From Centipeda felix (lineage in GTDB: Bacteria > Bacillota > Negativicutes > Selenomonadales > Selenomonadaceae), in contig NZ_LT891958.1 in assembly GCF_900186465.1 (NCBI RefSeq), positions 62,001 to 126,000 of the forward strand: DNA of 64,000 nucleotides, read 5' to 3'. Shown here piece by piece: positions 1-64,000 of the stretch (positions are counted from its first letter, which is position 1; each line of letters opens with the position of its first letter). The notes under the pieces were generated by a model. The model saw nothing but the letters and a program-made list of their open reading frames with translations. It searched no databases and was not told the origin of the DNA. A program made the translations under genes and the position numbers.

Positions 1-1516
1 TTTTGGACTAAATTTATGCTTCCAGCCAAGTTCATAGCTGCTGTTGCGCTCCGGCTTTGGAACGGGATAACCATTACGGATATTTCCTGCCGCATCTTTG
101 GAACCGACGAACACATGCGAGCGCCCTGCCGAGAAACGAACGGTATCGCGTTTCGTTGCATCATGCGTGATGTTAAAGACGGGGTCTGTCGCATGCGCAT
201 AGGAGCTTGTCTTCGGCGTCGATTTATTGTCCATATAATCCTGCCTTACCCCCTCATAGCGAACGCCAAGTGTCAGGCGTGTCCTGCTCTGCTCGGGCTC
301 CATGCATTCTCAACATAGAAACTCCTACGTGCATCATTGCCATCACGGCGGTAGGAGGTATTGTTTTCATCCGTATTCCAACTGAGCTTTATATACTTCG
401 CACCAAAACTCAGTACGTTTCTGCTGTTATACGCAACAGATGCATTCGCCTCGACGCCGTTGCCGCGCAAGAACCATCCACTGCGATACCACTGCGGTGC
501 CCCATGCGTAAAGAATGGAAGAGAACCGCCCTCCGTCGCGAGCAGATTACGCACCCAAAGATTGTTCTCATCGATCATGTGGTAATACTTAACATCATAC
601 TGCCATATATCATTCGGTCTGCTTTCATACCGCAGGGCAATATTGGATTGACGGAACCCCTTAAAGTGCCAATCCGTCGCATTGTTATTCTTTACATGAT
701 TAGGGGTTATATTATTTCCTGCCTGCACCGACCATCTGGGTCCACGTGGCGCAACATACTGGCCTGTCGCTGGATCAACAGACTCCGGAACTTCTCTGTC
801 CATATCGGAGTAGTAGCCGTTCAATGTCAATGAGGATTTATTGCTCGTCTTGAACCGAATCTTGCCGTCAAAATATAGTTTCTTATCTGTCTGATTCTCC
901 AGATAGCCCGCAGAATAATGCCTTGACAGATTGACGGCATAACTGATGTTCTTATCGCTGCTGCTGTAGCCGAGCTTCGTGTCGAAGGTGTGATTCGACC
1001 CACCTGCGACACTCACGCGGAACTTGCCGGGCCCCCTGCCGTCCTTCGTCGTAACGAGGATGACGCCGCCCTTGTAGTCCGTGCCGTACTGCACCGGTCC
1101 CGGTCCTTTGATGATCTCAACCTTCGCGATGCTGTCCGCCGGGATGGTCGAGAGATCAGATGCGGCATTCGATACAATACCGTTGAGTGGGAATGCCGGA
1201 ATGCCGTCGATATAGACCTTTGTCTGGTCAGAACTCGCACCGCGAACGCGCACCATCTTGCTGTCCTTTGCCGCAGGTGCCATATAGAGCCCCGGTACCT
1301 GCGAGAGGATGTCGGAGAGGTCGCGTAGCCGCGCTCCTTGATCTCCTGCTCCGTGATTGTGTTCGTTGTCACGAGATACTTGTCGACGCCGTCTGCGTCG
1401 ACATTGACCGTATCCGTCGTGTAGTCCGCACCCGCTGCATACGCATGCGGGAGGAAGACAAATCCTGCCGCGACCGCTGCTGCAAATACCGTCGAATGTT
1501 TCCTGCTGTGCTTCAT
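1..1516 (-). pseudogene. TonB-dependent outer-membrane receptor, two frameshifts, 3' end outside window
   Basis: The reading starts at ATG 1516-1514 behind an AGGAGAGG ribosome site and opens with a classical signal peptide ending near HAYA. A TonB plug domain follows (SDILSQVPGLYM, VYIDGIPAFPLNG, KVEIIKGPGPVQYGT) and then beta-barrel sequence running off the window. The frame breaks twice. Near 1322 the text reads GYA then LSDIL one base out of phase, and near 286 ENAW must jump to EPEQ. Adding one G at each place restores a continuous receptor. The substrate (siderophore, haem, cobalamin or sugar) cannot be told from the sequence. It is either a recent pseudogene or an assembly with two dropped Gs. 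Family assignment is firm; pseudogene status is not. Confidence 0.8.
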
Positions 1517-1756
1517 GAATACCTCTCCTATTCCTGCACAAAAAAGACTGTTCCCCGTACTGACCGCACGAAGAACAGTTTCTGCAAGAACACACTCAGA
1601 GTCATCCTGTTTCATCGTTCTCCTTTTCAATATGGGAAGGTCGCCGCATTTCTGCGACGGCCCTGTGAACAGACACACAGCCATGTATCTGCTCAGGCGC
1701 AATACCATAGGCATAAGCCCTTAGGATATTTTTGCTCGGAAAACGTATGTAATTTC
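1517..1756 (-). promoter_or_regulatory. 240-nt structured leader of the TonB receptor gene
   Basis: This stretch lies between the predicted transcription start (about 1756) and the receptor start codon. It contains small hairpins, for example GTCGC pairing with GCGAC and CTGTG with CACAG. It also has a second possible start, ATG 1615-1613, behind AAGGAG and in frame with the receptor, which would add 33 residues before the signal peptide. A terminator-like hairpin follows just before the receptor ribosome site. I looked for a cobalamin riboswitch box and did not find one. Confidence 0.45.
1540..1579 (-). terminator. Terminator-like hairpin (possible attenuator) before the TonB receptor
   Basis: On the minus strand ACTGTTC (1579-1573) pairs with GAACAGT (1553-1547), with an inner CGT/ACG pairing. 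One C and then six Ts (1545-1540) follow. It lies about 25 bases ahead of the receptor start, downstream of the promoter, where an attenuator would sit. Confidence 0.5.
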
Positions 1757-1762
1757 TGTTTA

Positions 1763-1791
1763 ATTCTACTAAAATTCTTTTATCCTGTCAA
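1763..1791 (-). promoter_or_regulatory. Sigma-70-type promoter for the TonB receptor
   Basis: On the minus strand TTGACA (1791-1786), a 17-base spacer and TAGAAT (1768-1763). This is a near-consensus promoter; the start of transcription would be about 1756. Confidence 0.75.
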
Positions 1792-1808
1792 TCCGTTTCT
1801 AACAGTCC

Positions 1809-1847
1809 CCTATTCTCACCGCCGATAGCGCACGCAGAGTGCCTGGA
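1809..1847. repeat. Ghost copy of the 3' end of the amylase-malQ gene
   Basis: These 39 bases match 7731-7769 at 34 positions by eye and in the same orientation. On the minus strand they still encode the last residues of the MalQ fusion (ALCVRYRR followed by TGA). Similarity stops on the gene-internal side after about 39 bases. The two copies bracket the four-gene cassette at 1881-7691. Confidence 0.8.
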
Positions 1848-1880
1848 TCCGCTATGTAGCTCGCATCTTTGGAGGCTCCC

Positions 1881-2984
1881 TTATACGCCCATCTCCGCCG
1901 GCCAGGCGTAGAGTACCGTTTCTGCGAAAGAGTATGCGTGGTGTCGTACAGCAAAACGGTATTCCGTAAGTTCCTGCCGCAAATAGGCGAAAATGCGATA
2001 CATATCGGAGCAGTTATGATAAATACACACGGCAAGCTTCGGACGATCACGTTTGATGACATGGATGCCGCCCTGCAGCATATCAAGCTCATAGCCCTCA
2101 ATATCTGCCTTCAAAAACCCGATATGCTCATCCCTAAAAAGCTCGTCGATTTTATGAATGACAAGTGCATCACCTGAGTCCGCCTCCTCGGAAACCCGTG
2201 AGCCAAGCTGCGCATTTGTCCCGCTGCCGGAAACGACATGCCCATGGCAGCTCTCTTTTCCGATTCCTGCTTGAATGAGCTGTATTCGCTCGCGATCAAG
2301 TGCCCACTCCCGGCATAGCCGTTCCACACGAGCGGAAAGAGCCTCAAATGATACCCGATTCGGCTCAATGGCATAGATGCGTGAAAAACCGCCCTGGCGA
2401 CTAAACAGGTACTGCTCAATCGTATCCCCGACGTATGCACCAATATCTACAAACACCTCACGGTAGGCGCATCCGTAAAATTCCGGCATCGAGAAATATG
2501 CCACTCTTTCCATGTGCTGCAAAGGACGATTTTCAAGATGAGCCAGAATCCGATCTGCATAGACTGCGCACGACACCTTGTCCAACGCATCTGCATTCTC
2601 CATGATTTCTGCTGCATGGCATGCATACACATACTCAGCCACGAGCAAGTACGGAATGCCGATCGCTGTCAACTGTGCGCCGATCTCCCTGCAGGTTCGC
2701 CGATCATCTGTACAGAGGAGAACAGCTGCATCCGGATATGCAGAGACCTTAGACGGTGGAATAACTGGCTTGCCACGACACCCTGTCTCATACTTGGCAT
2801 TATTATTGTCCACATAGGCAACGGGATCGATGTCCTCCACTTCAAAGCACGGCAGATAAAGTTCGGTGGTCGAGCCCGTGCCGAATACCAGCCATTCCTT
2901 TTTTTTGCCGCGCACTGTCTTCACATGATCTGCCGCTTTCTGCAATCCTTCTTTCAGGCGCCGCATCCAATCGTTGTCCGTCAT
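1881..2984 (-). CDS. FkbM-family methyltransferase with N-terminal Rossmann-like domain
   Basis: 367 residues. The C-terminal half, from about residue 175, is an FkbM-type SAM-dependent methyltransferase: VFVDIGAYVGDT is the SAM-binding loop, followed by IYAIEPN and later FLKADIEGYE. Such enzymes usually O-methylate sugars or small polar substrates. The N-terminal part (WLVFGTGSTTELYL, VAYVDNNNAKY, VLLCTDD) looks like a nucleotide-binding cap resembling the C-terminal domain of the methyltransferase encoded at 4663-5859. Its ATG overlaps the stop of the upstream aldolase gene by one base (TAATG), so translation is probably coupled. It is the last gene of the cassette. The substrate is unknown. 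Confidence 0.8.
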   Translation of the reverse strand: MTDNDWMRRLKEGLQKAADHVKTVRGKKKEWLVFGTGSTTELYLPCFEVEDIDPVAYVDNNNAKYETGCRGKPVIPPSKVSAYPDAAVLLCTDDRRTCREIGAQLTAIGIPYLLVAEYVYACHAAEIMENADALDKVSCAVYADRILAHLENRPLQHMERVAYFSMPEFYGCAYREVFVDIGAYVGDTIEQYLFSRQGGFSRIYAIEPNRVSFEALSARVERLCREWALDRERIQLIQAGIGKESCHGHVVSGSGTNAQLGSRVSEEADSGDALVIHKIDELFRDEHIGFLKADIEGYELDMLQGGIHVIKRDRPKLAVCIYHNCSDMYRIFAYLRQELTEYRFAVRHHAYSFAETVLYAWPAEMGV

Positions 2985-4615
2985 TACACAGGTCTCCTTC
3001 CATCCGTGTCAAAAAGGCTTTCCGTAACGAATGAGATCTCCATCGCGCCTTTCACAGAGGATCGCACATCTTCAAACATCGAGGCAATTTCTATATTTAG
3101 TTCATCCCAGCGATTATCCGGATTTAGCGTTGGCAGCAGGGGATCCGCATAGCTCTCATTATACGCATGACGGAATCCGTCGAATCCCGCAATCGCCACG
3201 CGCCTGACCCCGATGCTGTTCAGCAGACGAAGGGCACAAATCACCGCATTGTCGAAATGGGTCCAGCCGCGCTTGACCGCACGATTGAAATTAAGGACAA
3301 ACGCGTCGTTCCCATCCCCCGGTTGGATGCTCGAAAGAACAATTTTCTTCGCCGCTGCAAAGGACGTTCCATGTGCATTTTGGGCATAATCATAACGTGC
3401 GCTGTTGACGAAGAATAGGTAGTCATAGTCATAACCGTTGCAAATCGCATTGACCCCCATCACGACCGGGTGTTCCTGATCAATGAAGGCTTGTACCTGC
3501 TGCATCTCGTCCACAACAGATCGTCCGGGGGCAATCAGGAGTATCGTGCGTTCCCCAAACGCTTTACGAAGAGCACGTATCGCCGCCTCATCATCCACGT
3601 GGCGGGACTGGTTTTCTAGGAAGCGGCGTTCAAGTAGGTCATAGTCATATTTGCGCCGTTCTCCCTGCGACAGAGATGCGATAATATTGCGCATATCACG
3701 TGCATTTGCCCTATGATTGCGCTGAAGATATGCGATATTGTTGACGTGACACTGGTAAAGTCCCGCAATAAAGTACGGTGTAGAGTATCCCCATGTATAA
3801 GTCTGACGAAATGGCTCCATGTAGGTGTCGATGGCATCCATAATGGCGTCCAAATCGTAGTTGCCATGCTTTTTTCGATTGAGATAGCTCGTGACCAATT
3901 CCGTCGTCGCATTGCCCGCGCCGCGTCCCATGCCGCAAAGGCTCGCATCTACCATGACGGTGCGCCCGGATGACTCCAGCAAATTGACGAAATGAATGGT
4001 CAGCGCAAAGGAGAGCTGCTGATTGTTGTGCGAATGGAACCCCAGTCCGATGGCCTTGTCGAGCTTTGCATCTATCACACGAACAATCCGCTCCAAATCC
4101 TCCTCATACATCGCGCCAAATGTATCGACAACGGATAACGCAACGGGTGAAAAGGCGTTCACTGCCTCTACCAGATCTTCTAAATCTGCATCGCTGTACG
4201 CCATCGTATTCGCTGCTTGCAGGAATACACGATACCCTTTTGCACGTATTTTCTCTGCAACAGCAAGGCCTTCTTTATGTTTTCCATGCGGGAATACGAC
4301 GCGAATCGCATCAATGGATGCCCCATCGCAAGGGGGAAGCTGCTCCGTGTCATAGCGATCCCAATCGATCATCGCAACGTATGTTGTTCGCTCTGATGGC
4401 TCTACGAGATAAGGAACGACATCCGTCGGGAGATGAAAGAACGTTGTTCCTTCCTCATGCTGTTTGTCTTTCAGCCAACCAACCTCAATGATATCAACAC
4501 GCGCCTCCTGCAGTTTCTTAATAATTCCCTTGATTGCAGGCGTACCAAAATGTGACTCGGTAATATACGCGCCATCACGCAGTGTGCAGTCCAGCAGCAT
4601 AATGTTCTCTGTCAT
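2984..4615 (-). CDS. DRE-TIM aldolase (HMG-CoA lyase / 4-hydroxy-2-oxovalerate aldolase-like) with extra C-terminal domain
   Basis: 543 residues from ATG 4615, chosen for AAGGAG six bases upstream. LDCTLRDGAY at residues 8-17 is the DRE-TIM metallolyase signature, and FHSHNNQQL near residue 195 carries the metal-binding histidines. The family makes or breaks C-C bonds next to a 2-oxo or acyl group. From about residue 357 a second domain begins (LLIAPGRSVVDE, VVMGVNAICNGYDYDYLFFVN) that is not part of the aldolase. It vaguely recalls the DUF115 / motility-accessory group, which I cannot confirm. It sits 47 bases after the methyltransferase gene and overlaps the FkbM gene. The actual reaction is unknown. 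Confidence 0.75.
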   Translation of the reverse strand: MTENIMLLDCTLRDGAYITESHFGTPAIKGIIKKLQEARVDIIEVGWLKDKQHEEGTTFFHLPTDVVPYLVEPSERTTYVAMIDWDRYDTEQLPPCDGASIDAIRVVFPHGKHKEGLAVAEKIRAKGYRVFLQAANTMAYSDADLEDLVEAVNAFSPVALSVVDTFGAMYEEDLERIVRVIDAKLDKAIGLGFHSHNNQQLSFALTIHFVNLLESSGRTVMVDASLCGMGRGAGNATTELVTSYLNRKKHGNYDLDAIMDAIDTYMEPFRQTYTWGYSTPYFIAGLYQCHVNNIAYLQRNHRANARDMRNIIASLSQGERRKYDYDLLERRFLENQSRHVDDEAAIRALRKAFGERTILLIAPGRSVVDEMQQVQAFIDQEHPVVMGVNAICNGYDYDYLFFVNSARYDYAQNAHGTSFAAAKKIVLSSIQPGDGNDAFVLNFNRAVKRGWTHFDNAVICALRLLNSIGVRRVAIAGFDGFRHAYNESYADPLLPTLNPDNRWDELNIEIASMFEDVRSSVKGAMEISFVTESLFDTDGRRPV

Positions 4616-4662
4616 CTTCTTGCTCCTTACCGTAAATAACAATACGTAGAACCTGCTCCCTC

Positions 4663-5859
4663 TCAAAACAACTGGATAATGCGGTTGGAGAGCCGCATGG
4701 TGTTGCGGATCACCGAGGCTATCTCATCCTGCGCATACTGTGATGATATAAGGACAGGAACATCGGGGTGATCGCGCAGGATCTCAGGAGAGGAGATCAT
4801 CCCCACGTAAGCCTCAGATCCGTGATAATTGGCGTTCGAGTCCACGACACCGAATACATTCTCTTCCGACAATATTCCCATCTGGAAGAGAAGCGCTGTC
4901 TGTGTTGCTGCTCCCCACACAAACGCTTTTCCACGCGGAAGTTCCGCTGTGATACGCATACGGACGTGCTCCAAAAGTTCAGCGCACACATCCAGATATT
5001 CCTGCATCGCTGCCTCATCCTGTCTGCGTGATGTCTCTGCCATGTTCGGATGTACCGTCACCCCAGCAGAGGATGTGCTGTGCCGCCATATCCCGTGCAG
5101 ATTTCCTGCCACGCCGCAGACGGCCTCTTCATCACGAGCCATGGAGAGGGGCTCCATACCAACCGTCGAAAGAAATGCCTTTAGGCTGGCACTGCTGAAG
5201 AAATTGATATGCTCCGCACTGAACTCCTGATAGAGGTCTGCATGGGTCCGAAACTGTTCCATGTCAGGAAGAAAGAGATAGAGTTTCCCATGTGCCCCCA
5301 AAAGAGACAAGCACTCCTTCACATTTTTCTGCAAATCAAGCAGATGCTCCAACACACCGCTTAGAATGATAAGATCAAAGGCCCCTCCAAGATCCTCAGG
5401 AAGCCTTCCAAGCCCTCCCTGATAGGCCTCAATCCCATAGTGTTCCTTGATGTACGTGCAGTTTTTCCCCGACAGTTCAAGACCTGTCAAATGCGTGTAA
5501 CCACGACGTTGCAATTCTCCCAACAGTCCGCCTGATGCACAGCCGATATCGAGAATACGTGCATCTTTGCCAATGTGTTCCGCAATAAATGCCGCCTCGC
5601 GCTCATAGACGCGTTTCATCGGGGCTGAGAGGACAAAGGATGTCCCCTCATAACGCGATAACATTGCATAGTAGTCTGCAAGCGGCATGGACTCCTCGAT
5701 GTTTCCCGCGTAGAAGAGACCACAGGCGGAACACGCGCAGACATCATACGCACGAAACGGCATGATGGAGGCTGCGGCAGAGAAGTCCCGTCGAAAGACG
5801 TGACGCGCTCGCTCCGTCGGTGTGCCGCAAACAGGGCACGTATCGCGTAAAATCTTCAT
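4663..5859 (-). CDS. Class I SAM methyltransferase, sugar C-methyltransferase type (zinc-binding N terminus)
   Basis: 398 residues. Two CxxC motifs (CPVCGT near residue 9 and CSACGLFY near 43) form the N-terminal zinc site of the deoxysugar C-methyltransferase family (TylC3/NovU-like). A SAM-binding motif follows near residue 97 (ILDIGCASGGLLGEL). The C-terminal domain from about residue 310 (FVWGAATQTALL, VFGVVDSNANYHG, VLISSQY) matches the layout of that family. The start overlaps the stop of the TPP-enzyme gene by four bases (ATGA). A role in C-methylating a keto-sugar or related carbonyl compound is inferred from family and neighbours. Confidence 0.78.
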   Translation of the reverse strand: MKILRDTCPVCGTPTERARHVFRRDFSAAASIMPFRAYDVCACSACGLFYAGNIEESMPLADYYAMLSRYEGTSFVLSAPMKRVYEREAAFIAEHIGKDARILDIGCASGGLLGELQRRGYTHLTGLELSGKNCTYIKEHYGIEAYQGGLGRLPEDLGGAFDLIILSGVLEHLLDLQKNVKECLSLLGAHGKLYLFLPDMEQFRTHADLYQEFSAEHINFFSSASLKAFLSTVGMEPLSMARDEEAVCGVAGNLHGIWRHSTSSAGVTVHPNMAETSRRQDEAAMQEYLDVCAELLEHVRMRITAELPRGKAFVWGAATQTALLFQMGILSEENVFGVVDSNANYHGSEAYVGMISSPEILRDHPDVPVLISSQYAQDEIASVIRNTMRLSNRIIQLF

Positions 5860-7691
5860 TTCGTCGCACCTTTTCCGTTTGACTTCTCCTCGACGAGTGG
5901 AATGATCATATTCTCTGCGAGCTCCTCACGTGAAAGGAATGGCGCCATATCCTCCAACGGCGGCGAAAAGAGTGAGCCGTCTGCCAGTCTCTTCGTTGCC
6001 GACTTTGGCTCAAATGGCTGATCTGTACTGACTATGACCTCGCACAGGAGGGGACCATCCGCCGCAAGGGTTTCAATAACAGCCTCTTCCAGTCCGTCAT
6101 TCGTCTCAATGCGGACGTACGGCAGCCCAAACGCAGCTGCAAGTGCCCCAAAGTCGGGGAAGCCGAGATCACCACTTGCAGGACCAACGCCAACGAAAGT
6201 ATGTCCCGCGAACACATTGCTCTGCGTCTGGCGAATCTGATGGTATCCTTCATTGTTGAGCACAAACAGAACAATCGGTAAGCGGTTTGTCGCGATGGTC
6301 TGGAGCTCTTGGACGTTCATCATGATGCTTCCGTCGCCCTCGATACAGAATACGCGTCTTTTCCCATTTGCAAGGCAGGCTCCAATGGAGGCAGGAAGTG
6401 CGTATCCCATGGAACCCATTGCCCCATTGATGAGGAAGCGATCACCATCCTTGATGTAGAACGCCTGACTTCCCGCGACACTCGCCGAAGCATTGGCAGC
6501 AATGGTCACCGCATTTCTCGGCAGATTTCTGCTCATCACGCCGAGGAATGCATAGAGGTTGACCTTTCCGGATGCCTGTCGATGACGCTCCTGCACAACA
6601 GGGTAGCGCTCTTTCCACGCTGCACAGCGCTGCAGCCATGCGTCATAGGACAGTGACACGCCCTCTGCCTCATGCAGAAGTACCTCCATGAACTCTGCTG
6701 CATCTGCACAGATTGGCAAATCAACGTGAACGATCCATTTTTCCATCTCAAGGGGATCAATGTCAACCATTGCCACATAGGCAGCACGCGCCCATGTCTT
6801 CGTATTCCAGCCGACTTGATTGATGCTCATACTGGCACCAATAGAGAGCACCATATCACTGTTCTGAACGGCAAAATTGCCCGCACGGTCGCCCATATTC
6901 CCGCCGCGCCCCACGTAGAGCGGGTCGTCCGATCCGATGAGGTCGATACTGCCCCAACAGGTTACAACGGGAATGCGGAGTACTTGACACAAGCGCTTAA
7001 ACACCTGCATGCCACCTGACAAGCGGATTCCATTACCTGCATAGAGGACGGGCCTCTCTGCTTTTTTCAGTTGTGCAAGGACCTTCTGTACCGCTGTCCG
7101 CACATCTGTCCTTCCCTCGGGTTCAGGCTGTTCATAGCCTTCTAAATCTGCTTCTTCCACATACATGCCCTGCACATCCAGTGGTATATCGATCCAGCAT
7201 GGTCCCGGACGGCCTTCCTGTGCGAGGAAGAATGCTTTCTCAAGCTCATAACGAACACGCGTTGGATCCATCAGCATAACAGCGTTCTTCGTCATATTAT
7301 GACGAACCGCAGAGACAACATCCGCCTCCTGCCCGCCAATCGTACGAATTTTTCCGCCACAACCGGCAATGCACAGTGTACTCTTCGCCTGCCCCGACAA
7401 AACGATCATCGGAATTGAGTCCTGATACGCTCCAACGACGCCGCTGATCGCATTAAGTGCCCCCGGCCCGCTCGTCACACATAGCACTGCCATCTCGCCA
7501 TGAAGACGTGTGTAGGACTCTGCGGCCATTGCTGCCGCCTGTTCGTGATGGTGATAGATGGTCGAAAGAGCATCATGATGTCCCAGAGAATCATTAAGGT
7601 GCATCGCACCGCCGCCAACCACAGAGAACGCCTGTTGCACGCCATGCGCTGCAAGAAAGTCCGCAATGTAGTCTGATACTTTTATTGCCAT
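5856..7691 (-). CDS. Thiamine-pyrophosphate-dependent enzyme, acetolactate-synthase-like
   Basis: 611 residues with the full three-domain plan of the acetolactate synthase family. The catalytic Glu is at residue 50 (HHHEQAAAMAAESY), the middle domain is present, and the TPP/Mg motif EGDGSIMMN lies near residue 449 with a later NN. No small regulatory subunit or other branched-chain amino-acid gene is nearby, so it is unlikely to be biosynthetic IlvB. Next to an aldolase and a C-methyltransferase it more likely transfers a two-carbon unit to a sugar or 2-oxo acid, as YerE-type enzymes do (inference). GAGGGAG precedes the ATG. It is the first gene of the cassette, 46 bases after the malQ stop, with no promoter seen in the gap. 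Confidence 0.8.
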   Translation of the reverse strand: MAIKVSDYIADFLAAHGVQQAFSVVGGGAMHLNDSLGHHDALSTIYHHHEQAAAMAAESYTRLHGEMAVLCVTSGPGALNAISGVVGAYQDSIPMIVLSGQAKSTLCIAGCGGKIRTIGGQEADVVSAVRHNMTKNAVMLMDPTRVRYELEKAFFLAQEGRPGPCWIDIPLDVQGMYVEEADLEGYEQPEPEGRTDVRTAVQKVLAQLKKAERPVLYAGNGIRLSGGMQVFKRLCQVLRIPVVTCWGSIDLIGSDDPLYVGRGGNMGDRAGNFAVQNSDMVLSIGASMSINQVGWNTKTWARAAYVAMVDIDPLEMEKWIVHVDLPICADAAEFMEVLLHEAEGVSLSYDAWLQRCAAWKERYPVVQERHRQASGKVNLYAFLGVMSRNLPRNAVTIAANASASVAGSQAFYIKDGDRFLINGAMGSMGYALPASIGACLANGKRRVFCIEGDGSIMMNVQELQTIATNRLPIVLFVLNNEGYHQIRQTQSNVFAGHTFVGVGPASGDLGFPDFGALAAAFGLPYVRIETNDGLEEAVIETLAADGPLLCEVIVSTDQPFEPKSATKRLADGSLFSPPLEDMAPFLSREELAENMIIPLVEEKSNGKGATK

Positions 7692-7730
7692 TTCGTCTCC
7701 CTCTAAAAATCCCTTTTAGCTCAACGCGCT

Positions 7731-7769
7731 CCCATTCTCACCGCCGATAACGCACGCAAAGGGCCTTGA
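7731..7769. repeat. 3' end of amylase-malQ, parent copy of the 39-bp direct repeat
   Basis: Contains the stop codon (7738-7740) and last codons of the amylase-malQ gene, and matches 1809-1847 at 34 of 39 positions. With that copy it brackets the four-gene cassette. Confidence 0.8.
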
Positions 7770-10700
7770 GTTTCTGCGGGTCGATCTCGAGGAGGTAGTC
7801 CTTCTTGAGACACCAGCGCCAGTTGAGCCCAACGGTGCCCGGGGTGTTCATGCGTGCACGCTCGTCGAGCCCGAGGATGTCCTGCATGGGGATGATCGCC
7901 ATGCGGGCGCGTGAGGCGTACGCCGCCTTGATGAGACGCTGGCAGATGGTCCGCGGACGGTCGGAGGTCGTCCCCACGAGGTTTGCGAGCGATTCGCGCA
8001 GCACCTCGTCGATGTCGCGGCTGTACCAGCCAACGGTGGTGTTGTTGTCGTGCGTCCCCGTGTAGACGATGCTGTTCTCGGGCGCGGTGAAGCCGATGCG
8101 CCCCGAGCTGTTTCCTGCGATGAGGAACTGGACGATCCGCATCCCGGGGAAGCCGCAGTCGTCACGCAGGCGCTCCACGTCGGGCGTGATGATGCCGAGA
8201 TCCTCCGCGACGACGTTGAGTTTGCCGAGGTCGCTCTCGATCGCGTCGAAGAAGGCCTTGCCTGGGCCCTTGAGCCACGTGCCGTTAAGCGCGGTCTCCG
8301 CCTTGCCGTCCACCGACCAGTAGGACTCGAATCCGCGGAAGTGGTCGATGCGGATGATGTCCACCTGCTCGCGCAGTTTACGGAAACGGCGTTTCCACCA
8401 TGCGTACTTCTCCGCCGCCATGGCGTCCCAGTTGTACTGCGGGTTCCCCCACAGCTGGCCGTTCACGGCGAAGTAGTCGGGCGGTACGCCCGCGACGGTG
8501 TGCGGCGTGCCGTCCTCGTTCAGGTCAAAGAGGTGCTGATGCGCCCAGACGTCCGCGCTGTCCTGCGCGATAAAGATCGGCATATCGCCGAGAATCTCGA
8601 TTCCCTTCGCGCGTGCGTAGTCGTGCAGGCGGTTCCACTGCGTATGGAAGACGTACTGCTTGAAGTAGTCGAGCTCCATCGCATCGCGCTGCCGCTCACG
8701 GAGCGAGCGGAGTGCGTCAGGGTCACGGCGTTTGATCGCTGCATCCCACTCCGTCCACGCAGCGCCGCCGTACTCTTTCTTCGCCGCGTGAAAGAGCGCA
8801 TAGTCCTCGAGCCAGTATGCTTCCTTCTCGCAGAACGCACGGTAATCCGCATCCGCCGCCCCCTGCGCACGGAAGGCACGGAATGCCTTTTCCAGAATCT
8901 CCTTCTTGAACGTGCGTACGCGATCAAAGTTGATGAAGCCCGAGTTCGCCTCGTATGGCAGGAAAAGGTCTTTCTCCTTCAGCCAGCCGCGCGCAGCCAG
9001 TGGCTCGGGGTCGATGAGCATAAAGTTCCCCGCAAAGGCGGAGATGGACTGATAGGGGGAGTAGCTGCTCCCGACGGGGCTGAGCGGGAGGATCTGCCAG
9101 ACCTTTTGCCCTGCATCTGCAAGGAAATCAACGAAGCGGTACGCCTCCTTGCCGAAGTCGCCCACGCCGTACTTTGAGGGCAGGGAGGTTGGATGCAGGA
9201 GGATGCCCGCCTTGCGCTCGTATCGCTGCTCCTCCTGTCGCTCGCGCAGGAGCAGGCCGAAGAGCGGCGGGATGCGGACGCGCAGATGCCCGCGCTCGAC
9301 CTCGTAGGTGCGCGAGGGCTTAAAGACGTCCTCAAACACACCACAGGCAAAGTCGCTCACGTCGAGATCGACGGTCAGCGTCTCCGTCCGGCTGCGGTTG
9401 AACGCTACGACAAAGATACCGGGCTCCTTCTCCTCATTGAACACGTCGTAGCCCGAGCGGATCGTGCGCGCATAGGCGATGACGTCGCCCGCCCCGTAGA
9501 GGGGCAGGATGTCGCCCGTGCGCAGAGCATCGTTCCCGTTGCGCACGGCAATGAAGCGCGTTACCCAGTCGCGGATCTCGAGATTGCCATGCTCCCAGTC
9601 GTAGGGACGGCGATTGAACGGATCCTTGAACCCCTGCATCCCGATCTCGTCGCCGTAGTAGACGCTCGGCACGCCGGGATAGGACATCTGCCAGAGCGTC
9701 GCCATGATGAGGCGGCGGATACCGAGCATCGCCTGATCGAGCGTCATGCGCACGCGCGACTGCTCGATCGCGGGCATGCCCTCGTAGTATGGGACATCGC
9801 CGAGGATGGTGATGGCGCGCTGCACGTCATGACTGCTGATGAGGTTCATCATGGCGTAGAGATTTTCCTTCGGATAGTTTTCGATCTGGCTCGCCATGCG
9901 CCGCACCGTCAGCGCACCATCTGCCGCCCCCGTCAGGAAGTCCAACATCGTACTGCGCAGCGGGTAGTTCATCGCCGAGTCCATCTCGTTGCCCGAGAGG
10001 TACTCACGCGGCGTGCCGTAGGCGACCTTGTTCGACGCGTCCTCCCAGACCTCACCGATCATGACTGCGTCGGGGCTACGCTTCTTGAGCTCGGCAAAGA
10101 AGGTCTTGGAGAAGGTCGGCGGCAGCTCGTCGATGACGTCCAGACGCCAGCCCGCGATCCCCTCGTTCATCCAGTGATGGAGGACGCTGTCCTCCCCTGT
10201 GATGATGAAGTCCATGTAGGATGGATCCGTCTCGTTGACGTTTGGCAGGGTGTCAAAATTCCACCAGCAGTCATACTCATTTGGGAAATTGCGGAAATGG
10301 TACCACGAGTAGTACGGCGATTCCTTCGACTGATATGCGCCAAGCGAATCATACTGCTTCCGACGGTTGAAGTAGATGCTGTTGCTCCCCGTGTGGCTGA
10401 ATACGCCGTCGAGGATGATGCGGATGCCGCGTTCGCGTGCCGCCGCGACGAGACGGCGGAAATCCTCGATATCGCCCAGCATGGGGTCAATGTGATGATA
10501 GTCCCCCGTATCGTAGTGATGATTGCTCTCGGACTCAAACACGGGGTTGAAGTAGATGCACGAAATGCCAAGTTTTTCGAGGTAGTCGAGTTTCTCCATG
10601 ACCCCGCGCAGATTTCCGCCGAAGAAGTCATAGGCGATGATCTCCTTCGTGTCGGGATCCTTGAGATACATCGGGTCGTCCGTCCAGTCCGTACGGATGA

Positions 10701-11187
10701 CAGCGCCCTTCTTGCGCACGATGGTATCCCCCGCGCGCGCAAAGCGGTCGGGGAAGATCTGATACATGACGCTGTTCTTGAACCAGTCCGGTGTATGCGC
10801 TCCGCGATTGTAGATCGTCACCTGATAGGAGGGCGGCTGCTCGCGATAGAGTGCGCCGACGCCGCCGAGCATCTCCGCGTTGTTCCCATAGAAATATGTG
10901 CCGCTCTCCATCGTGATAATGAAGTAGTACCAGAGAAGGCAGCCGTGATCCGGCAGCTCGATCCACGCCGTGTAGAACCGCTGTGCGGCATTCGCATCAT
11001 GCGACACGAGCGTGACGAGCTGCTCCCCCGCCTGATCCTGCCAAAGCCGCAAGAGCACCTGCCGCACCGGCTCACCCGTGCGGAGCTGCAGGCCGAGACG
11101 CATCCGGCTCCCCGCCTCCGCCGCGCCGACGATGGAGCGGAAGTAGATGTTCTGCGAATTATGTTCTACCTGATAGGATTCCAGCAT
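7738..11187 (-). CDS. malQ: Alpha-amylase (GH13) fused to 4-alpha-glucanotransferase (GH77, MalQ)
   Basis: 1149 residues from ATG 11187, which has AAAGGAGAGG just upstream; an earlier in-frame ATG lacks a site. The N-terminal region looks like a carbohydrate-binding domain. A GH13 catalytic domain of neopullulanase type follows: GWRLDVIDELPP (nucleophile Asp), MIGEVWEDA (acid Glu), SSHDVQRA. From about residue 650 a full MalQ domain begins (PTSLPSKYGVGDFG, IRIDHFRGFESYW, VVAEDLGII, GTHDNNTT). One chain therefore cleaves alpha-glucans and rearranges the resulting maltodextrins. It is the last gene of the glycogen operon proper. Confidence 0.93.
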   Translation of the reverse strand: MLESYQVEHNSQNIYFRSIVGAAEAGSRMRLGLQLRTGEPVRQVLLRLWQDQAGEQLVTLVSHDANAAQRFYTAWIELPDHGCLLWYYFIITMESGTYFYGNNAEMLGGVGALYREQPPSYQVTIYNRGAHTPDWFKNSVMYQIFPDRFARAGDTIVRKKGAVIRTDWTDDPMYLKDPDTKEIIAYDFFGGNLRGVMEKLDYLEKLGISCIYFNPVFESESNHHYDTGDYHHIDPMLGDIEDFRRLVAAARERGIRIILDGVFSHTGSNSIYFNRRKQYDSLGAYQSKESPYYSWYHFRNFPNEYDCWWNFDTLPNVNETDPSYMDFIITGEDSVLHHWMNEGIAGWRLDVIDELPPTFSKTFFAELKKRSPDAVMIGEVWEDASNKVAYGTPREYLSGNEMDSAMNYPLRSTMLDFLTGAADGALTVRRMASQIENYPKENLYAMMNLISSHDVQRAITILGDVPYYEGMPAIEQSRVRMTLDQAMLGIRRLIMATLWQMSYPGVPSVYYGDEIGMQGFKDPFNRRPYDWEHGNLEIRDWVTRFIAVRNGNDALRTGDILPLYGAGDVIAYARTIRSGYDVFNEEKEPGIFVVAFNRSRTETLTVDLDVSDFACGVFEDVFKPSRTYEVERGHLRVRIPPLFGLLLRERQEEQRYERKAGILLHPTSLPSKYGVGDFGKEAYRFVDFLADAGQKVWQILPLSPVGSSYSPYQSISAFAGNFMLIDPEPLAARGWLKEKDLFLPYEANSGFINFDRVRTFKKEILEKAFRAFRAQGAADADYRAFCEKEAYWLEDYALFHAAKKEYGGAAWTEWDAAIKRRDPDALRSLRERQRDAMELDYFKQYVFHTQWNRLHDYARAKGIEILGDMPIFIAQDSADVWAHQHLFDLNEDGTPHTVAGVPPDYFAVNGQLWGNPQYNWDAMAAEKYAWWKRRFRKLREQVDIIRIDHFRGFESYWSVDGKAETALNGTWLKGPGKAFFDAIESDLGKLNVVAEDLGIITPDVERLRDDCGFPGMRIVQFLIAGNSSGRIGFTAPENSIVYTGTHDNNTTVGWYSRDIDEVLRESLANLVGTTSDRPRTICQRLIKAAYASRARMAIIPMQDILGLDERARMNTPGTVGLNWRWCLKKDYLLEIDPQKLKALCVRYRR

Positions 11188-11304
11188 AGTGCCTCTCCTT
11201 TCCTCTTGGTTATACACAGAAACCACCGGCGAATCGTTCATTATCGTTCAAACGAATTCACCAGCGGTTTTGTGGAAAAACTCTTACAAATTAGCTAAAA
11301 TCTG

Positions 11305-12750
11305 TTATTTCTTTTTCTGAAGGCGCTCGTAGAGCTTCTTGTACTCCCCTGCCGAACGCGTCCAACTAAAGTCGCTCTTCATCGCCGTATAGACGAGCTG
11401 ACGCCACTCACGCAGGTTCTCGTAGACGGAAAGCGCGCGTTTCACCGCATACATCATCTCATGCGCGTTGTACTCGTAGAAGAGGAAACCGTTGCCCTTG
11501 TCAGGGTCGGAACGATCGAACTGGACGACGGTATCCTTCAGACCGCCCGTCTCACGCACGACAGGGATCGAGCCATAGCGCATGGCGATGAGCTGTCCGA
11601 GCCCGCACGGCTCGAAGGTCGACGGCATGAGGAAGATGTTCGAGCCAGCATAGATACGCTGTGCCAGCTGATTCGAGAAGCGAATATTGACCGATGCCTT
11701 CGTCGGATGCCGCCACGCCAGTTCCTTGAACCACTCCTCGTAGTCGTGCTCACCTGTCCCGAGCAGAACGAACTGCATATCCTCGTGCTCGAGCATCTCG
11801 TCGATGATGCGCGTGATGAGATCGATGCCCTTGTTCGGCACAAGGCGTGTAATCATCGCCACGAGCGGTGTCCGGCGCGACTCGGCAAGCCCGAGCTCTC
11901 GCTGCAGGCGCACCTTGTTGTCGACCTTGCCCTCGGCAGCGCTCTTCACGTCATAGTTGACATAGATCTCCTTGTCCGTCTTCGGATCGTAGATTGTGTT
12001 GTTGATGCCGTTGACAATCCCAAAGAGATCCTTCTGACGCTTGCGCAGGAGTCCGTCGAGATGTTCCCCGTAGTACTCGTACTGGATCTCCTCGGCGTAG
12101 GTCTTGCTGACAGTTGAGATATAGTCGGTGTAGATGAGCCCCGCCTTCATGAAGTTCACGGCATCGTAGAACTCAAAGTCCCCATTGTTAAAGTACTTCC
12201 AGTCAAGCCCGAGCACATCCGACATGACATTTTTCGGGAAGATGCCCTGATACCGCAGATTGTGGATGGTAAAGAGCGTCTTGATCTTCGTATAGCGCGG
12301 ATCATCCGGATGCTCCAGCTTGAGAAGGACGGGGATGAGCGCCGTGTGCCAGTCGTTGGCGTGGATGATGTCGGGCTGAAAGTCCAGTGCGGGAATGCAA
12401 TTCAGCACAGCGCGGCTGAAGAAGGAGAACCGCTCCGCATCGTCAGGGTAGCCATAATAGCCCTCACGGTTAAAGTACTCCTCGTTGTCCACGAAGTAGT
12501 AGGTCACGCCTTCGTACTCGTAGGAGTCGATGCCAACAAATTTCTCACGCCATGCGACATGGAGCGTGCCGTCATAGATATGCTTCATCTTGCTGCGGAT
12601 TGCGGGGTCGATCGACCCGTACTTCGGCAGGATGACGCGGCAGTCCACGCCCGCCTTGACGAGGGCGGCAGGGAGCGATCCTGCCACGTCAGCGAGCCCG
12701 CCGGTTTTTACAAAGGGTACTGCTTCCGATGCTGCATATAGTACCTTCAT
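11305..12750 (-). CDS. glgA: Glycogen synthase (ADP-glucose type, GT5)
   Basis: 481 residues. It elongates alpha-1,4-glucan using ADP-glucose. The N-terminal KTGGLADVAGSLP loop near residue 15 binds ADP-glucose. HANDWHTALIP and the C-terminal PSTFEPCGLGQ and ETGGLKDTV motifs are typical of bacterial GT5 synthases, and the length is normal. AAGGAGG precedes the start. It lies downstream of glgB and upstream of amylase-malQ on the same strand, with gaps of about 90 and 117 bases that hold no visible promoter. Confidence 0.97.
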   Translation of the reverse strand: MKVLYAASEAVPFVKTGGLADVAGSLPAALVKAGVDCRVILPKYGSIDPAIRSKMKHIYDGTLHVAWREKFVGIDSYEYEGVTYYFVDNEEYFNREGYYGYPDDAERFSFFSRAVLNCIPALDFQPDIIHANDWHTALIPVLLKLEHPDDPRYTKIKTLFTIHNLRYQGIFPKNVMSDVLGLDWKYFNNGDFEFYDAVNFMKAGLIYTDYISTVSKTYAEEIQYEYYGEHLDGLLRKRQKDLFGIVNGINNTIYDPKTDKEIYVNYDVKSAAEGKVDNKVRLQRELGLAESRRTPLVAMITRLVPNKGIDLITRIIDEMLEHEDMQFVLLGTGEHDYEEWFKELAWRHPTKASVNIRFSNQLAQRIYAGSNIFLMPSTFEPCGLGQLIAMRYGSIPVVRETGGLKDTVVQFDRSDPDKGNGFLFYEYNAHEMMYAVKRALSVYENLREWRQLVYTAMKSDFSWTRSAGEYKKLYERLQKKK

Positions 12751-12839
12751 CCCAATATCCTCCTTCTCATGTGGCCGGTGCCGTAATCATCCGACCGTTT
12801 CTTCTATCCCCGCCTGTATTCGGTGCAGATCTGTGCGGG

Positions 12840-15236
12840 TTATACCTTGGCGGCACGTGCCTTCTTCGGCGCAGACTCCGTATCCTGCACCGTCTTGCGC
12901 GCGGTCTTCTTGGCAGCGGTCATGCCCGTTTTCTTCTTGCCCGTTTCGGTGTCCTTCACCGCCGTTTTTACGCTGCGTGCGGATGCGGTCTTCTTCACGG
13001 TCTGCACCGCGTCCTCATTCTTTTTCGCCGTCGTACGCTTTGTCGCTGTGCGCTTCTTGGGCGCAGCCTCGGTCTCCGCCGCAGCAGTTGCCGTCTTGGC
13101 GGCAGTCGTGCGCTTCTTCGGCGCAGCAGATGTGGTCTTCGTCGCCGTGCGTCGCTTGGGCGCTGTCTTTGCCTCAGCCGCGGGGGCATCCTCTTTAGTG
13201 GCAGCTTTTTTCGGCGCAGCCTTCTTCACGGCCACCTTTTTCTTGTCCACCGTCTCCGTGCCGCGTCCGCCGGCACGCCGACGCTCAGCGACGACATCGG
13301 TCTTGACCGTCTCACTGATCGGCGTTCCTGCCCCGCTCTGTCCCTTCAGACGATAGAACACTGTCGCGAGCGGCGGAACAGTGATGACGATGGACTGGTC
13401 GCGCCCGTGGAACGGATAATCCTCGCTGGTGATATCGCCCGCATTGACGACGCCGCTCCCGCCAAACTCCTCCAGATCGGAGTTGAACACCTCGACGTAG
13501 GTGCCCTTCGTCGGCACGCCAATGCGGTAGCCATGGCGCACCTCGGGGGTAAAGTTATGGACGCAGACGAGGAAATCGCTGCGCTCTTCGGCGCGCCGCA
13601 CGAGGGCGACGACGCTATTCTCATTATCGTTGCAGTCGATCCACTGGAAGCCGTTCCAGTCGAAATCGACCTGCCAGAGCGCCTTGTTATCGACGTAGAA
13701 TTTGTTCAGTGCCTTGGAGTATGTGAGCATCTTCGTGTGCATCGGGTACTGCTCGACGAGATGCCAGTCAAGACTGTCGTCGAAGTTCCACTCGATGAAC
13801 TGCCCGTACTCACCGCCCATGAAGAGCAGCTTCTTGCCGGGATGTGCCATCCAGTAGCCGAAGAAGCCGCGCAGCCCCGCGAATTTCTGCCAGTAGTCGC
13901 CCGGCATTTTGCTGATGAGCGAACACTTGCCGTGCACGACCTCATCATGCGAGAGCGGCAGGACGAAGTTCTCGGAGAATGCGTACATGAGCGAGAAGGT
14001 GAGTTTGTCCTGATTCCACTTGCGGTAGATCGGGTCGAGGCTCACGTAGTCGAGCATGTCGTTCATCCAGCCCATGTTCCACTTGTAGTTGAACCCCATG
14101 CCGCCCATGTAGACGGGCTTGGAGATCAGCGGCCACGAGGTGGACTCCTCAGCGATCATGAGTGCCTGCGGATGATACTTGAAGATCGTCTCGTTGAGTT
14201 TCTTCAGGAACTCCATCGCCTCGAGATTGCCCGTGTCGCCGTATTTGTTCGGCTGCCACTCGCCGTCCTTGCGCCCGTAGTTGAGGTAGAGCATATTCGC
14301 GACCGCGTCGATGCGCAGGCCGTCGATGTGGAACTCCTCAAACCAGAACAGAGCGTTCGAGATGAGGAAGCTCTGCACCTCCGTGCGGCCGTAGTCAAAG
14401 TTGGTCGTACCCCACTCCCAGTTCTCCGCGCGCTGCTCATTGTCGGACTCGTAGAGGTTCTTTCCGTCAAAATGGCGAAGTCCCTGCTCATCCTTGCAGA
14501 AGTGCCCCGGCACCCAGTCCATGATGATGCCGATGCCATTCGCATGGGCGGTATCGACGAGGTAGCGGAAATCGTCGGGCGTGCCGTAGCGGCTCGTCAC
14601 GGCGAAGTAGCCCGTCGCCTGATACCCCCACGACCCATCGTAGGGGTGCTCGCAGAGCGGCATGAACTCAATGTGGGTATAGTGCATCTCCTTGACATAG
14701 CTGATGAGCTGATCCGCCATATCGCGGTAGGAGAGATACTCACCGTCCAGCGTGCGCCGCCACGAGCCCGCGTGCACCTCGTACGTGAGCATGGGGCGCT
14801 CGTAGGAGGACTCATGTGCCTTCTTTTCCTGCCACGCTGCGTCCTTCCACTCATAGTGGTTCATATCATAGGTACGGGATGCGGTCTGCGGTTTTTTCTC
14901 CGCATAGAACCCGTAGGGATCCGCCTTCATAATGCGCGGTCCGCCCCACTGTGGCTCGATGGCGTACTTGTAGATCTCGCCCTCGCCGAGTCCCTCGACG
15001 AAAGTCTCCCAGATCTCACCGTCTCTGACCCGCTGCATGGGCTGTGCATTGGCGTCCCAGTCGTTGAATCCGCCGACAACACTGACGGATTTTGCATTCG
15101 GCGCCCACACGGTAAAACGGACACCGCGTTTGCCGTCCCGTTCGATAAAGTGCGCGCCCAGCATTTCCTGTGCGTGATAATTCGTCCCCTGATGAAAGAG
15201 ATAAAGATCAAACTCACTGAGTGCCGACGTCTTCAT
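12840..15236 (-). CDS. glgB: 1,4-alpha-glucan branching enzyme with Lys/Ala-rich C-terminal tail
   Basis: 798 residues. Residues 1 to about 631 are a normal GlgB: CBM48 (RFTVWAPNAKSVSVVGGFNDW), GH13 core with GLRIDAVANMLY, MIAEESTSWP and LSHDEVVHGK, and a C-terminal domain ending at VFYRLKG. It introduces alpha-1,6 branches. The remaining 167 residues are a low-complexity tail of Lys, Ala, Thr and Arg with repeated KKAAPKK, APKKRT and TAKK words, like histone H1 or AlgP-type proteins. This tail is unusual for GlgB. The frame stays open to the stop and I see no frameshift. AGGAGGGG precedes the ATG. Confidence 0.95.
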   Translation of the reverse strand: MKTSALSEFDLYLFHQGTNYHAQEMLGAHFIERDGKRGVRFTVWAPNAKSVSVVGGFNDWDANAQPMQRVRDGEIWETFVEGLGEGEIYKYAIEPQWGGPRIMKADPYGFYAEKKPQTASRTYDMNHYEWKDAAWQEKKAHESSYERPMLTYEVHAGSWRRTLDGEYLSYRDMADQLISYVKEMHYTHIEFMPLCEHPYDGSWGYQATGYFAVTSRYGTPDDFRYLVDTAHANGIGIIMDWVPGHFCKDEQGLRHFDGKNLYESDNEQRAENWEWGTTNFDYGRTEVQSFLISNALFWFEEFHIDGLRIDAVANMLYLNYGRKDGEWQPNKYGDTGNLEAMEFLKKLNETIFKYHPQALMIAEESTSWPLISKPVYMGGMGFNYKWNMGWMNDMLDYVSLDPIYRKWNQDKLTFSLMYAFSENFVLPLSHDEVVHGKCSLISKMPGDYWQKFAGLRGFFGYWMAHPGKKLLFMGGEYGQFIEWNFDDSLDWHLVEQYPMHTKMLTYSKALNKFYVDNKALWQVDFDWNGFQWIDCNDNENSVVALVRRAEERSDFLVCVHNFTPEVRHGYRIGVPTKGTYVEVFNSDLEEFGGSGVVNAGDITSEDYPFHGRDQSIVITVPPLATVFYRLKGQSGAGTPISETVKTDVVAERRRAGGRGTETVDKKKVAVKKAAPKKAATKEDAPAAEAKTAPKRRTATKTTSAAPKKRTTAAKTATAAAETEAAPKKRTATKRTTAKKNEDAVQTVKKTASARSVKTAVKDTETGKKKTGMTAAKKTARKTVQDTESAPKKARAAKV

Positions 15237-15269
15237 AAAACCCCTCCTATTTACCCCCCGAATACGCTG

Positions 15270-17732
15270 TCAGGAGATGATCAAAGGCTTGATGTCCCAG
15301 ATATCCCGTGCGTATTCGTCAATCGTGCGGTCAGACGAGAAGCGGCCGGAGTACGCGACGTTCATCGCCGCCGTACGTGCCCAGCCTTCCTTGTCAAGGA
15401 ACCGCTTCATCACCTCAACGCGTGCTTCATCGTACGCGTTGAAGTCCTTCAAGATAAAGAATTCATCGTTCGCGTGCAGGAGATAGTCATACAGCGAACG
15501 GAAATCTCCATAGGTGCCGTCGATGAGCTGATTCAGCACATTGCGCACCTTTTCATTGGTATTGTACTCATCCCACGCCGAGTAGGTGCCATTCGCGTAG
15601 TAGTCCATGACCTCCTCGGCGCGCAGCCCGAAGATGACGCAGTGCTCATCGCCGACTGCCTCGCGGATCTCAACGTTGGCTCCGTCCAGCGTGCCGAGCG
15701 TAATGGCACCGTTCATCATGAACTTCATGTTGCCTGTGCCCGACGCCTCCTTCGACGCCGTCGAGATCTGCTCGCTGACGTCCGCCGCCGGATAGACCAG
15801 CTCGCCGATGGAGACGCCAAAGTTCTCGATGAAGATCACCTTCATCATGTCGTTGAGCGAACGATCCTTGTTGATGCGGTCGGCAACGGCATTGATGAGA
15901 CGGATCGTCTCCTTTGCGATGTAGTAGCCCGGTGCTGCCTTTCCCCCGAAGAAGTAGGTCACAGGCAATGTGAGATAGTTTTTGTCCTGCTTTGCACGCT
16001 GGTAGCGGTACATGATGTGCAGGATATTCATCAGCTGGCGCTTGTAGGAGTGGATGCGCTTCACCTGGATGTCAAACATGGAGTCCGGATTCAGGCGCAC
16101 GCCGTTGTGCGCCTCAATGTAGCGTGCCAGCCCCTCACGGCGCAGATGCTTGATCTCCATCAGGCGCTTGCGGAAATGCGCATCCTCGACGAATGGATGC
16201 AGTCCGTCCATCTGCTCCGGGTGGCGATGCCATACGCGCGAGCCAAGCGACTCGTCGATCAGAGCAGTCAGCTCGGGGTTTGCCCCCATCAGCCAGCGGC
16301 GGTGCGTGATGCCGTTCGTCTTGTTGTTGAACTTGCGCGGCGTGTACTCGTAGAAGTCATGCAGCGTCGTCGACTTGAGGATATCCGTGTGGATTTTCGC
16401 CACACCGTTGACGCTGTGCCCGCCGACAATGGAGAGCCGCGCCATGTGTACGACGCCGTCTTGGATGATGGAGAGGGTACGTACCTTCTCCTCGTCGCCC
16501 GGATAGCGGCGGCGCACCTCCTCGAGGTGGCGGCGGTTGATCTCGTCGATGATCATGTAGATGCGCGGGAGCAGCGGGCGGAACATATCGACGCTCCACG
16601 TCTCAAGCGCCTCGGGCATGATCGTGTGGTTCGTATAGGCGATGGTGTCGCGCGTAATCGCCCACGCATCCTCCCACGTCAGCTCCTCGTCATCGACCAG
16701 CACACGCATCAGCTCTGCCACGCAGAGTGCAGGGTGCGTATCGTTAATGTGGATGCCGATCTTTCTGCCAAAGTCGTAGATACTCATGCCCGTTTTCTTG
16801 TAGTGACGGACAATGCTCTGTACGCCTGCCGAAACGAAGAAATACTCCTGAATGAGGCGCATCCGCCGCCCCTCGAACGTGCTGTCGTCGGGGTAGAGAT
16901 AGCGCGTGATCGACTCGACAAAGTCCCGATACTGATTGCGCTGGTGGATCTGCTCCTGGGTCAGCGCCCCGTAGTCGGAGAAGTCGCGATTGACCTCGGC
17001 GTTCCACATGCGCAGCGTATTCACCGTCGCATCGTGGTAGCCGACAATCGGCACATCGTACGGAACCGCCATGACGATCATCGGATCCTCATGGACGAGC
17101 TCCAGCTTGCCGTCCACCTCACGCATGTAGGCATTTCCGTAGAACTTCACATCGACAGACTTATCGGGCTTGCGGTACTCCCACGCGAAGCCGTCACGCA
17201 GCCAGTTGTCAGGCAGCTCCACCTGATTTCCGCCAACGATCTTCTGCTCGAAAAGTCCGTACTGATAGCGGATGGTGCAGCCATGCCCCGGCAGACGGTG
17301 TGCGGCGAGCGAGTCGATAAAGCAGGCGGCGAGACGGCCGAGGCCGCCGTTGCCGAGTCCCGCATCCGGCTCTTCCTCGTAGGCGTCCGAGAGCTTCAAA
17401 TTGAACTCCTGCAGAACCTCCTGCATCGCCTCCTCAATGCCCAGATTGATGAGATTGGAGCGCAGGAGACGACCGAGCAGAAACTCAACGGAAAAATAGT
17501 AGATCTGCTTGACGCGCTTCTGCATGTACTGCCGATTCGTCTTGATCCAGTTGTCCGAGATGGACTGCTTCGCCGTCGCTGCAATCGTCTTGTAGATTTC
17601 GGCTTCGGTCAGCTCGTCGAGATCCCGGCCAAAGAGAACGTGCGCCGTTGTGATAAAGCGGCTCTTCAGGATCTTCTTCATCGTTTCGTAAGACTTCCCT
17701 GCGGGTCTTGCCATCTGTTCCTTATGTGCCAA
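15270..17732 (-). CDS. glgP: Glycogen/starch/alpha-glucan phosphorylase
   Basis: 820 residues from TTG 17732. AAAGGAG lies eight bases upstream, while a GTG nine bases earlier overlaps that site. It releases glucose-1-phosphate from glycogen. Seen in the sequence: EEEPDAGLGNGGLGRLAACF, the phosphate/PLP region EASGTGNMKFMMNGA with the PLP lysine, and DGANVEI. Length is normal for GT35 phosphorylases. It follows glgD by about 116 bases that contain a hairpin, and is followed closely by glgB. Synthesis and breakdown genes share one transcript here. Confidence 0.97.
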   Translation of the reverse strand: MAHKEQMARPAGKSYETMKKILKSRFITTAHVLFGRDLDELTEAEIYKTIAATAKQSISDNWIKTNRQYMQKRVKQIYYFSVEFLLGRLLRSNLINLGIEEAMQEVLQEFNLKLSDAYEEEPDAGLGNGGLGRLAACFIDSLAAHRLPGHGCTIRYQYGLFEQKIVGGNQVELPDNWLRDGFAWEYRKPDKSVDVKFYGNAYMREVDGKLELVHEDPMIVMAVPYDVPIVGYHDATVNTLRMWNAEVNRDFSDYGALTQEQIHQRNQYRDFVESITRYLYPDDSTFEGRRMRLIQEYFFVSAGVQSIVRHYKKTGMSIYDFGRKIGIHINDTHPALCVAELMRVLVDDEELTWEDAWAITRDTIAYTNHTIMPEALETWSVDMFRPLLPRIYMIIDEINRRHLEEVRRRYPGDEEKVRTLSIIQDGVVHMARLSIVGGHSVNGVAKIHTDILKSTTLHDFYEYTPRKFNNKTNGITHRRWLMGANPELTALIDESLGSRVWHRHPEQMDGLHPFVEDAHFRKRLMEIKHLRREGLARYIEAHNGVRLNPDSMFDIQVKRIHSYKRQLMNILHIMYRYQRAKQDKNYLTLPVTYFFGGKAAPGYYIAKETIRLINAVADRINKDRSLNDMMKVIFIENFGVSIGELVYPAADVSEQISTASKEASGTGNMKFMMNGAITLGTLDGANVEIREAVGDEHCVIFGLRAEEVMDYYANGTYSAWDEYNTNEKVRNVLNQLIDGTYGDFRSLYDYLLHANDEFFILKDFNAYDEARVEVMKRFLDKEGWARTAAMNVAYSGRFSSDRTIDEYARDIWDIKPLIIS

Positions 17733-17812
17733 AACGTCCACTCCTTTTCCAACGCCCCGAGAGTTCCCTTATTCCGCTTCCTGCCGGCGGCAGGCATCCC
17801 CAAAAGCAAACC

Positions 17813-17832
17813 AGAAGCCGCAAGCGGCTTCT
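17813..17832 (-). terminator. Intra-operon hairpin between glgD and glgP
   Basis: AGAAGCCGC pairs with GCGGCTTCT around a two-base loop, and only a broken T-run follows on the minus strand. It is too weak for a full terminator and may tune or stabilise the glgP part of the message. Confidence 0.4.
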
Positions 17833-17848
17833 GACAAATCCTATACGC

Positions 17849-18955
17849 CTATATCGTCGCATTCTTGCGTATCACGAGCGGGTATTCCATGGCTCCCTTC
17901 AGCCACTTATCCGCCGTGATGACGACATTCTTATCGCAGATGACGTTCTCGACGAGTGCGCCATTCTGGATGTCGCATTTCTGCATGATGATCGAGTTGC
18001 GGATCTTCACCCCGCGCCCGACGGTCACGCCGCGAAATAGGATACTGTTCTCCACCTCGCCGCGTATGACGCAGCCATTTGCGATGAGAGAGTTCTCCAC
18101 CTTCGCCGTGTCCTTGTACTGGACGGGGACGCCGTCCTTGATCTTCGTATAGATCGGGCGCTCACCCATGAAGAGCTCCTCCCAGACCGACGGATCGAGG
18201 ATCTCCATGTTCGCACGATAGTATGTGGACATCGAGTCCACATGTGCCATATAGCCGTCGTGGGCGTAGGCAAACATCGTGTAGTTCGCAGCGCGGCGGA
18301 TGATACCGTCGAGCAGGAATATTTGCCCGCCATGCTCGTAGGCATAGCGGACGCACTCGACAAAGACGTCCTTCTCCATCAGGTAGACGCCCATGGAGAC
18401 CTTCATCCCCTCGTAGGCGACAGGCTTTTCAGTAATATCGAGAATGAGCCCGTTCTCCGCCGTCTCAATGACCACATTGCTGCCCGTGTTCTCATCCTCA
18501 GTCGTATGCGAGACGAGCGTGATATCCGCGCCCGTGTTCTGATGGAAGCGCAGCACCTTGTCAAAGTCCACATTGTAGACGAAACTGCCGTTCGCGAGCA
18601 GAATATAGTCTGCCGAGGCATGCTCGATAAAGTCAAGATTATGATAGAAATTCTTGAGATCGCCCTTTCGCTGCTGCGTCTCATCAGGCACGGCAGGAAG
18701 GTAGAAGAGCCCATCGTGGCGGCGTGCCAGATCCCAATCCTTACCGGAACGCAGATGATCGAGGACAGAGCGCGGCTCATCGGGGAGCATCACGCCCACC
18801 TTGCGTATGCCGGAATTGACCATGCTCGACAGGGCAAAGTCAATCAGGCGGTACCGTCCGGCAAAGGGAATGGATTCCACCGCACGGCGGTCGGCAAGCT
18901 CACGAATCAGCGAGCCGTCCTCCTGCAGATTGATCAATCCCATGATAGTGTTCAT
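17849..18955 (-). CDS. glgD: Glucose-1-phosphate adenylyltransferase regulatory subunit GlgD
   Basis: 368 residues, paralogous to the GlgC upstream. The nucleotide-binding loop GGxGxRL is degenerate (LINLQEDGSLIREL), while FAGRYRLIDFALSSMVNSGI and the C-terminal left-handed beta-helix (VENSLIANGCVIRGEVENS) are kept. In Firmicutes GlgD pairs with GlgC and raises its activity but does little catalysis alone. The gap to glgC is 26 bases. Confidence 0.95.
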   Translation of the reverse strand: MNTIMGLINLQEDGSLIRELADRRAVESIPFAGRYRLIDFALSSMVNSGIRKVGVMLPDEPRSVLDHLRSGKDWDLARRHDGLFYLPAVPDETQQRKGDLKNFYHNLDFIEHASADYILLANGSFVYNVDFDKVLRFHQNTGADITLVSHTTEDENTGSNVVIETAENGLILDITEKPVAYEGMKVSMGVYLMEKDVFVECVRYAYEHGGQIFLLDGIIRRAANYTMFAYAHDGYMAHVDSMSTYYRANMEILDPSVWEELFMGERPIYTKIKDGVPVQYKDTAKVENSLIANGCVIRGEVENSILFRGVTVGRGVKIRNSIIMQKCDIQNGALVENVICDKNVVITADKWLKGAMEYPLVIRKNATI

Positions 18956-18981
18956 CGTCTCACCTTTCCATTCACAGCAGC

Positions 18982-20136
18982 TCAGCCGACCTGCTGCTCA
19001 CTCTCTGCAGCTGTCACAGTCTCCCCCTCGGGGATCACGGCGATCTGCGACTGCTCACCGACGACCTGTGCACCCGCGTCGACCGTGACGTTCTGTGCCA
19101 GGATGGCGTAGTCCACCACCGCATCTGCGCCGACGCGTGCCGAGGGCAGGAGAACGGAGTTGCGTACCACAGCGCCCTTGGCAACATGCACGCCCGGGAA
19201 GATCACGGAGTTCTCGACTGTTCCGAGGATCATCGATCCCTCACTGATCATCGAGCGCACGATACGTGCTTCCTTGCCGACGAACTGCGGCGGCATCGAC
19301 GGATTGAATGAGTAGATGCGCCACTTGCCCGACAGTTCAAACGGAGGTTCGTCCTGCAGGAGATCCATGTTTGCCTGCCAGAGGCTCTCAATCGTACCGA
19401 CATCCTTCCAGTAGCCGTTGAATGCGTACGAATACAGGCGTCCGCCATCCGTCAGCATCTTCGGAATGATGTCCTTGCCAAAATCGTGGCTGGATGTCTC
19501 ACTCTTCGCGTCTGCCGTGAGATATTTCTCCAAATAGTCACGGCTGAAGATATAGATGCCCATCGACGCGAGATTGCTCTTCGGCTTCGCGGGTTTCTCC
19601 TCGAACTCGATAATGCGTCCGGTCTCGTCCGTGTTCATGATGCCGAAGCGCGGTGCCTCATCCCACGGCACCTCAAAGACACCGATGGTCGCCTCTGCCT
19701 TCGTCTTCTTATGCTGCTCGAGCATCCACGCATAGTCCATCGTGTAGATGTGATCGCCCGAGAGGATGAGCACATAGTCGGGATCCGACATATCAATGAA
19801 GTTAAGATTCTGATAGATGGCATCCGCTGTACCGCGATACCAGTCCGCACCCTTCTCGCGCGCGTACGGAGGCAGGACAAAAAGCCCTCCGTCGCGCTTA
19901 TCGAGATCCCATGCGCTGCCCGAGCCGAGGTACTGGTTCAGCTCAAGCGGACGGTACTGCGTCAGCACGCCGACGCGCTCAATACCGGAATTCACACAGT
20001 TGCTCAGTGGAAAATCAATGATGCGGTACTTCCCACCAAACGGGACAGCGGGCTTTGCGACACGCTTCGTCAGTGCGCCGAGGCGGCTGCCTTGCCCGCC
20101 TGCCAGAATCATTGCCAAGCATTCAATCTTTCTCAT
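18982..20136 (-). CDS. glgC: Glucose-1-phosphate adenylyltransferase catalytic subunit
   Basis: 384 residues from ATG 20136, with GGGGAG upstream. The frame stays open further upstream but that part has no protein-like character. It makes ADP-glucose from ATP and glucose-1-phosphate, the first committed step of glycogen synthesis. AGGQGSRLG at residues 12-20 is the nucleotide-binding loop; [20 protein letters not shown] and [10 protein letters not shown] are also typical. The C-terminal beta-helix has [15 protein letters not shown] repeats. It is the first gene of the operon and is preceded by a long leader. Confidence 0.96.
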
Positions 20137-20419
20137 AGGACATTCTCCCCTCACGGATACCGGGCGGTATCCCCACCATGTATGCAATGGCTGATCGACG
20201 AAGTCTATGGTGCACTTGTTCGACACGCCATGTTTCTGCCGATTTGAAACGCATTTCAGCTTCTTTCCAACGCATTTCTTCTCGCATTCTCTCCCCCTGC
20301 TTATTGTTTCATAGGTAAATATTCGATACACGAAAAGAAATTTCCTGCATTTTTCTTTCAATTTTCAAAAAAATTTTTGAAAAGGCGTGACGTTTCGCCC
20401 TCTCTACATCATTTATCGT
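20137..20419 (-). promoter_or_regulatory. About 280-nt leader of the glycogen operon
   Basis: Transcription should start near 20419 from the promoter at 20426-20454, leaving a long untranslated leader. It holds a short GC hairpin (GGCG with CGCC, near 20384-20399) followed by TTTT on the minus strand, and next to it a 22-base AT-rich palindrome at 20362-20383. I do not recognise a known riboswitch class. Confidence 0.4.
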
Positions 20420-20425
20420 AGCATG

Positions 20426-20454
20426 ATTATAATATATGATTGTTGTAATGGCAA
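20426..20454 (-). promoter_or_regulatory. Promoter of the glycogen operon
   Basis: On the minus strand TTGCCA (20454-20449), a 17-base spacer and a perfect TATAAT (20431-20426). It is divergent from the rpsT promoter. Confidence 0.75.
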
Positions 20455-20526
20455 GCGCAGAAACAATAATAAATTAAGGAATACAGTACCCAAGGTGATT
20501 GCCCCGAAAGCGTCCCGAAAAAAATA

Positions 20527-20555
20527 TTGCATTTTATTTATCCGTGTGATAGAAT
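20527..20555 (+). promoter_or_regulatory. Promoter of rpsT
   Basis: TTGCAT (20527-20532), a 17-base spacer and TAGAAT (20550-20555). It is followed by a short leader with GAGGAGGTG at 20575-20583. Confidence 0.7.
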
Positions 20556-20590
20556 GACGCAGTACATTTTTCATTGAGGAGGTGAACGAT

Positions 20591-20857
20591 TTGCCAAACA
20601 TTAAGGCATCCATTCTGAGTGTAAAATCTGACGCCAAGCGCCATGCACGCAATGTTGCAGAAAAGACGCGCGTCCGCCGTGCCATCCGCAGCGTCAACGA
20701 TGCTGTTGCTGCCGGCAACGCAGATGAGGCGAAAACCCTCCTCGTCGCAGCATATAAGTCCATCGACCAGGCTGCTGCAAACAACGTCTACCACAAGAAC
20801 GCTGCAGCACGCAAGAAGTCACGCCTTGCCAAGAAGGTCAACGCGCTGGCACAGTAA
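20591..20857 (+). CDS. rpsT: 30S ribosomal protein S20
   Basis: 88 residues starting at TTG 20591. The GAGGAGGTG site ends eight bases before it, and an in-frame GTG at 20582 lies inside that site and cannot be the start. The start gives MPNIKAS, close to the MANIKSA-type N terminus of the family. The small, basic, helical sequence (SDAKRHARNVAEKTRVRRAIR, then KNAAARKKSRLAKKV) binds 16S rRNA in the 30S subunit. It has its own promoter and terminator. Confidence 0.96.
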   Translation: MPNIKASILSVKSDAKRHARNVAEKTRVRRAIRSVNDAVAAGNADEAKTLLVAAYKSIDQAAANNVYHKNAAARKKSRLAKKVNALAQ

Positions 20858-20863
20858 GGATAG

Positions 20864-20898
20864 AAAAAACGCCATTCCATACGAAATGGCGTTTTTTT
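20864..20898 (+). terminator. Rho-independent terminator of rpsT
   Basis: AAAAAACGCCATT pairs with AATGGCGTTTTTT and a seven-T run is present. It lies seven bases after the rpsT stop. Confidence 0.9.
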
Positions 20899-21076
20899 GT
20901 TGCTTATGTAAGAAAGCACGGAACTATTCGCGTCCTATTTATAATTACCACATTATTAACAAGAGGATTTCACCCATATACGTCGAAATAATATTCTTAT
21001 TAGTTTTTTCTGTCTAATAGCACTTTTCCTAAAACGGAAAAAGAGGCAGAATTGTATTTATTTAGGAGGTATTTAA

Positions 21077-22645
21077 ATGGCAACCGAAATGCACGGCAGT
21101 GCACCACCAAAGCAGGAAAGTGTCGGAGGAATCCTTGGATGGATCGAGAAGATGGGCAATCGGATTCCCGACATCACCATGCTTTTCATCTGCGCCTTTG
21201 TGATCACCTGTGTCCTATCCGCAATCCTTTCACAAATGCACTTTGACTACGTGCATCCGTCGACCGGTGCACCGATCGAGGTCACCAATATGATGAGCCC
21301 GGCCGCTCTCGTAACGCTGCTCACAAAGATGGTGACGAACTACACGGGGTTCCCGCCACTCGGCATGGTTATCGTAGCCACGCTCGGCATCGGCATTGCC
21401 GACGGCTCGGGCTACATCAACACGGGCCTGAAAAAAATCCTCTCCGTCACGCCGAAGGCCCTCATCACGCCGATCGTCATCCTCGTCGGTATGCTGAGCC
21501 ATCTGGCACCGGACTCCGGGTACATGATTATCATCCCGATCGCCGCGTATATGTTTTATGCGACGGGAAAACACCCATTGGCGGGAATCGGAGCCTCCTT
21601 TGCCGGGATTGCCGGTGCATTCGCGGCCAACTATACGCCCTCGGCAATCGACCCTGTCATTCAGGGATTCACCCAGATGGCTGCGCAGATCATCGATCCG
21701 ACCTATGAGGTCAATGTTCTGTGCAACTATTTCTACGCCTTTGGCTCGACATTCATCGTCATCGGTGCCTGCTGGTGTGTAACCGAGCGCATCGTCGATC
21801 CTTGGTGCCGCAAAGCATGCCCGGTCGATAAGGATATCGATGTACCCGCACAGGATCTCTCCGTCACGCCGAAGGAAAACCGTGCCTTCTACATCGCAAG
21901 TGCTGTCCTCACCCTCCTGCTCATTGGTCTGGTGCTCGCTCTCCTGCCGGAGGACTCCATCCTGCGTGACCCGAACGGCAACATTGCCAGCTTCAAGGCT
22001 CCCGTCATGCAGTCCATTGTGGCAATCATCTTCCTGCTCGCCGCCGCAACTGGTGTCGTCTATGGGATCATCAGCGGAAAATTCCGCAGCTCCAAGGACT
22101 TTACCAAGTCGATGGAAGAGATCACCAAGACGCTGATTCAGCTCATTGTATTCTATTTCTTTGCGGCACAATTCATGTATGTTTTCGGTGCCTCCAACAT
22201 CGGCGCGCTGATTGCAATCTCGGGTGCAGAGTTCCTCAAGTCTCTGGCACTGCCACCTCAGGTGACAATCTTCGGTATCATTCTTTTCGTCGGCATGCTC
22301 AATCTCATCATCACATCAGCCTCTGCAAAGTGGGCAATTCTTGCGCCGATCTTCGTGCCGATGCTGATGGCCGTCGGCATCGCACCGGAGCTTACACAGG
22401 CGGCGTTTCGCGTCAGCGATTCGGCGGTCAATGTCTGTACGCCGATGTTCGCTTTCTACCCACTGATCATTGTCTACTGTCAGAAATACTACAAAAATAC
22501 GGGGGTCGGAACGCTCAGCTCTCTGATGCTGCCGTACACGATCACGCTTCTCATCTCATTGACGATTATGCTCTATGTCTTCTGGTGGCTGAACATTCCA
22601 CTCGGTTTCCAGGCGGACTATGTCTATCCACGCGTCATGTTCTGA
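21077..22645 (+). CDS. AbgT-family transporter (p-aminobenzoyl-glutamate type)
   Basis: 522 residues with about a dozen hydrophobic segments. Family hallmarks include the N-terminal IEKMGNRIPD, SPAALVTLLTKMVTNYTGFPPLGMV, AKWAILAPIFVPMLM and DSAVNVCTPMFAFYPL. AbgT proteins import p-aminobenzoyl-glutamate, and some export sulphonamides. A strong AGGAGG precedes the ATG. The peptidase T gene follows after 19 bases, so the pair may import and cleave a peptide-like or glutamyl compound. The 220 bases upstream are AT-rich; I see no convincing -35/-10 pair there. Confidence 0.9.
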   Translation: MATEMHGSAPPKQESVGGILGWIEKMGNRIPDITMLFICAFVITCVLSAILSQMHFDYVHPSTGAPIEVTNMMSPAALVTLLTKMVTNYTGFPPLGMVIVATLGIGIADGSGYINTGLKKILSVTPKALITPIVILVGMLSHLAPDSGYMIIIPIAAYMFYATGKHPLAGIGASFAGIAGAFAANYTPSAIDPVIQGFTQMAAQIIDPTYEVNVLCNYFYAFGSTFIVIGACWCVTERIVDPWCRKACPVDKDIDVPAQDLSVTPKENRAFYIASAVLTLLLIGLVLALLPEDSILRDPNGNIASFKAPVMQSIVAIIFLLAAATGVVYGIISGKFRSSKDFTKSMEEITKTLIQLIVFYFFAAQFMYVFGASNIGALIAISGAEFLKSLALPPQVTIFGIILFVGMLNLIITSASAKWAILAPIFVPMLMAVGIAPELTQAAFRVSDSAVNVCTPMFAFYPLIIVYCQKYYKNTGVGTLSSLMLPYTITLLISLTIMLYVFWWLNIPLGFQADYVYPRVMF

Positions 22646-22664
22646 TCATCCAGGAGGAATTACA

Positions 22665-23927
22665 ATGAATACGAAAGAACTCGAAGAATCCTTGGTGGAA
22701 CGCTTTCTCCGCTACGTGAATGTTCCGTCACAGAGCCACCCGAACGGCGGCTCAAAAGTCCCCAGCACGGAGACGCAGTGGGATATGGCACGTCTCCTTC
22801 AAGGTGAGCTGAAATCCCTCGGTTTGAAGGATATATCCCTAAGCGACAAATGTGTTTTGACTGCGCAGCTTCCGGCAAATCTCCCCTCTGGCACGCCGCT
22901 GCCCCCAACAATCGGCTTCTGTGCACATATCGACACCGTTGATGTGTCGCTCAGCCCCGTCGTAAAGCCACGTCGCCTCCATTACACCGGCGGCGACATC
23001 ACACTGAACGCAGAGAAGAATATCGTCATGCGGGCAGCGCAGCACCCGGAACTCTCGCCCTACGTCGGACAGGAACTGATCGTCACCGACGGCACCAGTG
23101 TCCTCGGCGCAGACAACAAAGCCGCTCTTGCGAATATCATGACGGCACTCGCAACGCTCGTCAACGATCCTGCGATTCCTCACGGCGACATCTACGTCGC
23201 CTTTGTCCCCGATGAGGAATGCGGGCTCTGGGGCTCAAAGAACATGGACTTTTCAAAGTTCCCGGCCGATTACGCATACACCATCGACTGCTGTGCTCTC
23301 GGAGAAGTCGTCTACGAGACATTCAATGCGGGCTCCGCAGAGATCACCATCCACGGCGTCAGTGCACATCCGATGAGTGCAAAGGGGGTTCTAGTGAACC
23401 CGACACTGCTCGCCGTGGACTTTGTCAATCTCTTTGACCGCAAGGAGACACCAGAATGCACCGAGGGCACAGAGGGATATATCTGGTGTCAGACGATCCG
23501 CTCCAATCCGACGACCGCAACGGTCGAGCTCAACATCCGCGACCACGACAAGGCACGCTATGAGAGACGCAAAGCCCTGATTGCCGAGAACGTTGAAAAA
23601 CTGCGCCGTATGGAGCCGCGCTGCCGCGTCGAGTACACGATGGAGGACACCTACGGCAATATCGCAGATGCGGTCACGGATGAAAATAAACAGGCAATCG
23701 ACCATATCTACACGGCAATGAACCGCCTGGGGATCACGCCGCACACGATCGCCATGCGCGGCGGAACCGACGGCTCATTTATCTCAACAAAAGGGATCCT
23801 CACACCGAACTACTTTACGGGTGGGCTCAATTTCCACTCCAACTGTGAGTTTCTCCCCATCCCGTCGCTGCGCAAATCCTACGAGGTGACCATGATGCTG
23901 ATTGCGCTCGCCCTAGGGAAGCACTGA
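22665..23927 (+). CDS. pepT: Peptidase T (M20B tripeptide aminopeptidase)
   Basis: 420 residues from ATG 22665, with AGGAGG upstream. It is a cytoplasmic di-zinc aminopeptidase that removes the N-terminal residue of tripeptides. CAHIDTVD carries the first His and Asp ligands, TSVLGADNKAA the bridging Asp, PDEECG the catalytic Glu, and the late FHSNCEFLPI the last His region. The final codons and the TGA lie inside a copy of a short palindromic repeat (23914-23975), so the C terminus may have been altered by its insertion. Confidence 0.93.
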   Translation: MNTKELEESLVERFLRYVNVPSQSHPNGGSKVPSTETQWDMARLLQGELKSLGLKDISLSDKCVLTAQLPANLPSGTPLPPTIGFCAHIDTVDVSLSPVVKPRRLHYTGGDITLNAEKNIVMRAAQHPELSPYVGQELIVTDGTSVLGADNKAALANIMTALATLVNDPAIPHGDIYVAFVPDEECGLWGSKNMDFSKFPADYAYTIDCCALGEVVYETFNAGSAEITIHGVSAHPMSAKGVLVNPTLLAVDFVNLFDRKETPECTEGTEGYIWCQTIRSNPTTATVELNIRDHDKARYERRKALIAENVEKLRRMEPRCRVEYTMEDTYGNIADAVTDENKQAIDHIYTAMNRLGITPHTIAMRGGTDGSFISTKGILTPNYFTGGLNFHSNCEFLPIPSLRKSYEVTMMLIALALGKH

Positions 23928-23975
23928 TAAATTTGACACCAATCTGGCAGACCTCATTTTATCAGCGACTCCCTA
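23914..23975. repeat. TA-flanked palindromic repeat, short copy (62 bp)
   Basis: In reverse complement this reads like both ends of the 167-bp element at 38057-38223 joined together with the middle missing. The ends are TAGGGA and TCCCTA, and the shared core is GATAAAATGAGGTCTGCCAG. It supplies the pepT stop codon, lies between convergent genes, and could act as a two-way terminator. Confidence 0.8.
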
Positions 23976-23980
23976 GAAAA

Positions 23981-25132
23981 TCACGGAATGCGTTTGAACA
24001 CATAGAACCCGATCACTGCCTGCAGGATGCTGAGCGCAGCGAGCATGGCAAAGGCCATCTGCAGCGTCGTGAGTGAGGAGACGAATCCGATGGCGGCAGG
24101 TCCCGCGAGAATGCCGAGGTACCCCATGGTGCTGACGGCGGAGACCGCCGCACTGACCGGCATGACGTTCTGCCGCCCCATCAGGGAGAAGAAGACAGGC
24201 ACGATGTTCGCGCTCCCGATGCCGATGGCAAAGAAGCCGACATAGAGCAGCGCATCTACGGGCGCAAACATGACAAGCAGAATCCCGCCGAACGCGAGCA
24301 GTGCGCCACCGACGGCAACCAGGAGCGCGCCGATGCGTTGGACGACACGGTCACCGAGAAAGCGCATCGTGAGCATCGCGGCGGAGAATACGGAATAGCC
24401 CGTGCCCGCAAGCGCGAGATCCATGCCGCGTACTGTGGTCAGATAGACGCCGCCCCAGTCCATCACTGCCCCTTCGCTGAGGAAGGCGATGAACGCCGTC
24501 ATGCCGACAAAGACGATGATGCCGCGCGGCAGTGCGAGCAGTGCGCCGCCGCCCCCACCGTACGGAATCAGATGGCGTCCGTACACCGCCGTCAGGAGGA
24601 GGATGAGCCCCGCTGCAATCGCTGTCGACTGAAATGGCGTAAGACCGAGCAGCCCGACCCATACGCCGTAAAGCCCCGCACCGACGAAGCCGCCGAGGCT
24701 CCAGAACGCGTGCATTCCGCTCATGATGCGCCGCCCAATGCCCTTTTCCACCAGTACGGCGACGATGTTGACCACGACGTCGATGCACCCCATCACCGCA
24801 CCGAAGATAAGTACGATCGGCACGGCAAGCGAAAGTGCGTCCACGCATGAGACGAGCAGAAGAATTGCCGCAAAGAGAATCGAGGCCGTCATAACGACGC
24901 GGCGACACCCGAGCCGCATGGCGAGTGCACCCGAGAGCGGCATCGTCAGGAGCGAGCCGACCCCGATGCAGAGCAGCAGCATCCCGAGCACATCGTCCCC
25001 CACCATCAGCCGCTCGCGCAGGAGCGGAACGAGCGGCGCCCACGTCGCTGTGCCAAAGCCTCCGATGAAGAAAAAGGCACGTGCCGCGTGCACCTCGCGC
25101 ATCCCAATTTCTTTTTTCCTCGTATCCCCCAT
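23981..25132 (-). CDS. MFS transporter
   Basis: 383 residues from ATG 25132, chosen for GGGGAGC close upstream. About twelve hydrophobic segments follow the major-facilitator plan, with a loop 2-3 motif GALAMRLGCRR and GxFG-like GGFGTATWAPL near the N terminus. It most resembles the small sugar/drug MFS group (FucP/YbjJ-like), but no substrate can be assigned. It is divergent from a second MFS gene at 25280, with promoters for both in the gap. Confidence 0.85.
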   Translation of the reverse strand: MGDTRKKEIGMREVHAARAFFFIGGFGTATWAPLVPLLRERLMVGDDVLGMLLLCIGVGSLLTMPLSGALAMRLGCRRVVMTASILFAAILLLVSCVDALSLAVPIVLIFGAVMGCIDVVVNIVAVLVEKGIGRRIMSGMHAFWSLGGFVGAGLYGVWVGLLGLTPFQSTAIAAGLILLLTAVYGRHLIPYGGGGGALLALPRGIIVFVGMTAFIAFLSEGAVMDWGGVYLTTVRGMDLALAGTGYSVFSAAMLTMRFLGDRVVQRIGALLVAVGGALLAFGGILLVMFAPVDALLYVGFFAIGIGSANIVPVFFSLMGRQNVMPVSAAVSAVSTMGYLGILAGPAAIGFVSSLTTLQMAFAMLAALSILQAVIGFYVFKRIP

Positions 25133-25171
25133 GATGCTCCCCATTTCGCTGCAACGTCCAAAACTCACGCC

Positions 25172-25199
25172 ATTCTACCATAGAGATAGAAAAAAGCAA
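25172..25199 (-). promoter_or_regulatory. Promoter of the MFS gene at 23981-25132
   Basis: On the minus strand TTGCTT (25199-25194), a 16-base spacer and TAGAAT (25177-25172) with an extended TGG just before it. Confidence 0.6.
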
Positions 25200-25224
25200 G
25201 CTGCGTTTCTGGACAGATATGGTA

Positions 25225-25253
25225 TTGCACTGTAGAATTACAATAGATATAGT
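25225..25253 (+). promoter_or_regulatory. Promoter of the MFS gene at 25280-26458
   Basis: TTGCAC (25225-25230), a 17-base spacer and TATAGT (25248-25253). The spacer contains the small palindrome TGTAGAATTACA, a possible operator. Confidence 0.6.
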
Positions 25254-25279
25254 ATCTCACGGATAAAGAGGATGATGAC

Positions 25280-26458
25280 ATGAACGAACCGGCAGTAAAG
25301 GAACCTCTCCGGACGCGCGAATTTCTCGGCATGAGCCTCGTCAGCTTCCTCATCTATCTGACCCAATACGCAATGATCGCAGCACTTCCCATTGTCATGA
25401 TGCAGGAGTACGGAGGCGGCGACGTCGAGGCCGGTCTCGCCATGACCTTCTTCCAGATTGGAACGGTCGCTGCGCGTCCCTGTGCGGGCATTCTCATTGA
25501 CGCTGTCAACAAGCGGCGGCTCATGATTGTCATCAGTGTCCTGTTCTTCATCGTTATGGCACTCTTCCTCGTCGCCTCGGCGATCTCCATGCTCTACGGG
25601 CTGCGTCTCCTCCACGGCATCATCTTTGCCGTGGCGACAACGACAGCGGCGGCTCTCGCGGCACTGATCCTCCCGCCATCGCGCAAGGGTGAGGGCATCG
25701 GCTACTTTGCTCTCTCCACCAACCTCGCGATGGTTGTCGGCCCCATGGTCGGTCTGCTCATCATGGAACATTTTTCGAGCACGGCGCTCTTCGCTGCACT
25801 CAGCGTACTCGCCGCACTTTCCGTCGTGATGAGCACGATGCGTCTGCCCGCTGCCGTCATTCTGCCGCAGGGTGCACGACGCCGTCTCTCTGTCCAGACG
25901 TTTATCGAGCGACGCGCGCTCGCGCCCGCCCTTATCGCGGGGATTCTCTTCTTCGCCTACGGCAGCGTGCTCACCTTTATCCCGCTCTATACGCGCAGTC
26001 TCGGGCTGTCGGCAGAGACGAGCCTCTTCTACGCCTGCTATGCGGGAGCGATTCTCGTGACGCGTCCCTTTGTCGGACGCATCTTTGACCGCATGGGGCC
26101 GGACTATACGGTCTACCCGGGTGTACTTCTCTTTGCCGTGGGTATGGCGCTCCTCGGCAGCATCACGGGGCTCACGGGACTGATCGGCGCTGCCCTGCTC
26201 CTCGGCGCAGGGTTCGGCGCGGTCACGCCTGCGCTGCAGACGCTCGCCGTGCGCAGTGTCCCCGCATCGCGTGCCGGTGTCGCTACTGCTACCTACTTCT
26301 GGTCGCTCGACATCAGCGTCGGGCTTGCCGCCGCCGGGCTCGGCATCGTCGCCGTCACGTACGGCTATGCGTTCACCTACCGCATCGTGGATGTTGTCGT
26401 CATCATCGTCGCCGCACTCTGCTACACCATGTGGCGACGCATGGGGAAAAAGAAATAA
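25280..26458 (+). CDS. MFS transporter, drug-efflux type
   Basis: 392 residues with twelve predicted membrane spans. The loop 2-3 motif is GILIDAVNKRRLM, and the second-half repeat is GRIFDRMGPDYT. The N-terminal half resembles multidrug or arabinose-type efflux permeases. The substrate is unknown. AGAGGATG lies upstream of the ATG. It is divergent from, and not closely similar to, the MFS gene at 23981-25132. Confidence 0.85.
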   Translation: MNEPAVKEPLRTREFLGMSLVSFLIYLTQYAMIAALPIVMMQEYGGGDVEAGLAMTFFQIGTVAARPCAGILIDAVNKRRLMIVISVLFFIVMALFLVASAISMLYGLRLLHGIIFAVATTTAAALAALILPPSRKGEGIGYFALSTNLAMVVGPMVGLLIMEHFSSTALFAALSVLAALSVVMSTMRLPAAVILPQGARRRLSVQTFIERRALAPALIAGILFFAYGSVLTFIPLYTRSLGLSAETSLFYACYAGAILVTRPFVGRIFDRMGPDYTVYPGVLLFAVGMALLGSITGLTGLIGAALLLGAGFGAVTPALQTLAVRSVPASRAGVATATYFWSLDISVGLAAAGLGIVAVTYGYAFTYRIVDVVVIIVAALCYTMWRRMGKKK

Positions 26459-26467
26459 AGATACGTC

Positions 26468-26512
26468 AAAGCGGCTGCTGTACGAAGAAATCATACGTAC
26501 AGCAGCCGCTTT
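26468..26512. terminator. Bidirectional terminator between MFS and M48 genes
   Basis: AAAGCGGCTGCTGTACG (26468-26484) pairs perfectly with its reverse complement at 26496-26512. It sits between two converging genes and abuts the M48 stop codon. Confidence 0.85.
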
Positions 26513-28300
26513 CTACATCCCACTCTCCTTTTTCTGCTCCTCCTCTGCTTCCCTCGCCTTCTTCTCTTCCTTTTTACGCTCCTTGTAGGCACGCGCATCG
26601 ATTCTTTCCAAATAGCTGTCGGGGATGCGGGCGACCGCCTTCGGCTCGACCGCATAGAGTTTTTTGTAGTAGTCCTCTGCCGCATCACCGTTGCCCATCT
26701 CATCGTAGATCTCTGCGGCGATCAGATACCCATAGGGGCTCTTTGCATCCACCTCGATCGCCTTCAATGCGTCGGCAAGTGCGCCGTCACGCTCACCGAG
26801 CATGCGCCGTACATCCGCACGGTTGACCCACGTGAGGACGTCTGTCGGAGCATCGGCGACACCGCGGTCGGCATCGGCGTGGGCGCGGTCAGCGTCGCCC
26901 AGCACAGCATAGGCACGTGCACGAATGACATAGCTGAGGGCAGGCTTGTCGTCGTGCGCCGCACCAAAGACACGCGCCATCAGCATGAGGGCACGCGTTC
27001 CGTCGCCATAGTCACTGTAGGCGTCGCTGTTCTCGCGTATTTTATCAATCGCCTTCGCATCGGCGCTCTCAACCGCCGCATGCTCCGCCTCGCGTTCTGC
27101 GGCACGCGCCTGCTCCGTGCTGCGCAGCCTCTCCCGAGCGCCGCTCGTCGTCTCCCCGACGTACGCATCCCCAACGAGAGCGATGAGCTGTGCCCCCGCC
27201 TTGGCTTTCTCCACCAGGGGCAGGAGTGCCGAATTGATCCGGGCGTCGCCGCGCATCGATACGCCGCCGCCGCGCGTCAGAGCGAGCCCCCAGTCCGCTG
27301 CTGTATCATAGTCGTGAAAGGCACGGGCTAATGCGCCTGCAGCGAGATAGGCGTTCTCGGGACTGTTGTCATAGTCCTCATCCGTCTGTCTCGCCGTGAG
27401 GAGCGGCGTACCGTCGATGCAGACCGTCCGCCGATCCGTCACCGTCACGTGCCCCGCACTGTATGCCGTAAGCATCTCCGCGAGCTTTGCCTCACGCCGC
27501 TCTGTCGCAGGATGATCGGAGAAATCGTCCTGCGGGAGGTCCTTGTCCTTTGGGTTCTGGTACTCGCGCAGATCCTGTGTCACATACGTCAGATAGTAGC
27601 CCATGCGCGCCATCGCCGCCGCCCCGCCGCCGGGGTTAAACCCCGCACTCGTCATGATGTGGAAGCCGCCCTCGTCTGCCTCGTACTCTGTGGGCAGAGT
27701 GATATTTTTGGCAATGGAGTAGCCCGCCAGTGCGTTGAGCTTGTTCCAGTCCATCAGCCCCGCATCCATGTTGAGAAAACTCAGCCCGTAGTACTGCGCC
27801 GCCGCCTTCGCATAGTTGTGTGCACTGTGCTGGCGGATGCCGTGCGTCATCTCATGCCCGAGCACCGCCGCGAGCTCATCCTCGCTGCCGTTCAGCCCAC
27901 GGATCAGCCCGCAGTTGATGCTCACATAGTCCGTCGGATAGCACGCCGCGTTAAAGATGGGACTGTCGTTCACCGCCCATACAAAGGGAAGCGAGTTCAC
28001 ACGGAGCACATAGTCTCCGTCCCGCACGAGCCGCTGCATCACATGATCGACCAGTGCAATATCGCGTGCATTTCGTGCACGTCCGTTTTCCTCTATATCC
28101 TGTCGCTCGCTCTCATGCTGCGCATGAACATCGTTGCCGAGCGCGAGCACCGCACCGAGTGCCGAGTGGTACGCGCCGAGCACGCCGAGTGCCTGCGCCG
28201 CAATCCCCCACGCGTCAATCGCCTCCGCGCGCATCGGCGAGAGCAGCAGTCCGCCTCCGATCACTAGGGCGGAGCATGCTGCGAGAATTCTCTTTCGCAT
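26513..28300 (-). CDS. Secreted M48-family zinc metalloprotease with TPR-like C-terminal half
   Basis: 595 residues from ATG 28300, behind GGGAGTG. A signal peptide ends around MRAEA, so the protein is exported to the periplasm. The M48 domain holds the zinc-binding HEMTH near residue 147 and the third ligand in EYEADEGG near 203. The C-terminal half is Ala-rich and helical with repeated TPR-like units (YVIRARAYAVLGDADRAHADADRG, DVLTWVNRADVRRMLGERDGALADALKAIE). The plan is like BepA/YfgC, which guards outer-membrane protein assembly. That role is an inference, and it fits a cell with an outer membrane. Confidence 0.88.
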   Translation of the reverse strand: MRKRILAACSALVIGGGLLLSPMRAEAIDAWGIAAQALGVLGAYHSALGAVLALGNDVHAQHESERQDIEENGRARNARDIALVDHVMQRLVRDGDYVLRVNSLPFVWAVNDSPIFNAACYPTDYVSINCGLIRGLNGSEDELAAVLGHEMTHGIRQHSAHNYAKAAAQYYGLSFLNMDAGLMDWNKLNALAGYSIAKNITLPTEYEADEGGFHIMTSAGFNPGGGAAAMARMGYYLTYVTQDLREYQNPKDKDLPQDDFSDHPATERREAKLAEMLTAYSAGHVTVTDRRTVCIDGTPLLTARQTDEDYDNSPENAYLAAGALARAFHDYDTAADWGLALTRGGGVSMRGDARINSALLPLVEKAKAGAQLIALVGDAYVGETTSGARERLRSTEQARAAEREAEHAAVESADAKAIDKIRENSDAYSDYGDGTRALMLMARVFGAAHDDKPALSYVIRARAYAVLGDADRAHADADRGVADAPTDVLTWVNRADVRRMLGERDGALADALKAIEVDAKSPYGYLIAAEIYDEMGNGDAAEDYYKKLYAVEPKAVARIPDSYLERIDARAYKERKKEEKKAREAEEEQKKESGM

Positions 28301-28322
28301 CCGATCACTCCCTTCGATTGGC

Positions 28323-28331
28323 ACTATACCA
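28323..28331 (-). promoter_or_regulatory. Extended -10 promoter of the M48 gene
   Basis: On the minus strand TGG followed by TATAGT. No clear -35 is seen. Transcription would start about 16 bases before the start codon. Confidence 0.45.
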
Positions 28332-28458
28332 TGACAATCTTATTTTCTGCTGAAAGCGATTTGGGGCAGAGGAGCGATGGAATAAACAACATGATATATA
28401 TGCAAAGCCAGTATATCTCTCCTCTCCAACAAAAAAGACAGCGCAGGGCTGTCATATA

Positions 28459-28467
28459 TGATATAAT
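28459..28467 (+). promoter_or_regulatory. Extended -10 promoter of the small toxin gene
   Basis: TGA followed by a perfect TATAAT (28462-28467). The -35 is poor. A small inverted repeat GACAGC/GCTGTC lies just upstream. Confidence 0.6.
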
Positions 28468-28529
28468 GTCGTTAGGTGCTACCAAGACGGTAGGCGGTCA
28501 ATCTTAGCCCCTGAAGGGGGGCGAAGCCT

Positions 28530-28598
28530 ATGGAACTATACGACTTTTTGGCGTTAGTATTCATGGTGACGATTTGCATCGTTGCATTAAAGGCATAA
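28530..28598 (+). CDS. 22-residue hydrophobic peptide, putative type I toxin
   Basis: ATG 28530 to TAA 28596-28598. The peptide starts MELYDFLALVF and ends CIVALKA: a charged N terminus, one membrane-spanning stretch and a Lys near the end. Its size and layout are those of Fst-like or 'holin-like' type I toxins. The ribosome site AAGGGG sits inside a small hairpin (GCCCC 28507-28511 with GGGGC 28518-28522) that would restrain translation. It has its own promoter and a strong hairpin right after the stop, and a perfect antisense promoter faces it. I recognise the arrangement, not a named family member. Confidence 0.7.
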   Translation: MELYDFLALVFMVTICIVALKA

Positions 28599-28681
28599 GA
28601 ACCTCCGCCTGACCCTGAGAAGTTAGCGGAGGTTCTCGTTTAACAAGTCGGGGCTGACCGTCTACCGGCAGCACCTTTTCT
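28595..28681 (-). ncRNA. Antisense antitoxin RNA (predicted)
   Basis: It starts near 28681 from the promoter at 28688-28716 and should end after the shared hairpin, about 90 nt in all. Its 3' part is fully complementary to the end of the toxin message. Its 5' end (GGTGCTGCCGGTAGACGGTC) closely resembles the 5' end of the toxin message, and its AGCCCC could pair with the toxin ribosome site. Existence and ends are predicted only. Confidence 0.6.
28598..28636. terminator. Shared bidirectional hairpin of the toxin-antitoxin locus
   Basis: AGAACCTCCGC (28598-28608) pairs perfectly with GCGGAGGTTCT (28626-28636). It directly follows the toxin stop and would end both converging RNAs. Confidence 0.75.
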
Positions 28682-28687
28682 GTATTT

Positions 28688-28716
28688 ATTATATGACACA
28701 TTCCCGCTGCCGTCAA
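28688..28716 (-). promoter_or_regulatory. Promoter of the antitoxin RNA
   Basis: On the minus strand TTGACG (28716-28711), a 17-base spacer and a perfect TATAAT (28693-28688). This is one of the strongest promoters in the window, yet no gene lies behind it on that strand. Confidence 0.8.
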
Positions 28717-28789
28717 CTCCTATGCGTAGTCTGTCACGCCATTATAAGTTGTAAAATAAATTAACAAAAGCATATTTGTGGCGCAACTA

Positions 28790-28798
28790 TGGTATAAT
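28790..28798 (+). promoter_or_regulatory. Extended -10 promoter of the nitroreductase gene
   Basis: TGG followed by a perfect TATAAT (28793-28798). No good -35 is seen. It lies about 30 bases ahead of the start codon. Confidence 0.55.
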
Positions 28799-28826
28799 GA
28801 AATCATCGATGAAAAGGAGGATCACC

Positions 28827-29339
28827 ATGGAATTTAACGAACTCATCCGCGAACGCTTTTCCTGCCGTGCCCTTTCCGACAAGGAAATCCCGCACGAATC
28901 CATGAACCGTATTTTTGAGGCGGCACGTGTCGCCCCCACAGCCGTCAATCGCCAGCCGTTCAAGATCTGGGCCATCGAAAGCCCCGCCGCGCGTGCAAAG
29001 CTCGCCGAGACGACAAGCTACACCTTCGGTGCCGGCGTCTTTCTCGTCATCGGCAGCAAGGTGGACGAGGCGTGGGTGCGCCCCGACGACGATCTGAATT
29101 TTGCCGATGTGGACGCCGCCATCGTCGCGACACATATCATGCTCGCCATCCACAACGAAGGCCTGCGCGCAACATGGGTTGGCAAGTTCAACACGCCGAA
29201 ACTCAAGGAGCTGTTCCCCGTCATGGAGGGCTACAACCTCATCGCGCTCTTCCCTGTCGGCTATCCGACGGAAAAGGGTGTCCCCTCCCCACGCCACAAG
29301 GAGCGCAAGAGTGCCGTGGACATCGTACAGGTACTTTAG
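28827..29339 (+). CDS. Nitroreductase-family flavoprotein
   Basis: 170 residues from ATG 28827, behind AAAAGGAGG. The N-terminal IRERFSCRALSDKEI and AARVAPTAVNRQP are the FMN-binding motifs of the short nitroreductase group. The C-terminal LFPVGYPTEKGVPSPRHKERKS is also typical. It is a cytoplasmic NAD(P)H-dependent reductase of nitro, quinone or related compounds; the natural substrate is unknown. It stands alone with its own promoter, and a shared terminator separates it from enolase. Confidence 0.9.
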   Translation: MEFNELIRERFSCRALSDKEIPHESMNRIFEAARVAPTAVNRQPFKIWAIESPAARAKLAETTSYTFGAGVFLVIGSKVDEAWVRPDDDLNFADVDAAIVATHIMLAIHNEGLRATWVGKFNTPKLKELFPVMEGYNLIALFPVGYPTEKGVPSPRHKERKSAVDIVQVL

Positions 29340-29357
29340 GGACAGCAAACCACATAC

Positions 29358-29387
29358 AAAAATCCCCACCCTAGGGTGGGGATTTTT
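29358..29387. terminator. Bidirectional terminator between nitroreductase and enolase
   Basis: AAAAATCCCCACCC and GGGTGGGGATTTTT form a perfect 14-bp stem with a two-base centre, with T-runs on both strands. Confidence 0.9.
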
Positions 29388-29406
29388 GTATCCGCAAAGG
29401 ATCTTC

Positions 29407-30723
<1,317 letters not shown>

Positions 30724-30790
30724 TCATCACCATAACGAAAGGATATCCCTTCCGAATACGCCAATTCCCAGGCGCATCCTTCTCTGTGAT

Positions 30791-30819
30791 ATTATACGTT
30801 CTTTCTTGCCAAAAATCAA
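30791..30819 (-). promoter_or_regulatory. Promoter of eno
   Basis: On the minus strand TTGATT (30819-30814), a 17-base spacer and a perfect TATAAT (30796-30791). It leaves a leader of about 75 bases. Confidence 0.75.
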
Positions 30820-30944
30820 TGCAGTAGCACCTCATGCCGGAACTTCCTTAAAAATTTTTTAAGAAAGCACGAAAACACTCAGAAGAACCTTGATGCAAGA
30901 ATAAACGACACGTATTTGATATTATTAGTGTATATTTTTTTCTA

Positions 30945-30966
30945 TTGTGTGACCTAGGTTACACAA
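30945..30966. promoter_or_regulatory. CRP/FNR-like palindrome upstream of the candidate small RNA
   Basis: A 22-base near-perfect palindrome, with only one symmetric pair not matching. Its core TGTGA, six bases, TTACA is one base from the CRP consensus. The centre (30955.5) lies about 41 bases before the expected start of the RNA that follows, the class II activator position. Confidence 0.55.
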
Positions 30967-30979
30967 TTTTCAAACAAAA

Positions 30980-30990
30980 TATGATAAAAT
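30980..30990 (+). promoter_or_regulatory. -10 region of the candidate small RNA
   Basis: Overlapping TATGAT (30980-30985) and TAAAAT (30985-30990), with no good -35. This fits an activator-dependent promoter under the palindrome just upstream. Confidence 0.45.
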
Positions 30991-30993
30991 ACG

Positions 30994-31190
30994 AAGTGTC
31001 AACGGGGAATACGAAACGTCCTCCCCGACATCTTTCCCCCCCGTTGATCATCCCTCTATGGGAACGTTTCCCTGCGTTCCTATTTGTAAGGCAAAATCCT
31101 TACATCCCATTTCTCAAGCCGCAGGTATTCCCAACCTGCGAGCATCCCTTTCCAGGAAAAAGAGCCGACCACCCTGTCGGCTCTTTTTCT
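30994..31190 (+). ncRNA. Candidate small regulatory RNA with C-rich unpaired segments
   Basis: About 195 nt with no convincing open frame. Five local hairpins can be drawn: 30999-31007 with 31039-31047 (9 bp), 31061-31066 with 31075-31080, 31085-31091 with 31098-31104 (perfect 7 bp), 31120-31126 with 31134-31140 (perfect 7 bp), and a terminator at 31157-31188. The loops and linkers repeat UCCC-type motifs (CATCCC, TTTCCC, ATTCCCA), the kind that pair with ribosome sites in RsaE/RoxS-like RNAs. The 5' and 3' ends do not pair with each other, so it is not 6S RNA. It is predicted only. Confidence 0.5.
31157..31188. terminator. Strong terminator between the candidate small RNA and the ZIP gene
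   Basis: AAAAAGAGCCGAC pairs with GTCGGCTCTTTTT around a six-base loop. It works on both strands, ending the plus-strand RNA and the ZIP message. Confidence 0.9.
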
Positions 31191-31198
31191 GTGCGTAT

Positions 31199-31978
31199 TT
31201 ATCCGAGCGCGACATCGAGCATCATCATGAGCGTAAAGCCCACTGCGAACGAGAGCACGCCGATGTTCGAGTGCTCTCCCTCGCTCATCTCCGGAATCAG
31301 TTCCTCCACCACGACGTAGATCATCGCGCCCGCCGCGAAGGAAAGTGCATAGGGCAGAATGGGCACGATGAGTGCCGTTGCAAGCACGGTCAGCACGCCG
31401 CCGATCGGCTCGACCGCCCCCGAGAGGACGCCGCCCGCAAAGGCGCGCCACTTTCCCATCCCCGCCGCACGCAGCGGCATCGAGATGATCGCCCCCTCGG
31501 GAAAGTTCTGGATGGCAATACCGAGGGAGAGCGCGAGCGCAGCGCCAAGCGTAATGCCCTCGCTGCCGCTCAGCCAGCCCGCGTAGATCGCACCGACGGC
31601 CATCCCCTCGGGGATATTGTGCAGGGTCACGGCGAGGACGAGCATCGTCGTCCGCGAAAGGCGGCTGTGCGGTCCCTCCGCCTGCTGCGCATTCATGTGC
31701 AGATGTGGAATAATGTGATCGAGGACGAGGAGAAAAAGCGTCCCCGCCCAGAAGCCGACGACGGCAGGAACAAAGGCAAACTGCCCGAGATCAGCAGAAC
31801 CCTCCATCGCAGGGATGAGAAGGCTCCAGACCGATGCCGCCACCATGACGCCCGCAGCAAAGCCCGTCAGCCCACGCTGCACGCTGCGGTTGAGTGTATC
31901 CTTCAGGAAGAAAACACAACCGGCACCGAGTGCCGTCCCGAGAAAGGGGATCATGAGTCCCTCAAAAACATCTGACAT
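31199..31978 (-). CDS. ZIP-family divalent metal transporter
   Basis: 259 residues with about eight membrane spans. The HNIPEG motif in the fourth span and a second EG-containing helix (NFPEGAIISMPL) carry the metal-binding residues of the ZIP family, closest to the GufA/ZupT group. It probably imports zinc or another divalent metal through the inner membrane. An AGAGGTGATG-type site leads into the ATG. The promoter overlaps an AT-rich stretch with a GATAAT-like word, a possible metal-regulator site (weak). It is a single gene. Confidence 0.92.
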   Translation of the reverse strand: MSDVFEGLMIPFLGTALGAGCVFFLKDTLNRSVQRGLTGFAAGVMVAASVWSLLIPAMEGSADLGQFAFVPAVVGFWAGTLFLLVLDHIIPHLHMNAQQAEGPHSRLSRTTMLVLAVTLHNIPEGMAVGAIYAGWLSGSEGITLGAALALSLGIAIQNFPEGAIISMPLRAAGMGKWRAFAGGVLSGAVEPIGGVLTVLATALIVPILPYALSFAAGAMIYVVVEELIPEMSEGEHSNIGVLSFAVGFTLMMMLDVALG

Positions 31979-31998
31979 AGCATCACCTCTTTATGAAA

Positions 31999-32027
31999 AG
32001 TATATCAGATGATTAGGTTAGTATCAA
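31999..32027 (-). promoter_or_regulatory. Promoter of the ZIP transporter
   Basis: On the minus strand TTGATA (32027-32022), a 17-base spacer and TATACT (32004-31999) with an extended TGA before it. Confidence 0.65.
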
Positions 32028-32046
32028 TGATAATTCTTCTCATTTA

Positions 32047-32358
32047 TTACGGCATCTTATGATAGTCTATGGCCCCGCCATAGCAATCGCAGAGTTTCTG
32101 CGCGTATGGATCATGTTCCTCGTCGAAATTTTTTACGGCGATTGTGCCCAAGGAATATCGTTTGTAGAGAACAGATCTGGGAATCACCATGCCGCGGTCA
32201 ATCACCTGTTCTTTTAGATCCATCAGCTGCGCATAAATCACCTCATACATGGCAACGTCAGGAGACATCCTCCGCAGCTGATCTGTTTCTGCCATCGCCT
32301 GTGCCATGATCTCCTGATAATATGCCTTGGTTCTCCGCGCACTGAGTCTGATATACAT
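32047..32358 (-). CDS. Unknown 103-residue protein
   Basis: It starts at ATG 32358 with AAAGGAAC upstream. The sequence is soluble and mixed alpha/beta in character: a basic N terminus (MYIRLSARRTKAYYQEIM), then a helical part (QLRRMSPDVAMYEVIYAQLMDLKEQVIDRGMVIP) and a C-terminal CDCYGG. No signal peptide, membrane span or familiar motif is visible. It follows the terminator of the response-regulator operon, and I see no clear promoter of its own. I do not recognise it. Confidence 0.65.
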   Translation of the reverse strand: MYIRLSARRTKAYYQEIMAQAMAETDQLRRMSPDVAMYEVIYAQLMDLKEQVIDRGMVIPRSVLYKRYSLGTIAVKNFDEEHDPYAQKLCDCYGGAIDYHKMP

Positions 32359-32384
32359 AGTTCCTTTCTCTCCATCGAACAGGC

Positions 32385-32422
32385 AAAAAACGGCACGCTG
32401 CTCCTGTGCGTGCGTGCCGTTT
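32385..32422 (-). terminator. Terminator of the secretin/response-regulator operon
   Basis: AAACGGCACGC (32388-32398) pairs with GCGTGCCGTTT (32412-32422). On the minus strand the stem runs into six Ts. It lies just after the regulator stop codon. Confidence 0.85.
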
Positions 32423-32425
32423 CCT

Positions 32426-33097
32426 TTACTCCAACGAAACGATTTTATTCTTCAGTACGTAGACGAGTGCCTGCGTGCGGTCATTCACCTTCAGCTTGTG
32501 AAAGACGCTGGTGAGATGGTTCTTGACCGTCTTTTCGGAGAGCCCCAGCGCCTTGCCGATGTCCTGATTCGACAGCCCCTTTGCGATGCAGCCGAGCACG
32601 TCCATCTCGCGCGGGGTGAGGCGTTCCCCGCGGCTCTCGTCCCAGATTTCCTTCGCCATGCGCCCAACGTCGCCCGAGATCGCGGGCGTGCCAAAGAGGC
32701 GCTCGGCAAGCTTCGGATAGACGAAGGGATTGCCCTCGTTGACCATGTGGATTGCCTTGATGAGCACATTCGGCTCGACGTCCTTGAGCAGGTAGCCGAG
32801 TGCCCCGTTCTTCAGCATTTCGAGCACATAGTTATCACTGTCGTGGATTGTGAGCGCGATGATCTTCACGCGTGAGCGCGCCTGCTTCAGCTGCTTCGTC
32901 ACGTCCAGCCCCGTCAGCCCCGGCATATTGATATCGAGCAGGAGGATGTCGGGTTTGAGCATGAGCGTGCGCGCCAGTGCTTCCTGCCCGTCCTCTGCTT
33001 CTCCGACGACCTCGAGATCGTCTTCAAAATTTAGTACGCGCTTGATCCCCTGCCGCAAGAGCGCGTGGTCGTCTGCTAAGAGTATTCTGATTGCCAC
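32426..33097 (-). CDS. NarL/LuxR-family response regulator (orphan)
   Basis: 223 residues from GTG 33097, chosen because GAGGAG lies seven bases upstream and the protein then opens directly with IRILLADDHALLRQG. An alternative ATG at 33127 overlaps the secretin stop. The receiver domain has the acidic pair DD, the phospho-acceptor in KPDILLLDINMPG and the late Lys. The C-terminal LuxR helix-turn-helix is LTPREMDVLGCIAKGLSNQD followed by KTVKNHLTSVFHKL. No sensor kinase is adjacent. It follows the secretin gene by 29 bases, so it may control that system or respond to it. Confidence 0.9.
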   Translation of the reverse strand: MAIRILLADDHALLRQGIKRVLNFEDDLEVVGEAEDGQEALARTLMLKPDILLLDINMPGLTGLDVTKQLKQARSRVKIIALTIHDSDNYVLEMLKNGALGYLLKDVEPNVLIKAIHMVNEGNPFVYPKLAERLFGTPAISGDVGRMAKEIWDESRGERLTPREMDVLGCIAKGLSNQDIGKALGLSEKTVKNHLTSVFHKLKVNDRTQALVYVLKNKIVSLE

Positions 33098-33126
33098 CCT
33101 TGATCTCCTCTTTCCGTCGTATTTCA

Positions 33127-34413
33127 TCACTCGTCCAACACATGTGCTGTGAGAAAAATCATCAGTTCCGTCTCATTTCTGCTCGTCCGTACCGTGCGGA
33201 AGAATGCCCCCAAGAGCGGCAGGTCGCCGAGAAACGGAATCTTTGCGAGCGTACGCGACTCATCGCTGTCAATGAGCCCGCCGATCACCATCGTCTCGCC
33301 GTTTTTCAGGCGGACCGTGGTGTCCGCGCTCCGCTTTTGGAAACGATACGCCTTCAGATCGTCAACAAAAACAGGTGTACTGACCTCCGTGTGCACGCGT
33401 GCGACGATGTTGCCATCTGCCGTGACACGCGGCGTATAGCGTAGGATAATACCTGCCTCGCGGTACTCGATGCCGGTCGTCGTGACATTATTCGATGTCG
33501 TCACGACCGGCACGGGTACCTCCGCACCGATATTGATCAGTGCCTCACGCCCCTGCACGGTCGTCACATTCGGACGGGCAAGCATCTTTGCCTTGCCCTC
33601 CGAGACGAGTGCGCGGAGCGCCGCCGTGTAGTAGAACTCATACGGCATTCCCTCGGGTCCGCGTCCAAAGCGTATGACTCCGGGGGCACTCGTACCATCC
33701 ATCCCCGCATTGCGTCCGCTGACGTGCCAGCTGCCTGACACGTCGCGTGAGACGTCCGGGTACTGCGGCAGAGATGACCATGACCAGTCGATGCCGAGTT
33801 CCTTTGCCGCCCGCTTGGAGACAGCAACAACACGCGCCTCAAGCGACACCTGACGCGGTGCCGTGTCGAGTGCAGAAACGATCTCACGCACGGCACGAGC
33901 CTCCGACTCCGTACCGTAAAAGAGAAGCGTATTCGTCGCCGTATCCACAAGGACACGCTGCGGCGCATCGGAATCCGAGTCCTCATTTTCGCTCGTATCT
34001 TTATTATTTTTCGACACGATTGCGCGTTTTCCTTCACCCGTGAGGGATAAATTTGCCGCATGGGCGAGTTCCTCGGGATCAGCATAGCGGACGACATAGG
34101 TATGAACGCGCCGCTGTGCATCGCGCACCTCTGTGCCGACGGCCAGCCACACATCCCCATGCCGTTCAAGGTGGATCCCGCGAGCGGCGGCAATGAGATG
34201 CAGCACCTCCTCCGCCTCGCCCGTAAGATGCGCCGTTACCGTCCCCGTCACGCTGTCATCGACGATGAGCGGCAGATTCCCCATGCGCGCCGCCGCGAGG
34301 AGCACAGACCGCACATCGCCGCCCGTCACATCAACGGTCACGGATGCAGCAGAAACCGGTGCAGCAAAAAGCAGCAGTCCAAAGGACACAGCCCTGATGA
34401 TCCATCGCTTCAT
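33127..34413 (-). CDS. Secretin-family outer-membrane protein (PilQ/GspD-like, short)
   Basis: 428 residues with a signal peptide (ends APVSAA). An STN/N0-type domain follows (VDVTGGDVRSVLLAAARMGNLP), then a linker rich in acidic residues, an N1-like domain and the C-terminal secretin core: VSLEARVVAVSKRAAKELGIDW, AKMLARPNVTTVQGREALINIG, GETMVIGGLIDSD, IPFLGDLPLLGAFF. Secretins form gated outer-membrane pores for type IV pili or type II secretion. It is shorter than most PilQ proteins. It pairs with the PilP/GspC-like gene upstream (five-base gap); no other pilus or secretion gene is present here. Confidence 0.9.
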   Translation of the reverse strand: MKRWIIRAVSFGLLLFAAPVSAASVTVDVTGGDVRSVLLAAARMGNLPLIVDDSVTGTVTAHLTGEAEEVLHLIAAARGIHLERHGDVWLAVGTEVRDAQRRVHTYVVRYADPEELAHAANLSLTGEGKRAIVSKNNKDTSENEDSDSDAPQRVLVDTATNTLLFYGTESEARAVREIVSALDTAPRQVSLEARVVAVSKRAAKELGIDWSWSSLPQYPDVSRDVSGSWHVSGRNAGMDGTSAPGVIRFGRGPEGMPYEFYYTAALRALVSEGKAKMLARPNVTTVQGREALINIGAEVPVPVVTTSNNVTTTGIEYREAGIILRYTPRVTADGNIVARVHTEVSTPVFVDDLKAYRFQKRSADTTVRLKNGETMVIGGLIDSDESRTLAKIPFLGDLPLLGAFFRTVRTSRNETELMIFLTAHVLDE

Positions 34414-34418
34414 CCTAT

Positions 34419-34958
34419 TTACTCCCTCGTAAGCGTAATGACGCCATGCGCCGTGCGCAGTGTCGCCGTTCGCTCAGTTAGTGCGTCAAGGGTATAGCCA
34501 TGCCATGTATCGCCCGCAGCAAGCGCCGCGCTGTCCTTCCCTCTAGCGAGGATGGCGATCCTCCGTCCGTCTGCCCCCGTCACAATACCGCGCAGTACGA
34601 GCGGCGTCTCTGCCTTAGGCTGTGCCTGCGGCGGCAGCGGTGCAGCGGCAGGAGGGGGCTGCGACGGCAGCTTTTCCTCGTGCGGCTTTGGCGAAATTGG
34701 CATAGCCCCCGTCTCCCCCTCCGCTGCATGTGCCATGGTAAACGGGTTGTGCAGAACCCTGCCCTCCGCCGCAGCGGACAGCCCCTGCACCTCTGTCACG
34801 GACATATCGACATGGCTGACCGCAGGCGGCACAGGTGTCGGCAAAGGATCTTCATGGAGCATGGCACAGAGAGAAAGGAGTAGGAGTAGTCCCGCGCCGA
34901 CCGCCGCCTGCTGACGCCGATACCGCGCACTGAGATAGTCTTTCCAGCGTTCGAGCAC
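34419..34958 (-). CDS. PilP/GspC-like periplasmic partner of the secretin (tentative)
   Basis: 179 residues from GTG 34958, with GGAGG five bases upstream. The architecture is a basic N terminus, one membrane anchor near residues 17-33 (AAVGAGLLLLLSLCAML), a Pro-rich linker (PPPAAAPLPPQAQPK) and a small C-terminal beta domain (LVLRGIVTGADGRRIAIL). That plan, and a position immediately before a secretin gene, match inner-membrane GspC or PilP proteins that touch the secretin. Sequence similarity alone would not settle it. Confidence 0.6.
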   Translation of the reverse strand: MLERWKDYLSARYRRQQAAVGAGLLLLLSLCAMLHEDPLPTPVPPAVSHVDMSVTEVQGLSAAAEGRVLHNPFTMAHAAEGETGAMPISPKPHEEKLPSQPPPAAAPLPPQAQPKAETPLVLRGIVTGADGRRIAILARGKDSAALAAGDTWHGYTLDALTERTATLRTAHGVITLTRE

Positions 34959-34980
34959 GCATGCCTCCGATAAGCAAAGA

Positions 34981-35000
34981 GGGACTGCCGCTGCAGTCCC
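34981..35000 (-). other. Hairpin between pgi and the PilP/GspC-like gene
   Basis: GGGACTGC and GCAGTCCC form a perfect 8-bp stem with a four-base loop, and TCTTTGCTT follows on the minus strand. It could lower read-through from pgi into the secretin genes. It is a weak terminator at best. Confidence 0.4.
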
Positions 35001-35063
35001 CCCCAAAAAAACATATCCACACGCTCAGACGTGCGGTTCCCACACCGCATGCCTAAGGATTTT

Positions 35064-36518
35064 TTAGCCCTTTTTCTTCAGCTCTTGCAGCTTCGGTCCC
35101 ATGATGCGCTTATACGCCTCAACACCCGGCTGATCGAACGCATCGACATCCGCCAACTCACCCTCGTAGGCAATGGACATCGCAAGCATGTAGAGCAGCT
35201 CGCCGAGATGATACGGCGTCAGCTCCGGCAGTGCAAACACGGCACTGTAGCGCTTGTTCGACGCAAGTGCATCGGCGTTTGACTGGCGCGCTACCTCAAG
35301 TGCTGCCCCCATCGTCACACCCGCCACATCCGCAAGTTTCTTGACCTCGGGGAACACATTCGGAATGACAAGATCATCTGCCCACTTGTCGATGCGGATG
35401 AACTGCACCACCTTGTTGAGCTTGCCCTCCTGATGCTGCTGCGTCTGCGCGTGCATATCCGTCGTGCCGACCGCAACGACAGGCGTACGTCCGTAGCAGA
35501 CTTCCTTGCCCTCCTTGTTGAACTGCTTGCCGAGCGACTCGGCGAGCAGCTGAATGTACCACTCGGAGACGGACTTCAGATAGTCGCCATAGGGCATCAT
35601 GACCTCGATGTCGCGGCCGTGCTTCTCGGATGCCGCAAACTTCAGCGCGGCGTTGAGCATCGCGGGATTCTTCCAGAGGTCGTCATTCTGACAAACCTCG
35701 TCCATGTCACGCGCCCCCGCGAGGAAGCTCTCAATATCAAAGCCAATGCACGCGGCGAGCGTCAGCCCGACCTCGGTAAAGACGGTGAAGCGTCCGCCCA
35801 CGCCGTCCGGCACAGCGAACTGTTTCCAGCCCTTGTCCATCGCGAGCTTTTTGAGCAGCGTCGGCTTCTCCTCGTTCGGATCGGTGACCGCGACCACCTC
35901 AACCTCGATATTGTCCGCCTTCATGAACGCATCGTACATCACCATGAAGTTCGACATCGTATCGAGCGTGCCGCCCGACTTCGAGATGACGAGCAGCATG
36001 ATACGCAGCGGCTGTCCACCATGCGTTTTCTTGATCTGCGCAACATCCTTCATGTGGTTGATGATGTCGCCCGTACGGCGCGGGTCGATGTTGTTGCCGC
36101 TGAAGTAGATGCGCGGATAGTTGTCCCGCTGCTCGTTCGAGAGCGAGTTCCAGAGCTCACCGCAGTGCACGTCGAACAGCACCTTGTTCCCGAGGAAGGA
36201 GCCGCCGATGCCGAGGGAAATGACGACATCCGTATTCTCCTGCACGTGCTTACCGAGCTCCTTCAGACGTGCGATAGACGCGGGCGAGTTGATGTTGCCT
36301 TCCTTGATGTACGGCGTCTGCGAGAACAGCACCTTCTCCGGCTCCCCGTCCTTCGAGAGATGCCCACGGATAAAGCCTGTCTCACGCATGACCTTCATCG
36401 CTGCGTGCGCTTTTTTGAGCGCATCGGCGTAGGAGGCGAGATCGGCATCGGTCACCTTTCCCTCACCATAGAGATCGTCATAGTCAAACGTAAAACCTGA
36501 CTTCAGTACAAGACTCAT
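35064..36518 (-). CDS. pgi: Glucose-6-phosphate isomerase
   Basis: 484 residues from ATG 36518, with AAAGGGGC upstream; the frame is open further up but with no protein-like content. It interconverts glucose-6-phosphate and fructose-6-phosphate. Motifs: SLGIGGSFLGNKVLFD, the sugar-phosphate loop VISKSGGTLDT, DGVGGRFTVFTEVG, and the C-terminal HLGELLYMLAMSIAYEGEL. It lies 17 bases after the phosphohexomutase gene and is clearly co-transcribed with it. Confidence 0.96.
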   Translation of the reverse strand: MSLVLKSGFTFDYDDLYGEGKVTDADLASYADALKKAHAAMKVMRETGFIRGHLSKDGEPEKVLFSQTPYIKEGNINSPASIARLKELGKHVQENTDVVISLGIGGSFLGNKVLFDVHCGELWNSLSNEQRDNYPRIYFSGNNIDPRRTGDIINHMKDVAQIKKTHGGQPLRIMLLVISKSGGTLDTMSNFMVMYDAFMKADNIEVEVVAVTDPNEEKPTLLKKLAMDKGWKQFAVPDGVGGRFTVFTEVGLTLAACIGFDIESFLAGARDMDEVCQNDDLWKNPAMLNAALKFAASEKHGRDIEVMMPYGDYLKSVSEWYIQLLAESLGKQFNKEGKEVCYGRTPVVAVGTTDMHAQTQQHQEGKLNKVVQFIRIDKWADDLVIPNVFPEVKKLADVAGVTMGAALEVARQSNADALASNKRYSAVFALPELTPYHLGELLYMLAMSIAYEGELADVDAFDQPGVEAYKRIMGPKLQELKKKG

Positions 36519-36535
36519 CCAAAAAGCCCCTTTCT

Positions 36536-37891
36536 TTATGCGCGGATCTCCGCGAGCAGTTCGTCCGTCTTCTCCTTTAACAGGGCTTTGTCCTGACGCG
36601 TCTCCACATTGAGACGGATCACGGGCTCTGTATTCGACATGCGCAGGTTGAAGCGCCACTTGTCAAACTCGATGGAGAGACCATCCACCTTCGTCACCTT
36701 GCCGCCCGGACCGTACTTTGCTTCGATGCGATCCATGACCGCCTTGGCGTCGGCGACCTTGCTGTTGATCTCGCCCGAGGTCGGATAGCGATCCATACGT
36801 GCCTGCATGAGCTCCGACAACGTCTTTCCGCCCGCCGCGCTCATCAGCTCTGCGACGAGCAGCCACGGAATCTGTCCGCTGTCGCAGTAAGAGAACTCAC
36901 GGAAATAATGATGCGCGCTCATCTCGCCGCCATAGATCGCATTGACCTCGCGCATCTTGTCCTTAATGAAGGCGTGGCCGCTCTTGCACATGACTGCCTT
37001 GCCGCCCAGCTGTTCTGCAATCTCAAGCGTATTCCACGTCAGACGCGGGTCGTAGATGACGCTCGCGCCCTTATTCTTTTTCAGGAATGCCTCGGCGAGG
37101 AAGCCGACCATGTAGTAGCCCTCGATGAAGCCGCCCTTCTCGTCAAAGAGGAAGCAGCGATCGAAGTCGCCGTCCCATGCCACACCGAAGTCCGCCCCCG
37201 TCTCGCGCACGACCTTCGCCGTCGCCTCACGGTTCTCCTGCAGGATGGGGTTTGGCACGCCGTTCGGGAAATTGCCGTCCGGCTCGTTATAGACCTTGAC
37301 CAGCTCGAAGGGCAGGAACTTCTCCATCGCATTGATGATCGGGCCTGCCGCACCGTTGCCCGTATTGACGACGATCTTATACGGTTTCAGCTTGCTCACA
37401 TCGACATAGGAAAGGATATGCTTAACATATTCATCCAATATATCCTTCTTCTCGATATGTCCCGCCGAGGGTGCGGGGTCGGGATAGGTACCGCCGACCG
37501 CCATCGCCGCGATGTCCTTGAGCCCCGTATCGCTTGAGATGGGGCGCGACTCCGCGCGGACGAACTTCATTCCGTTGTACTGCTTCGGGTTATGGCTCGC
37601 CGTAATCATAATGCCGCCGTCGAGACCCAGATGTGCCGTCGTGAAGTAGATCATCTCCGTGCCGCACTGGCCAATATCCACGACATTGCAGCCTGCCTCC
37701 GTCAGCCCCTTCGCGAGTGCATCGCTCAGTGAAGGTCCAGACAGTCGTATATCATGCCCAATGGCAACCGACTTCGCCTGAAACAGCGTCGGGAAGCTGC
37801 GTCCGACACGATACGCCAGTTCTTCATTCACCTCGTCCGGATAGACGCCACGCACATCGTATGCGCCAAAGCCCTTGTCTGTTACTGCCAT
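36536..37891 (-). CDS. manB: Phosphomannomutase/phosphoglucomutase
   Basis: 451 residues from ATG 37891, behind GAGGAGGGG. It belongs to the alpha-D-phosphohexomutase family: FGAYDVRGVYPDE at the N terminus, the phosphoserine loop ITASHNPKQYNGMKF, the metal loop AWDGDFDRCFLFDE and the sugar-binding GGEMSAHHYFREF. It interconverts hexose-1- and hexose-6-phosphates. Together with pgi it could feed glucose-1-phosphate to the glycogen operon and mannose to surface sugars. Which sugar it prefers cannot be told. Confidence 0.93.
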   Translation of the reverse strand: MAVTDKGFGAYDVRGVYPDEVNEELAYRVGRSFPTLFQAKSVAIGHDIRLSGPSLSDALAKGLTEAGCNVVDIGQCGTEMIYFTTAHLGLDGGIMITASHNPKQYNGMKFVRAESRPISSDTGLKDIAAMAVGGTYPDPAPSAGHIEKKDILDEYVKHILSYVDVSKLKPYKIVVNTGNGAAGPIINAMEKFLPFELVKVYNEPDGNFPNGVPNPILQENREATAKVVRETGADFGVAWDGDFDRCFLFDEKGGFIEGYYMVGFLAEAFLKKNKGASVIYDPRLTWNTLEIAEQLGGKAVMCKSGHAFIKDKMREVNAIYGGEMSAHHYFREFSYCDSGQIPWLLVAELMSAAGGKTLSELMQARMDRYPTSGEINSKVADAKAVMDRIEAKYGPGGKVTKVDGLSIEFDKWRFNLRMSNTEPVIRLNVETRQDKALLKEKTDELLAEIRA

Positions 37892-37932
37892 AAACGTCCC
37901 CTCCTCATGGGGTGCCCACGCGCCCCCGCTCC

Positions 37933-37966
37933 CCTCTCGGCAGTCGCATAAACTGTGCCGAAGAGG
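37933..37966 (-). other. Hairpin in the leader of the phosphohexomutase-pgi operon
   Basis: CCTCTCGGCAG (37933-37943) pairs with CTGTGCCGAAGAGG (37953-37966) with two bulges. There is no T-run. The region upstream to 38056 is AT-rich, but I find no convincing promoter pair in it. Confidence 0.35.
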
Positions 37967-38056
37967 CATGAAAAATCGTATATAGTAGTATTTCGCCATT
38001 TTTTTCGCATTTCCTGTTTGCTTCCCAAAATTTTGAGAACGTTTTACAAGAGCAAC

Positions 38057-38223
38057 TAAGGAATCACTGATAAAATGAGGTCTGCCAGATTGGCGTAGAT
38101 TTTTTCGTCCGAACGAGGTGGAAAACCGGACGCAGAGTGGTGCTCTGTGGAGGATTTTCCGCCGAAGTGCGGGCAAAAAAGATGCGTCAAGATGGTTGTA
38201 CCGAATTTATCAGTGCTTCCTTA
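38057..38223. repeat. TA-flanked palindromic element, full copy (167 bp)
   Basis: The ends are inverted repeats: TAAGGAATCACTGATAAA on the left and TTTATCAGTGCTTCCTTA on the right. The whole element can fold into one long imperfect hairpin: inner arms TTTTTTCGTCCG with CGGGCAAAAAA, GGAAAACC with GGATTTTCC, and an apex CAGAG-TGGTG-CTCTG. It has no coding capacity. The terminal TA on both sides recalls miniature elements moved by IS630/mariner-type transposases. A short copy lies at 23914-23975 and a diverged one at 49821-49884. Confidence 0.75.
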
Positions 38224-38304
38224 AGTTTACATCAAGGACCTCTTGTGCTAGGATAAAAATATCATAGAATGTTATCATTTGCTGCATGAAAGTCTGGTGT
38301 CCGC

Positions 38305-39261
38305 ATGGACGAAGTTATGTCTCGGCTGATCTTTCTCGTCACCGATCTGATCCTGCCTCTCATCGTCGGCTACATTCTCTATCAACGTCGCCTGCTCTCC
38401 GACGGGATGCTCAATCGCCTCATCCGCATCAATATCGTCGCCTTCTTTACGCTGCTCTCGCTCTTCAGTTTCTGGGCTCTGCCGCTGACCAAGGATGTAC
38501 TCGTCCTGCCCTTTTTCTTTGCGTTTATCATCCTCTTTCCGGGATTTATCAGTTGGCGTTTCCTCGGACGGCGGTTACACAGCTCCATCGACCGCGGCAC
38601 ACATCTCATCTCTGCGCTGCTCTCGAACATCGGGACGCTCGGCGGCATCTGCGCCTATATCATCTACGGAGAGCGCGGCTTTGCCTATGCGCAGATCGGC
38701 AGTGCGTGCCAGAACCTCGTGCTCGTCCTGCTCGCCTTCCCCATCGCCCAGTACTACTATCTCCTGCACAAGAGCCACGGGCGCAGCGCCCGCCTTGACG
38801 CACGCGGCTTTCTGGGGCTCCTCATCTCGTGGAATCAGCTCAGCATCCTCGGCATGGCGGCGGGGCTCGCCCTCAATGCGGGCGGTGTCGTGCGCCCACC
38901 TGTCCTCGCAGAGACGTTCTCCTATCTCATCCACGTCTCTGCATGGATTGCGATGCTCCCCATCGGCTCCCTCATCAACTTTCGACGGGCACGCCACTTC
39001 ATCTATCTGACACTCGACATGATTCTCCTGCGCTTTCTGATCGTCCCCGCCGCTACCTTTATCGTGGCACGGCTCATCATCAGCGACCCCATCATCCAGA
39101 ACTCCCTCGTTCTGTTCGCGGGCGTGCCAGCCGCGATCAACGCCACCCTCACCGCCCGTCTCTACCATCTGAACGTCGACTACACCATCGCCGTCTTTCT
39201 CGTCACCACCGTTCTCTACCTCTGCATCCTCTTCCCCATCACATTCTTCCTATTTCGATAA
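38305..39261 (+). CDS. AEC-family-like permease, first of a tandem pair
   Basis: 318 residues and about ten membrane spans in the two-fold pattern of auxin-efflux-carrier (AEC) type proteins, with SNIGTLGGICAYIIYGERG and SWNQLSILGMAAGLALNAGG in mid-protein. Family members move organic acids or amino acids across the inner membrane; the substrate here is unknown. The ribosome site before ATG 38305 is weak, and a second ATG at 38317 is possible. It starts about 80 bases after the palindromic element. Confidence 0.75.
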   Translation: MDEVMSRLIFLVTDLILPLIVGYILYQRRLLSDGMLNRLIRINIVAFFTLLSLFSFWALPLTKDVLVLPFFFAFIILFPGFISWRFLGRRLHSSIDRGTHLISALLSNIGTLGGICAYIIYGERGFAYAQIGSACQNLVLVLLAFPIAQYYYLLHKSHGRSARLDARGFLGLLISWNQLSILGMAAGLALNAGGVVRPPVLAETFSYLIHVSAWIAMLPIGSLINFRRARHFIYLTLDMILLRFLIVPAATFIVARLIISDPIIQNSLVLFAGVPAAINATLTARLYHLNVDYTIAVFLVTTVLYLCILFPITFFLFR

Positions 39262-39341
39262 ATGAAATGCACTTTCTGGAGAGAAGGTGCCCGTGCAAAC
39301 ACCACCATAACAAGCCATCACACTAGAAGGAGGTCCTTCCC

Positions 39342-40295
39342 GTGGACAGTTCGGATTTTCGCATCATCTATCTCTTTACCGATCTCCTCGCGCCCCTCAT
39401 CGTCGGCTATCTTCTCTATCGGCGCGGCATGATCTCCGATGACCTCATCCGACGCATCCTGCGCCTGAACGTCATCGTCATCTACACCATCCTCGCCCTC
39501 ATGAGCTGTTGGACACTCCCGATCTCGTGGGATCTCGCGCTCATCCCCGTCTATGGCATTCTCATCGTCCTCTTCCCGGGGTTCATCGGCTGGGCATTCT
39601 TCATCCGCAAATACCACAACCCGCTTGACCGCGGCGCCTTTCTCTGCAACGCCATGATGTCGAACATCACCACCCTCGGCGGAGTCTGTGCCTACATCAT
39701 CTACGGCGAGCAGGGTTTCGGCTACGCGCAGATCATGGGCATCTTTCAGACGATCCTGCTCGTCCTCGCCGTCTTTCCGATGGCGCAGTTCTACTGTCTC
39801 CAGCATGAAAATCACGGCGACACGGGCAAGGTCAGCCTACGCGTGCGCGATATCCTCCTCTCGTGGAATCAACTCAGCATCCTCGGCATGGCGGCGGGGC
39901 TCCTGCTCAACGCGGCAGGCATTGCGCGTCCGCCCGCTGTGGGCACGGCATTCGAGGGACTGATTCACTTCGGTGCATGGTTCGGTATGCTGCCCGTCGG
40001 TGCGCTCATCAACCTGCATCGCACACGTCGCTACGCGCCCTACACCCTCGACCTCTTCATCCTGCGCTTTCTCGTCATGCCCGCCTTTATGTTCGCGATC
40101 AGCTATCCCTTCGTCCACGATCCCGTCCTCCTCGGGGCAATCCTCGTCTTCTCCGTCACGCCGGGTGCGATCAACTCTGTCACAGCGGCAAAACTCTATC
40201 ATCTCAACGTGGACTTTACCATCTCTGGATTTCTCACGACGAGCATTGCCTTCTTCTTCCTCGTCTATCCCGCGCTGTTCTTCCTGCTGCGATAA
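39342..40295 (+). CDS. AEC-family-like permease, second of a tandem pair
   Basis: 317 residues starting at GTG 39342, with AAGGAGG upstream. It is a clear paralog of the preceding gene: same length, NITTLGGVCAYIIYGEQGFG and LSWNQLSILGMAAGLLLNAAG in the same places, and the same C-terminal layout (LYHLNVDFTISGFLTT). The two genes are 80 bases apart and probably arose by tandem duplication. They may act as a heteromer or have different substrates (inference). Confidence 0.78.
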   Translation: MDSSDFRIIYLFTDLLAPLIVGYLLYRRGMISDDLIRRILRLNVIVIYTILALMSCWTLPISWDLALIPVYGILIVLFPGFIGWAFFIRKYHNPLDRGAFLCNAMMSNITTLGGVCAYIIYGEQGFGYAQIMGIFQTILLVLAVFPMAQFYCLQHENHGDTGKVSLRVRDILLSWNQLSILGMAAGLLLNAAGIARPPAVGTAFEGLIHFGAWFGMLPVGALINLHRTRRYAPYTLDLFILRFLVMPAFMFAISYPFVHDPVLLGAILVFSVTPGAINSVTAAKLYHLNVDFTISGFLTTSIAFFFLVYPALFFLLR

Positions 40296-40309
40296 GCCCC
40301 TACGTATGC

Positions 40310-40343
40310 AAAATCCCTGCCGCATTCCTGCGGCAGGGATTTT
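40310..40343. terminator. Bidirectional terminator between the permeases and the chemoreceptor
   Basis: AAAATCCCTGCCGCA pairs perfectly with TGCGGCAGGGATTTT around a four-base loop, between converging genes. Confidence 0.9.
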
Positions 40344-40379
40344 CAATGTCAATATGCAGATAGAAGTACAAAATAACGA

Positions 40380-42512
40380 TCAGAGGCGGAAGCGCTCAAC
40401 CTCATTCTGCAGATCGGTCGCGATCTGGGCAAGGCTCTCGCTCGCCTCAGCGATGTCCGCGAGTGCCTGTGTCTGCGTGTCGACGGCGGCTTCCGATTCA
40501 TTCGTCGTCGCATCGTTCTCCTTTGCCATATCCATCAGCTTATTGCTGACGGCGGCAATCGCCTTGTTCTTCTCCGTCAGCTTCTCGGAGGATTCGTTCA
40601 GCTTCGTCACAACGCTGTTCGCGCCTTCGACCGCCTCGGCAATCATGTCGAAGCGACGCTGCGTACGCTCGAGGTTGACGTTGCTCTCCTCGACCAGCTT
40701 CTTGGAGACCTCCATTGTATCGACCGCCTGCTGCGACTTCGTCTTGAGCTCGCCGATGATGCCGTTGATCTCATCCGTAAAGCCGCGCGACTGCTCCGCG
40801 AGCTTGCGGATCTCCTCGGCGACGACCGCGAATCCGCGTCCCGCCTCGCCCGCACGCGCCGCCTCGATGGCAGCGTTGAGCGCAAGGAGGTTCGTCTGCT
40901 CGGAGATGGACTGGATCATCGCGCTCGCCTCTTCGATACGCTCCGCACGCTCATTCGTCTCCTCGACCACACGCGAGACCTCCTGTGTGGCATTGGCAGT
41001 CTCGGCGGACTTCTTCATGAGGTCGGCGAGGATCTCCGCGCCCTCGGTCTGGCGCTTTTGGATATTCGCCGTCGCCTCGTTCATCTCCGTCATGACCTTG
41101 CGGTTGTCATCGAGCAGGTGGAGAATCTCGTCTGTATGATCGACCGCATCCTGCGTGTCCGCAACCTGCACGCGTGCACTCTCGGCGATGTCGTGGATGC
41201 CCTTGCGTACCGTCTCCGCCGAGTGCGCCGTGTTCTGCGCCGTCGCCGTCAGCTCCTCACTCGTCGCCGCAACAGACTGCGAGACACCGTTGATCTTGCC
41301 GATGATCTCGCGCAGGCTGTTCGCCATGCGCCCGAGTGAGCGAATCATCGCGCCGATCTCATCGGCACGATCCAGATAGATCGCGGCATGCTTTCCCTTC
41401 TCGTGATCCAGATCGAGATCGGAAAAACGCGTCAAAATCCCCGTCACATCCCCAATGGGAACGATCAAGCGCCGCTGAATGAACATTGCGAGGGCGATGA
41501 CGAGCACCACCGTACAGATCACGGCAAGCACAACGGAGAAGATCACCATCTCGCGCGCCGTACCGACAAATTTATCCTTATCCGTAATGGAGAAGATCGC
41601 CCACGGTGTATCAATTCCGTCATAGTGGAGCGCGTAGAAGACGTAGACCGACTCCTTGCCTGTCGTCGGCGACACATTCATCAGGCTGTATGGACCGTCT
41701 GTGAAGATCTCCTTCTTATCCTGCTCCGTCGATCCCATCAGCTGGAACGCGTCCTTCATGATGGAGTCGGGACTCGTCCCATGCGCCACGAGACGTCCCG
41801 CATTATCGATCAGGAGGTAGATGTTGTCCGGCGTACTCGCCTTCTCGAAATCCTTCTGGATCTGCTCCATGTCAAAGTCAAGTGAGATTGCACCGACAAA
41901 ATGCCCATCTACAATCAGAGGGATGGCGAGCGACACCACGAGAGTCTTCTTGCCGCCGACCTCCTCATAGTACGGATTCGTCAGCGTGAGCTTGGACGTA
42001 CGCTTTGGCTCCGTATACCAATCAGCCGTCTCATAGCCCGTGCTCGGCTCGAACTCTACGCTGCTGCCCTCACGGCTCACGTAGGAAATCATGCGTCCTG
42101 TGCTGTCCGAGAGTGGGTCGCTCGTATGTGCGGCGTCGTTGCCGTCAAAGGCATTCGGTTCAAAGACCACCCCCACGCCCACAAGGTTACTGTTGGACTG
42201 AATCAGATCCGCAAGGTTTTTGTTCAGTGCCTCACGGCTGCGTGCCTCCGGCGGTGCCTGCATCATCGTGTAGATGCGCTGACGCAGCCCCTCCCCCGAC
42301 TGTTTGATCGAGGCATAGCGGTTGAAGACCGGGCGGATCTTGTCCCCCAGCTCGTTGTACTTCGCCTGCGTCCCCACGGTGAGGAGTTCATCATACGCGC
42401 GATAGCCGACGAACGAGACGAGAATCGTCACCATCACGACAATCCCGACGAGCGTGATCGCGTTCAGCTGAAAGCCGATACCCCTTCCCTGTATTTGCCG
42501 TTGTTCCTGCAA
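40380..42512 (-). CDS. Methyl-accepting chemotaxis protein with Cache sensor domain
   Basis: 710 residues. A membrane span near the N terminus is followed by a large extracytoplasmic sensor of Cache type ([51 protein letters not shown]). A second span near residues 325-350, a HAMP region and a long coiled-coil signalling domain come next. The hairpin tip [19 protein letters not shown] then [18 protein letters not shown] is diagnostic. It steers flagella through CheA/CheW, which fits a motile Selenomonas-like cell. The ligand is unknown but Cache domains often bind amino or organic acids. It is a single gene. Confidence 0.95.
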
Positions 42513-42939
42513 ATCATTCTCTCCTTTCCCCTGTGTCGCCGCCCCATCACGCCGACCACATGCATCGATGCAGCAAAATAAAATACTGCATTATTTTCGT
42601 ATGTTACATATTCGTCATACTCTTTACTTCTCCTTCCTTAAATTAAAAGAAAAATAACTTAAGAAACGATCTCCATTATCTTGGATTCGATTTCTTTATT
42701 TATTTTTGCCAAATCCGGTTTTTTTGTTATAATGAGACCGTTGCATACGCAAGAACACATGGATAAATTCAACTTGTGCCTCTCAGCACATCTTTTTTGT
42801 CCGATTTTACCTGTGATTCTCCATATAGGTTCGCTCTGCGTTTGCTTTTTCTCCTCAATCGGGCGAAAAATCGGCACCAGTCTGAAGCTCTGTTGTATCC
42901 GTGATTTCTCAAATATAATAAAGGAAGTGCATTCATCTC
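42513..42939. other. 427-bp gap: divergent control region of chemoreceptor and NhaC genes
   Basis: AT-rich on the left. It holds the nhaC-like promoter at 42706-42733 and then about 200 bases of untranslated leader with a few short hairpins, for example GTGC/GCAC near 42775 and CCGATTTT with AAAATCGG further on. I recognise no riboswitch, no terminator in the leader and no small gene. Confidence 0.5.
42706..42733 (+). promoter_or_regulatory. Promoter of the NhaC-type antiporter gene
   Basis: TTGCCA (42706-42711), a 16-base spacer and a perfect TATAAT (42728-42733). Confidence 0.65.
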
Positions 42940-44451
42940 ATGACAGCAACCGCATGGTCGATTCTGCCGCCAATCATCACCATCGTCCTTGCACTCTGGA
43001 CGAAAGAAGTCTATATGTCGCTCATCATTGGCATCTTCTCGGGGGCAATGCTCTTTGCAGGAGGGAATTTCCTGCAGGCGACACTCACGATGTTTCAGGT
43101 CATGGCAGACAAGGTGGGCGGCAACGTCAACATTCTTGTCTTTCTCGTCATCCTTGGCATTCTCGTTGCCGCCATCACACGCTCGGGTGCGATGAATGCT
43201 TACGGCGAATGGGCGACACGGGCGATCCACGGCAAGCGAAGCGCATCGCTCGTCACGGTGCTCCTCGGCATCGTCATCTTCATCGATGACTATTTCAACT
43301 GCCTCACCGTCGGCACGGTCATGCGCCCCGTTACGGACAAGTTTCAGATTGCGCGGACAAAACTCGCCTACATCATCGATGCTACGGCAGCGCCGATCTG
43401 CATCATCGCCCCCGTCTCAAGCTGGGCTGCGGCAGTCGGCTCCTCCCTGCCGGAGGACTCGCCCATCGACGGCTTTATGCTCTTTTTGCAGACGATCCCA
43501 TTCAACCTATACGCATGGCTGACAATTCTCTTCATGCTCTACATTATATGGACGGGGCGTGACTTCGGAGCGATGCGCAGAAGTGTCGAGAAGTCCAATG
43601 TGGAGTTCGAGATTCCGAAGGAGTATCAGGACACGGCGGAGGCATCGGCAAGTGCAGCGAGCGAAGGACGCGGCAAAATGATCGATCTCGTGCTCCCCCT
43701 GCTTGTCCTCATCGCCGCCTGCATTTACGGGATGCTGTATACGGGCGGCATTCACGAAGGCAAGAGCATTGCACAGTCGTTCGCCGACTGCGACTCGTCA
43801 AAATCTCTCGTGCTTGGGTCGTTCATCGCCTTCGTCTTTACGGGGCTGCTCTACCTGCCGCGCCGCGTCGTCTCGTTCAACGTGTTCTGCGACAGCTTCG
43901 GCTGGGGATTCAAGGCAATGACCCCTGCCATCTTCATCCTCTGCCTTGCATGGACGCTCTCGGGGATCTGCAGCAAGGAGTACCTCAACCTCGGCGGCTT
44001 CGTCGGCACGATTGTCACCGCCAATGCGGGCGTTGTCATGTTCCTGCCGCCGCTCTTCTTCCTCGTTGCAGCAGGGCTTGCCTTCGCGACGGGCACGAGC
44101 TGGGGCACATTCGGCATCCTCATCCCAATCGCCATCGCCGTCCTCGGACAGACGGCGCCCGACATTCTCGTCGTCTCTGTCGCCGCTATCCTCTCGGGCG
44201 CGGTCTGCGGCGACCACGCATCGCCCATCTCCGACACCACCATCCTCGCGTCGGCAGGAGCGCAGTGTCACCACCTCGACCACGTATCGACCCAGCTTCC
44301 CTACGTCGCCGTCGTCGCCTCCTGCTCCCTCATCGGCTACATCGCCGACGGACTGACCGAAAACGGCTACATCGGACTCGCCGTAGGCATCGTTTCCCTC
44401 GCCGTATTCATGCTCGTGCTCTCCTCACGCGTCACTTCGGCAGAGCGGTGA
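42940..44451 (+). CDS. NhaC-type Na+/H+ antiporter family protein
   Basis: 503 residues and about eleven or twelve membrane spans. GIVIFIDDYFNCLTVGTVMRP, AAPICIIAPVSSWAAAVGSS, ATGTSWGTFGILIPIAIA and CGDHASPISDTTILASAG are hallmarks of the NhaC/MleN group, which exchange sodium for protons, sometimes together with malate and lactate. The Asp pairs in the membrane are kept. AAAGGAAG lies a little far from the ATG. A long leader precedes it. Confidence 0.9.
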   Translation: MTATAWSILPPIITIVLALWTKEVYMSLIIGIFSGAMLFAGGNFLQATLTMFQVMADKVGGNVNILVFLVILGILVAAITRSGAMNAYGEWATRAIHGKRSASLVTVLLGIVIFIDDYFNCLTVGTVMRPVTDKFQIARTKLAYIIDATAAPICIIAPVSSWAAAVGSSLPEDSPIDGFMLFLQTIPFNLYAWLTILFMLYIIWTGRDFGAMRRSVEKSNVEFEIPKEYQDTAEASASAASEGRGKMIDLVLPLLVLIAACIYGMLYTGGIHEGKSIAQSFADCDSSKSLVLGSFIAFVFTGLLYLPRRVVSFNVFCDSFGWGFKAMTPAIFILCLAWTLSGICSKEYLNLGGFVGTIVTANAGVVMFLPPLFFLVAAGLAFATGTSWGTFGILIPIAIAVLGQTAPDILVVSVAAILSGAVCGDHASPISDTTILASAGAQCHHLDHVSTQLPYVAVVASCSLIGYIADGLTENGYIGLAVGIVSLAVFMLVLSSRVTSAER

Positions 44452-44466
44452 AAACAATACGATACG

Positions 44467-44508
44467 AAAACGCCGCCAACGGGCTCTATGCCCCGTTGGC
44501 GGCGTTTT
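44467..44508. terminator. Bidirectional terminator between the antiporter and the sorbitol operon
   Basis: AAAACGCCGCCAACGGG pairs with CCCGTTGGCGGCGTTTT around a short loop, between converging genes. Confidence 0.9.
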
Positions 44509-44522
44509 GTCATATTTGGTTG

Positions 44523-45332
44523 TCAGCCTCGCGTCTTACCGCCGGCGACGTTGTACGTAACGCCGTGGATATAGGATGCACGCTCCGAAGCGAGGTAGGC
44601 GACGAGATCGGCGACCTCACTGAGCTTTCCACTGCGTCCGAGCGGTGTGGTCTTCGTGCTCGCATAGCCCTTACGCAGATCATCGACGGTGATCCCGCGC
44701 GTATAGGCGAGCGCCTCCTCATAGGCTAGGGTACGCAGCCCCGTTGCCTCAAGAATGCCGGGTGCCACCGCGACCACGCGCACGCCGAGCTTGCCGAATT
44801 CCTTTGCCCATGAACGCGTAAAGGAATTGACCGCATTCTTCGTCGCCGCATAGATGCTCTGTCCCTCAGAGCCCTCGATACCGCTCTCCGAGCTCATGTT
44901 GATGATGACGCCGTGGCCCTGTGCGACGAGCTCGCGCCCGACTTCCTGTGCGCAGAGATAGACCCCCTTGAGGTTGACCGCCGTCACCTTGTCAAAGACA
45001 GCGTCGTCCAGCTCATACTTCCCATGCGGATCCTTCGGGTCGACCAGAAGGCGCGGGATGTTGATCCCCGCATTGTTGACGAGAATATCGATGTGTCCGA
45101 ACTTCTCCTTCGCCGCCGCGACCATTGCCGCAACGCTGTCGCGCTTTGTCACATCGGTGACCACGTAGAGCATCTTGCCCTGCTTTTCATCAAAGGCAGG
45201 TGCCTGCGGATTCATATCGCAGACGACGACATTCGCGCCCTGTGCCAGAAACTCCTCGGCGACCGCCTTGCCGATCCCCGACGCGCCCCCGGTAACAATC
45301 GCAGTCTTTCCTTCAAGATTCAGCCAGCTCAT
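44523..45332 (-). CDS. srlD: Sorbitol-6-phosphate 2-dehydrogenase (SDR family)
   Basis: 269 residues. It is a classical short-chain dehydrogenase: TGGASGIGKA binds NAD, NNAG follows, and the catalytic YAATK is in mid-protein after MSSESG. The C-terminal YNVAGGKTRG closely matches sorbitol-6-phosphate dehydrogenases. It converts sorbitol-6-phosphate, made by the PTS genes just upstream, to fructose-6-phosphate. It is the last gene of the operon. Confidence 0.93.
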   Translation of the reverse strand: MSWLNLEGKTAIVTGGASGIGKAVAEEFLAQGANVVVCDMNPQAPAFDEKQGKMLYVVTDVTKRDSVAAMVAAAKEKFGHIDILVNNAGINIPRLLVDPKDPHGKYELDDAVFDKVTAVNLKGVYLCAQEVGRELVAQGHGVIINMSSESGIEGSEGQSIYAATKNAVNSFTRSWAKEFGKLGVRVVAVAPGILEATGLRTLAYEEALAYTRGITVDDLRKGYASTKTTPLGRSGKLSEVADLVAYLASERASYIHGVTYNVAGGKTRG

Positions 45333-45356
45333 TGCATATTCTCCTTTTCCCTACAA

Positions 45357-46355
45357 TTAGTTCTCGTACAGCCCCGCGCTGGCAATCCACGCGATGATAA
45401 CCGCAAGCGGGCCAGTCATGAAGCGGGAGTAAAGGACAGCGGGCACACCGATCTCCACCGTCTTGGCATCTGCCTCGGCAAGACCGAGACCGACGGGGAT
45501 AAAGTCGCAGGAGCACTGGACATTGATAGCGAACACCGCAGGAAGCGCGAGGTTCGGCGGAATGTGTCCGAGACCAATCTCAACGCCGATCAGCACACCG
45601 ACCACCTGCGCGATGACCGCGCCCGGTCCAAGGAACGGGGACAGAAGCGGGAAGGAGCAGATCAGTGCCAGAATGACGAGACCAATCGGCGAGGAGGCGA
45701 GCGGCGAGATGAAATGCGCCACGAAGTCGCCAAATCCCGAACCGAGGATAACGCCGATCAGCATGGAGACGAACGCCATAAACGGCAGAATCGTCGTAAT
45801 CATGGTATTGACGGACTCGCGTCCTGCCTGATAGAACGTCGCGACAATGCCGCCCATCATCTGTCCGATCTTTGCCATAAGGCCGCCGGACTGCTCCGTG
45901 ATCTTCTTCGTCGTATCGTACTTCGGCGCGGGTGCCGCCGCAGCTGCATCGGATGCAGCCGGTGCAGCGGGTGCTGCCGAGCCGTCACTGAATGCGATAT
46001 TGTTCGGCTTGACCGCCGAGACGTAGATATCCTCCTTGATGTACTGGGCAAGCGGGCCGGAGGGTCCCGTCTGTTTGACGTTCACCGTAAAGATGCGCTT
46101 CTGCGGATAGATGCCGCAGCGCAGCGTGCCGCCGCAGTCAATGACCACAGCGAGGATTTCCTCCTCGGGAACACTGGTCTTGAAGCCATCCACGACCTCT
46201 GCGCCCGTCATCTCACCGAGGCGAAGGGCAACATCCGAGATGACCCCGCCCGTGATATTGACGATTTTATGCCGCTTCTCATCCGGCGTCAGTGTGAGCG
46301 GACCGCCAAAGCCGCCCGAACCTGCCGAGACGACAACACTTTTATACTCTGCCAT
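45357..46355 (-). CDS. srlE: PTS glucitol/sorbitol transporter, IIB (IIBC) subunit
   Basis: 332 residues. The N-terminal IIB domain ([31 protein letters not shown]) carries the phosphorylated Cys. An Ala/Pro-rich linker follows, then a membrane part ([60 protein letters not shown]) typical of SrlE. It works with SrlA and a IIA protein to import and phosphorylate sorbitol. The 20-base gap to srlA indicates one transcript. Confidence 0.95.
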
Positions 46356-46374
46356 AGTATTGCTCCCTTCTTCC

Positions 46375-46926
46375 TTACTTCAGTACAGCGGGCTCTTTGC
46401 TGAGCTCAACGCCCTGCTGCCGCTGCACATACGCCGTCGTAAAGTCCGTCAGCCAGCCGCGCAGGAAATTGACCACGAGACCGACGAGCAGATAGCGGAC
46501 AGCAAGATCCGTATAGGGCAGTCCGAGTGTCGTGATGCCGTTGGCGACGCCGAGGAACACGAACATCTCACCGGGATTGACATGCGGAAACATACCGTTC
46601 ATCGTATGGCATGCCGAAGACGATGCCGCATAATAAGAAGGCTTGTAAAATTCCGGAAGGAATTTTCCCAGCGAGAGTGCCATCGGGTTGCAGAGGAAGA
46701 ACACCCCGATGAACGGCAGAATGACATAGCGGGAAAATGGATTGCCCGCACAGAAATGAGCAAATCGCTCCACGCGCTCATTTCCGACGAAGAGAACGAT
46801 TGCGTTCATCGCGACGAGCAGACAGAGCAGCGTCGGGATAATGCCCGTCACCCAGCTGATGAGTGTCTCACCGCCCTTGTTGAACATCCCGATGAAGCCC
46901 TGTGCGAAAAGAATGAGTGTGTCCAT
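46375..46926 (-). CDS. srlA: PTS glucitol/sorbitol transporter, IIC subunit
   Basis: 183 residues from ATG 46926, with AAAGGAG upstream. It is a membrane protein with several spans: [55 protein letters not shown]. These are the known SrlA features. It forms the sugar channel together with SrlE. Confidence 0.95.
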
Positions 46927-46965
46927 GCGTTTGTCTCCTTTCACATGGAAAAATAGAGATTCGTC

Positions 46966-47358
46966 TTATGCTGAACCGGCGAACGCCGTGCCCTGCTCCT
47001 GATAGATCATATATTCCTCACGCGCGCCAAGTACGGCGCGGCGCGTTTGGCGATCATAGCGGGCGACATGCTCCTCATCGAGATCGAGAAGATTCACCCC
47101 ATTGAAATCATCAAATGGTCGGAATCCCGCGAAGACGGTGACGCCCTTCATGATCTCCCCACGCAGGATATTGCAGTCCCCATCGATCACAAAGAGTACA
47201 ATCGCCCCTGCGGCGAAACGTCCCTTTGCCTTGCCGATGGCAACGCGCCCCTCATGCCGCAGCTCACGCACATGCGCGGCAAAGCGGCGAAACTGGAGAA
47301 TACTCAGTACTAGCTGAAGAACCCACATACTCACCGCGATAACGATCAGCCAAAACAT
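46966..47358 (-). CDS. gutM: Glucitol operon activator-type protein GutM
   Basis: 130 residues from ATG 47358, behind GGAGGTG. One N-terminal membrane anchor (FWLIVIAVSMWVLQLVLSILQ) is followed by a cytoplasmic domain (GRVAIGKAKGRFAAGAIVLFVID, GVTVFAGFRPFDDFNG). This matches GutM/SrlM, which helps activate the sorbitol genes. It lies between the regulator and srlA, as in many sorbitol operons. Confidence 0.9.
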   Translation of the reverse strand: MFWLIVIAVSMWVLQLVLSILQFRRFAAHVRELRHEGRVAIGKAKGRFAAGAIVLFVIDGDCNILRGEIMKGVTVFAGFRPFDDFNGVNLLDLDEEHVARYDRQTRRAVLGAREEYMIYQEQGTAFAGSA

Positions 47359-47374
47359 TGTTCTCACCTCCGAA

Positions 47375-48319
47375 TTATTCGTTGAGTAAAATCTTTGCTG
47401 TCTCCTCATCCGTGATGAGAACATTGATATAGCGGCCGCGCAGGGCGCCGAGAATCGCAGGCACCTTCTCGCGCGATGCCGCCATGCCGATGCAGTATGG
47501 CAGGCTGCGGAGACGCTCGAGCTCGACGGCAATGATGCGGTCATGAAACTCGTTCGTCACGGGGCGGCCGTCTGCATCGTAAAACATGGAACAGATCTCC
47601 CCCACAGCACCGCTGCGCAAGAGGCTCTCGATCCCCTCCCGGCCGAAACTCCCCATCCAAACCAAGTTGGAGGATTTGACGGGGGCGCCGATGCCGACAA
47701 TCCCAACATCGAGCTTTTCCCAAAGTTTTGAAATCTGCTCGAAATTTATATCCTGTCGAATCGCCTCTGCGATCTCGCCCGTGCGCGCAATGGCAGGGGC
47801 ATAGATATAATGACTGCGCCCGCCAAAGGCGTTTGCGAGCTCATAGCAGAGCGTGTTCACATGAAGCTCGCTGTCGAGGCTCTCAGGGCCTCCATCAAGC
47901 GGAACAAAATCTGCACGTACCGCACGCATTTGTTCCTCGGATGCGCAGCGCGTCAGTTCGCGGATACTCGTCCCCCACGCCAGACCAATGGTCTGACCAT
48001 CGGCCGCAATCCGGCGCAAGAGACCGAGCCCCGCCTGTCCCATGCGCTTCTTGACCTGTTCGAGGTCAATGCTGTGTGCGACGACGCACGCCTCACGCAG
48101 CCCAAAGCGCCGCTCCAAGGCACTCTCGAGTTCCTCGTTGCTGTCCATCGCGACGGTGATGCGTACGATCCCCGACGCGAGCGCACGCCGTAGGTACTTG
48201 CTGACCGTCGTGCGGTCCACGCCGAGCCGCTGTGCGATCTCGCTCTGCTTCAAGCCTTCTGTATAGTATAGATTTGCCGCCTTGATAAGGATCCGTTTAT
48301 CAACGGCCTGCATCATCAT
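47375..48319 (-). CDS. SorC/DeoR-type sugar-binding transcriptional regulator of the sorbitol operon
   Basis: 314 residues; two further ATG codons follow the first and the start could be any of the three, behind AGGGGG. The N-terminal helix-turn-helix is LKQSEIAQRLGVDRTTVSKYLRRA. The C-terminal sugar-binding domain has LAWGTSIREL and VGIGAPVKSSNLVWMGS. It is the first gene of the operon and probably senses a sorbitol phosphate. Possible operators with an AACAAAAGTGA-type word lie on both sides of the promoter. Confidence 0.92.
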   Translation of the reverse strand: MMMQAVDKRILIKAANLYYTEGLKQSEIAQRLGVDRTTVSKYLRRALASGIVRITVAMDSNEELESALERRFGLREACVVAHSIDLEQVKKRMGQAGLGLLRRIAADGQTIGLAWGTSIRELTRCASEEQMRAVRADFVPLDGGPESLDSELHVNTLCYELANAFGGRSHYIYAPAIARTGEIAEAIRQDINFEQISKLWEKLDVGIVGIGAPVKSSNLVWMGSFGREGIESLLRSGAVGEICSMFYDADGRPVTNEFHDRIIAVELERLRSLPYCIGMAASREKVPAILGALRGRYINVLITDEETAKILLNE

Positions 48320-48382
48320 CCCCCTGTCCCATCAACCTTCACTTTTGTTACGAACCGGCTCACATGTTGCTGTTACAGATAG

Positions 48383-48411
48383 AATATAGCGCATTTTGTT
48401 ATTGATCGCAA
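48383..48411 (-). promoter_or_regulatory. Promoter of the sorbitol operon
   Basis: On the minus strand TTGCGA (48411-48406), a 17-base spacer and TATATT (48388-48383). It sits directly after the terminator of the DUF488 gene. Confidence 0.65.
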
Positions 48412-48412
48412 G

Positions 48413-48449
48413 AAAAAAAGACCATGATTTGAAATAATCACGGTCTTTT
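48413..48449 (-). terminator. Terminator of the DUF488 gene
   Basis: AAAAGACC-TGATT-type arms pair across a six-base loop (48416-48429 with 48436-48449), with a seven-T run on the minus strand. Confidence 0.85.
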
Positions 48450-48470
48450 CCCAATAATTGATCAAACGTC

Positions 48471-48484
48471 GTCACATAAGTGAC
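48471..48484. promoter_or_regulatory. Small perfect palindrome upstream of the sorbitol operon
   Basis: GTCACATAAGTGAC. Another AAAAGTGAC lies about 15 bases further right, and AACAAAAGTGA recurs on the minus strand downstream of the promoter (near 48340-48352). These could be regulator sites; the evidence is weak. Confidence 0.3.
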
Positions 48485-48510
48485 ATCACTATATCAAAAG
48501 TGACAATGTA

Positions 48511-48882
48511 TTACTTATCCATCATTCCGTTCATCCAGTCGCGCAGAACAACTGCCTGATTGAGCTGTGGATCCTTCGCCCCATAGAGGAGTGTGACATT
48601 CTCCCCCTTTGCGAGATGCTCAGCGACCGTCTTAGTATGGGTGGGGGCAGCCGTCCCCGTCGAGAGCTCCGTCCGATACTTCTCGGTAAAGGCCGCAAAG
48701 TTCTCCGCCTTGTGGCCGAACCACTTGCGCAGCTCCGGTGTCGGCGCGATGTCCTTCCACCAGTCCGAAAGAGCGGCGTGCTCCTTCGAGATACCGCGCG
48801 GCCAGAGTCGATCCACGAGAACGCGGAACCCATCATCCTCCGCCGGTGCCTCATAAACGCGTTTGATACGAATTTCTGCCAT
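48511..48882 (-). CDS. DUF488-family protein (YeaO-like)
   Basis: 123 residues. IRIKRVYEAP, FRVLVDRLWPRGISKE, WKDIAPTPELRKWFGH and NVTLLYGAKDP are the conserved blocks of the short DUF488 group. The biochemical role of the family is not established. The sequence is soluble and cytoplasmic, without a signal peptide. It is a single gene with its own terminator, separated from the sorbitol operon. Confidence 0.92.
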   Translation of the reverse strand: MAEIRIKRVYEAPAEDDGFRVLVDRLWPRGISKEHAALSDWWKDIAPTPELRKWFGHKAENFAAFTEKYRTELSTGTAAPTHTKTVAEHLAKGENVTLLYGAKDPQLNQAVVLRDWMNGMMDK

Positions 48883-48998
48883 AATAACGCTTCTTCCTAT
48901 CGCATCGGAAATATAACTGCATTTATCTTAGCACATTTTCGCATCTGCGTCAGCAAATCTTTCGCATCTGGTCATATCTCTCAACTATAAGCCCCGCC

Positions 48999-49667
48999 TC
49001 ACGCCGAACGGGCAGCCTTCATCGGTGCATCCATACCGATATAGTCCTGAACGGAGCGCACCTCACCCGTGCGCAGCGCCGCAATCATGCGGTTGATGCG
49101 CGGCGGCGGCGTCCACTCGAGTGGAAGGAAACACCCCTCGCAGTGATTATACATGACGTGCAGATCGTTCTCCGCCTGCCGCCGCAGCACTGCATACTCC
49201 GCCGCACGCCGCTCATAGCGCCGCCCCGCGCGCAGATAGCCGATCACACTGACCGCCGCCCACAGGACAAAGTAATACGTCCAGACGAAATGCGGCAAAA
49301 AGGGCGACAGCGGGAAATAGACGAGCGCCGCAGCAAGCCCGCCTGCCAGCCCCCAGAACAGAAAAGACGGATGCGAAAAGCCGCTCTCAATATAACGCAG
49401 ATCATCTGCCACCTGATAGAGATTGCTGTACTCCACAAAGTAATCCCGCAGCCGCTCAAGTCCCGCCAGCTGTGCTGCCATCGTCTCCGGCGGCGGACAC
49501 GGTGCATTCAGTGCGACTTCCTTCGGCATCGCATGGCGTTTACTTGCGGCCGTATCGGCGATGAAGCTCCATGTCTCAAGCTCGTCATCGACGAGGGCAC
49601 GTCCCCCGCAGTGCGGACAGATGCGCGTCAGATTCTCGATCTTCGCGCCGCATTCCTTGCATATCAT
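48999..49667 (-). CDS. Zinc-ribbon membrane protein of unknown function
   Basis: 222 residues from ATG 49667, with AAAGGAG upstream. The N terminus is a zinc ribbon with two CxxC pairs (MICKECGAKI and ICPHCGG). After a helical region come two adjacent membrane spans near residues 110-155 (FLFWGLAGGLAAALVYF, FVWTYYFVLWAAVSVIGYL) and a basic helical tail with another Cys pair (NHCEGCFLPL). Single-gene context gives no hint of function. I do not recognise a named family. Confidence 0.8.
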   Translation of the reverse strand: MICKECGAKIENLTRICPHCGGRALVDDELETWSFIADTAASKRHAMPKEVALNAPCPPPETMAAQLAGLERLRDYFVEYSNLYQVADDLRYIESGFSHPSFLFWGLAGGLAAALVYFPLSPFLPHFVWTYYFVLWAAVSVIGYLRAGRRYERRAAEYAVLRRQAENDLHVMYNHCEGCFLPLEWTPPPRINRMIAALRTGEVRSVQDYIGMDAPMKAARSA

Positions 49668-49758
49668 CCGTCTCTCCTTTCTGAAAAAATACTTGCTGGC
49701 TGTTATATCTGAATCGTTTGTAATTATTGTGTCGCTAATCAGGTGGGACTTTAGAGAT

Positions 49759-49787
49759 ATTCTATCACAAAATATCATCTTTGTCTA
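49759..49787 (-). promoter_or_regulatory. Promoter of the zinc-ribbon gene
   Basis: On the minus strand TAGACA (49787-49782), a 17-base spacer and TAGAAT (49764-49759). Confidence 0.6.
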
Positions 49788-49820
49788 ATAAACAGATTGT
49801 ATTCATAGGAGGTTCGTCGT

Positions 49821-49884
49821 TAGCAATCGCGGATAAAATGAAGCCCGTCCGATTCGCACAGCTGATTTTATCATTGTTTCCCTA
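49821..49884. repeat. TA-flanked palindromic repeat, diverged copy (64 bp)
   Basis: Shares the GATAAAATGA core and the TTTCCCTA-type end with the copies at 23914 and 38057, with several substitutions. The right end merges into a second palindrome (49866-49902) with arms TTTTATCATTGTTT and AAACAATGATAAAA. Confidence 0.55.
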
Positions 49885-49896
49885 AGGAAAACAATG

Positions 49897-49933
49897 ATAA
49901 AAAGATGATGCTGTACATTGATTTCGTACAGCA
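49897..49933 (-). terminator. Terminator of the nucleoside salvage operon
   Basis: TGCTGTAC and GTACAGCA pair (49909-49933), followed on the minus strand by TCATCTTTTTATC. It lies just after the nupC stop. Confidence 0.75.
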
Positions 49934-49951
49934 GCCCCCAGAGGATCGTAC

Positions 49952-51148
49952 CTACCAGACAAACAATCCACAGATTGCGGCAGATAGCAGCGAAACCAGC
50001 AGTCCGGACAGCATCATGTAAACGACGTTGCGCGCAACGATCATATTGCGCTCAGGGTCAACCAGCCCCTTGAAGCAGCCGAGGATGATGCCAACCGTCC
50101 CGAGATTGGCGAATGACGTGATGAATACGGTCATCACAGCCTGCATGTGCGCCGGCCACGTCGGAACCATCTCCTGGATCTGCAGCATGACGACAAACTC
50201 GTTCGTGATGAGCTTTGTCCCCATGTACTGGGCAATCTGGAACGCCTCTGCCGGCGCAAGACCGAGCAGCCACGCGAACGGGAACAGCACGACACCGAGG
50301 ATGAGCTCGAGCGAAAGCGATGCATGCAGCAGACCGAGCAGGACATTGACGCACTTGAGCAGTGCCACGATGGCGATGACGTTTGCACAGATGATGAGGA
50401 CGAGACGCCCTGCACCGAGAATCGACTCCGCGAGGTAGGAGAAGAACGGCTCGCGCTCTCCCCCCTCACTCAGCGTAGCAATCGTGTCCTCCTCCGGCGC
50501 AACCTTCACGGGATGGAGAATCGAGGAGACGAGCAGCGCATTGATCACGTTCAGCGGGATCGCCGTGACGACGTACTCCGCCGGCATCATCTTGACATAG
50601 ACGGCGATGAGTGCCGCCGTCACGCAGCTCATCGACATGAGGCCGATGGTCAGCACACGCTCCTTGCTCATCCGCATGAGCTGGAGCTTCGACACGGCGA
50701 GTGCCTCTGTATTGCCGAGGAACATCATCTCGATGGCGAAGAACGACTCGAACTTCGGCGCACGCGTGAGGAACGTGAGCAGCTTGCCAACCCAACGAAT
50801 GATGAACGGCAAAATGCCGAAATACGTGAGGATGTCAAAGAGCGGCACGACGAAGAGGATCGGCAGAAGCCCTGCCGCAAAGAAGTTCATCTGCGGTACG
50901 TTGACCCAGTCAGGGAACACGAACGCGATGCCGACGTACGAGATGTTGATCAACTCCGTGAACCCGCTCGCGGCGGCCGTAATCATATCGCGGCCAATTT
51001 CGAACGATGTCAGGAACCACGCGAGCACGAGGTTCAGCGTGAGAAGCGAGGCAACCGAACGCCACTGGATCTCCTTGCGGTTCCGCGATGCGAGCACGCC
51101 GATGCCGAGGAACACCACAAGGCCGAGCAGGTTGACGAAGAAAAACAT
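49952..51148 (-). CDS. nupC: Concentrative nucleoside transporter (NupC family)
   Basis: 398 residues. GFTELINISYVGIAFVFPDW, EMMFLGNTEALAVSKLQLMR, MSMSCVTAALIAVYVKMMP and TNEFVVMLQIQE are conserved CNT-family blocks including the nucleoside-binding TEA-like motif. It imports nucleosides by ion symport across the inner membrane. It is the last gene of a five-gene salvage operon, 30 bases after pdp. Confidence 0.93.
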   Translation of the reverse strand: MFFFVNLLGLVVFLGIGVLASRNRKEIQWRSVASLLTLNLVLAWFLTSFEIGRDMITAAASGFTELINISYVGIAFVFPDWVNVPQMNFFAAGLLPILFVVPLFDILTYFGILPFIIRWVGKLLTFLTRAPKFESFFAIEMMFLGNTEALAVSKLQLMRMSKERVLTIGLMSMSCVTAALIAVYVKMMPAEYVVTAIPLNVINALLVSSILHPVKVAPEEDTIATLSEGGEREPFFSYLAESILGAGRLVLIICANVIAIVALLKCVNVLLGLLHASLSLELILGVVLFPFAWLLGLAPAEAFQIAQYMGTKLITNEFVVMLQIQEMVPTWPAHMQAVMTVFITSFANLGTVGIILGCFKGLVDPERNMIVARNVVYMMLSGLLVSLLSAAICGLFVW

Positions 51149-51178
51149 ACGAAATCCTCCCCCCGAAAGAGTTTTTGA

Positions 51179-52501
<1,323 letters not shown>

Positions 52502-52514
52502 GGGTACATCCTCC

Positions 52515-53699
52515 TCAGCGGGCAAGAATGCGCGGCAGCAGGCTCTCGCCCTTTGTCGTCAGCGGCGCATCGAACATATCCGCCACCGTCGCGCCGATCA
52601 TGGCGAACGTCGGATACGTCCCGAGATTTGTGTTCGGACGGATCCGTGCGCCATAGACGAGGAGCGGCACATACTCACGCGTGTGGTCGGTGCCGGGGGC
52701 GCCGGGGTCGCAGCCATGATCCGCTGTGATCATCAGCACATCGTCCTCGCGCATATTCTCCATGAACGTGCCGATCTGCACGTCGAACTCCGTCGTCGCG
52801 CGCGCATAGCCTGCGATGTCGCGCCGATGCCCATACGCCATGTCGAAATCGACGAGGTTGACAAAGCACAGTCCCGTGAAGTCCTCCTGCTGGATGCGGA
52901 GCGTCTTTTCCATGCCGTCGGCGTTGCTCTCGTTGACGCCTGTGCTGCGCGTGATGCCGCGCCCCGCAAAGATGTCGCTGATCTTGCCGACCCCGATGAC
53001 CTCACAGCCCTTGCGCACGAGCGCATCCATCATCGTATCGCCCGTCGGATCGAGGGAGAAGTCATGACGATGCGCGGTGCGCTTGTAGTTCGGATAGCTG
53101 CCGACATACGGGCGTGCAATAATGCGCCCGACGCCGTGCTCGCCCTGCATGATCTCGCGCGCCGCACAGCAGTACTCATAGAGGCGCTCGACGGGCACAT
53201 CGGCCTCGTTCGCCGCGATCTGCAGCACGCTGTCTGCCGACGTGTAGACGATGAGACCGCCCGTCTCCTCCTGCTCACGCCCGTAGTCGTGGATCACCTG
53301 TGTACCGGAGTAGGGCTTGTTGCAGAGCATCTTCTTTCCATCGCACGCCGCCGAGAGACGCGCGAGGATCTCGGGCGGAAATCCGTTCGGATACGTCGGC
53401 ATGGGCTGCTCGGAGACGATGCCCGCGATCTCCCAGTGTCCGATCGTCGTATCCTTGCCGCGCGAGAGCTCCCGCAGGCGGGCAAAAGTGCCGATGGGGC
53501 TGTCTGCCGGCGTGCCGCAGCCGACGCCGTCGATGTTGAAGAGGCCCAGTTTTGTGAGGTTCGGCGCGTGCAGCTCCGGCGAGGTCGTCAGCGACGCGAG
53601 TGTATTGCATTTCCCGTCGCCAAAATCCGCTGCGTCCGGCTCATTCCCGATGCCAAAGCTGTCGAGCACAATGATGAATACGCGTTTGATACCAGCCAT
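52515..53699 (-). CDS. deoB: Phosphopentomutase
   Basis: 394 residues of the alkaline-phosphatase superfamily. VFIIVLDSFGIGNEPDA binds the first metal; KDTTIGHWEIAG carries the phospho-acceptor Thr; YGHRRDIAGY and MITADHGCDPGAPGTDHTRE bring the remaining metal ligands. It moves phosphate between C1 and C5 of ribose or deoxyribose, linking nucleoside breakdown to the pentose pathway. It sits between deoD and pdp. Confidence 0.97.
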   Translation of the reverse strand: MAGIKRVFIIVLDSFGIGNEPDAADFGDGKCNTLASLTTSPELHAPNLTKLGLFNIDGVGCGTPADSPIGTFARLRELSRGKDTTIGHWEIAGIVSEQPMPTYPNGFPPEILARLSAACDGKKMLCNKPYSGTQVIHDYGREQEETGGLIVYTSADSVLQIAANEADVPVERLYEYCCAAREIMQGEHGVGRIIARPYVGSYPNYKRTAHRHDFSLDPTGDTMMDALVRKGCEVIGVGKISDIFAGRGITRSTGVNESNADGMEKTLRIQQEDFTGLCFVNLVDFDMAYGHRRDIAGYARATTEFDVQIGTFMENMREDDVLMITADHGCDPGAPGTDHTREYVPLLVYGARIRPNTNLGTYPTFAMIGATVADMFDAPLTTKGESLLPRILAR

Positions 53700-53717
53700 T
53701 GCCGTCTCCTTCCTCCG

Positions 53718-54428
53718 TTAGGCGATGGACGCCTCCAGTGCAATCTCGATCATCTCGCTGAACGAAGTCTGACGCTCCTCCGCCGTGGAGGGCGGCTCGT
53801 CACTGACGAGGTGGTCGCTGACGGTAAAGAGCGCGAGCGCACGCACGCCGAACTTCGCCGCGATGAGATAGAGTGCCGCAGCCTCCATCTCAAGGCCAAG
53901 GACGCCGTAGCTCGCGAGCTTCTGGATGTCCATTTCGTCATCGTAGAAGCGATCCTGCGACATCACGTTGCCGACGCGCACGGCGATGCCCTTGTCCGCC
54001 GCTGCCTGATAGGCGTGACGCAGCAGGTCAAAGTCCGCCACCGGTGCAAAGTTGACCGAAGCGCCGAAGATGTTGCGCGGCATGGAGGAGTCGGTCGTCG
54101 TCGCCTGTGCGATGAGAACGTCGCGGATATGGATATCCTTGTGGCACGCGCCGCAGCTGCCGATGCGGATCAGCGTCCTGCAGCCGTACTCACGGATGAG
54201 CTCATTGACGTAGATAGAGATCGAGGGCATCCCCATGCCCGTCCCCTGCACGGAGATGGGATGTCCCTTGTACATGCCGGTGTAGCCGAGGATATTGCGG
54301 ATGTTCGTGTACTCCTTCGCGCCCTCGAGGAAATTCTCGGCGATGTACTTGGCGCGGAGCGGGTCGCCCGGCAGGAGAATACGCTCGGCGATTTCGCCCT
54401 TCGCTGCGGCAATGTGTGGGGTTGGCAT
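53718..54428 (-). CDS. deoD: Purine-nucleoside phosphorylase (DeoD type)
   Basis: 236 residues of the hexameric NP-I family: [40 protein letters not shown], then [15 protein letters not shown] and the catalytic Asp in FTVSDHLV. It splits purine nucleosides with phosphate. It precedes deoB in the operon, and the NCS2 permease lies upstream to import free bases. Confidence 0.96.
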
Positions 54429-54491
54429 AATGTGTACCTCTCTTTCGTCATGATAGAAAAATTTTATCGTAAACCGCCATAGCGGTCTATG

Positions 54492-55754
54492 TCACTGTGC
54501 TGCCTCAAAGACGAGCTGCAGGAGAAACAGTACGCCGAGGACGTAGGAGAGCGTTCCAAGCTCACGGCGGCGTCCCGTGAACACTTTCATCATGGGGTGT
54601 GCGGCGAAGCCGAACGCCAGCCCTGTAGAGATGCTGTTCGTCAGCGGGATGAGCACGATGATGAGGAACGCAGGGAACCACTCGGAGAAATCCTGAAACT
54701 GGATGTTCTCTAGATGCTGCATCATCAGTGCGCCCGTGATGATGATGACGGGCGCAACCGCCGCCTGTGGAACGTAGGCGAGCAGCGGAATGAAGACGAG
54801 TGTGAGCAGGAACAACGCGCCGCCGACGAGTGCCGTCAGCCCGCTCCGCCCCCCTTCGACAATGCCCGCCGCACTCTCTGCGGCAGCGACGGTGGGGCTC
54901 GTTCCGAGCACCGAGGACAGCACCGCCGTCAGGGACGATGCGCGGAATGCATTGCGAAATTTTTCCGTATCGGGCAGCAGTCCTTCGAGCAGGCCGATGG
55001 ACTCAAAGACGAGAATCATCGTCATCGAGAAGACCGCAAGCCAGAACGAAACGGTCAGCATGGAGGAGAAGTCCTCTGCAAAGAGCAGCGCACCGTATTC
55101 GCCGAGCCGCGTCATATCGATCTCGATCGTATTGGCTTGGACGAGTCCGAGCGCATTGGCAATGACCGTCACGATGAGGATGGCGATGAAAAATCCACCC
55201 TTCACCCGCCGCTGGTAAAACAGCAAGCTCAGCACGAGGCCGAGGAGCGCGAGCAGTGCAGAGGGATTCCGCAGATCGCCGAGCGCGAGGATCGAGTTCT
55301 CGCCGGCGCGGATCAGCTCTGCCTTCTCCAGACCGATCTCCACGAGAAACAGTCCGATGCCCGCCGTCACTGCGTATTTCAGTGATTTCGGCACGGCATC
55401 CGCCAGGATCCTGCCTGCACGCGTCACCGCCAGCGCAAAGAAGATGAGTGCTGAGACAAGCGAAATGGCAAGTGCCTCCTGCCAGCGGAACCCCATGTTC
55501 ACCACGACGGTATACGTAAAGAACGCATTGATGCCCATGCCGGGCGTCAGAATGATCGGCGCATCCGCCCAAAACGCCATCAACAGGCACCCGATCGCCG
55601 AGGCGAAGATCGTCGCAAACACGCTCAGCTCCGCCGGGATCCCCCCGTCCGCAAGGATCAGCGGGTTGACGATGACGATGTACGAGATGGCAAAGAACGA
55701 TGTCAGCCCCGCCATCACCTCCACGCGCCTATTGGGCACGTTGTTCGAACTCAT
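54492..55754 (-). CDS. NCS2-family purine permease (adenine/guanine/hypoxanthine type)
   Basis: 420 residues with about twelve spans plus re-entrant loops. The N-terminal EVMAGLTSFFAISYIVIVNPLILADGG, TPGMGINAFFTYTVV and LGTSPTVAAAESAAGIVEGGRSGLTALV-type segment are hallmarks of the AzgA/PbuG group within NCS2, rather than the uracil/xanthine group. It imports purine bases. It is the first gene of the salvage operon. An extended -10 (TGA then TATACT) lies at 55777-55785. Confidence 0.92.
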   Translation of the reverse strand: MSSNNVPNRRVEVMAGLTSFFAISYIVIVNPLILADGGIPAELSVFATIFASAIGCLLMAFWADAPIILTPGMGINAFFTYTVVVNMGFRWQEALAISLVSALIFFALAVTRAGRILADAVPKSLKYAVTAGIGLFLVEIGLEKAELIRAGENSILALGDLRNPSALLALLGLVLSLLFYQRRVKGGFFIAILIVTVIANALGLVQANTIEIDMTRLGEYGALLFAEDFSSMLTVSFWLAVFSMTMILVFESIGLLEGLLPDTEKFRNAFRASSLTAVLSSVLGTSPTVAAAESAAGIVEGGRSGLTALVGGALFLLTLVFIPLLAYVPQAAVAPVIIITGALMMQHLENIQFQDFSEWFPAFLIIVLIPLTNSISTGLAFGFAAHPMMKVFTGRRRELGTLSYVLGVLFLLQLVFEAAQ

Positions 55755-55776
55755 ATCTCATCCTCCCTTTAATCCG

Positions 55777-55785
55777 AGTATATCA
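55777..55785 (-). promoter_or_regulatory. Extended -10 promoter of the nucleoside/base salvage operon
   Basis: On the minus strand TGA followed by TATACT; only a T-rich stretch is found at the -35 position. Confidence 0.5.
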
Positions 55786-55817
55786 AATAAAATAAGCGAA
55801 AAAAAAGGACATGTGAC

Positions 55818-55846
55818 TTTTCAGCACGAAATTTTTTCGTTAAAAT
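55818..55846 (+). promoter_or_regulatory. Promoter of the Crp/Fnr regulator gene
   Basis: TTTTCA (55818-55823), a 17-base spacer and TAAAAT (55841-55846). A TGTGA word at 55812-55816 lies just upstream but without a good partner half-site. Confidence 0.5.
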
Positions 55847-55896
55847 AGAGGAGAAATGATACATCCAGCGATTTCCATACAAAGAGGAGCATCACC

Positions 55897-56547
55897 ATGC
55901 TTTTGCCGTCATTTCCCGAAGTGCCGCCGCACCTCCTGCGCACGGCACGTCCGCTCACATTCCAGCCCGACGAGATCATCCGCTGTAAGGGAACGCACGC
56001 CGACACGGTTTACATCCTCCTCGCGGGGCGCGTGCGCATTATCAACGAGTTCTCAAGCGGCGATCGGTATGTGTTTGCCATCGCCGACCCGCCAACATTC
56101 CTCGGTGAGTACGAGGCTCTCGCGGGTACGCCGTACTATGCCGCGACATGTGAGGCAGAAACGGTATGCGATCTGCTCGCCATCAGCATTGACGCGTTCG
56201 GTGCATGGCTCCAGCACGACGCGGCAGCAGCGTTTTCCGTTGCCTGCATGATCGCACGAAAATCCTGGCCCATCTCGGACGAATACGGTCAGATCAAATA
56301 CCTAACGGTGCAGTCGCGTCTCCTCGCCTACCTGCAAAAGCAGCTGCCTGCGACCGATGCCGCCGTGCGTCTCCCCATGCGGCGGCAAGACATCGCCGAT
56401 GCCATTGGTACGAGCCTGAAGACGGTCAACCGCAGCGTCGAACGCCTCCGTGCAGAGGGGATACTCTCCCTCGACCGCGGCAAGATCGCCCTCACACCCG
56501 ACCAATGCGCAAAGATGCGGACAATGGATGTGCACCAAAAAACATAG
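55897..56547 (+). CDS. Crp/Fnr-family transcriptional regulator
   Basis: 216 residues from ATG 55897, with GAGGAG upstream. An N-terminal cyclic-nucleotide-binding-type beta-roll (LLAGRVRIINEFSSGDRYVFAIADPPTFLGEYEAL in pieces) is followed by a long helix and a C-terminal winged helix-turn-helix (MRRQDIADAIGTSLKTVNRSVERLRAEGIL). The Arg and Glu that E. coli CRP uses to read TGTGA are replaced by Leu and Lys in the recognition helix, so its site probably differs. No iron-sulphur Cys cluster is seen, so it is not a classical FNR. The signal is unknown. It is divergent from the purine permease operon. Confidence 0.9.
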   Translation: MLLPSFPEVPPHLLRTARPLTFQPDEIIRCKGTHADTVYILLAGRVRIINEFSSGDRYVFAIADPPTFLGEYEALAGTPYYAATCEAETVCDLLAISIDAFGAWLQHDAAAAFSVACMIARKSWPISDEYGQIKYLTVQSRLLAYLQKQLPATDAAVRLPMRRQDIADAIGTSLKTVNRSVERLRAEGILSLDRGKIALTPDQCAKMRTMDVHQKT

Positions 56548-56578
56548 AGATGCTGCGACACAATCACTGCACCACATG

Positions 56579-56622
56579 AAAAGGGCGCTGCACGAAGCCA
56601 AAGACTTCGTGCAGCGCCTTTT
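56579..56622 (+). terminator. Terminator of the Crp/Fnr regulator gene
   Basis: GGCGCTGCACGAAG pairs with CTTCGTGCAGCGCC around a seven-base loop and runs into TTTT. Confidence 0.85.
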
Positions 56623-56639
56623 GTGTGCCCCTTCCACCG

Positions 56640-56793
56640 CTTGCTGGCCTGTCCAAGAAGCAAGCCCATAGGGCGCAGCTGATTGGGAAACAGGTCGTAT
56701 GCGAAAACGTCCCAAGAACACGAGCGTTAGCGACGTGTGATTGGTTGACGTTGACCGCTCGCGGTCCACCTTCCCCGTCATAGCGGGGAAGGC
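56640..56793. other. Structured intergenic stretch of unknown nature
   Basis: Contains consecutive perfect hairpins, GACCGC/GCGGTC (near 56752-56765) and CCTTCCCCG with CGGGGAAGG (near 56769-56792), just downstream of the permease stop. The second could end the permease message. No protein-like frame is seen. It looks like a dispersed repeat, but no second copy is present in this window. Confidence 0.4.
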
Positions 56794-56795
56794 GA

Positions 56796-58151
56796 TTATG
56801 CTTTTTCACTCTTTCGCTTCGACCGATAGCCGAGCCAGAGCACGATCAGCCATACGGGCAGGATCGGCACGGCAATCTGCATCCCGGGGATCTGTGCCAT
56901 CATGATGACAACCCCCGCGAGGAAGATGAGGCAGAGGTAGTTGATCCACGGATAGAACGGCGTGCGGAATTTGATTGGCTTTCCCTCACGTGCACATTGC
57001 TCACGAAACTTCAGATGCGTAACGACGATGGTCGTCCAGCTGATGACAGCCGCGCAGGTTGCGATCGCGATCAGATAGAGAAATGCATCGCCCGGGAAAA
57101 AGTAATTGAGAAAGACGACAACGAGCGTCATCCCCGAGGAGATGAGAATGCCGCGCACGGGCACCCCGCGGTGTGAGAGACGGCAGAGTGCCTGCGGTGC
57201 ATCGCCGCGCTGTGCGAGTCCATAGAGCATACGGCTGTTGCTGTAGATCGCGGAGTTGTAGACCGAGACTGCCGCCGTGAGCACGACGAAATTCAGGATA
57301 TGTGCCGCCGCAGGGATACCGACGTTACGGAAAATCTGGACAAAGGGGCTCGCATCCGCACCAACCTCGTTCCACGGCCAGAGAGCCATAAGAATCGCCA
57401 TGGTGCCGACGTAGAAGATGAGGATACGCCAGATCACCTGATTGATCGCCTGTGGGATGGTGCGGTCGGGATCCTCTGCCTCCCCCGCTGTGATGCCGAT
57501 CAGCTCAACGCCGCCGAACGAGAACATGACGACCGCCGTTGCGAGGAGGAAGCCCCACCAGCCGTTCGGCAGGAAGCCCCCGTGCGCCCAGAGGTTGCTG
57601 ACGTTCTCGGGGAACGGTGCCCCTGTCACGAGCAGCCAGCCGCCGAGCCCAATCATGAGCACAATCGCCGTGATCTTGACAAGTGCCATGCAGAACTCCA
57701 TCTCCCCATAGGCACGCACATTCGTGAGATTGAGGATGGTGATGACCGTGAGACAGACGAGCGCAGAGAGCCACTGCGGCAGATCGGGCAGCCAAAAATT
57801 CATATAGATGCCGACCGCCGCCAGCTCCGCCATAGAGACGATGATGTAATTGAACCAGTAGTTCCAGCCGGAGAGGAAGCCCGGAAAGTCGCCCCAGTAC
57901 TTTCCCGCATAGTGACTGAAGGAGCCCGAGACCGGTTCATCCACTGCCATCTCGCCGAGCATCCGCATGATGAAGAAAATCATGATGCCGCCGAGCAGAT
58001 ATGCGAGCATGACCGCCGGCCCCGCGAGCGCGATCGTCGAGACAGAGCCGTAGAAAAGCCCCGTACCGATTGCGCCGCCGAGGGCGATCATCTGGAGATG
58101 CCTGTTCTTGAGCCCGCGCCGAAGGGCGGGCGATGCTTCCTTTTCCTGCAT
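56796..58151 (-). CDS. Amino-acid permease (APC superfamily, AAT family)
   Basis: 451 residues from ATG 58151, with CGGAGGAT upstream. Twelve spans with the family signature at the N terminus (LKNRHLQMIALGGAIGTGLFYGS) and SGSFSHYAGKYWGDFPGFLSGWNYW, SFGGVELIGITAGEAEDP further on. Relatives (AroP, PheP, LysP, GabP, ProY) import amino acids by proton symport; which one cannot be told here. It lies 23 bases after the smpB stop and may be read from the rnr-smpB transcript. Confidence 0.93.
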   Translation of the reverse strand: MQEKEASPALRRGLKNRHLQMIALGGAIGTGLFYGSVSTIALAGPAVMLAYLLGGIMIFFIMRMLGEMAVDEPVSGSFSHYAGKYWGDFPGFLSGWNYWFNYIIVSMAELAAVGIYMNFWLPDLPQWLSALVCLTVITILNLTNVRAYGEMEFCMALVKITAIVLMIGLGGWLLVTGAPFPENVSNLWAHGGFLPNGWWGFLLATAVVMFSFGGVELIGITAGEAEDPDRTIPQAINQVIWRILIFYVGTMAILMALWPWNEVGADASPFVQIFRNVGIPAAAHILNFVVLTAAVSVYNSAIYSNSRMLYGLAQRGDAPQALCRLSHRGVPVRGILISSGMTLVVVFLNYFFPGDAFLYLIAIATCAAVISWTTIVVTHLKFREQCAREGKPIKFRTPFYPWINYLCLIFLAGVVIMMAQIPGMQIAVPILPVWLIVLWLGYRSKRKSEKA

Positions 58152-58174
58152 AAATCCTCCGTCCAAAAATACTG

Positions 58175-58648
58175 CTATCCGCGCTGACGTGATTTTAGTG
58201 CCTGTTCCACCTCGCGTTTTGCCGCCTTTTCCTTCAACGACTGACGCTTGTCGTAGTTATGCTTGCCGCTCGCGAGTGCCAGCTCGAGCTTTGCACGTCC
58301 GTGCTTGAAATAGACCTTCAGCGGGATGAGCGTCATGCCCTTTTCCTGCGTCTTGCCAAAGAGCTTCAGAATCTCCGCCTTGTGCATGAGCAGACGGCGC
58401 ACGCGCAACGGGTCATGGTTGAACTGATTGCCCTGATCGTAGGGGCTGATGTGCATGTGGTCGAGGAATACTTCCCCGTTCTTGATGTAGGCGTAGCTGT
58501 CGCGCAGATTTGCCTTGCCGGCGCGCAGGGACTTGACCTCCGTACCGACCAGCTCCATTCCCGCCTCATAGGTCTCGTGGATGAAGTAGTCGTGCCGCGC
58601 CTTGCGGTTCTCACAGGCGATCCGTACGCCATCGTTTTTCTTTCCCAT
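58175..58648 (-). CDS. smpB: SsrA (tmRNA)-binding protein SmpB
   Basis: 157 residues. ARHDYFIHETYEAGMELVGTEVKSLRAGKANLRDSY-type sequence forms the conserved OB core, HISPYDQGN and HDPLRVRRLLMHKAEI are diagnostic, and the basic tail (KRQSLKEKAAKREVE) is the part that enters the ribosome. With tmRNA it rescues stalled ribosomes. GAGGAAC precedes the ATG and overlaps the stop of the small frame at 58658-58966. No tmRNA gene was seen next to it. Confidence 0.97.
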   Translation of the reverse strand: MGKKNDGVRIACENRKARHDYFIHETYEAGMELVGTEVKSLRAGKANLRDSYAYIKNGEVFLDHMHISPYDQGNQFNHDPLRVRRLLMHKAEILKLFGKTQEKGMTLIPLKVYFKHGRAKLELALASGKHNYDKRQSLKEKAAKREVEQALKSRQRG

Positions 58649-58657
58649 TGATGTTCC

Positions 58658-58966
58658 TCATTCGGTGCCTCGCGTGCCGCCCTCCGTCTTGCGGTTCATG
58701 CGGCGTGCGGGGCGCGGCGCACGGCGCGGCTTCTCCGTCCGCTCCGGCTCCTCACTCCGGCTGCGGTAGCCCGGCGGATCGGGCCAGACCGCACTGTTGA
58801 GCCCCGTCACCTTGACGCGGTGATAGTCGCGTCCACTGCGCTCATCGTCACGACGGCTCTCGCTGCGCCCGCCGCGTGGCGGGCGGTCTGCGTTTGGCTT
58901 TCCGCCGCGCTCACTGTGCCACGAGGCCGGCTTGCCGTCCGTCGCGCGTCTGCTCTGCCCCCGCAT
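58658..58966 (-). CDS. Basic tail frame after rnr: out-of-frame C-terminal extension of RNase R or small overlapping gene
   Basis: A 102-codon open frame, one base out of phase with rnr, overlaps its end and stops just before smpB. The sequence is Arg/Pro/Glu-rich (DRPPRGGRSESRRDDERSGR) with a less random VKVTGLNSAVWPDPPGY, like the disordered basic tails of RNase R proteins. Removing one G from the five-G run near 58961 would fuse it to rnr. The first ATG has no well-spaced ribosome site, which argues against an independent gene. Its stop codon touches the smpB ribosome site, and without it rnr and smpB would be separated by about 260 bases. It is a plausible tail, not proven. Confidence 0.45.
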   Translation of the reverse strand: MRGQSRRATDGKPASWHSERGGKPNADRPPRGGRSESRRDDERSGRDYHRVKVTGLNSAVWPDPPGYRSRSEEPERTEKPRRAPRPARRMNRKTEGGTRGTE

Positions 58967-61178
58967 CCTTCTTCGCGGGGCGCGGGGCAGCGCCGCGTTT
59001 CGCAGGAGCGGCCGCGTTCGGGTCGTAGACGCCGTTGTCCTTCAGGACGAAGTCGAGCGTCCGCGCCTGTACGTCGGCGCGCGTGATGATGATGGTCACC
59101 GTATCGCCGAGGCGGTAGCGCGTGCCCGTGCGCTCGCCCACCATCGCATACTGATCCTCGACGTAGGTATAGTAATCGTTGACCATGGTCGAGACGTGGA
59201 CCAGCCCCTCGACGCCATTCTCGAGCTCGACGAAGATGCCGAACGCCGTCACGCCGCTGATGACACCCTCGTAGGTCTCGCCCACGAACTGCGCCATGTA
59301 CTCGATCTTTTTCATATCGGTCGTCTCGCGCTCCGCCTCGATGGCAATGCGCTCACGCGCTGAGGAGTGCTCCGCCGCCTCGGGGAGGAGCGCACGCAGA
59401 CGCTCGCGTTTCTCCGCCGCGATATGTCCCGTGGCAAACGTCTCGCGGAGGAGACGATGCACGAGGAGGTCGGGATAGCGTCGGATCGGCGAGGTAAAAT
59501 GCGTATAGTAGCGCGCCGCAAGGCCAAAGTGCCCAAGGCTCGCCGTCGAATAGCGCGCCTGCTGCATCGAACGCAGGGCGACCGCCCCGATGATGCGCTC
59601 CTCGGGCTGTCCCTTAACGCGGTCGAGCACCTGCTGGATGTCGGAGGGGCGCACCTTGCCGTCCTCATCGACATGGAGGCGCAGGCCGAGCGCGGCGAGG
59701 AGGCTCTGCAGACGCTCGATCTTCTCAGAGGTGGGCGTCTCATGCACGCGGTAGACGAACGGCTCTTCCTTCAGCTCCATGTGACGCGCCACGGTCTCAT
59801 TTGCCGCGAGCATGCACTCCTCGATGATGGACTCGCCAATCGAGCCTGTACGCTTTTCGAGCGCGACAGGATGTCCATCGGCATCGAGCTTTACCTTGAC
59901 CTCGGGCAGCTCAAAGTCAATCGAGCCGCGCCGATGACGCTTGGCACGCAGCACCTCGCGCAGACGGCGAAGCGTCTCAAGCATCGGGCGGATGTCGCCG
60001 TTGTCCGAGACGAACGGCTCATCACCGGCAAGGACGCGGTTGACGAGCGTATAGGTTAGGCGGCGCGCAACATGGATCACGCACGGCACGATCTCATAGT
60101 TCTTGACCTCGCCGTCCATGCCGATCTCCATCTCGCACGCCATTGAGAGACGATCTACGCCCTCGTTCAGGCTGCAGATTCCGTTCGACAGCTCCTTCGG
60201 GAGCATCGGAATCACGCGGTCGACGAGATAGACGCTCGTCCCGCGCCGCGCTGCCTCACGATCGAGCGGCTCGCCCGCACGGACATAGTGGCTGACATCG
60301 GCAATGTAGACGCCGAGGAAGAACCCGCCGTCCTTCTCATAGGCGTAGACACCGTCGTCGATGTCCTTCGTATCCTCGCCGTCAATCGTGACGATGGGGA
60401 AATCACGTCGATCCCGCCGCCCTGCATACTCCTCGGGAAGCGGATCCTTCGGGCAGTGCGCCGCCGCCTCTGCAACATCGGGCGGGAACTTCTCATCGAG
60501 ATCGTAGGCGCGCATGACAGCAAGCACGTCCACGCCGGGGTCACCCGTCTTGCCGAGCACCTCGACGACGCGTCCCTCAGCGCTCCTGCGCTGCTCCGGC
60601 CACTTCGTGATCTCGACGACGACCTTGCTGCCCGTCTTTGCCCCGCCAAAGTCCTTTTTCAGCACAAAGACATCGCGCCCGATCTTCGTGCTGTCGGGTG
60701 TGACAAAGCCGAACGCCTTGCTGCGCTCGAACGTGCCGACAATATGCGTATTGACGCGCTCGAGGATGCGGATGATCTCCCCCTCACGCGCGCGTCCCGG
60801 CTGCTCGGACGGCGTGACGCGTGCGACCACGCGGTCACCGTGCATCGCCGTCCCCATCGCACTGCCGGGGACAAAGACATCCGTCTCCTCCTCCGTCTCA
60901 CGCACATCGGGGATGATGAAGCCGAACCCCTTCGGCGACATGGAGAGCCGCCCCACCACGAGATTCATGCGGCTCGGCAGCCCGTAAAGGCCGCTGCGGT
61001 TGCGGATGACCGCACCCTCGGCCTCAAGCGCGGCAAGAGCATCGGAGAGCTCCTTCCCTTCGCTCTCCGGGAGCCCCAGCCCCGTACGCAGCTCCGCCTC
61101 AGGCAGCGGGCGATAGGCGTCCTCCCGCATAAAGGCGTAGACCCTCTCCTTGAGCGTATCCAGTTGTTCCTGTTCCAT
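58911..61178 (-). CDS. rnr: Ribonuclease R
   Basis: 755 residues as read. The N-terminal winged helix and two cold-shock OB folds (GFGFIIPD, FGFVTPD) are followed by the RNB catalytic domain with DGEDTKDIDDGVYA and YIADVSHYV, where the Asp residues bind Mg2+. TSPIRRYPDLLVHRLL comes next, then an S1 domain (YEGVISGVTAFGIFVELENGVEGLVHVS). It degrades structured RNA 3' to 5' and acts with SmpB/tmRNA, whose gene follows. The annotated end may be premature because of a frameshift near 58961. Confidence 0.96.
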   Translation of the reverse strand: MEQEQLDTLKERVYAFMREDAYRPLPEAELRTGLGLPESEGKELSDALAALEAEGAVIRNRSGLYGLPSRMNLVVGRLSMSPKGFGFIIPDVRETEEETDVFVPGSAMGTAMHGDRVVARVTPSEQPGRAREGEIIRILERVNTHIVGTFERSKAFGFVTPDSTKIGRDVFVLKKDFGGAKTGSKVVVEITKWPEQRRSAEGRVVEVLGKTGDPGVDVLAVMRAYDLDEKFPPDVAEAAAHCPKDPLPEEYAGRRDRRDFPIVTIDGEDTKDIDDGVYAYEKDGGFFLGVYIADVSHYVRAGEPLDREAARRGTSVYLVDRVIPMLPKELSNGICSLNEGVDRLSMACEMEIGMDGEVKNYEIVPCVIHVARRLTYTLVNRVLAGDEPFVSDNGDIRPMLETLRRLREVLRAKRHRRGSIDFELPEVKVKLDADGHPVALEKRTGSIGESIIEECMLAANETVARHMELKEEPFVYRVHETPTSEKIERLQSLLAALGLRLHVDEDGKVRPSDIQQVLDRVKGQPEERIIGAVALRSMQQARYSTASLGHFGLAARYYTHFTSPIRRYPDLLVHRLLRETFATGHIAAEKRERLRALLPEAAEHSSARERIAIEAERETTDMKKIEYMAQFVGETYEGVISGVTAFGIFVELENGVEGLVHVSTMVNDYYTYVEDQYAMVGERTGTRYRLGDTVTIIITRADVQARTLDFVLKDNGVYDPNAAAPAKRGAAPRPAKKDAGAEQTRDGRQAGLVAQ

Positions 61179-61198
61179 ATTTTCCTCTTTTTTCGTTT

Positions 61199-61960
61199 CT
61201 ACGATCTTCTTCCCTGCACAGCCTTCTCCAAAAAATCTGCCGTGCGCTCAAATACGCGTTCCCTGACCCCCTCGTCAAGCGGAAGCAGATGCCCCGCATC
61301 AGGGAGAATCACCGTCTCACAGTCCGTGCTTGCCACGTGTGCGCGCAGCTCCTCGGCACTCTTTGGATCCGCCGTATGGTCACGCGCTCCGTGGACGATC
61401 AGGAGCGGCGCGCGCACCTTGCCCAGCTCGCTGCGGGCAGCGGCGATCACATCCATCATCTCATGGACGGAGACGAGCGGCATACGCCGATAGGTGTTGT
61501 TCGCTCCCTGCGGGACGTTCTCCAGTTTGCGGCGCGCCTTCGGCACATAGCGGCCGACGCTCGCCGCGCGCGTCGGCAGATGCTCGATCCCCTGCTCACG
61601 CGCAATGATCAGTGGCGCACCGAGGCTCACAACACAGGTGACCTCCGCCTCGACCGAAAGCAACAGGGCAAAGATCGCCCCCATCGAGTGCCCCACGACG
61701 GCGATGTCGTCACACGCACCACGCAGAATCGCGTAGCCGTCACGCACAGAGTCCATCCAGTCCTCATGCTCCGTACGGCTGAGATCCTCTGCTGTCGTCC
61801 CGTGCCCCGCAAGTCGTATGGCGAGCACCGTAAAGCCGCGCGCATGAAGGTACTCCCCCATGAGTCGCAGCTCAGCGGGAAGCCCAGTAAATCCGTGAAT
61901 GAGGAGGACACCATGCCGTCCGCCCGGCAGAAAAAAAGGCTCTGCGCCCAGTAAATGCAT
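61199..61960 (-). CDS. Alpha/beta-hydrolase, carboxylesterase (Est30-like)
   Basis: 253 residues from ATG 61960, with AAAGGGGG upstream. LLIHGFTGLPAELR forms the oxyanion region, GHSMG carries the nucleophile Ser, VHGARDHTADP the Asp and DAGHLLPLDEG the His. The layout matches the Est30/YvaK monoacyl-ester hydrolases. It is a cytoplasmic enzyme whose natural substrate is unknown. The order secG, esterase, rnr, smpB is the common Firmicute arrangement. Confidence 0.92.
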   Translation of the reverse strand: MHLLGAEPFFLPGGRHGVLLIHGFTGLPAELRLMGEYLHARGFTVLAIRLAGHGTTAEDLSRTEHEDWMDSVRDGYAILRGACDDIAVVGHSMGAIFALLLSVEAEVTCVVSLGAPLIIAREQGIEHLPTRAASVGRYVPKARRKLENVPQGANNTYRRMPLVSVHEMMDVIAAARSELGKVRAPLLIVHGARDHTADPKSAEELRAHVASTDCETVILPDAGHLLPLDEGVRERVFERTADFLEKAVQGRRS

Positions 61961-62001
61961 GACGTATCCCCCTTTCACAAAATGATTCCATGCATCCCAA
62001 A

Positions 62002-62035
62002 ATAAAGCCCTGCCCCGCAGAGCGGCAGCAGGGCT
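62002..62035 (-). terminator. Terminator after secG
   Basis: AGCCCTGC (62006-62013) pairs with GCAGGGCT (62028-62035), with an inner CCGC/GCGG. TTTATTTT follows on the minus strand. Confidence 0.75.
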
Positions 62036-62050
62036 CCTGCACGGATACGG

Positions 62051-62278
62051 TCAGCTCGACAACCGCGCGATAATGATCGTAATCACCCCGAACAGTATCG
62101 CGAACACGACGGTCACGCGTGCGAGCAGCGCGTCCATGCCGCGTGCCTTGCCCGAGAACACCGTATCCTCGCCGCCGTCCAAGCCGCCCATGCCGGCAGA
62201 CTTTGCCTCCTGTCCGAGCACAGACGCGATGAGGATGATCGCGACGATTGCATCCAGTACCATTAAAAGCGTGAGCAA
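62051..62278 (-). CDS. secG: Preprotein translocase subunit SecG
   Basis: 75 residues starting at TTG 62278, behind GAAGGAAGGGG. Two membrane spans (LMVLDAIVAIILIASVLGQ and VTVVFAILFGVITIIIARL) are joined by a Gly-rich loop (SAGMGGLDGGEDTVF), the plan of SecG. It supports SecYE during protein export. Its position before an Est30-like esterase, rnr and smpB is conserved in Firmicutes. Confidence 0.93.
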   Translation of the reverse strand: MLTLLMVLDAIVAIILIASVLGQEAKSAGMGGLDGGEDTVFSGKARGMDALLARVTVVFAILFGVITIIIARLSS

Positions 62279-62381
62279 GAAAAAGCCCCTTCCTTCTTAA
62301 AACGAACGATATTTTGTAATCATAACACAGAGAACGCAAACGTGGCAAGCGAAATGTATCCGCACCGCCATGCGGATTCCG

Positions 62382-63725
62382 TCACTTCTCCCCGCTGGCG
62401 GCCGGGAGCTCCTGTACCACGAGCATCGTATGCGGCATACGCAGCAGTACGCGTGTAATGCGGATGCCCTCTACCTCCTCCACATAGAGGAGTGCGCCCG
62501 CATGCGCCGCCATCTGCCCGACGCGCGGTGCCTCGCCGAGCTGGTCATAGAGCCAGCCGCCGATACTGTCCACATCCTCATCCACGATGCAGACGCCGAG
62601 GAGATCGTCGACCTCCTCGAGCAGCAGCTTTGCGTCGATGGAGCAGATATCGAGCCCGCGCCACTCGACGCTTTCGCGCTCGACGTCGAACTCGTCGCGG
62701 ATGTCGCCGACAATCTGCTCGATGATGTCCTCGACGGTCACCATGCCCGCCGTTCCGCCGTACTCATCGACGACGATAGCCAGCTGCGAGCCCTGCTCCT
62801 GCATCGTGCGCAGGAGGATACTGCCGTCCATGCTCTCGGGTACGATGAGTGCCTTGCGGATGTAGCGGCGCAGATTCAGCCGCTCCCCGCGCATGAGCGG
62901 CGGCAGGAGATCTTTCACATGGATAAAGCCGATGATGTGATCCTTGTCCTCGTAGCAGACAGGATAGCGCGTCTGCTGCTCCTCGATGATAGTCTTGATG
63001 CGGTCGGCGGGCGAGTCATCCAGATAGAGACAGATCATATCCGTGCGCGGCACCATGATTTCACGTGCATTCAGTTCCGTAAAGGAGAACACCTTGTCAA
63101 CAAAGTCCGCCTCCGTGCTGTTGATGAGCCCCTGACGATAACTCTCCTTCATCAGGAGGCGAATCTCCTCCTCCGTATGGGCATCCTCGTTTTCGCCTTT
63201 GGCCTCGTAGCCGAGCTTGCGGCTGATATGATTGGCCACCGTGTTGAGCACCCAGACAAAGGGGCGCATCACGCGGCCAAAAAGTACCATGGGAAAGGAA
63301 ATCGCGAGAAGAATGCGCTCCACGTTGGCGATGGCCATGGACTTCGGCGTCAGCTCGCCGAGCACGATATGGAGCGAGGTGATGAGCGTAAAGGCGATCG
63401 CGAGCGCGACCGTGTGCCCGACCTCATCAGGGAGTCCGACACTCTGCGTGACAGGCAGGATCAGCACGGCAATCGCCGGCTCACCCACCCAGCCGAGGCC
63501 AAGTGAAGCAAGCGTGATGCCAAGCTGTGTCACAGACAGCGAGGAATCGAGATGATCGGTCAGCTGCTTCGCGTACTTTGCACGGCTGACGCCCTCGGCG
63601 ATCAGGGTCTCCAGACGTGACGGACGGATTTTGACACAGCAGAACTCTGCCGCGACGAAGAACCCATTCATGAAAATCAGAAAGACAACGAGCAGTAAAT
63701 CGAGTAGTGTGGGCAATATGTCCAC
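62382..63725 (-). CDS. CNNM/CorC-type membrane protein (hemolysin C family)
   Basis: 447 residues from GTG 63725, with AAAGGAGG upstream. A DUF21/CNNM membrane domain (NGFFVAAEFCCVKIRPSRLE) is followed by two CBS domains (IMVPRTDMICLY, YPVCYEDKDHIIGFIHVKDL) and a C-terminal CorC_HlyC domain (VVDEYGGTAGMVTVEDIIEQIVGDI). The family is linked to magnesium or cobalt efflux and is often misnamed hemolysin. It is a single gene, downstream of a helicase gene on the same strand. Confidence 0.93.
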   Translation of the reverse strand: MDILPTLLDLLLVVFLIFMNGFFVAAEFCCVKIRPSRLETLIAEGVSRAKYAKQLTDHLDSSLSVTQLGITLASLGLGWVGEPAIAVLILPVTQSVGLPDEVGHTVALAIAFTLITSLHIVLGELTPKSMAIANVERILLAISFPMVLFGRVMRPFVWVLNTVANHISRKLGYEAKGENEDAHTEEEIRLLMKESYRQGLINSTEADFVDKVFSFTELNAREIMVPRTDMICLYLDDSPADRIKTIIEEQQTRYPVCYEDKDHIIGFIHVKDLLPPLMRGERLNLRRYIRKALIVPESMDGSILLRTMQEQGSQLAIVVDEYGGTAGMVTVEDIIEQIVGDIRDEFDVERESVEWRGLDICSIDAKLLLEEVDDLLGVCIVDEDVDSIGGWLYDQLGEAPRVGQMAAHAGALLYVEEVEGIRITRVLLRMPHTMLVVQELPAASGEK

Positions 63726-63753
63726 GAGTCAAGGCCTCCTTTGGGAAGGAACA

Positions 63754-64000
63754 TCAATTGATCTTTTTCAAATCAAGTTTCATGCGGACAGCGAGGGCTT
63801 TCAGCCGCTCCACTTCCTTCGCATCGACAAGCGAGATGACTGTGCCCTCCTTGCCCGCGCGTGCCGTCCGTCCTGCACGGTGACGATAGGTGCGCACGTC
63901 CTCGGGCAAATCGACCTGAACGACATAGTCCACATCCTCGATATCCAGGCCGCGCGCAGCAAGATCGGTGGAGATGAGAAGCTGTACACGCCCCGTGCGG
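63754..64000 (-). CDS. DEAD-box RNA helicase, C-terminal end only
   Basis: The last 81 codons of a gene that starts outside the window. [18 protein letters not shown] is helicase motif V, and [15 protein letters not shown] is motif VI. The chain ends soon after (MKLDLKKIN), so this is a short-tailed helicase of the RhlE/CshA kind rather than DbpA or CsdA with long tails. The stop is TGA at 63756-63754. About 28 bases separate it from the CNNM gene. Confidence 0.9.

Follow-up and report, generated by a model that had tools for sequence, protein, structure and literature searches.

Does the DNA between eno and a ZIP-family gene of Centipeda felix carry a small regulatory RNA (sRNA) and, if so, which protein switches it on and what does the RNA act upon? 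An earlier note had placed a candidate at positions 30980–31190 of the window (i.e., the whole stretch of 64,000 nucleotides that was analyzed) and had ascribed a function to its UCCC motifs. This view is supported by a promoter, a terminator, covariation, motifs that are kept in three genera, and linkers biased towards start regions, and we regard a real sRNA gene at this locus as practically certain. The wider role that the note considered, global regulation of metabolism, is no more than a candidate function.

Organization of the locus

As seen from the sequence and the list of open reading frames, eno (29407–30711) and the ZIP-family gene (31199–31978), both on the − strand, flank a transcription unit on the + strand. 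Sequence, alignment, and a spacer survey place its −10 box, TAAAAT, at 30985–30990 (+), where most relatives have TATAAT in the alignment, and none of the three revealed a good −35 box. A CRP/FNR-type palindrome, TGTGACCTAGGTTACA (30948–30963, unstranded), is the predicted activator site. It lies 21 bp before the −10 box in the window's genus and 22 bp in the ruminal relatives, which puts its center at about −41.5, the position of a class II activator. The start of the RNA is predicted at about 30996–30998, giving a transcript of approximately 195 nt (30996–31190, +) that ends in an intrinsic terminator stem (31157–31188, unstranded), recognized in the sequence and in the folds and covarying among relatives. 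The stem is bidirectional, stopping the sRNA on the + strand and the ZIP gene on the − strand. It is a strong terminator, as noted earlier. The proposed coordinates need correction at the 5′ side, as 30980 belongs to the promoter, just 5′ of the −10 box. A 124-aa frame opening with TTG (30945–31319) could not be maintained, with single-base indels scattered through the genus alignment; no reading frame is conserved across this alignment, in line with the claim that the RNA lacks a protein-like frame.

RNA structure and conservation

The + strand of 30960–31200 folds with −84.5 kcal/mol (z −9.3; 0 of 200 shuffles match), the − strand of the same region less unusually (z −6.0). The fold consists of four local hairpins and the terminator stem, together spanning 30998–31188, so that the count of five hairpins given earlier is correct when the terminator is included. 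TCCC occurs seven times in the sRNA (3.7 ± 1.4 in dinucleotide shuffles, P 0.02) and is unpaired in six of the seven cases, where shuffles that were folded anew gave 2.1 ± 1.2 (P 0.01); both values exceed those of the shuffles.

Hairpin 1 (30998–31048, +) covaries in both clades, and its 18-nt loop, AAACGTCCTCCCCGACAT (31014–31031, +), is identical in 14/14 genomes of the window's genus. It is followed by linker 1, CATCCCTCTAT (31049–31059, +), of which the part CATCCCTCTA is identical in the same 14 genomes, bar one inserted base. Hairpin 2 (31060–31081, +) exposes UCCC in its loop, hairpin 3 (31086–31103, +) has a ruminal counterpart that covaries, and linker 2, ATCCCATTTCTCAAG (31104–31118, +), contains the core TCCCATTTCTCAA (31105–31117) common to three genera. 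Hairpin 4 (31118–31142, +) carries UUCCC in its loop, and linker 3, GCATCCCTTTCCAGG (31142–31156, +), contains CATCCCTT, which is likewise common to three genera.

All 14 genomes examined from the genus have the sRNA (the named ones are all oral: S. artemidis, S. noxia, S. flueggei, S. massiliensis, and Centipeda periodontii), and the hairpins are kept in every one of them, one of the two points on which the earlier note had staked its claim. Six stem pairs changed on both sides within the genus, where shuffling gave 3.1 and sliding the partners 0 to 3, and nine did so in the ruminal alignment behind R2, described below (3.5 in shuffles). While the stems vary in this compensatory manner, the hairpin 1 loop and the UCCC linkers hardly change in the genus.

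Homologues in ruminal bacteria

A covariance model built only from the window's genus (R1) detects copies in the Selenomonas ruminantium clade (E 3e−6 to 6e−4), and one built only from the ruminal clades (R2) detects the RNA of the window, beginning at an identical 5′ end (E 8e−4; E-values are rough). Outside the window's genus, homologues were found in 26 genomes from two genera around S. ruminantium, which after the R2 search brings the carriers to 40 (14, 20, and 6 by genus, with one of the last six truncated). The exact core, TCCCATTTCTCAA-n(5–35)-CATCCCTT, was matched in 37 of 380 genomes of the class, confined to three genera of one family, and its reversed control had zero matches among the 380. 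The ruminal RNA is built without hairpins 2 and 4 and has UCCC in other loops, often in that of the terminator too; the number of UCCC motifs is six or seven in most copies, despite the different hairpins of the two clades. Orthology of the ruminal and window sRNAs is supported by the presence of an M48 peptidase gene near both, adjoining the ruminal gene and with a relative at 26513–28324 in the window.

A joint cross-clade alignment from hairpin 3 to linker 3 was mis-registered and was discarded. The weak R2 matches beyond the three genera that were inspected (G351 and G163) were rejected as missing the anatomy of the RNA, and six pattern matches in a scan of the genome collection (Oscillospiraceae, Verrucomicrobia, and others) were considered chance hits, as the structure is missing. 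Three S. ruminantium-clade genomes harbor a paralogue built in the same style, a second UCCC-hairpin RNA (L285 1701–1810, L286 1774–1884, and L287 42–150), with the loops AUAUCCCA and UUAUCCCA, a terminator, and no palindrome. Two of the three have it close to hypF, and one of these close to efp.

The predicted activator site

The palindrome is conserved in 14/14 genomes of the genus, its left half being GTGAC throughout and its right half GTTAC in ten and GTCAC in four, and in the window's genome the sRNA site is the sole perfect match to TGTGACnnnnGTYACA. Most copies of the S. ruminantium clade have GTAACnnnnGTTAC, from which the site of the window's genus is one to two changes away (GTGAC); the left half-site was lost in four of about thirty copies surveyed (some g3 copies and S. 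montiformis). The exact GTAACnnnnGTTAC also stands 21–22 bp from TATAAT at all six hcp genes tested, and the hcp sites of the window's genus have GTAAC on both sides, unlike the left half of the sRNA site. Rodionov et al. 2005 (PMC1274295) linked Pro181 to the HcpR2 motif GTAACnnnnGTTAC. The window's genome encodes four CRP/FNR-family proteins, and the recognition helix of an HcpR2-type regulator (G000:C17:644614–645309), SRPSLSR, corresponds to Arg180-Pro181. Regulators of this type are present in 38 of the 40 carriers (HcpR was not detected in G182 and G194) and in 34 of 149 other genomes of the family, a comparison that is confounded by kinship. We consider it very likely that a CRP/FNR-family activator drives the sRNA gene, and we lean towards HcpR as this activator, the promoter pointing to a redox or NO sensor of that family. 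As hcp is a gene of nitric-oxide defense, the resemblance of the sites suggests that the sRNA has a part in the response of these anaerobes to nitrosative stress.

The window itself contains a CRP/FNR-family gene (55897–56547, +; 216 aa; helix TSLKTVNRS) between purine-permease-like and amino-acid-permease-like genes, for which no ortholog was found in G003 or G013. The sequence TGTGACCTGATTCACA occurs at L023 1501–1516 (G000:C14:128327), directly 3′ of TATAAT, before the rpmH region and opposite dnaA, and is possibly a repressor-type site or a product of chance. The sequence GTGACnnnnGTCAC was seen in two ruminal genomes (L159 311–324 and L166 2949–2962) at a prs-like gene, directly 3′ of its −10 box; this gene adjoins a CRP/FNR gene of the L020 type discussed below.

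Probable base pairing and candidate targets

The C-rich elements had been proposed to pair with ribosome sites. Among 392 open reading frames from 464 kb of the window's genome (called by a simple method, with ten shuffles), the pairing of linkers 1, 2, and 3 was stronger at start regions than inside genes, by 1.2, 1.4, and 0.9 kcal/mol, compared with 0.2, 0.5, and −0.8 kcal/mol (sd 0.4 to 0.5) for the shuffled linkers. In the same sample, neither the hairpin 2 loop nor the hairpin 4 loop had a start-region preference, and the loop of hairpin 1 scarcely any. Blocking of ribosome sites by UCCC seeds was described for RNAIII, RsaE, SprD, FsrA, and LhrC (PMC4132741), and the UCCC motifs of the present RNA probably act by base pairing as well.

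Start-region comparisons, a search for the complement of the core, and inspection of the eno leader yielded no target that is conserved beyond doubt. The complement of the TCCCATTTCTCAA core was rejected as a common target, its matches being near chance level and falling at no consistent start sites. The start regions of nuoK/L/M score high and retain G-rich ribosome sites; the nuo match is absent from two carriers, and any G-rich site would score. In 9/14 genomes, GGRGGGAUGC in the second hairpin of the eno leader could form 10 to 12 consecutive pairs with linker 3 (z about −3); the window's own genome is not among these nine (z −0.6). As candidate targets, both nuoK/L/M and the eno leader are leads only. 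The eno leader (about 30700–30790, −) has two small hairpins, and most of the 14 genomes have them in the same position.

The explanation we prefer, and to which we give an even chance as a whole, is a stand-alone trans-acting sRNA, most likely activated by an HcpR2-type regulator, that represses translation through UCCC pairing; its activator, induction, pairing, and targets are what we infer. The activator, a CRP/FNR-family protein and most probably the HcpR2-type regulator of nitrosative stress, would turn the gene on from the palindrome at about −41.5, with nitric oxide (NO) or nitrite as the putative inducing signal. The RNA of approximately 195 nt would then present six or seven UCCC motifs in its linkers and loops, and several mRNAs would be kept from translation by pairing of these motifs with their purine-rich ribosome-binding sites, as is the case with RoxS/RsaE and LhrC.

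Alternative explanations

The same sRNA could be activated in the window's genus by an Fnr like that of Bacillus subtilis, which has a cysteine cluster at its C-terminus and is encoded beside narK, and by another regulator in the ruminal clade; its role would then be in anaerobiosis or nitrate respiration, comparable to FnrS of E. coli. The sRNA site, as TGTGA-n6-TYACA, resembles the fnr-narK sites of the genus, narK has the identical 21-bp spacing in the narK-fnr intergenic region, and an Fnr-like protein (recognition helix ARESLNR) is encoded in 13/14 genomes of the genus. Given the shared narK spacing, Fnr was first favored as universal activator, but this was dropped since it is present in only 26 of the 40 carriers and missing from 14, including G013 of the window's genus, where the site is intact. 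The ruminal sites, moreover, have GTAAC rather than GTGAC, and the C and G around the central four bases, invariant in the sRNA sites, are variable in the fnr-narK sites and fit HcpR2 better. We judge this explanation rather unlikely; in the window's genus, Fnr, or Fnr and HcpR together, may act on the sRNA.

A CsrB-like function, in which the RNA titrates a protein recognizing repeated UCCC/AUCCCA elements with no pairing to mRNAs, appears improbable. Modular hairpins with one motif each, which come and go with the total still at six or seven motifs, would suit it, and so would the invariance that reaches beyond the motifs (AUUUCUCAA) although no perfect target is conserved. To our knowledge, however, the class has no protein that recognizes UCCC/AUCCCA, and the repeated GGA of CsrB/RsmZ-type hairpin loops is absent from the sequence and fold, where the loops have UCCC. 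The linkers prefer start regions, and UCCC is an established seed of base-pairing sRNAs (PMC4132741), both of which favor pairing.

Slightly less probable still is activation of the same sRNA by an L020-type CRP/FNR protein (helix AREVVSR), the gene of which adjoins a thioredoxin-reductase-like gene. This protein occurs in G013, G003, and three ruminal genomes tested, and its Arg-Glu helix predicts a TGTGA-type site, but it was not detected in G193 and G194, its own operon in the window's genome has no such site upstream, and it would not account for the ruminal GTAAC sites. That there is no separate gene, and that the RNA is a UTR belonging to eno or the ZIP gene, or else a structured element on the − strand, is very improbable: the RNA adjoins both genes and the − strand folds well too, but eno is directed away with its own promoter closer to it, the ZIP gene shares only the terminator with the RNA, the neighbor genes differ in the ruminal clade, and the conserved promoter is directed along the + strand.

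Comparison with known systems

Searches against Rfam gave no family match for the sRNA: RsaE/RoxS was not found even at E up to 5, there was no match to a family named LhrC, and the best weak match, AgrB (E 0.05), was rejected as far under its gathering score. Our literature searches revealed no described small RNA of Selenomonas. We assign the RNA, as a family not described before, to the C-rich sRNAs that pair with Shine-Dalgarno sequences, a known kind (RoxS/RsaE, LhrC).

FnrS of Escherichia coli is an sRNA with a CRP/FNR-family activator site, as predicted for the Selenomonas sRNA, but the two have no sequence match and Fnr is not in every carrier. RoxS of B. subtilis and RsaE of Staphylococcus aureus block ribosome sites with C-rich regions in the way proposed here (PMC4409812). 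RoxS is induced by NO (PMC4409812), a response that for the Selenomonas sRNA is predicted only, and the latter differs in its six or seven motifs, its four or two hairpins, and the lack of an Rfam match. LhrC of Listeria monocytogenes has redundant UCCC in one loop, one linker, and the loop of the terminator, as does the Selenomonas sRNA (in the terminator loop in many ruminal copies), and both LhrC and the S. ruminantium sRNA have paralogues; LhrC, however, is driven by LisRK and differs in sequence and signal (PMC4132741). The SnoA locus of Bacteroides thetaiotaomicron, another anaerobe, connects an RNA locus with HcpR and nitrosative stress, but its induction is HcpR-independent, it is proposed to work with HcpR at promoters, and the preprint is silent on UCCC or C-rich motifs (PMC13370916). 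The HcpR2 regulon shares the site GTAACnnnnGTTAC (exact in most S. ruminantium-clade copies) and the Pro181 regulator with the Selenomonas case and has hcp as core target, and its description in the relevant part of PMC1274295 is without a small RNA.

A wider scenario, which we put forward tentatively, is that of a Negativicutes nitrosative-stress sRNA under direct HcpR activation that independently reached the RoxS strategy, with whole UCCC hairpins added or dropped between lineages and the activator site re-tuned, or passed to another CRP/FNR protein, between the ruminal and oral clades. The sRNA would be a defined family in common anaerobes of the mouth and rumen, together with a concrete regulon prediction, and the CRP/FNR-type palindrome of its promoter goes beyond the earlier note. 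If HcpR drives the sRNA, a base-pairing sRNA would lie inside the HcpR regulon and would parallel RoxS in a different class of bacteria, which would suggest that C-rich sRNAs were repeatedly recruited by NO responses.

The sole Rfam match of the window is a molybdenum/tungsten cofactor riboswitch (RF01055) at 1604–1753 (−), with 69.6 bits.
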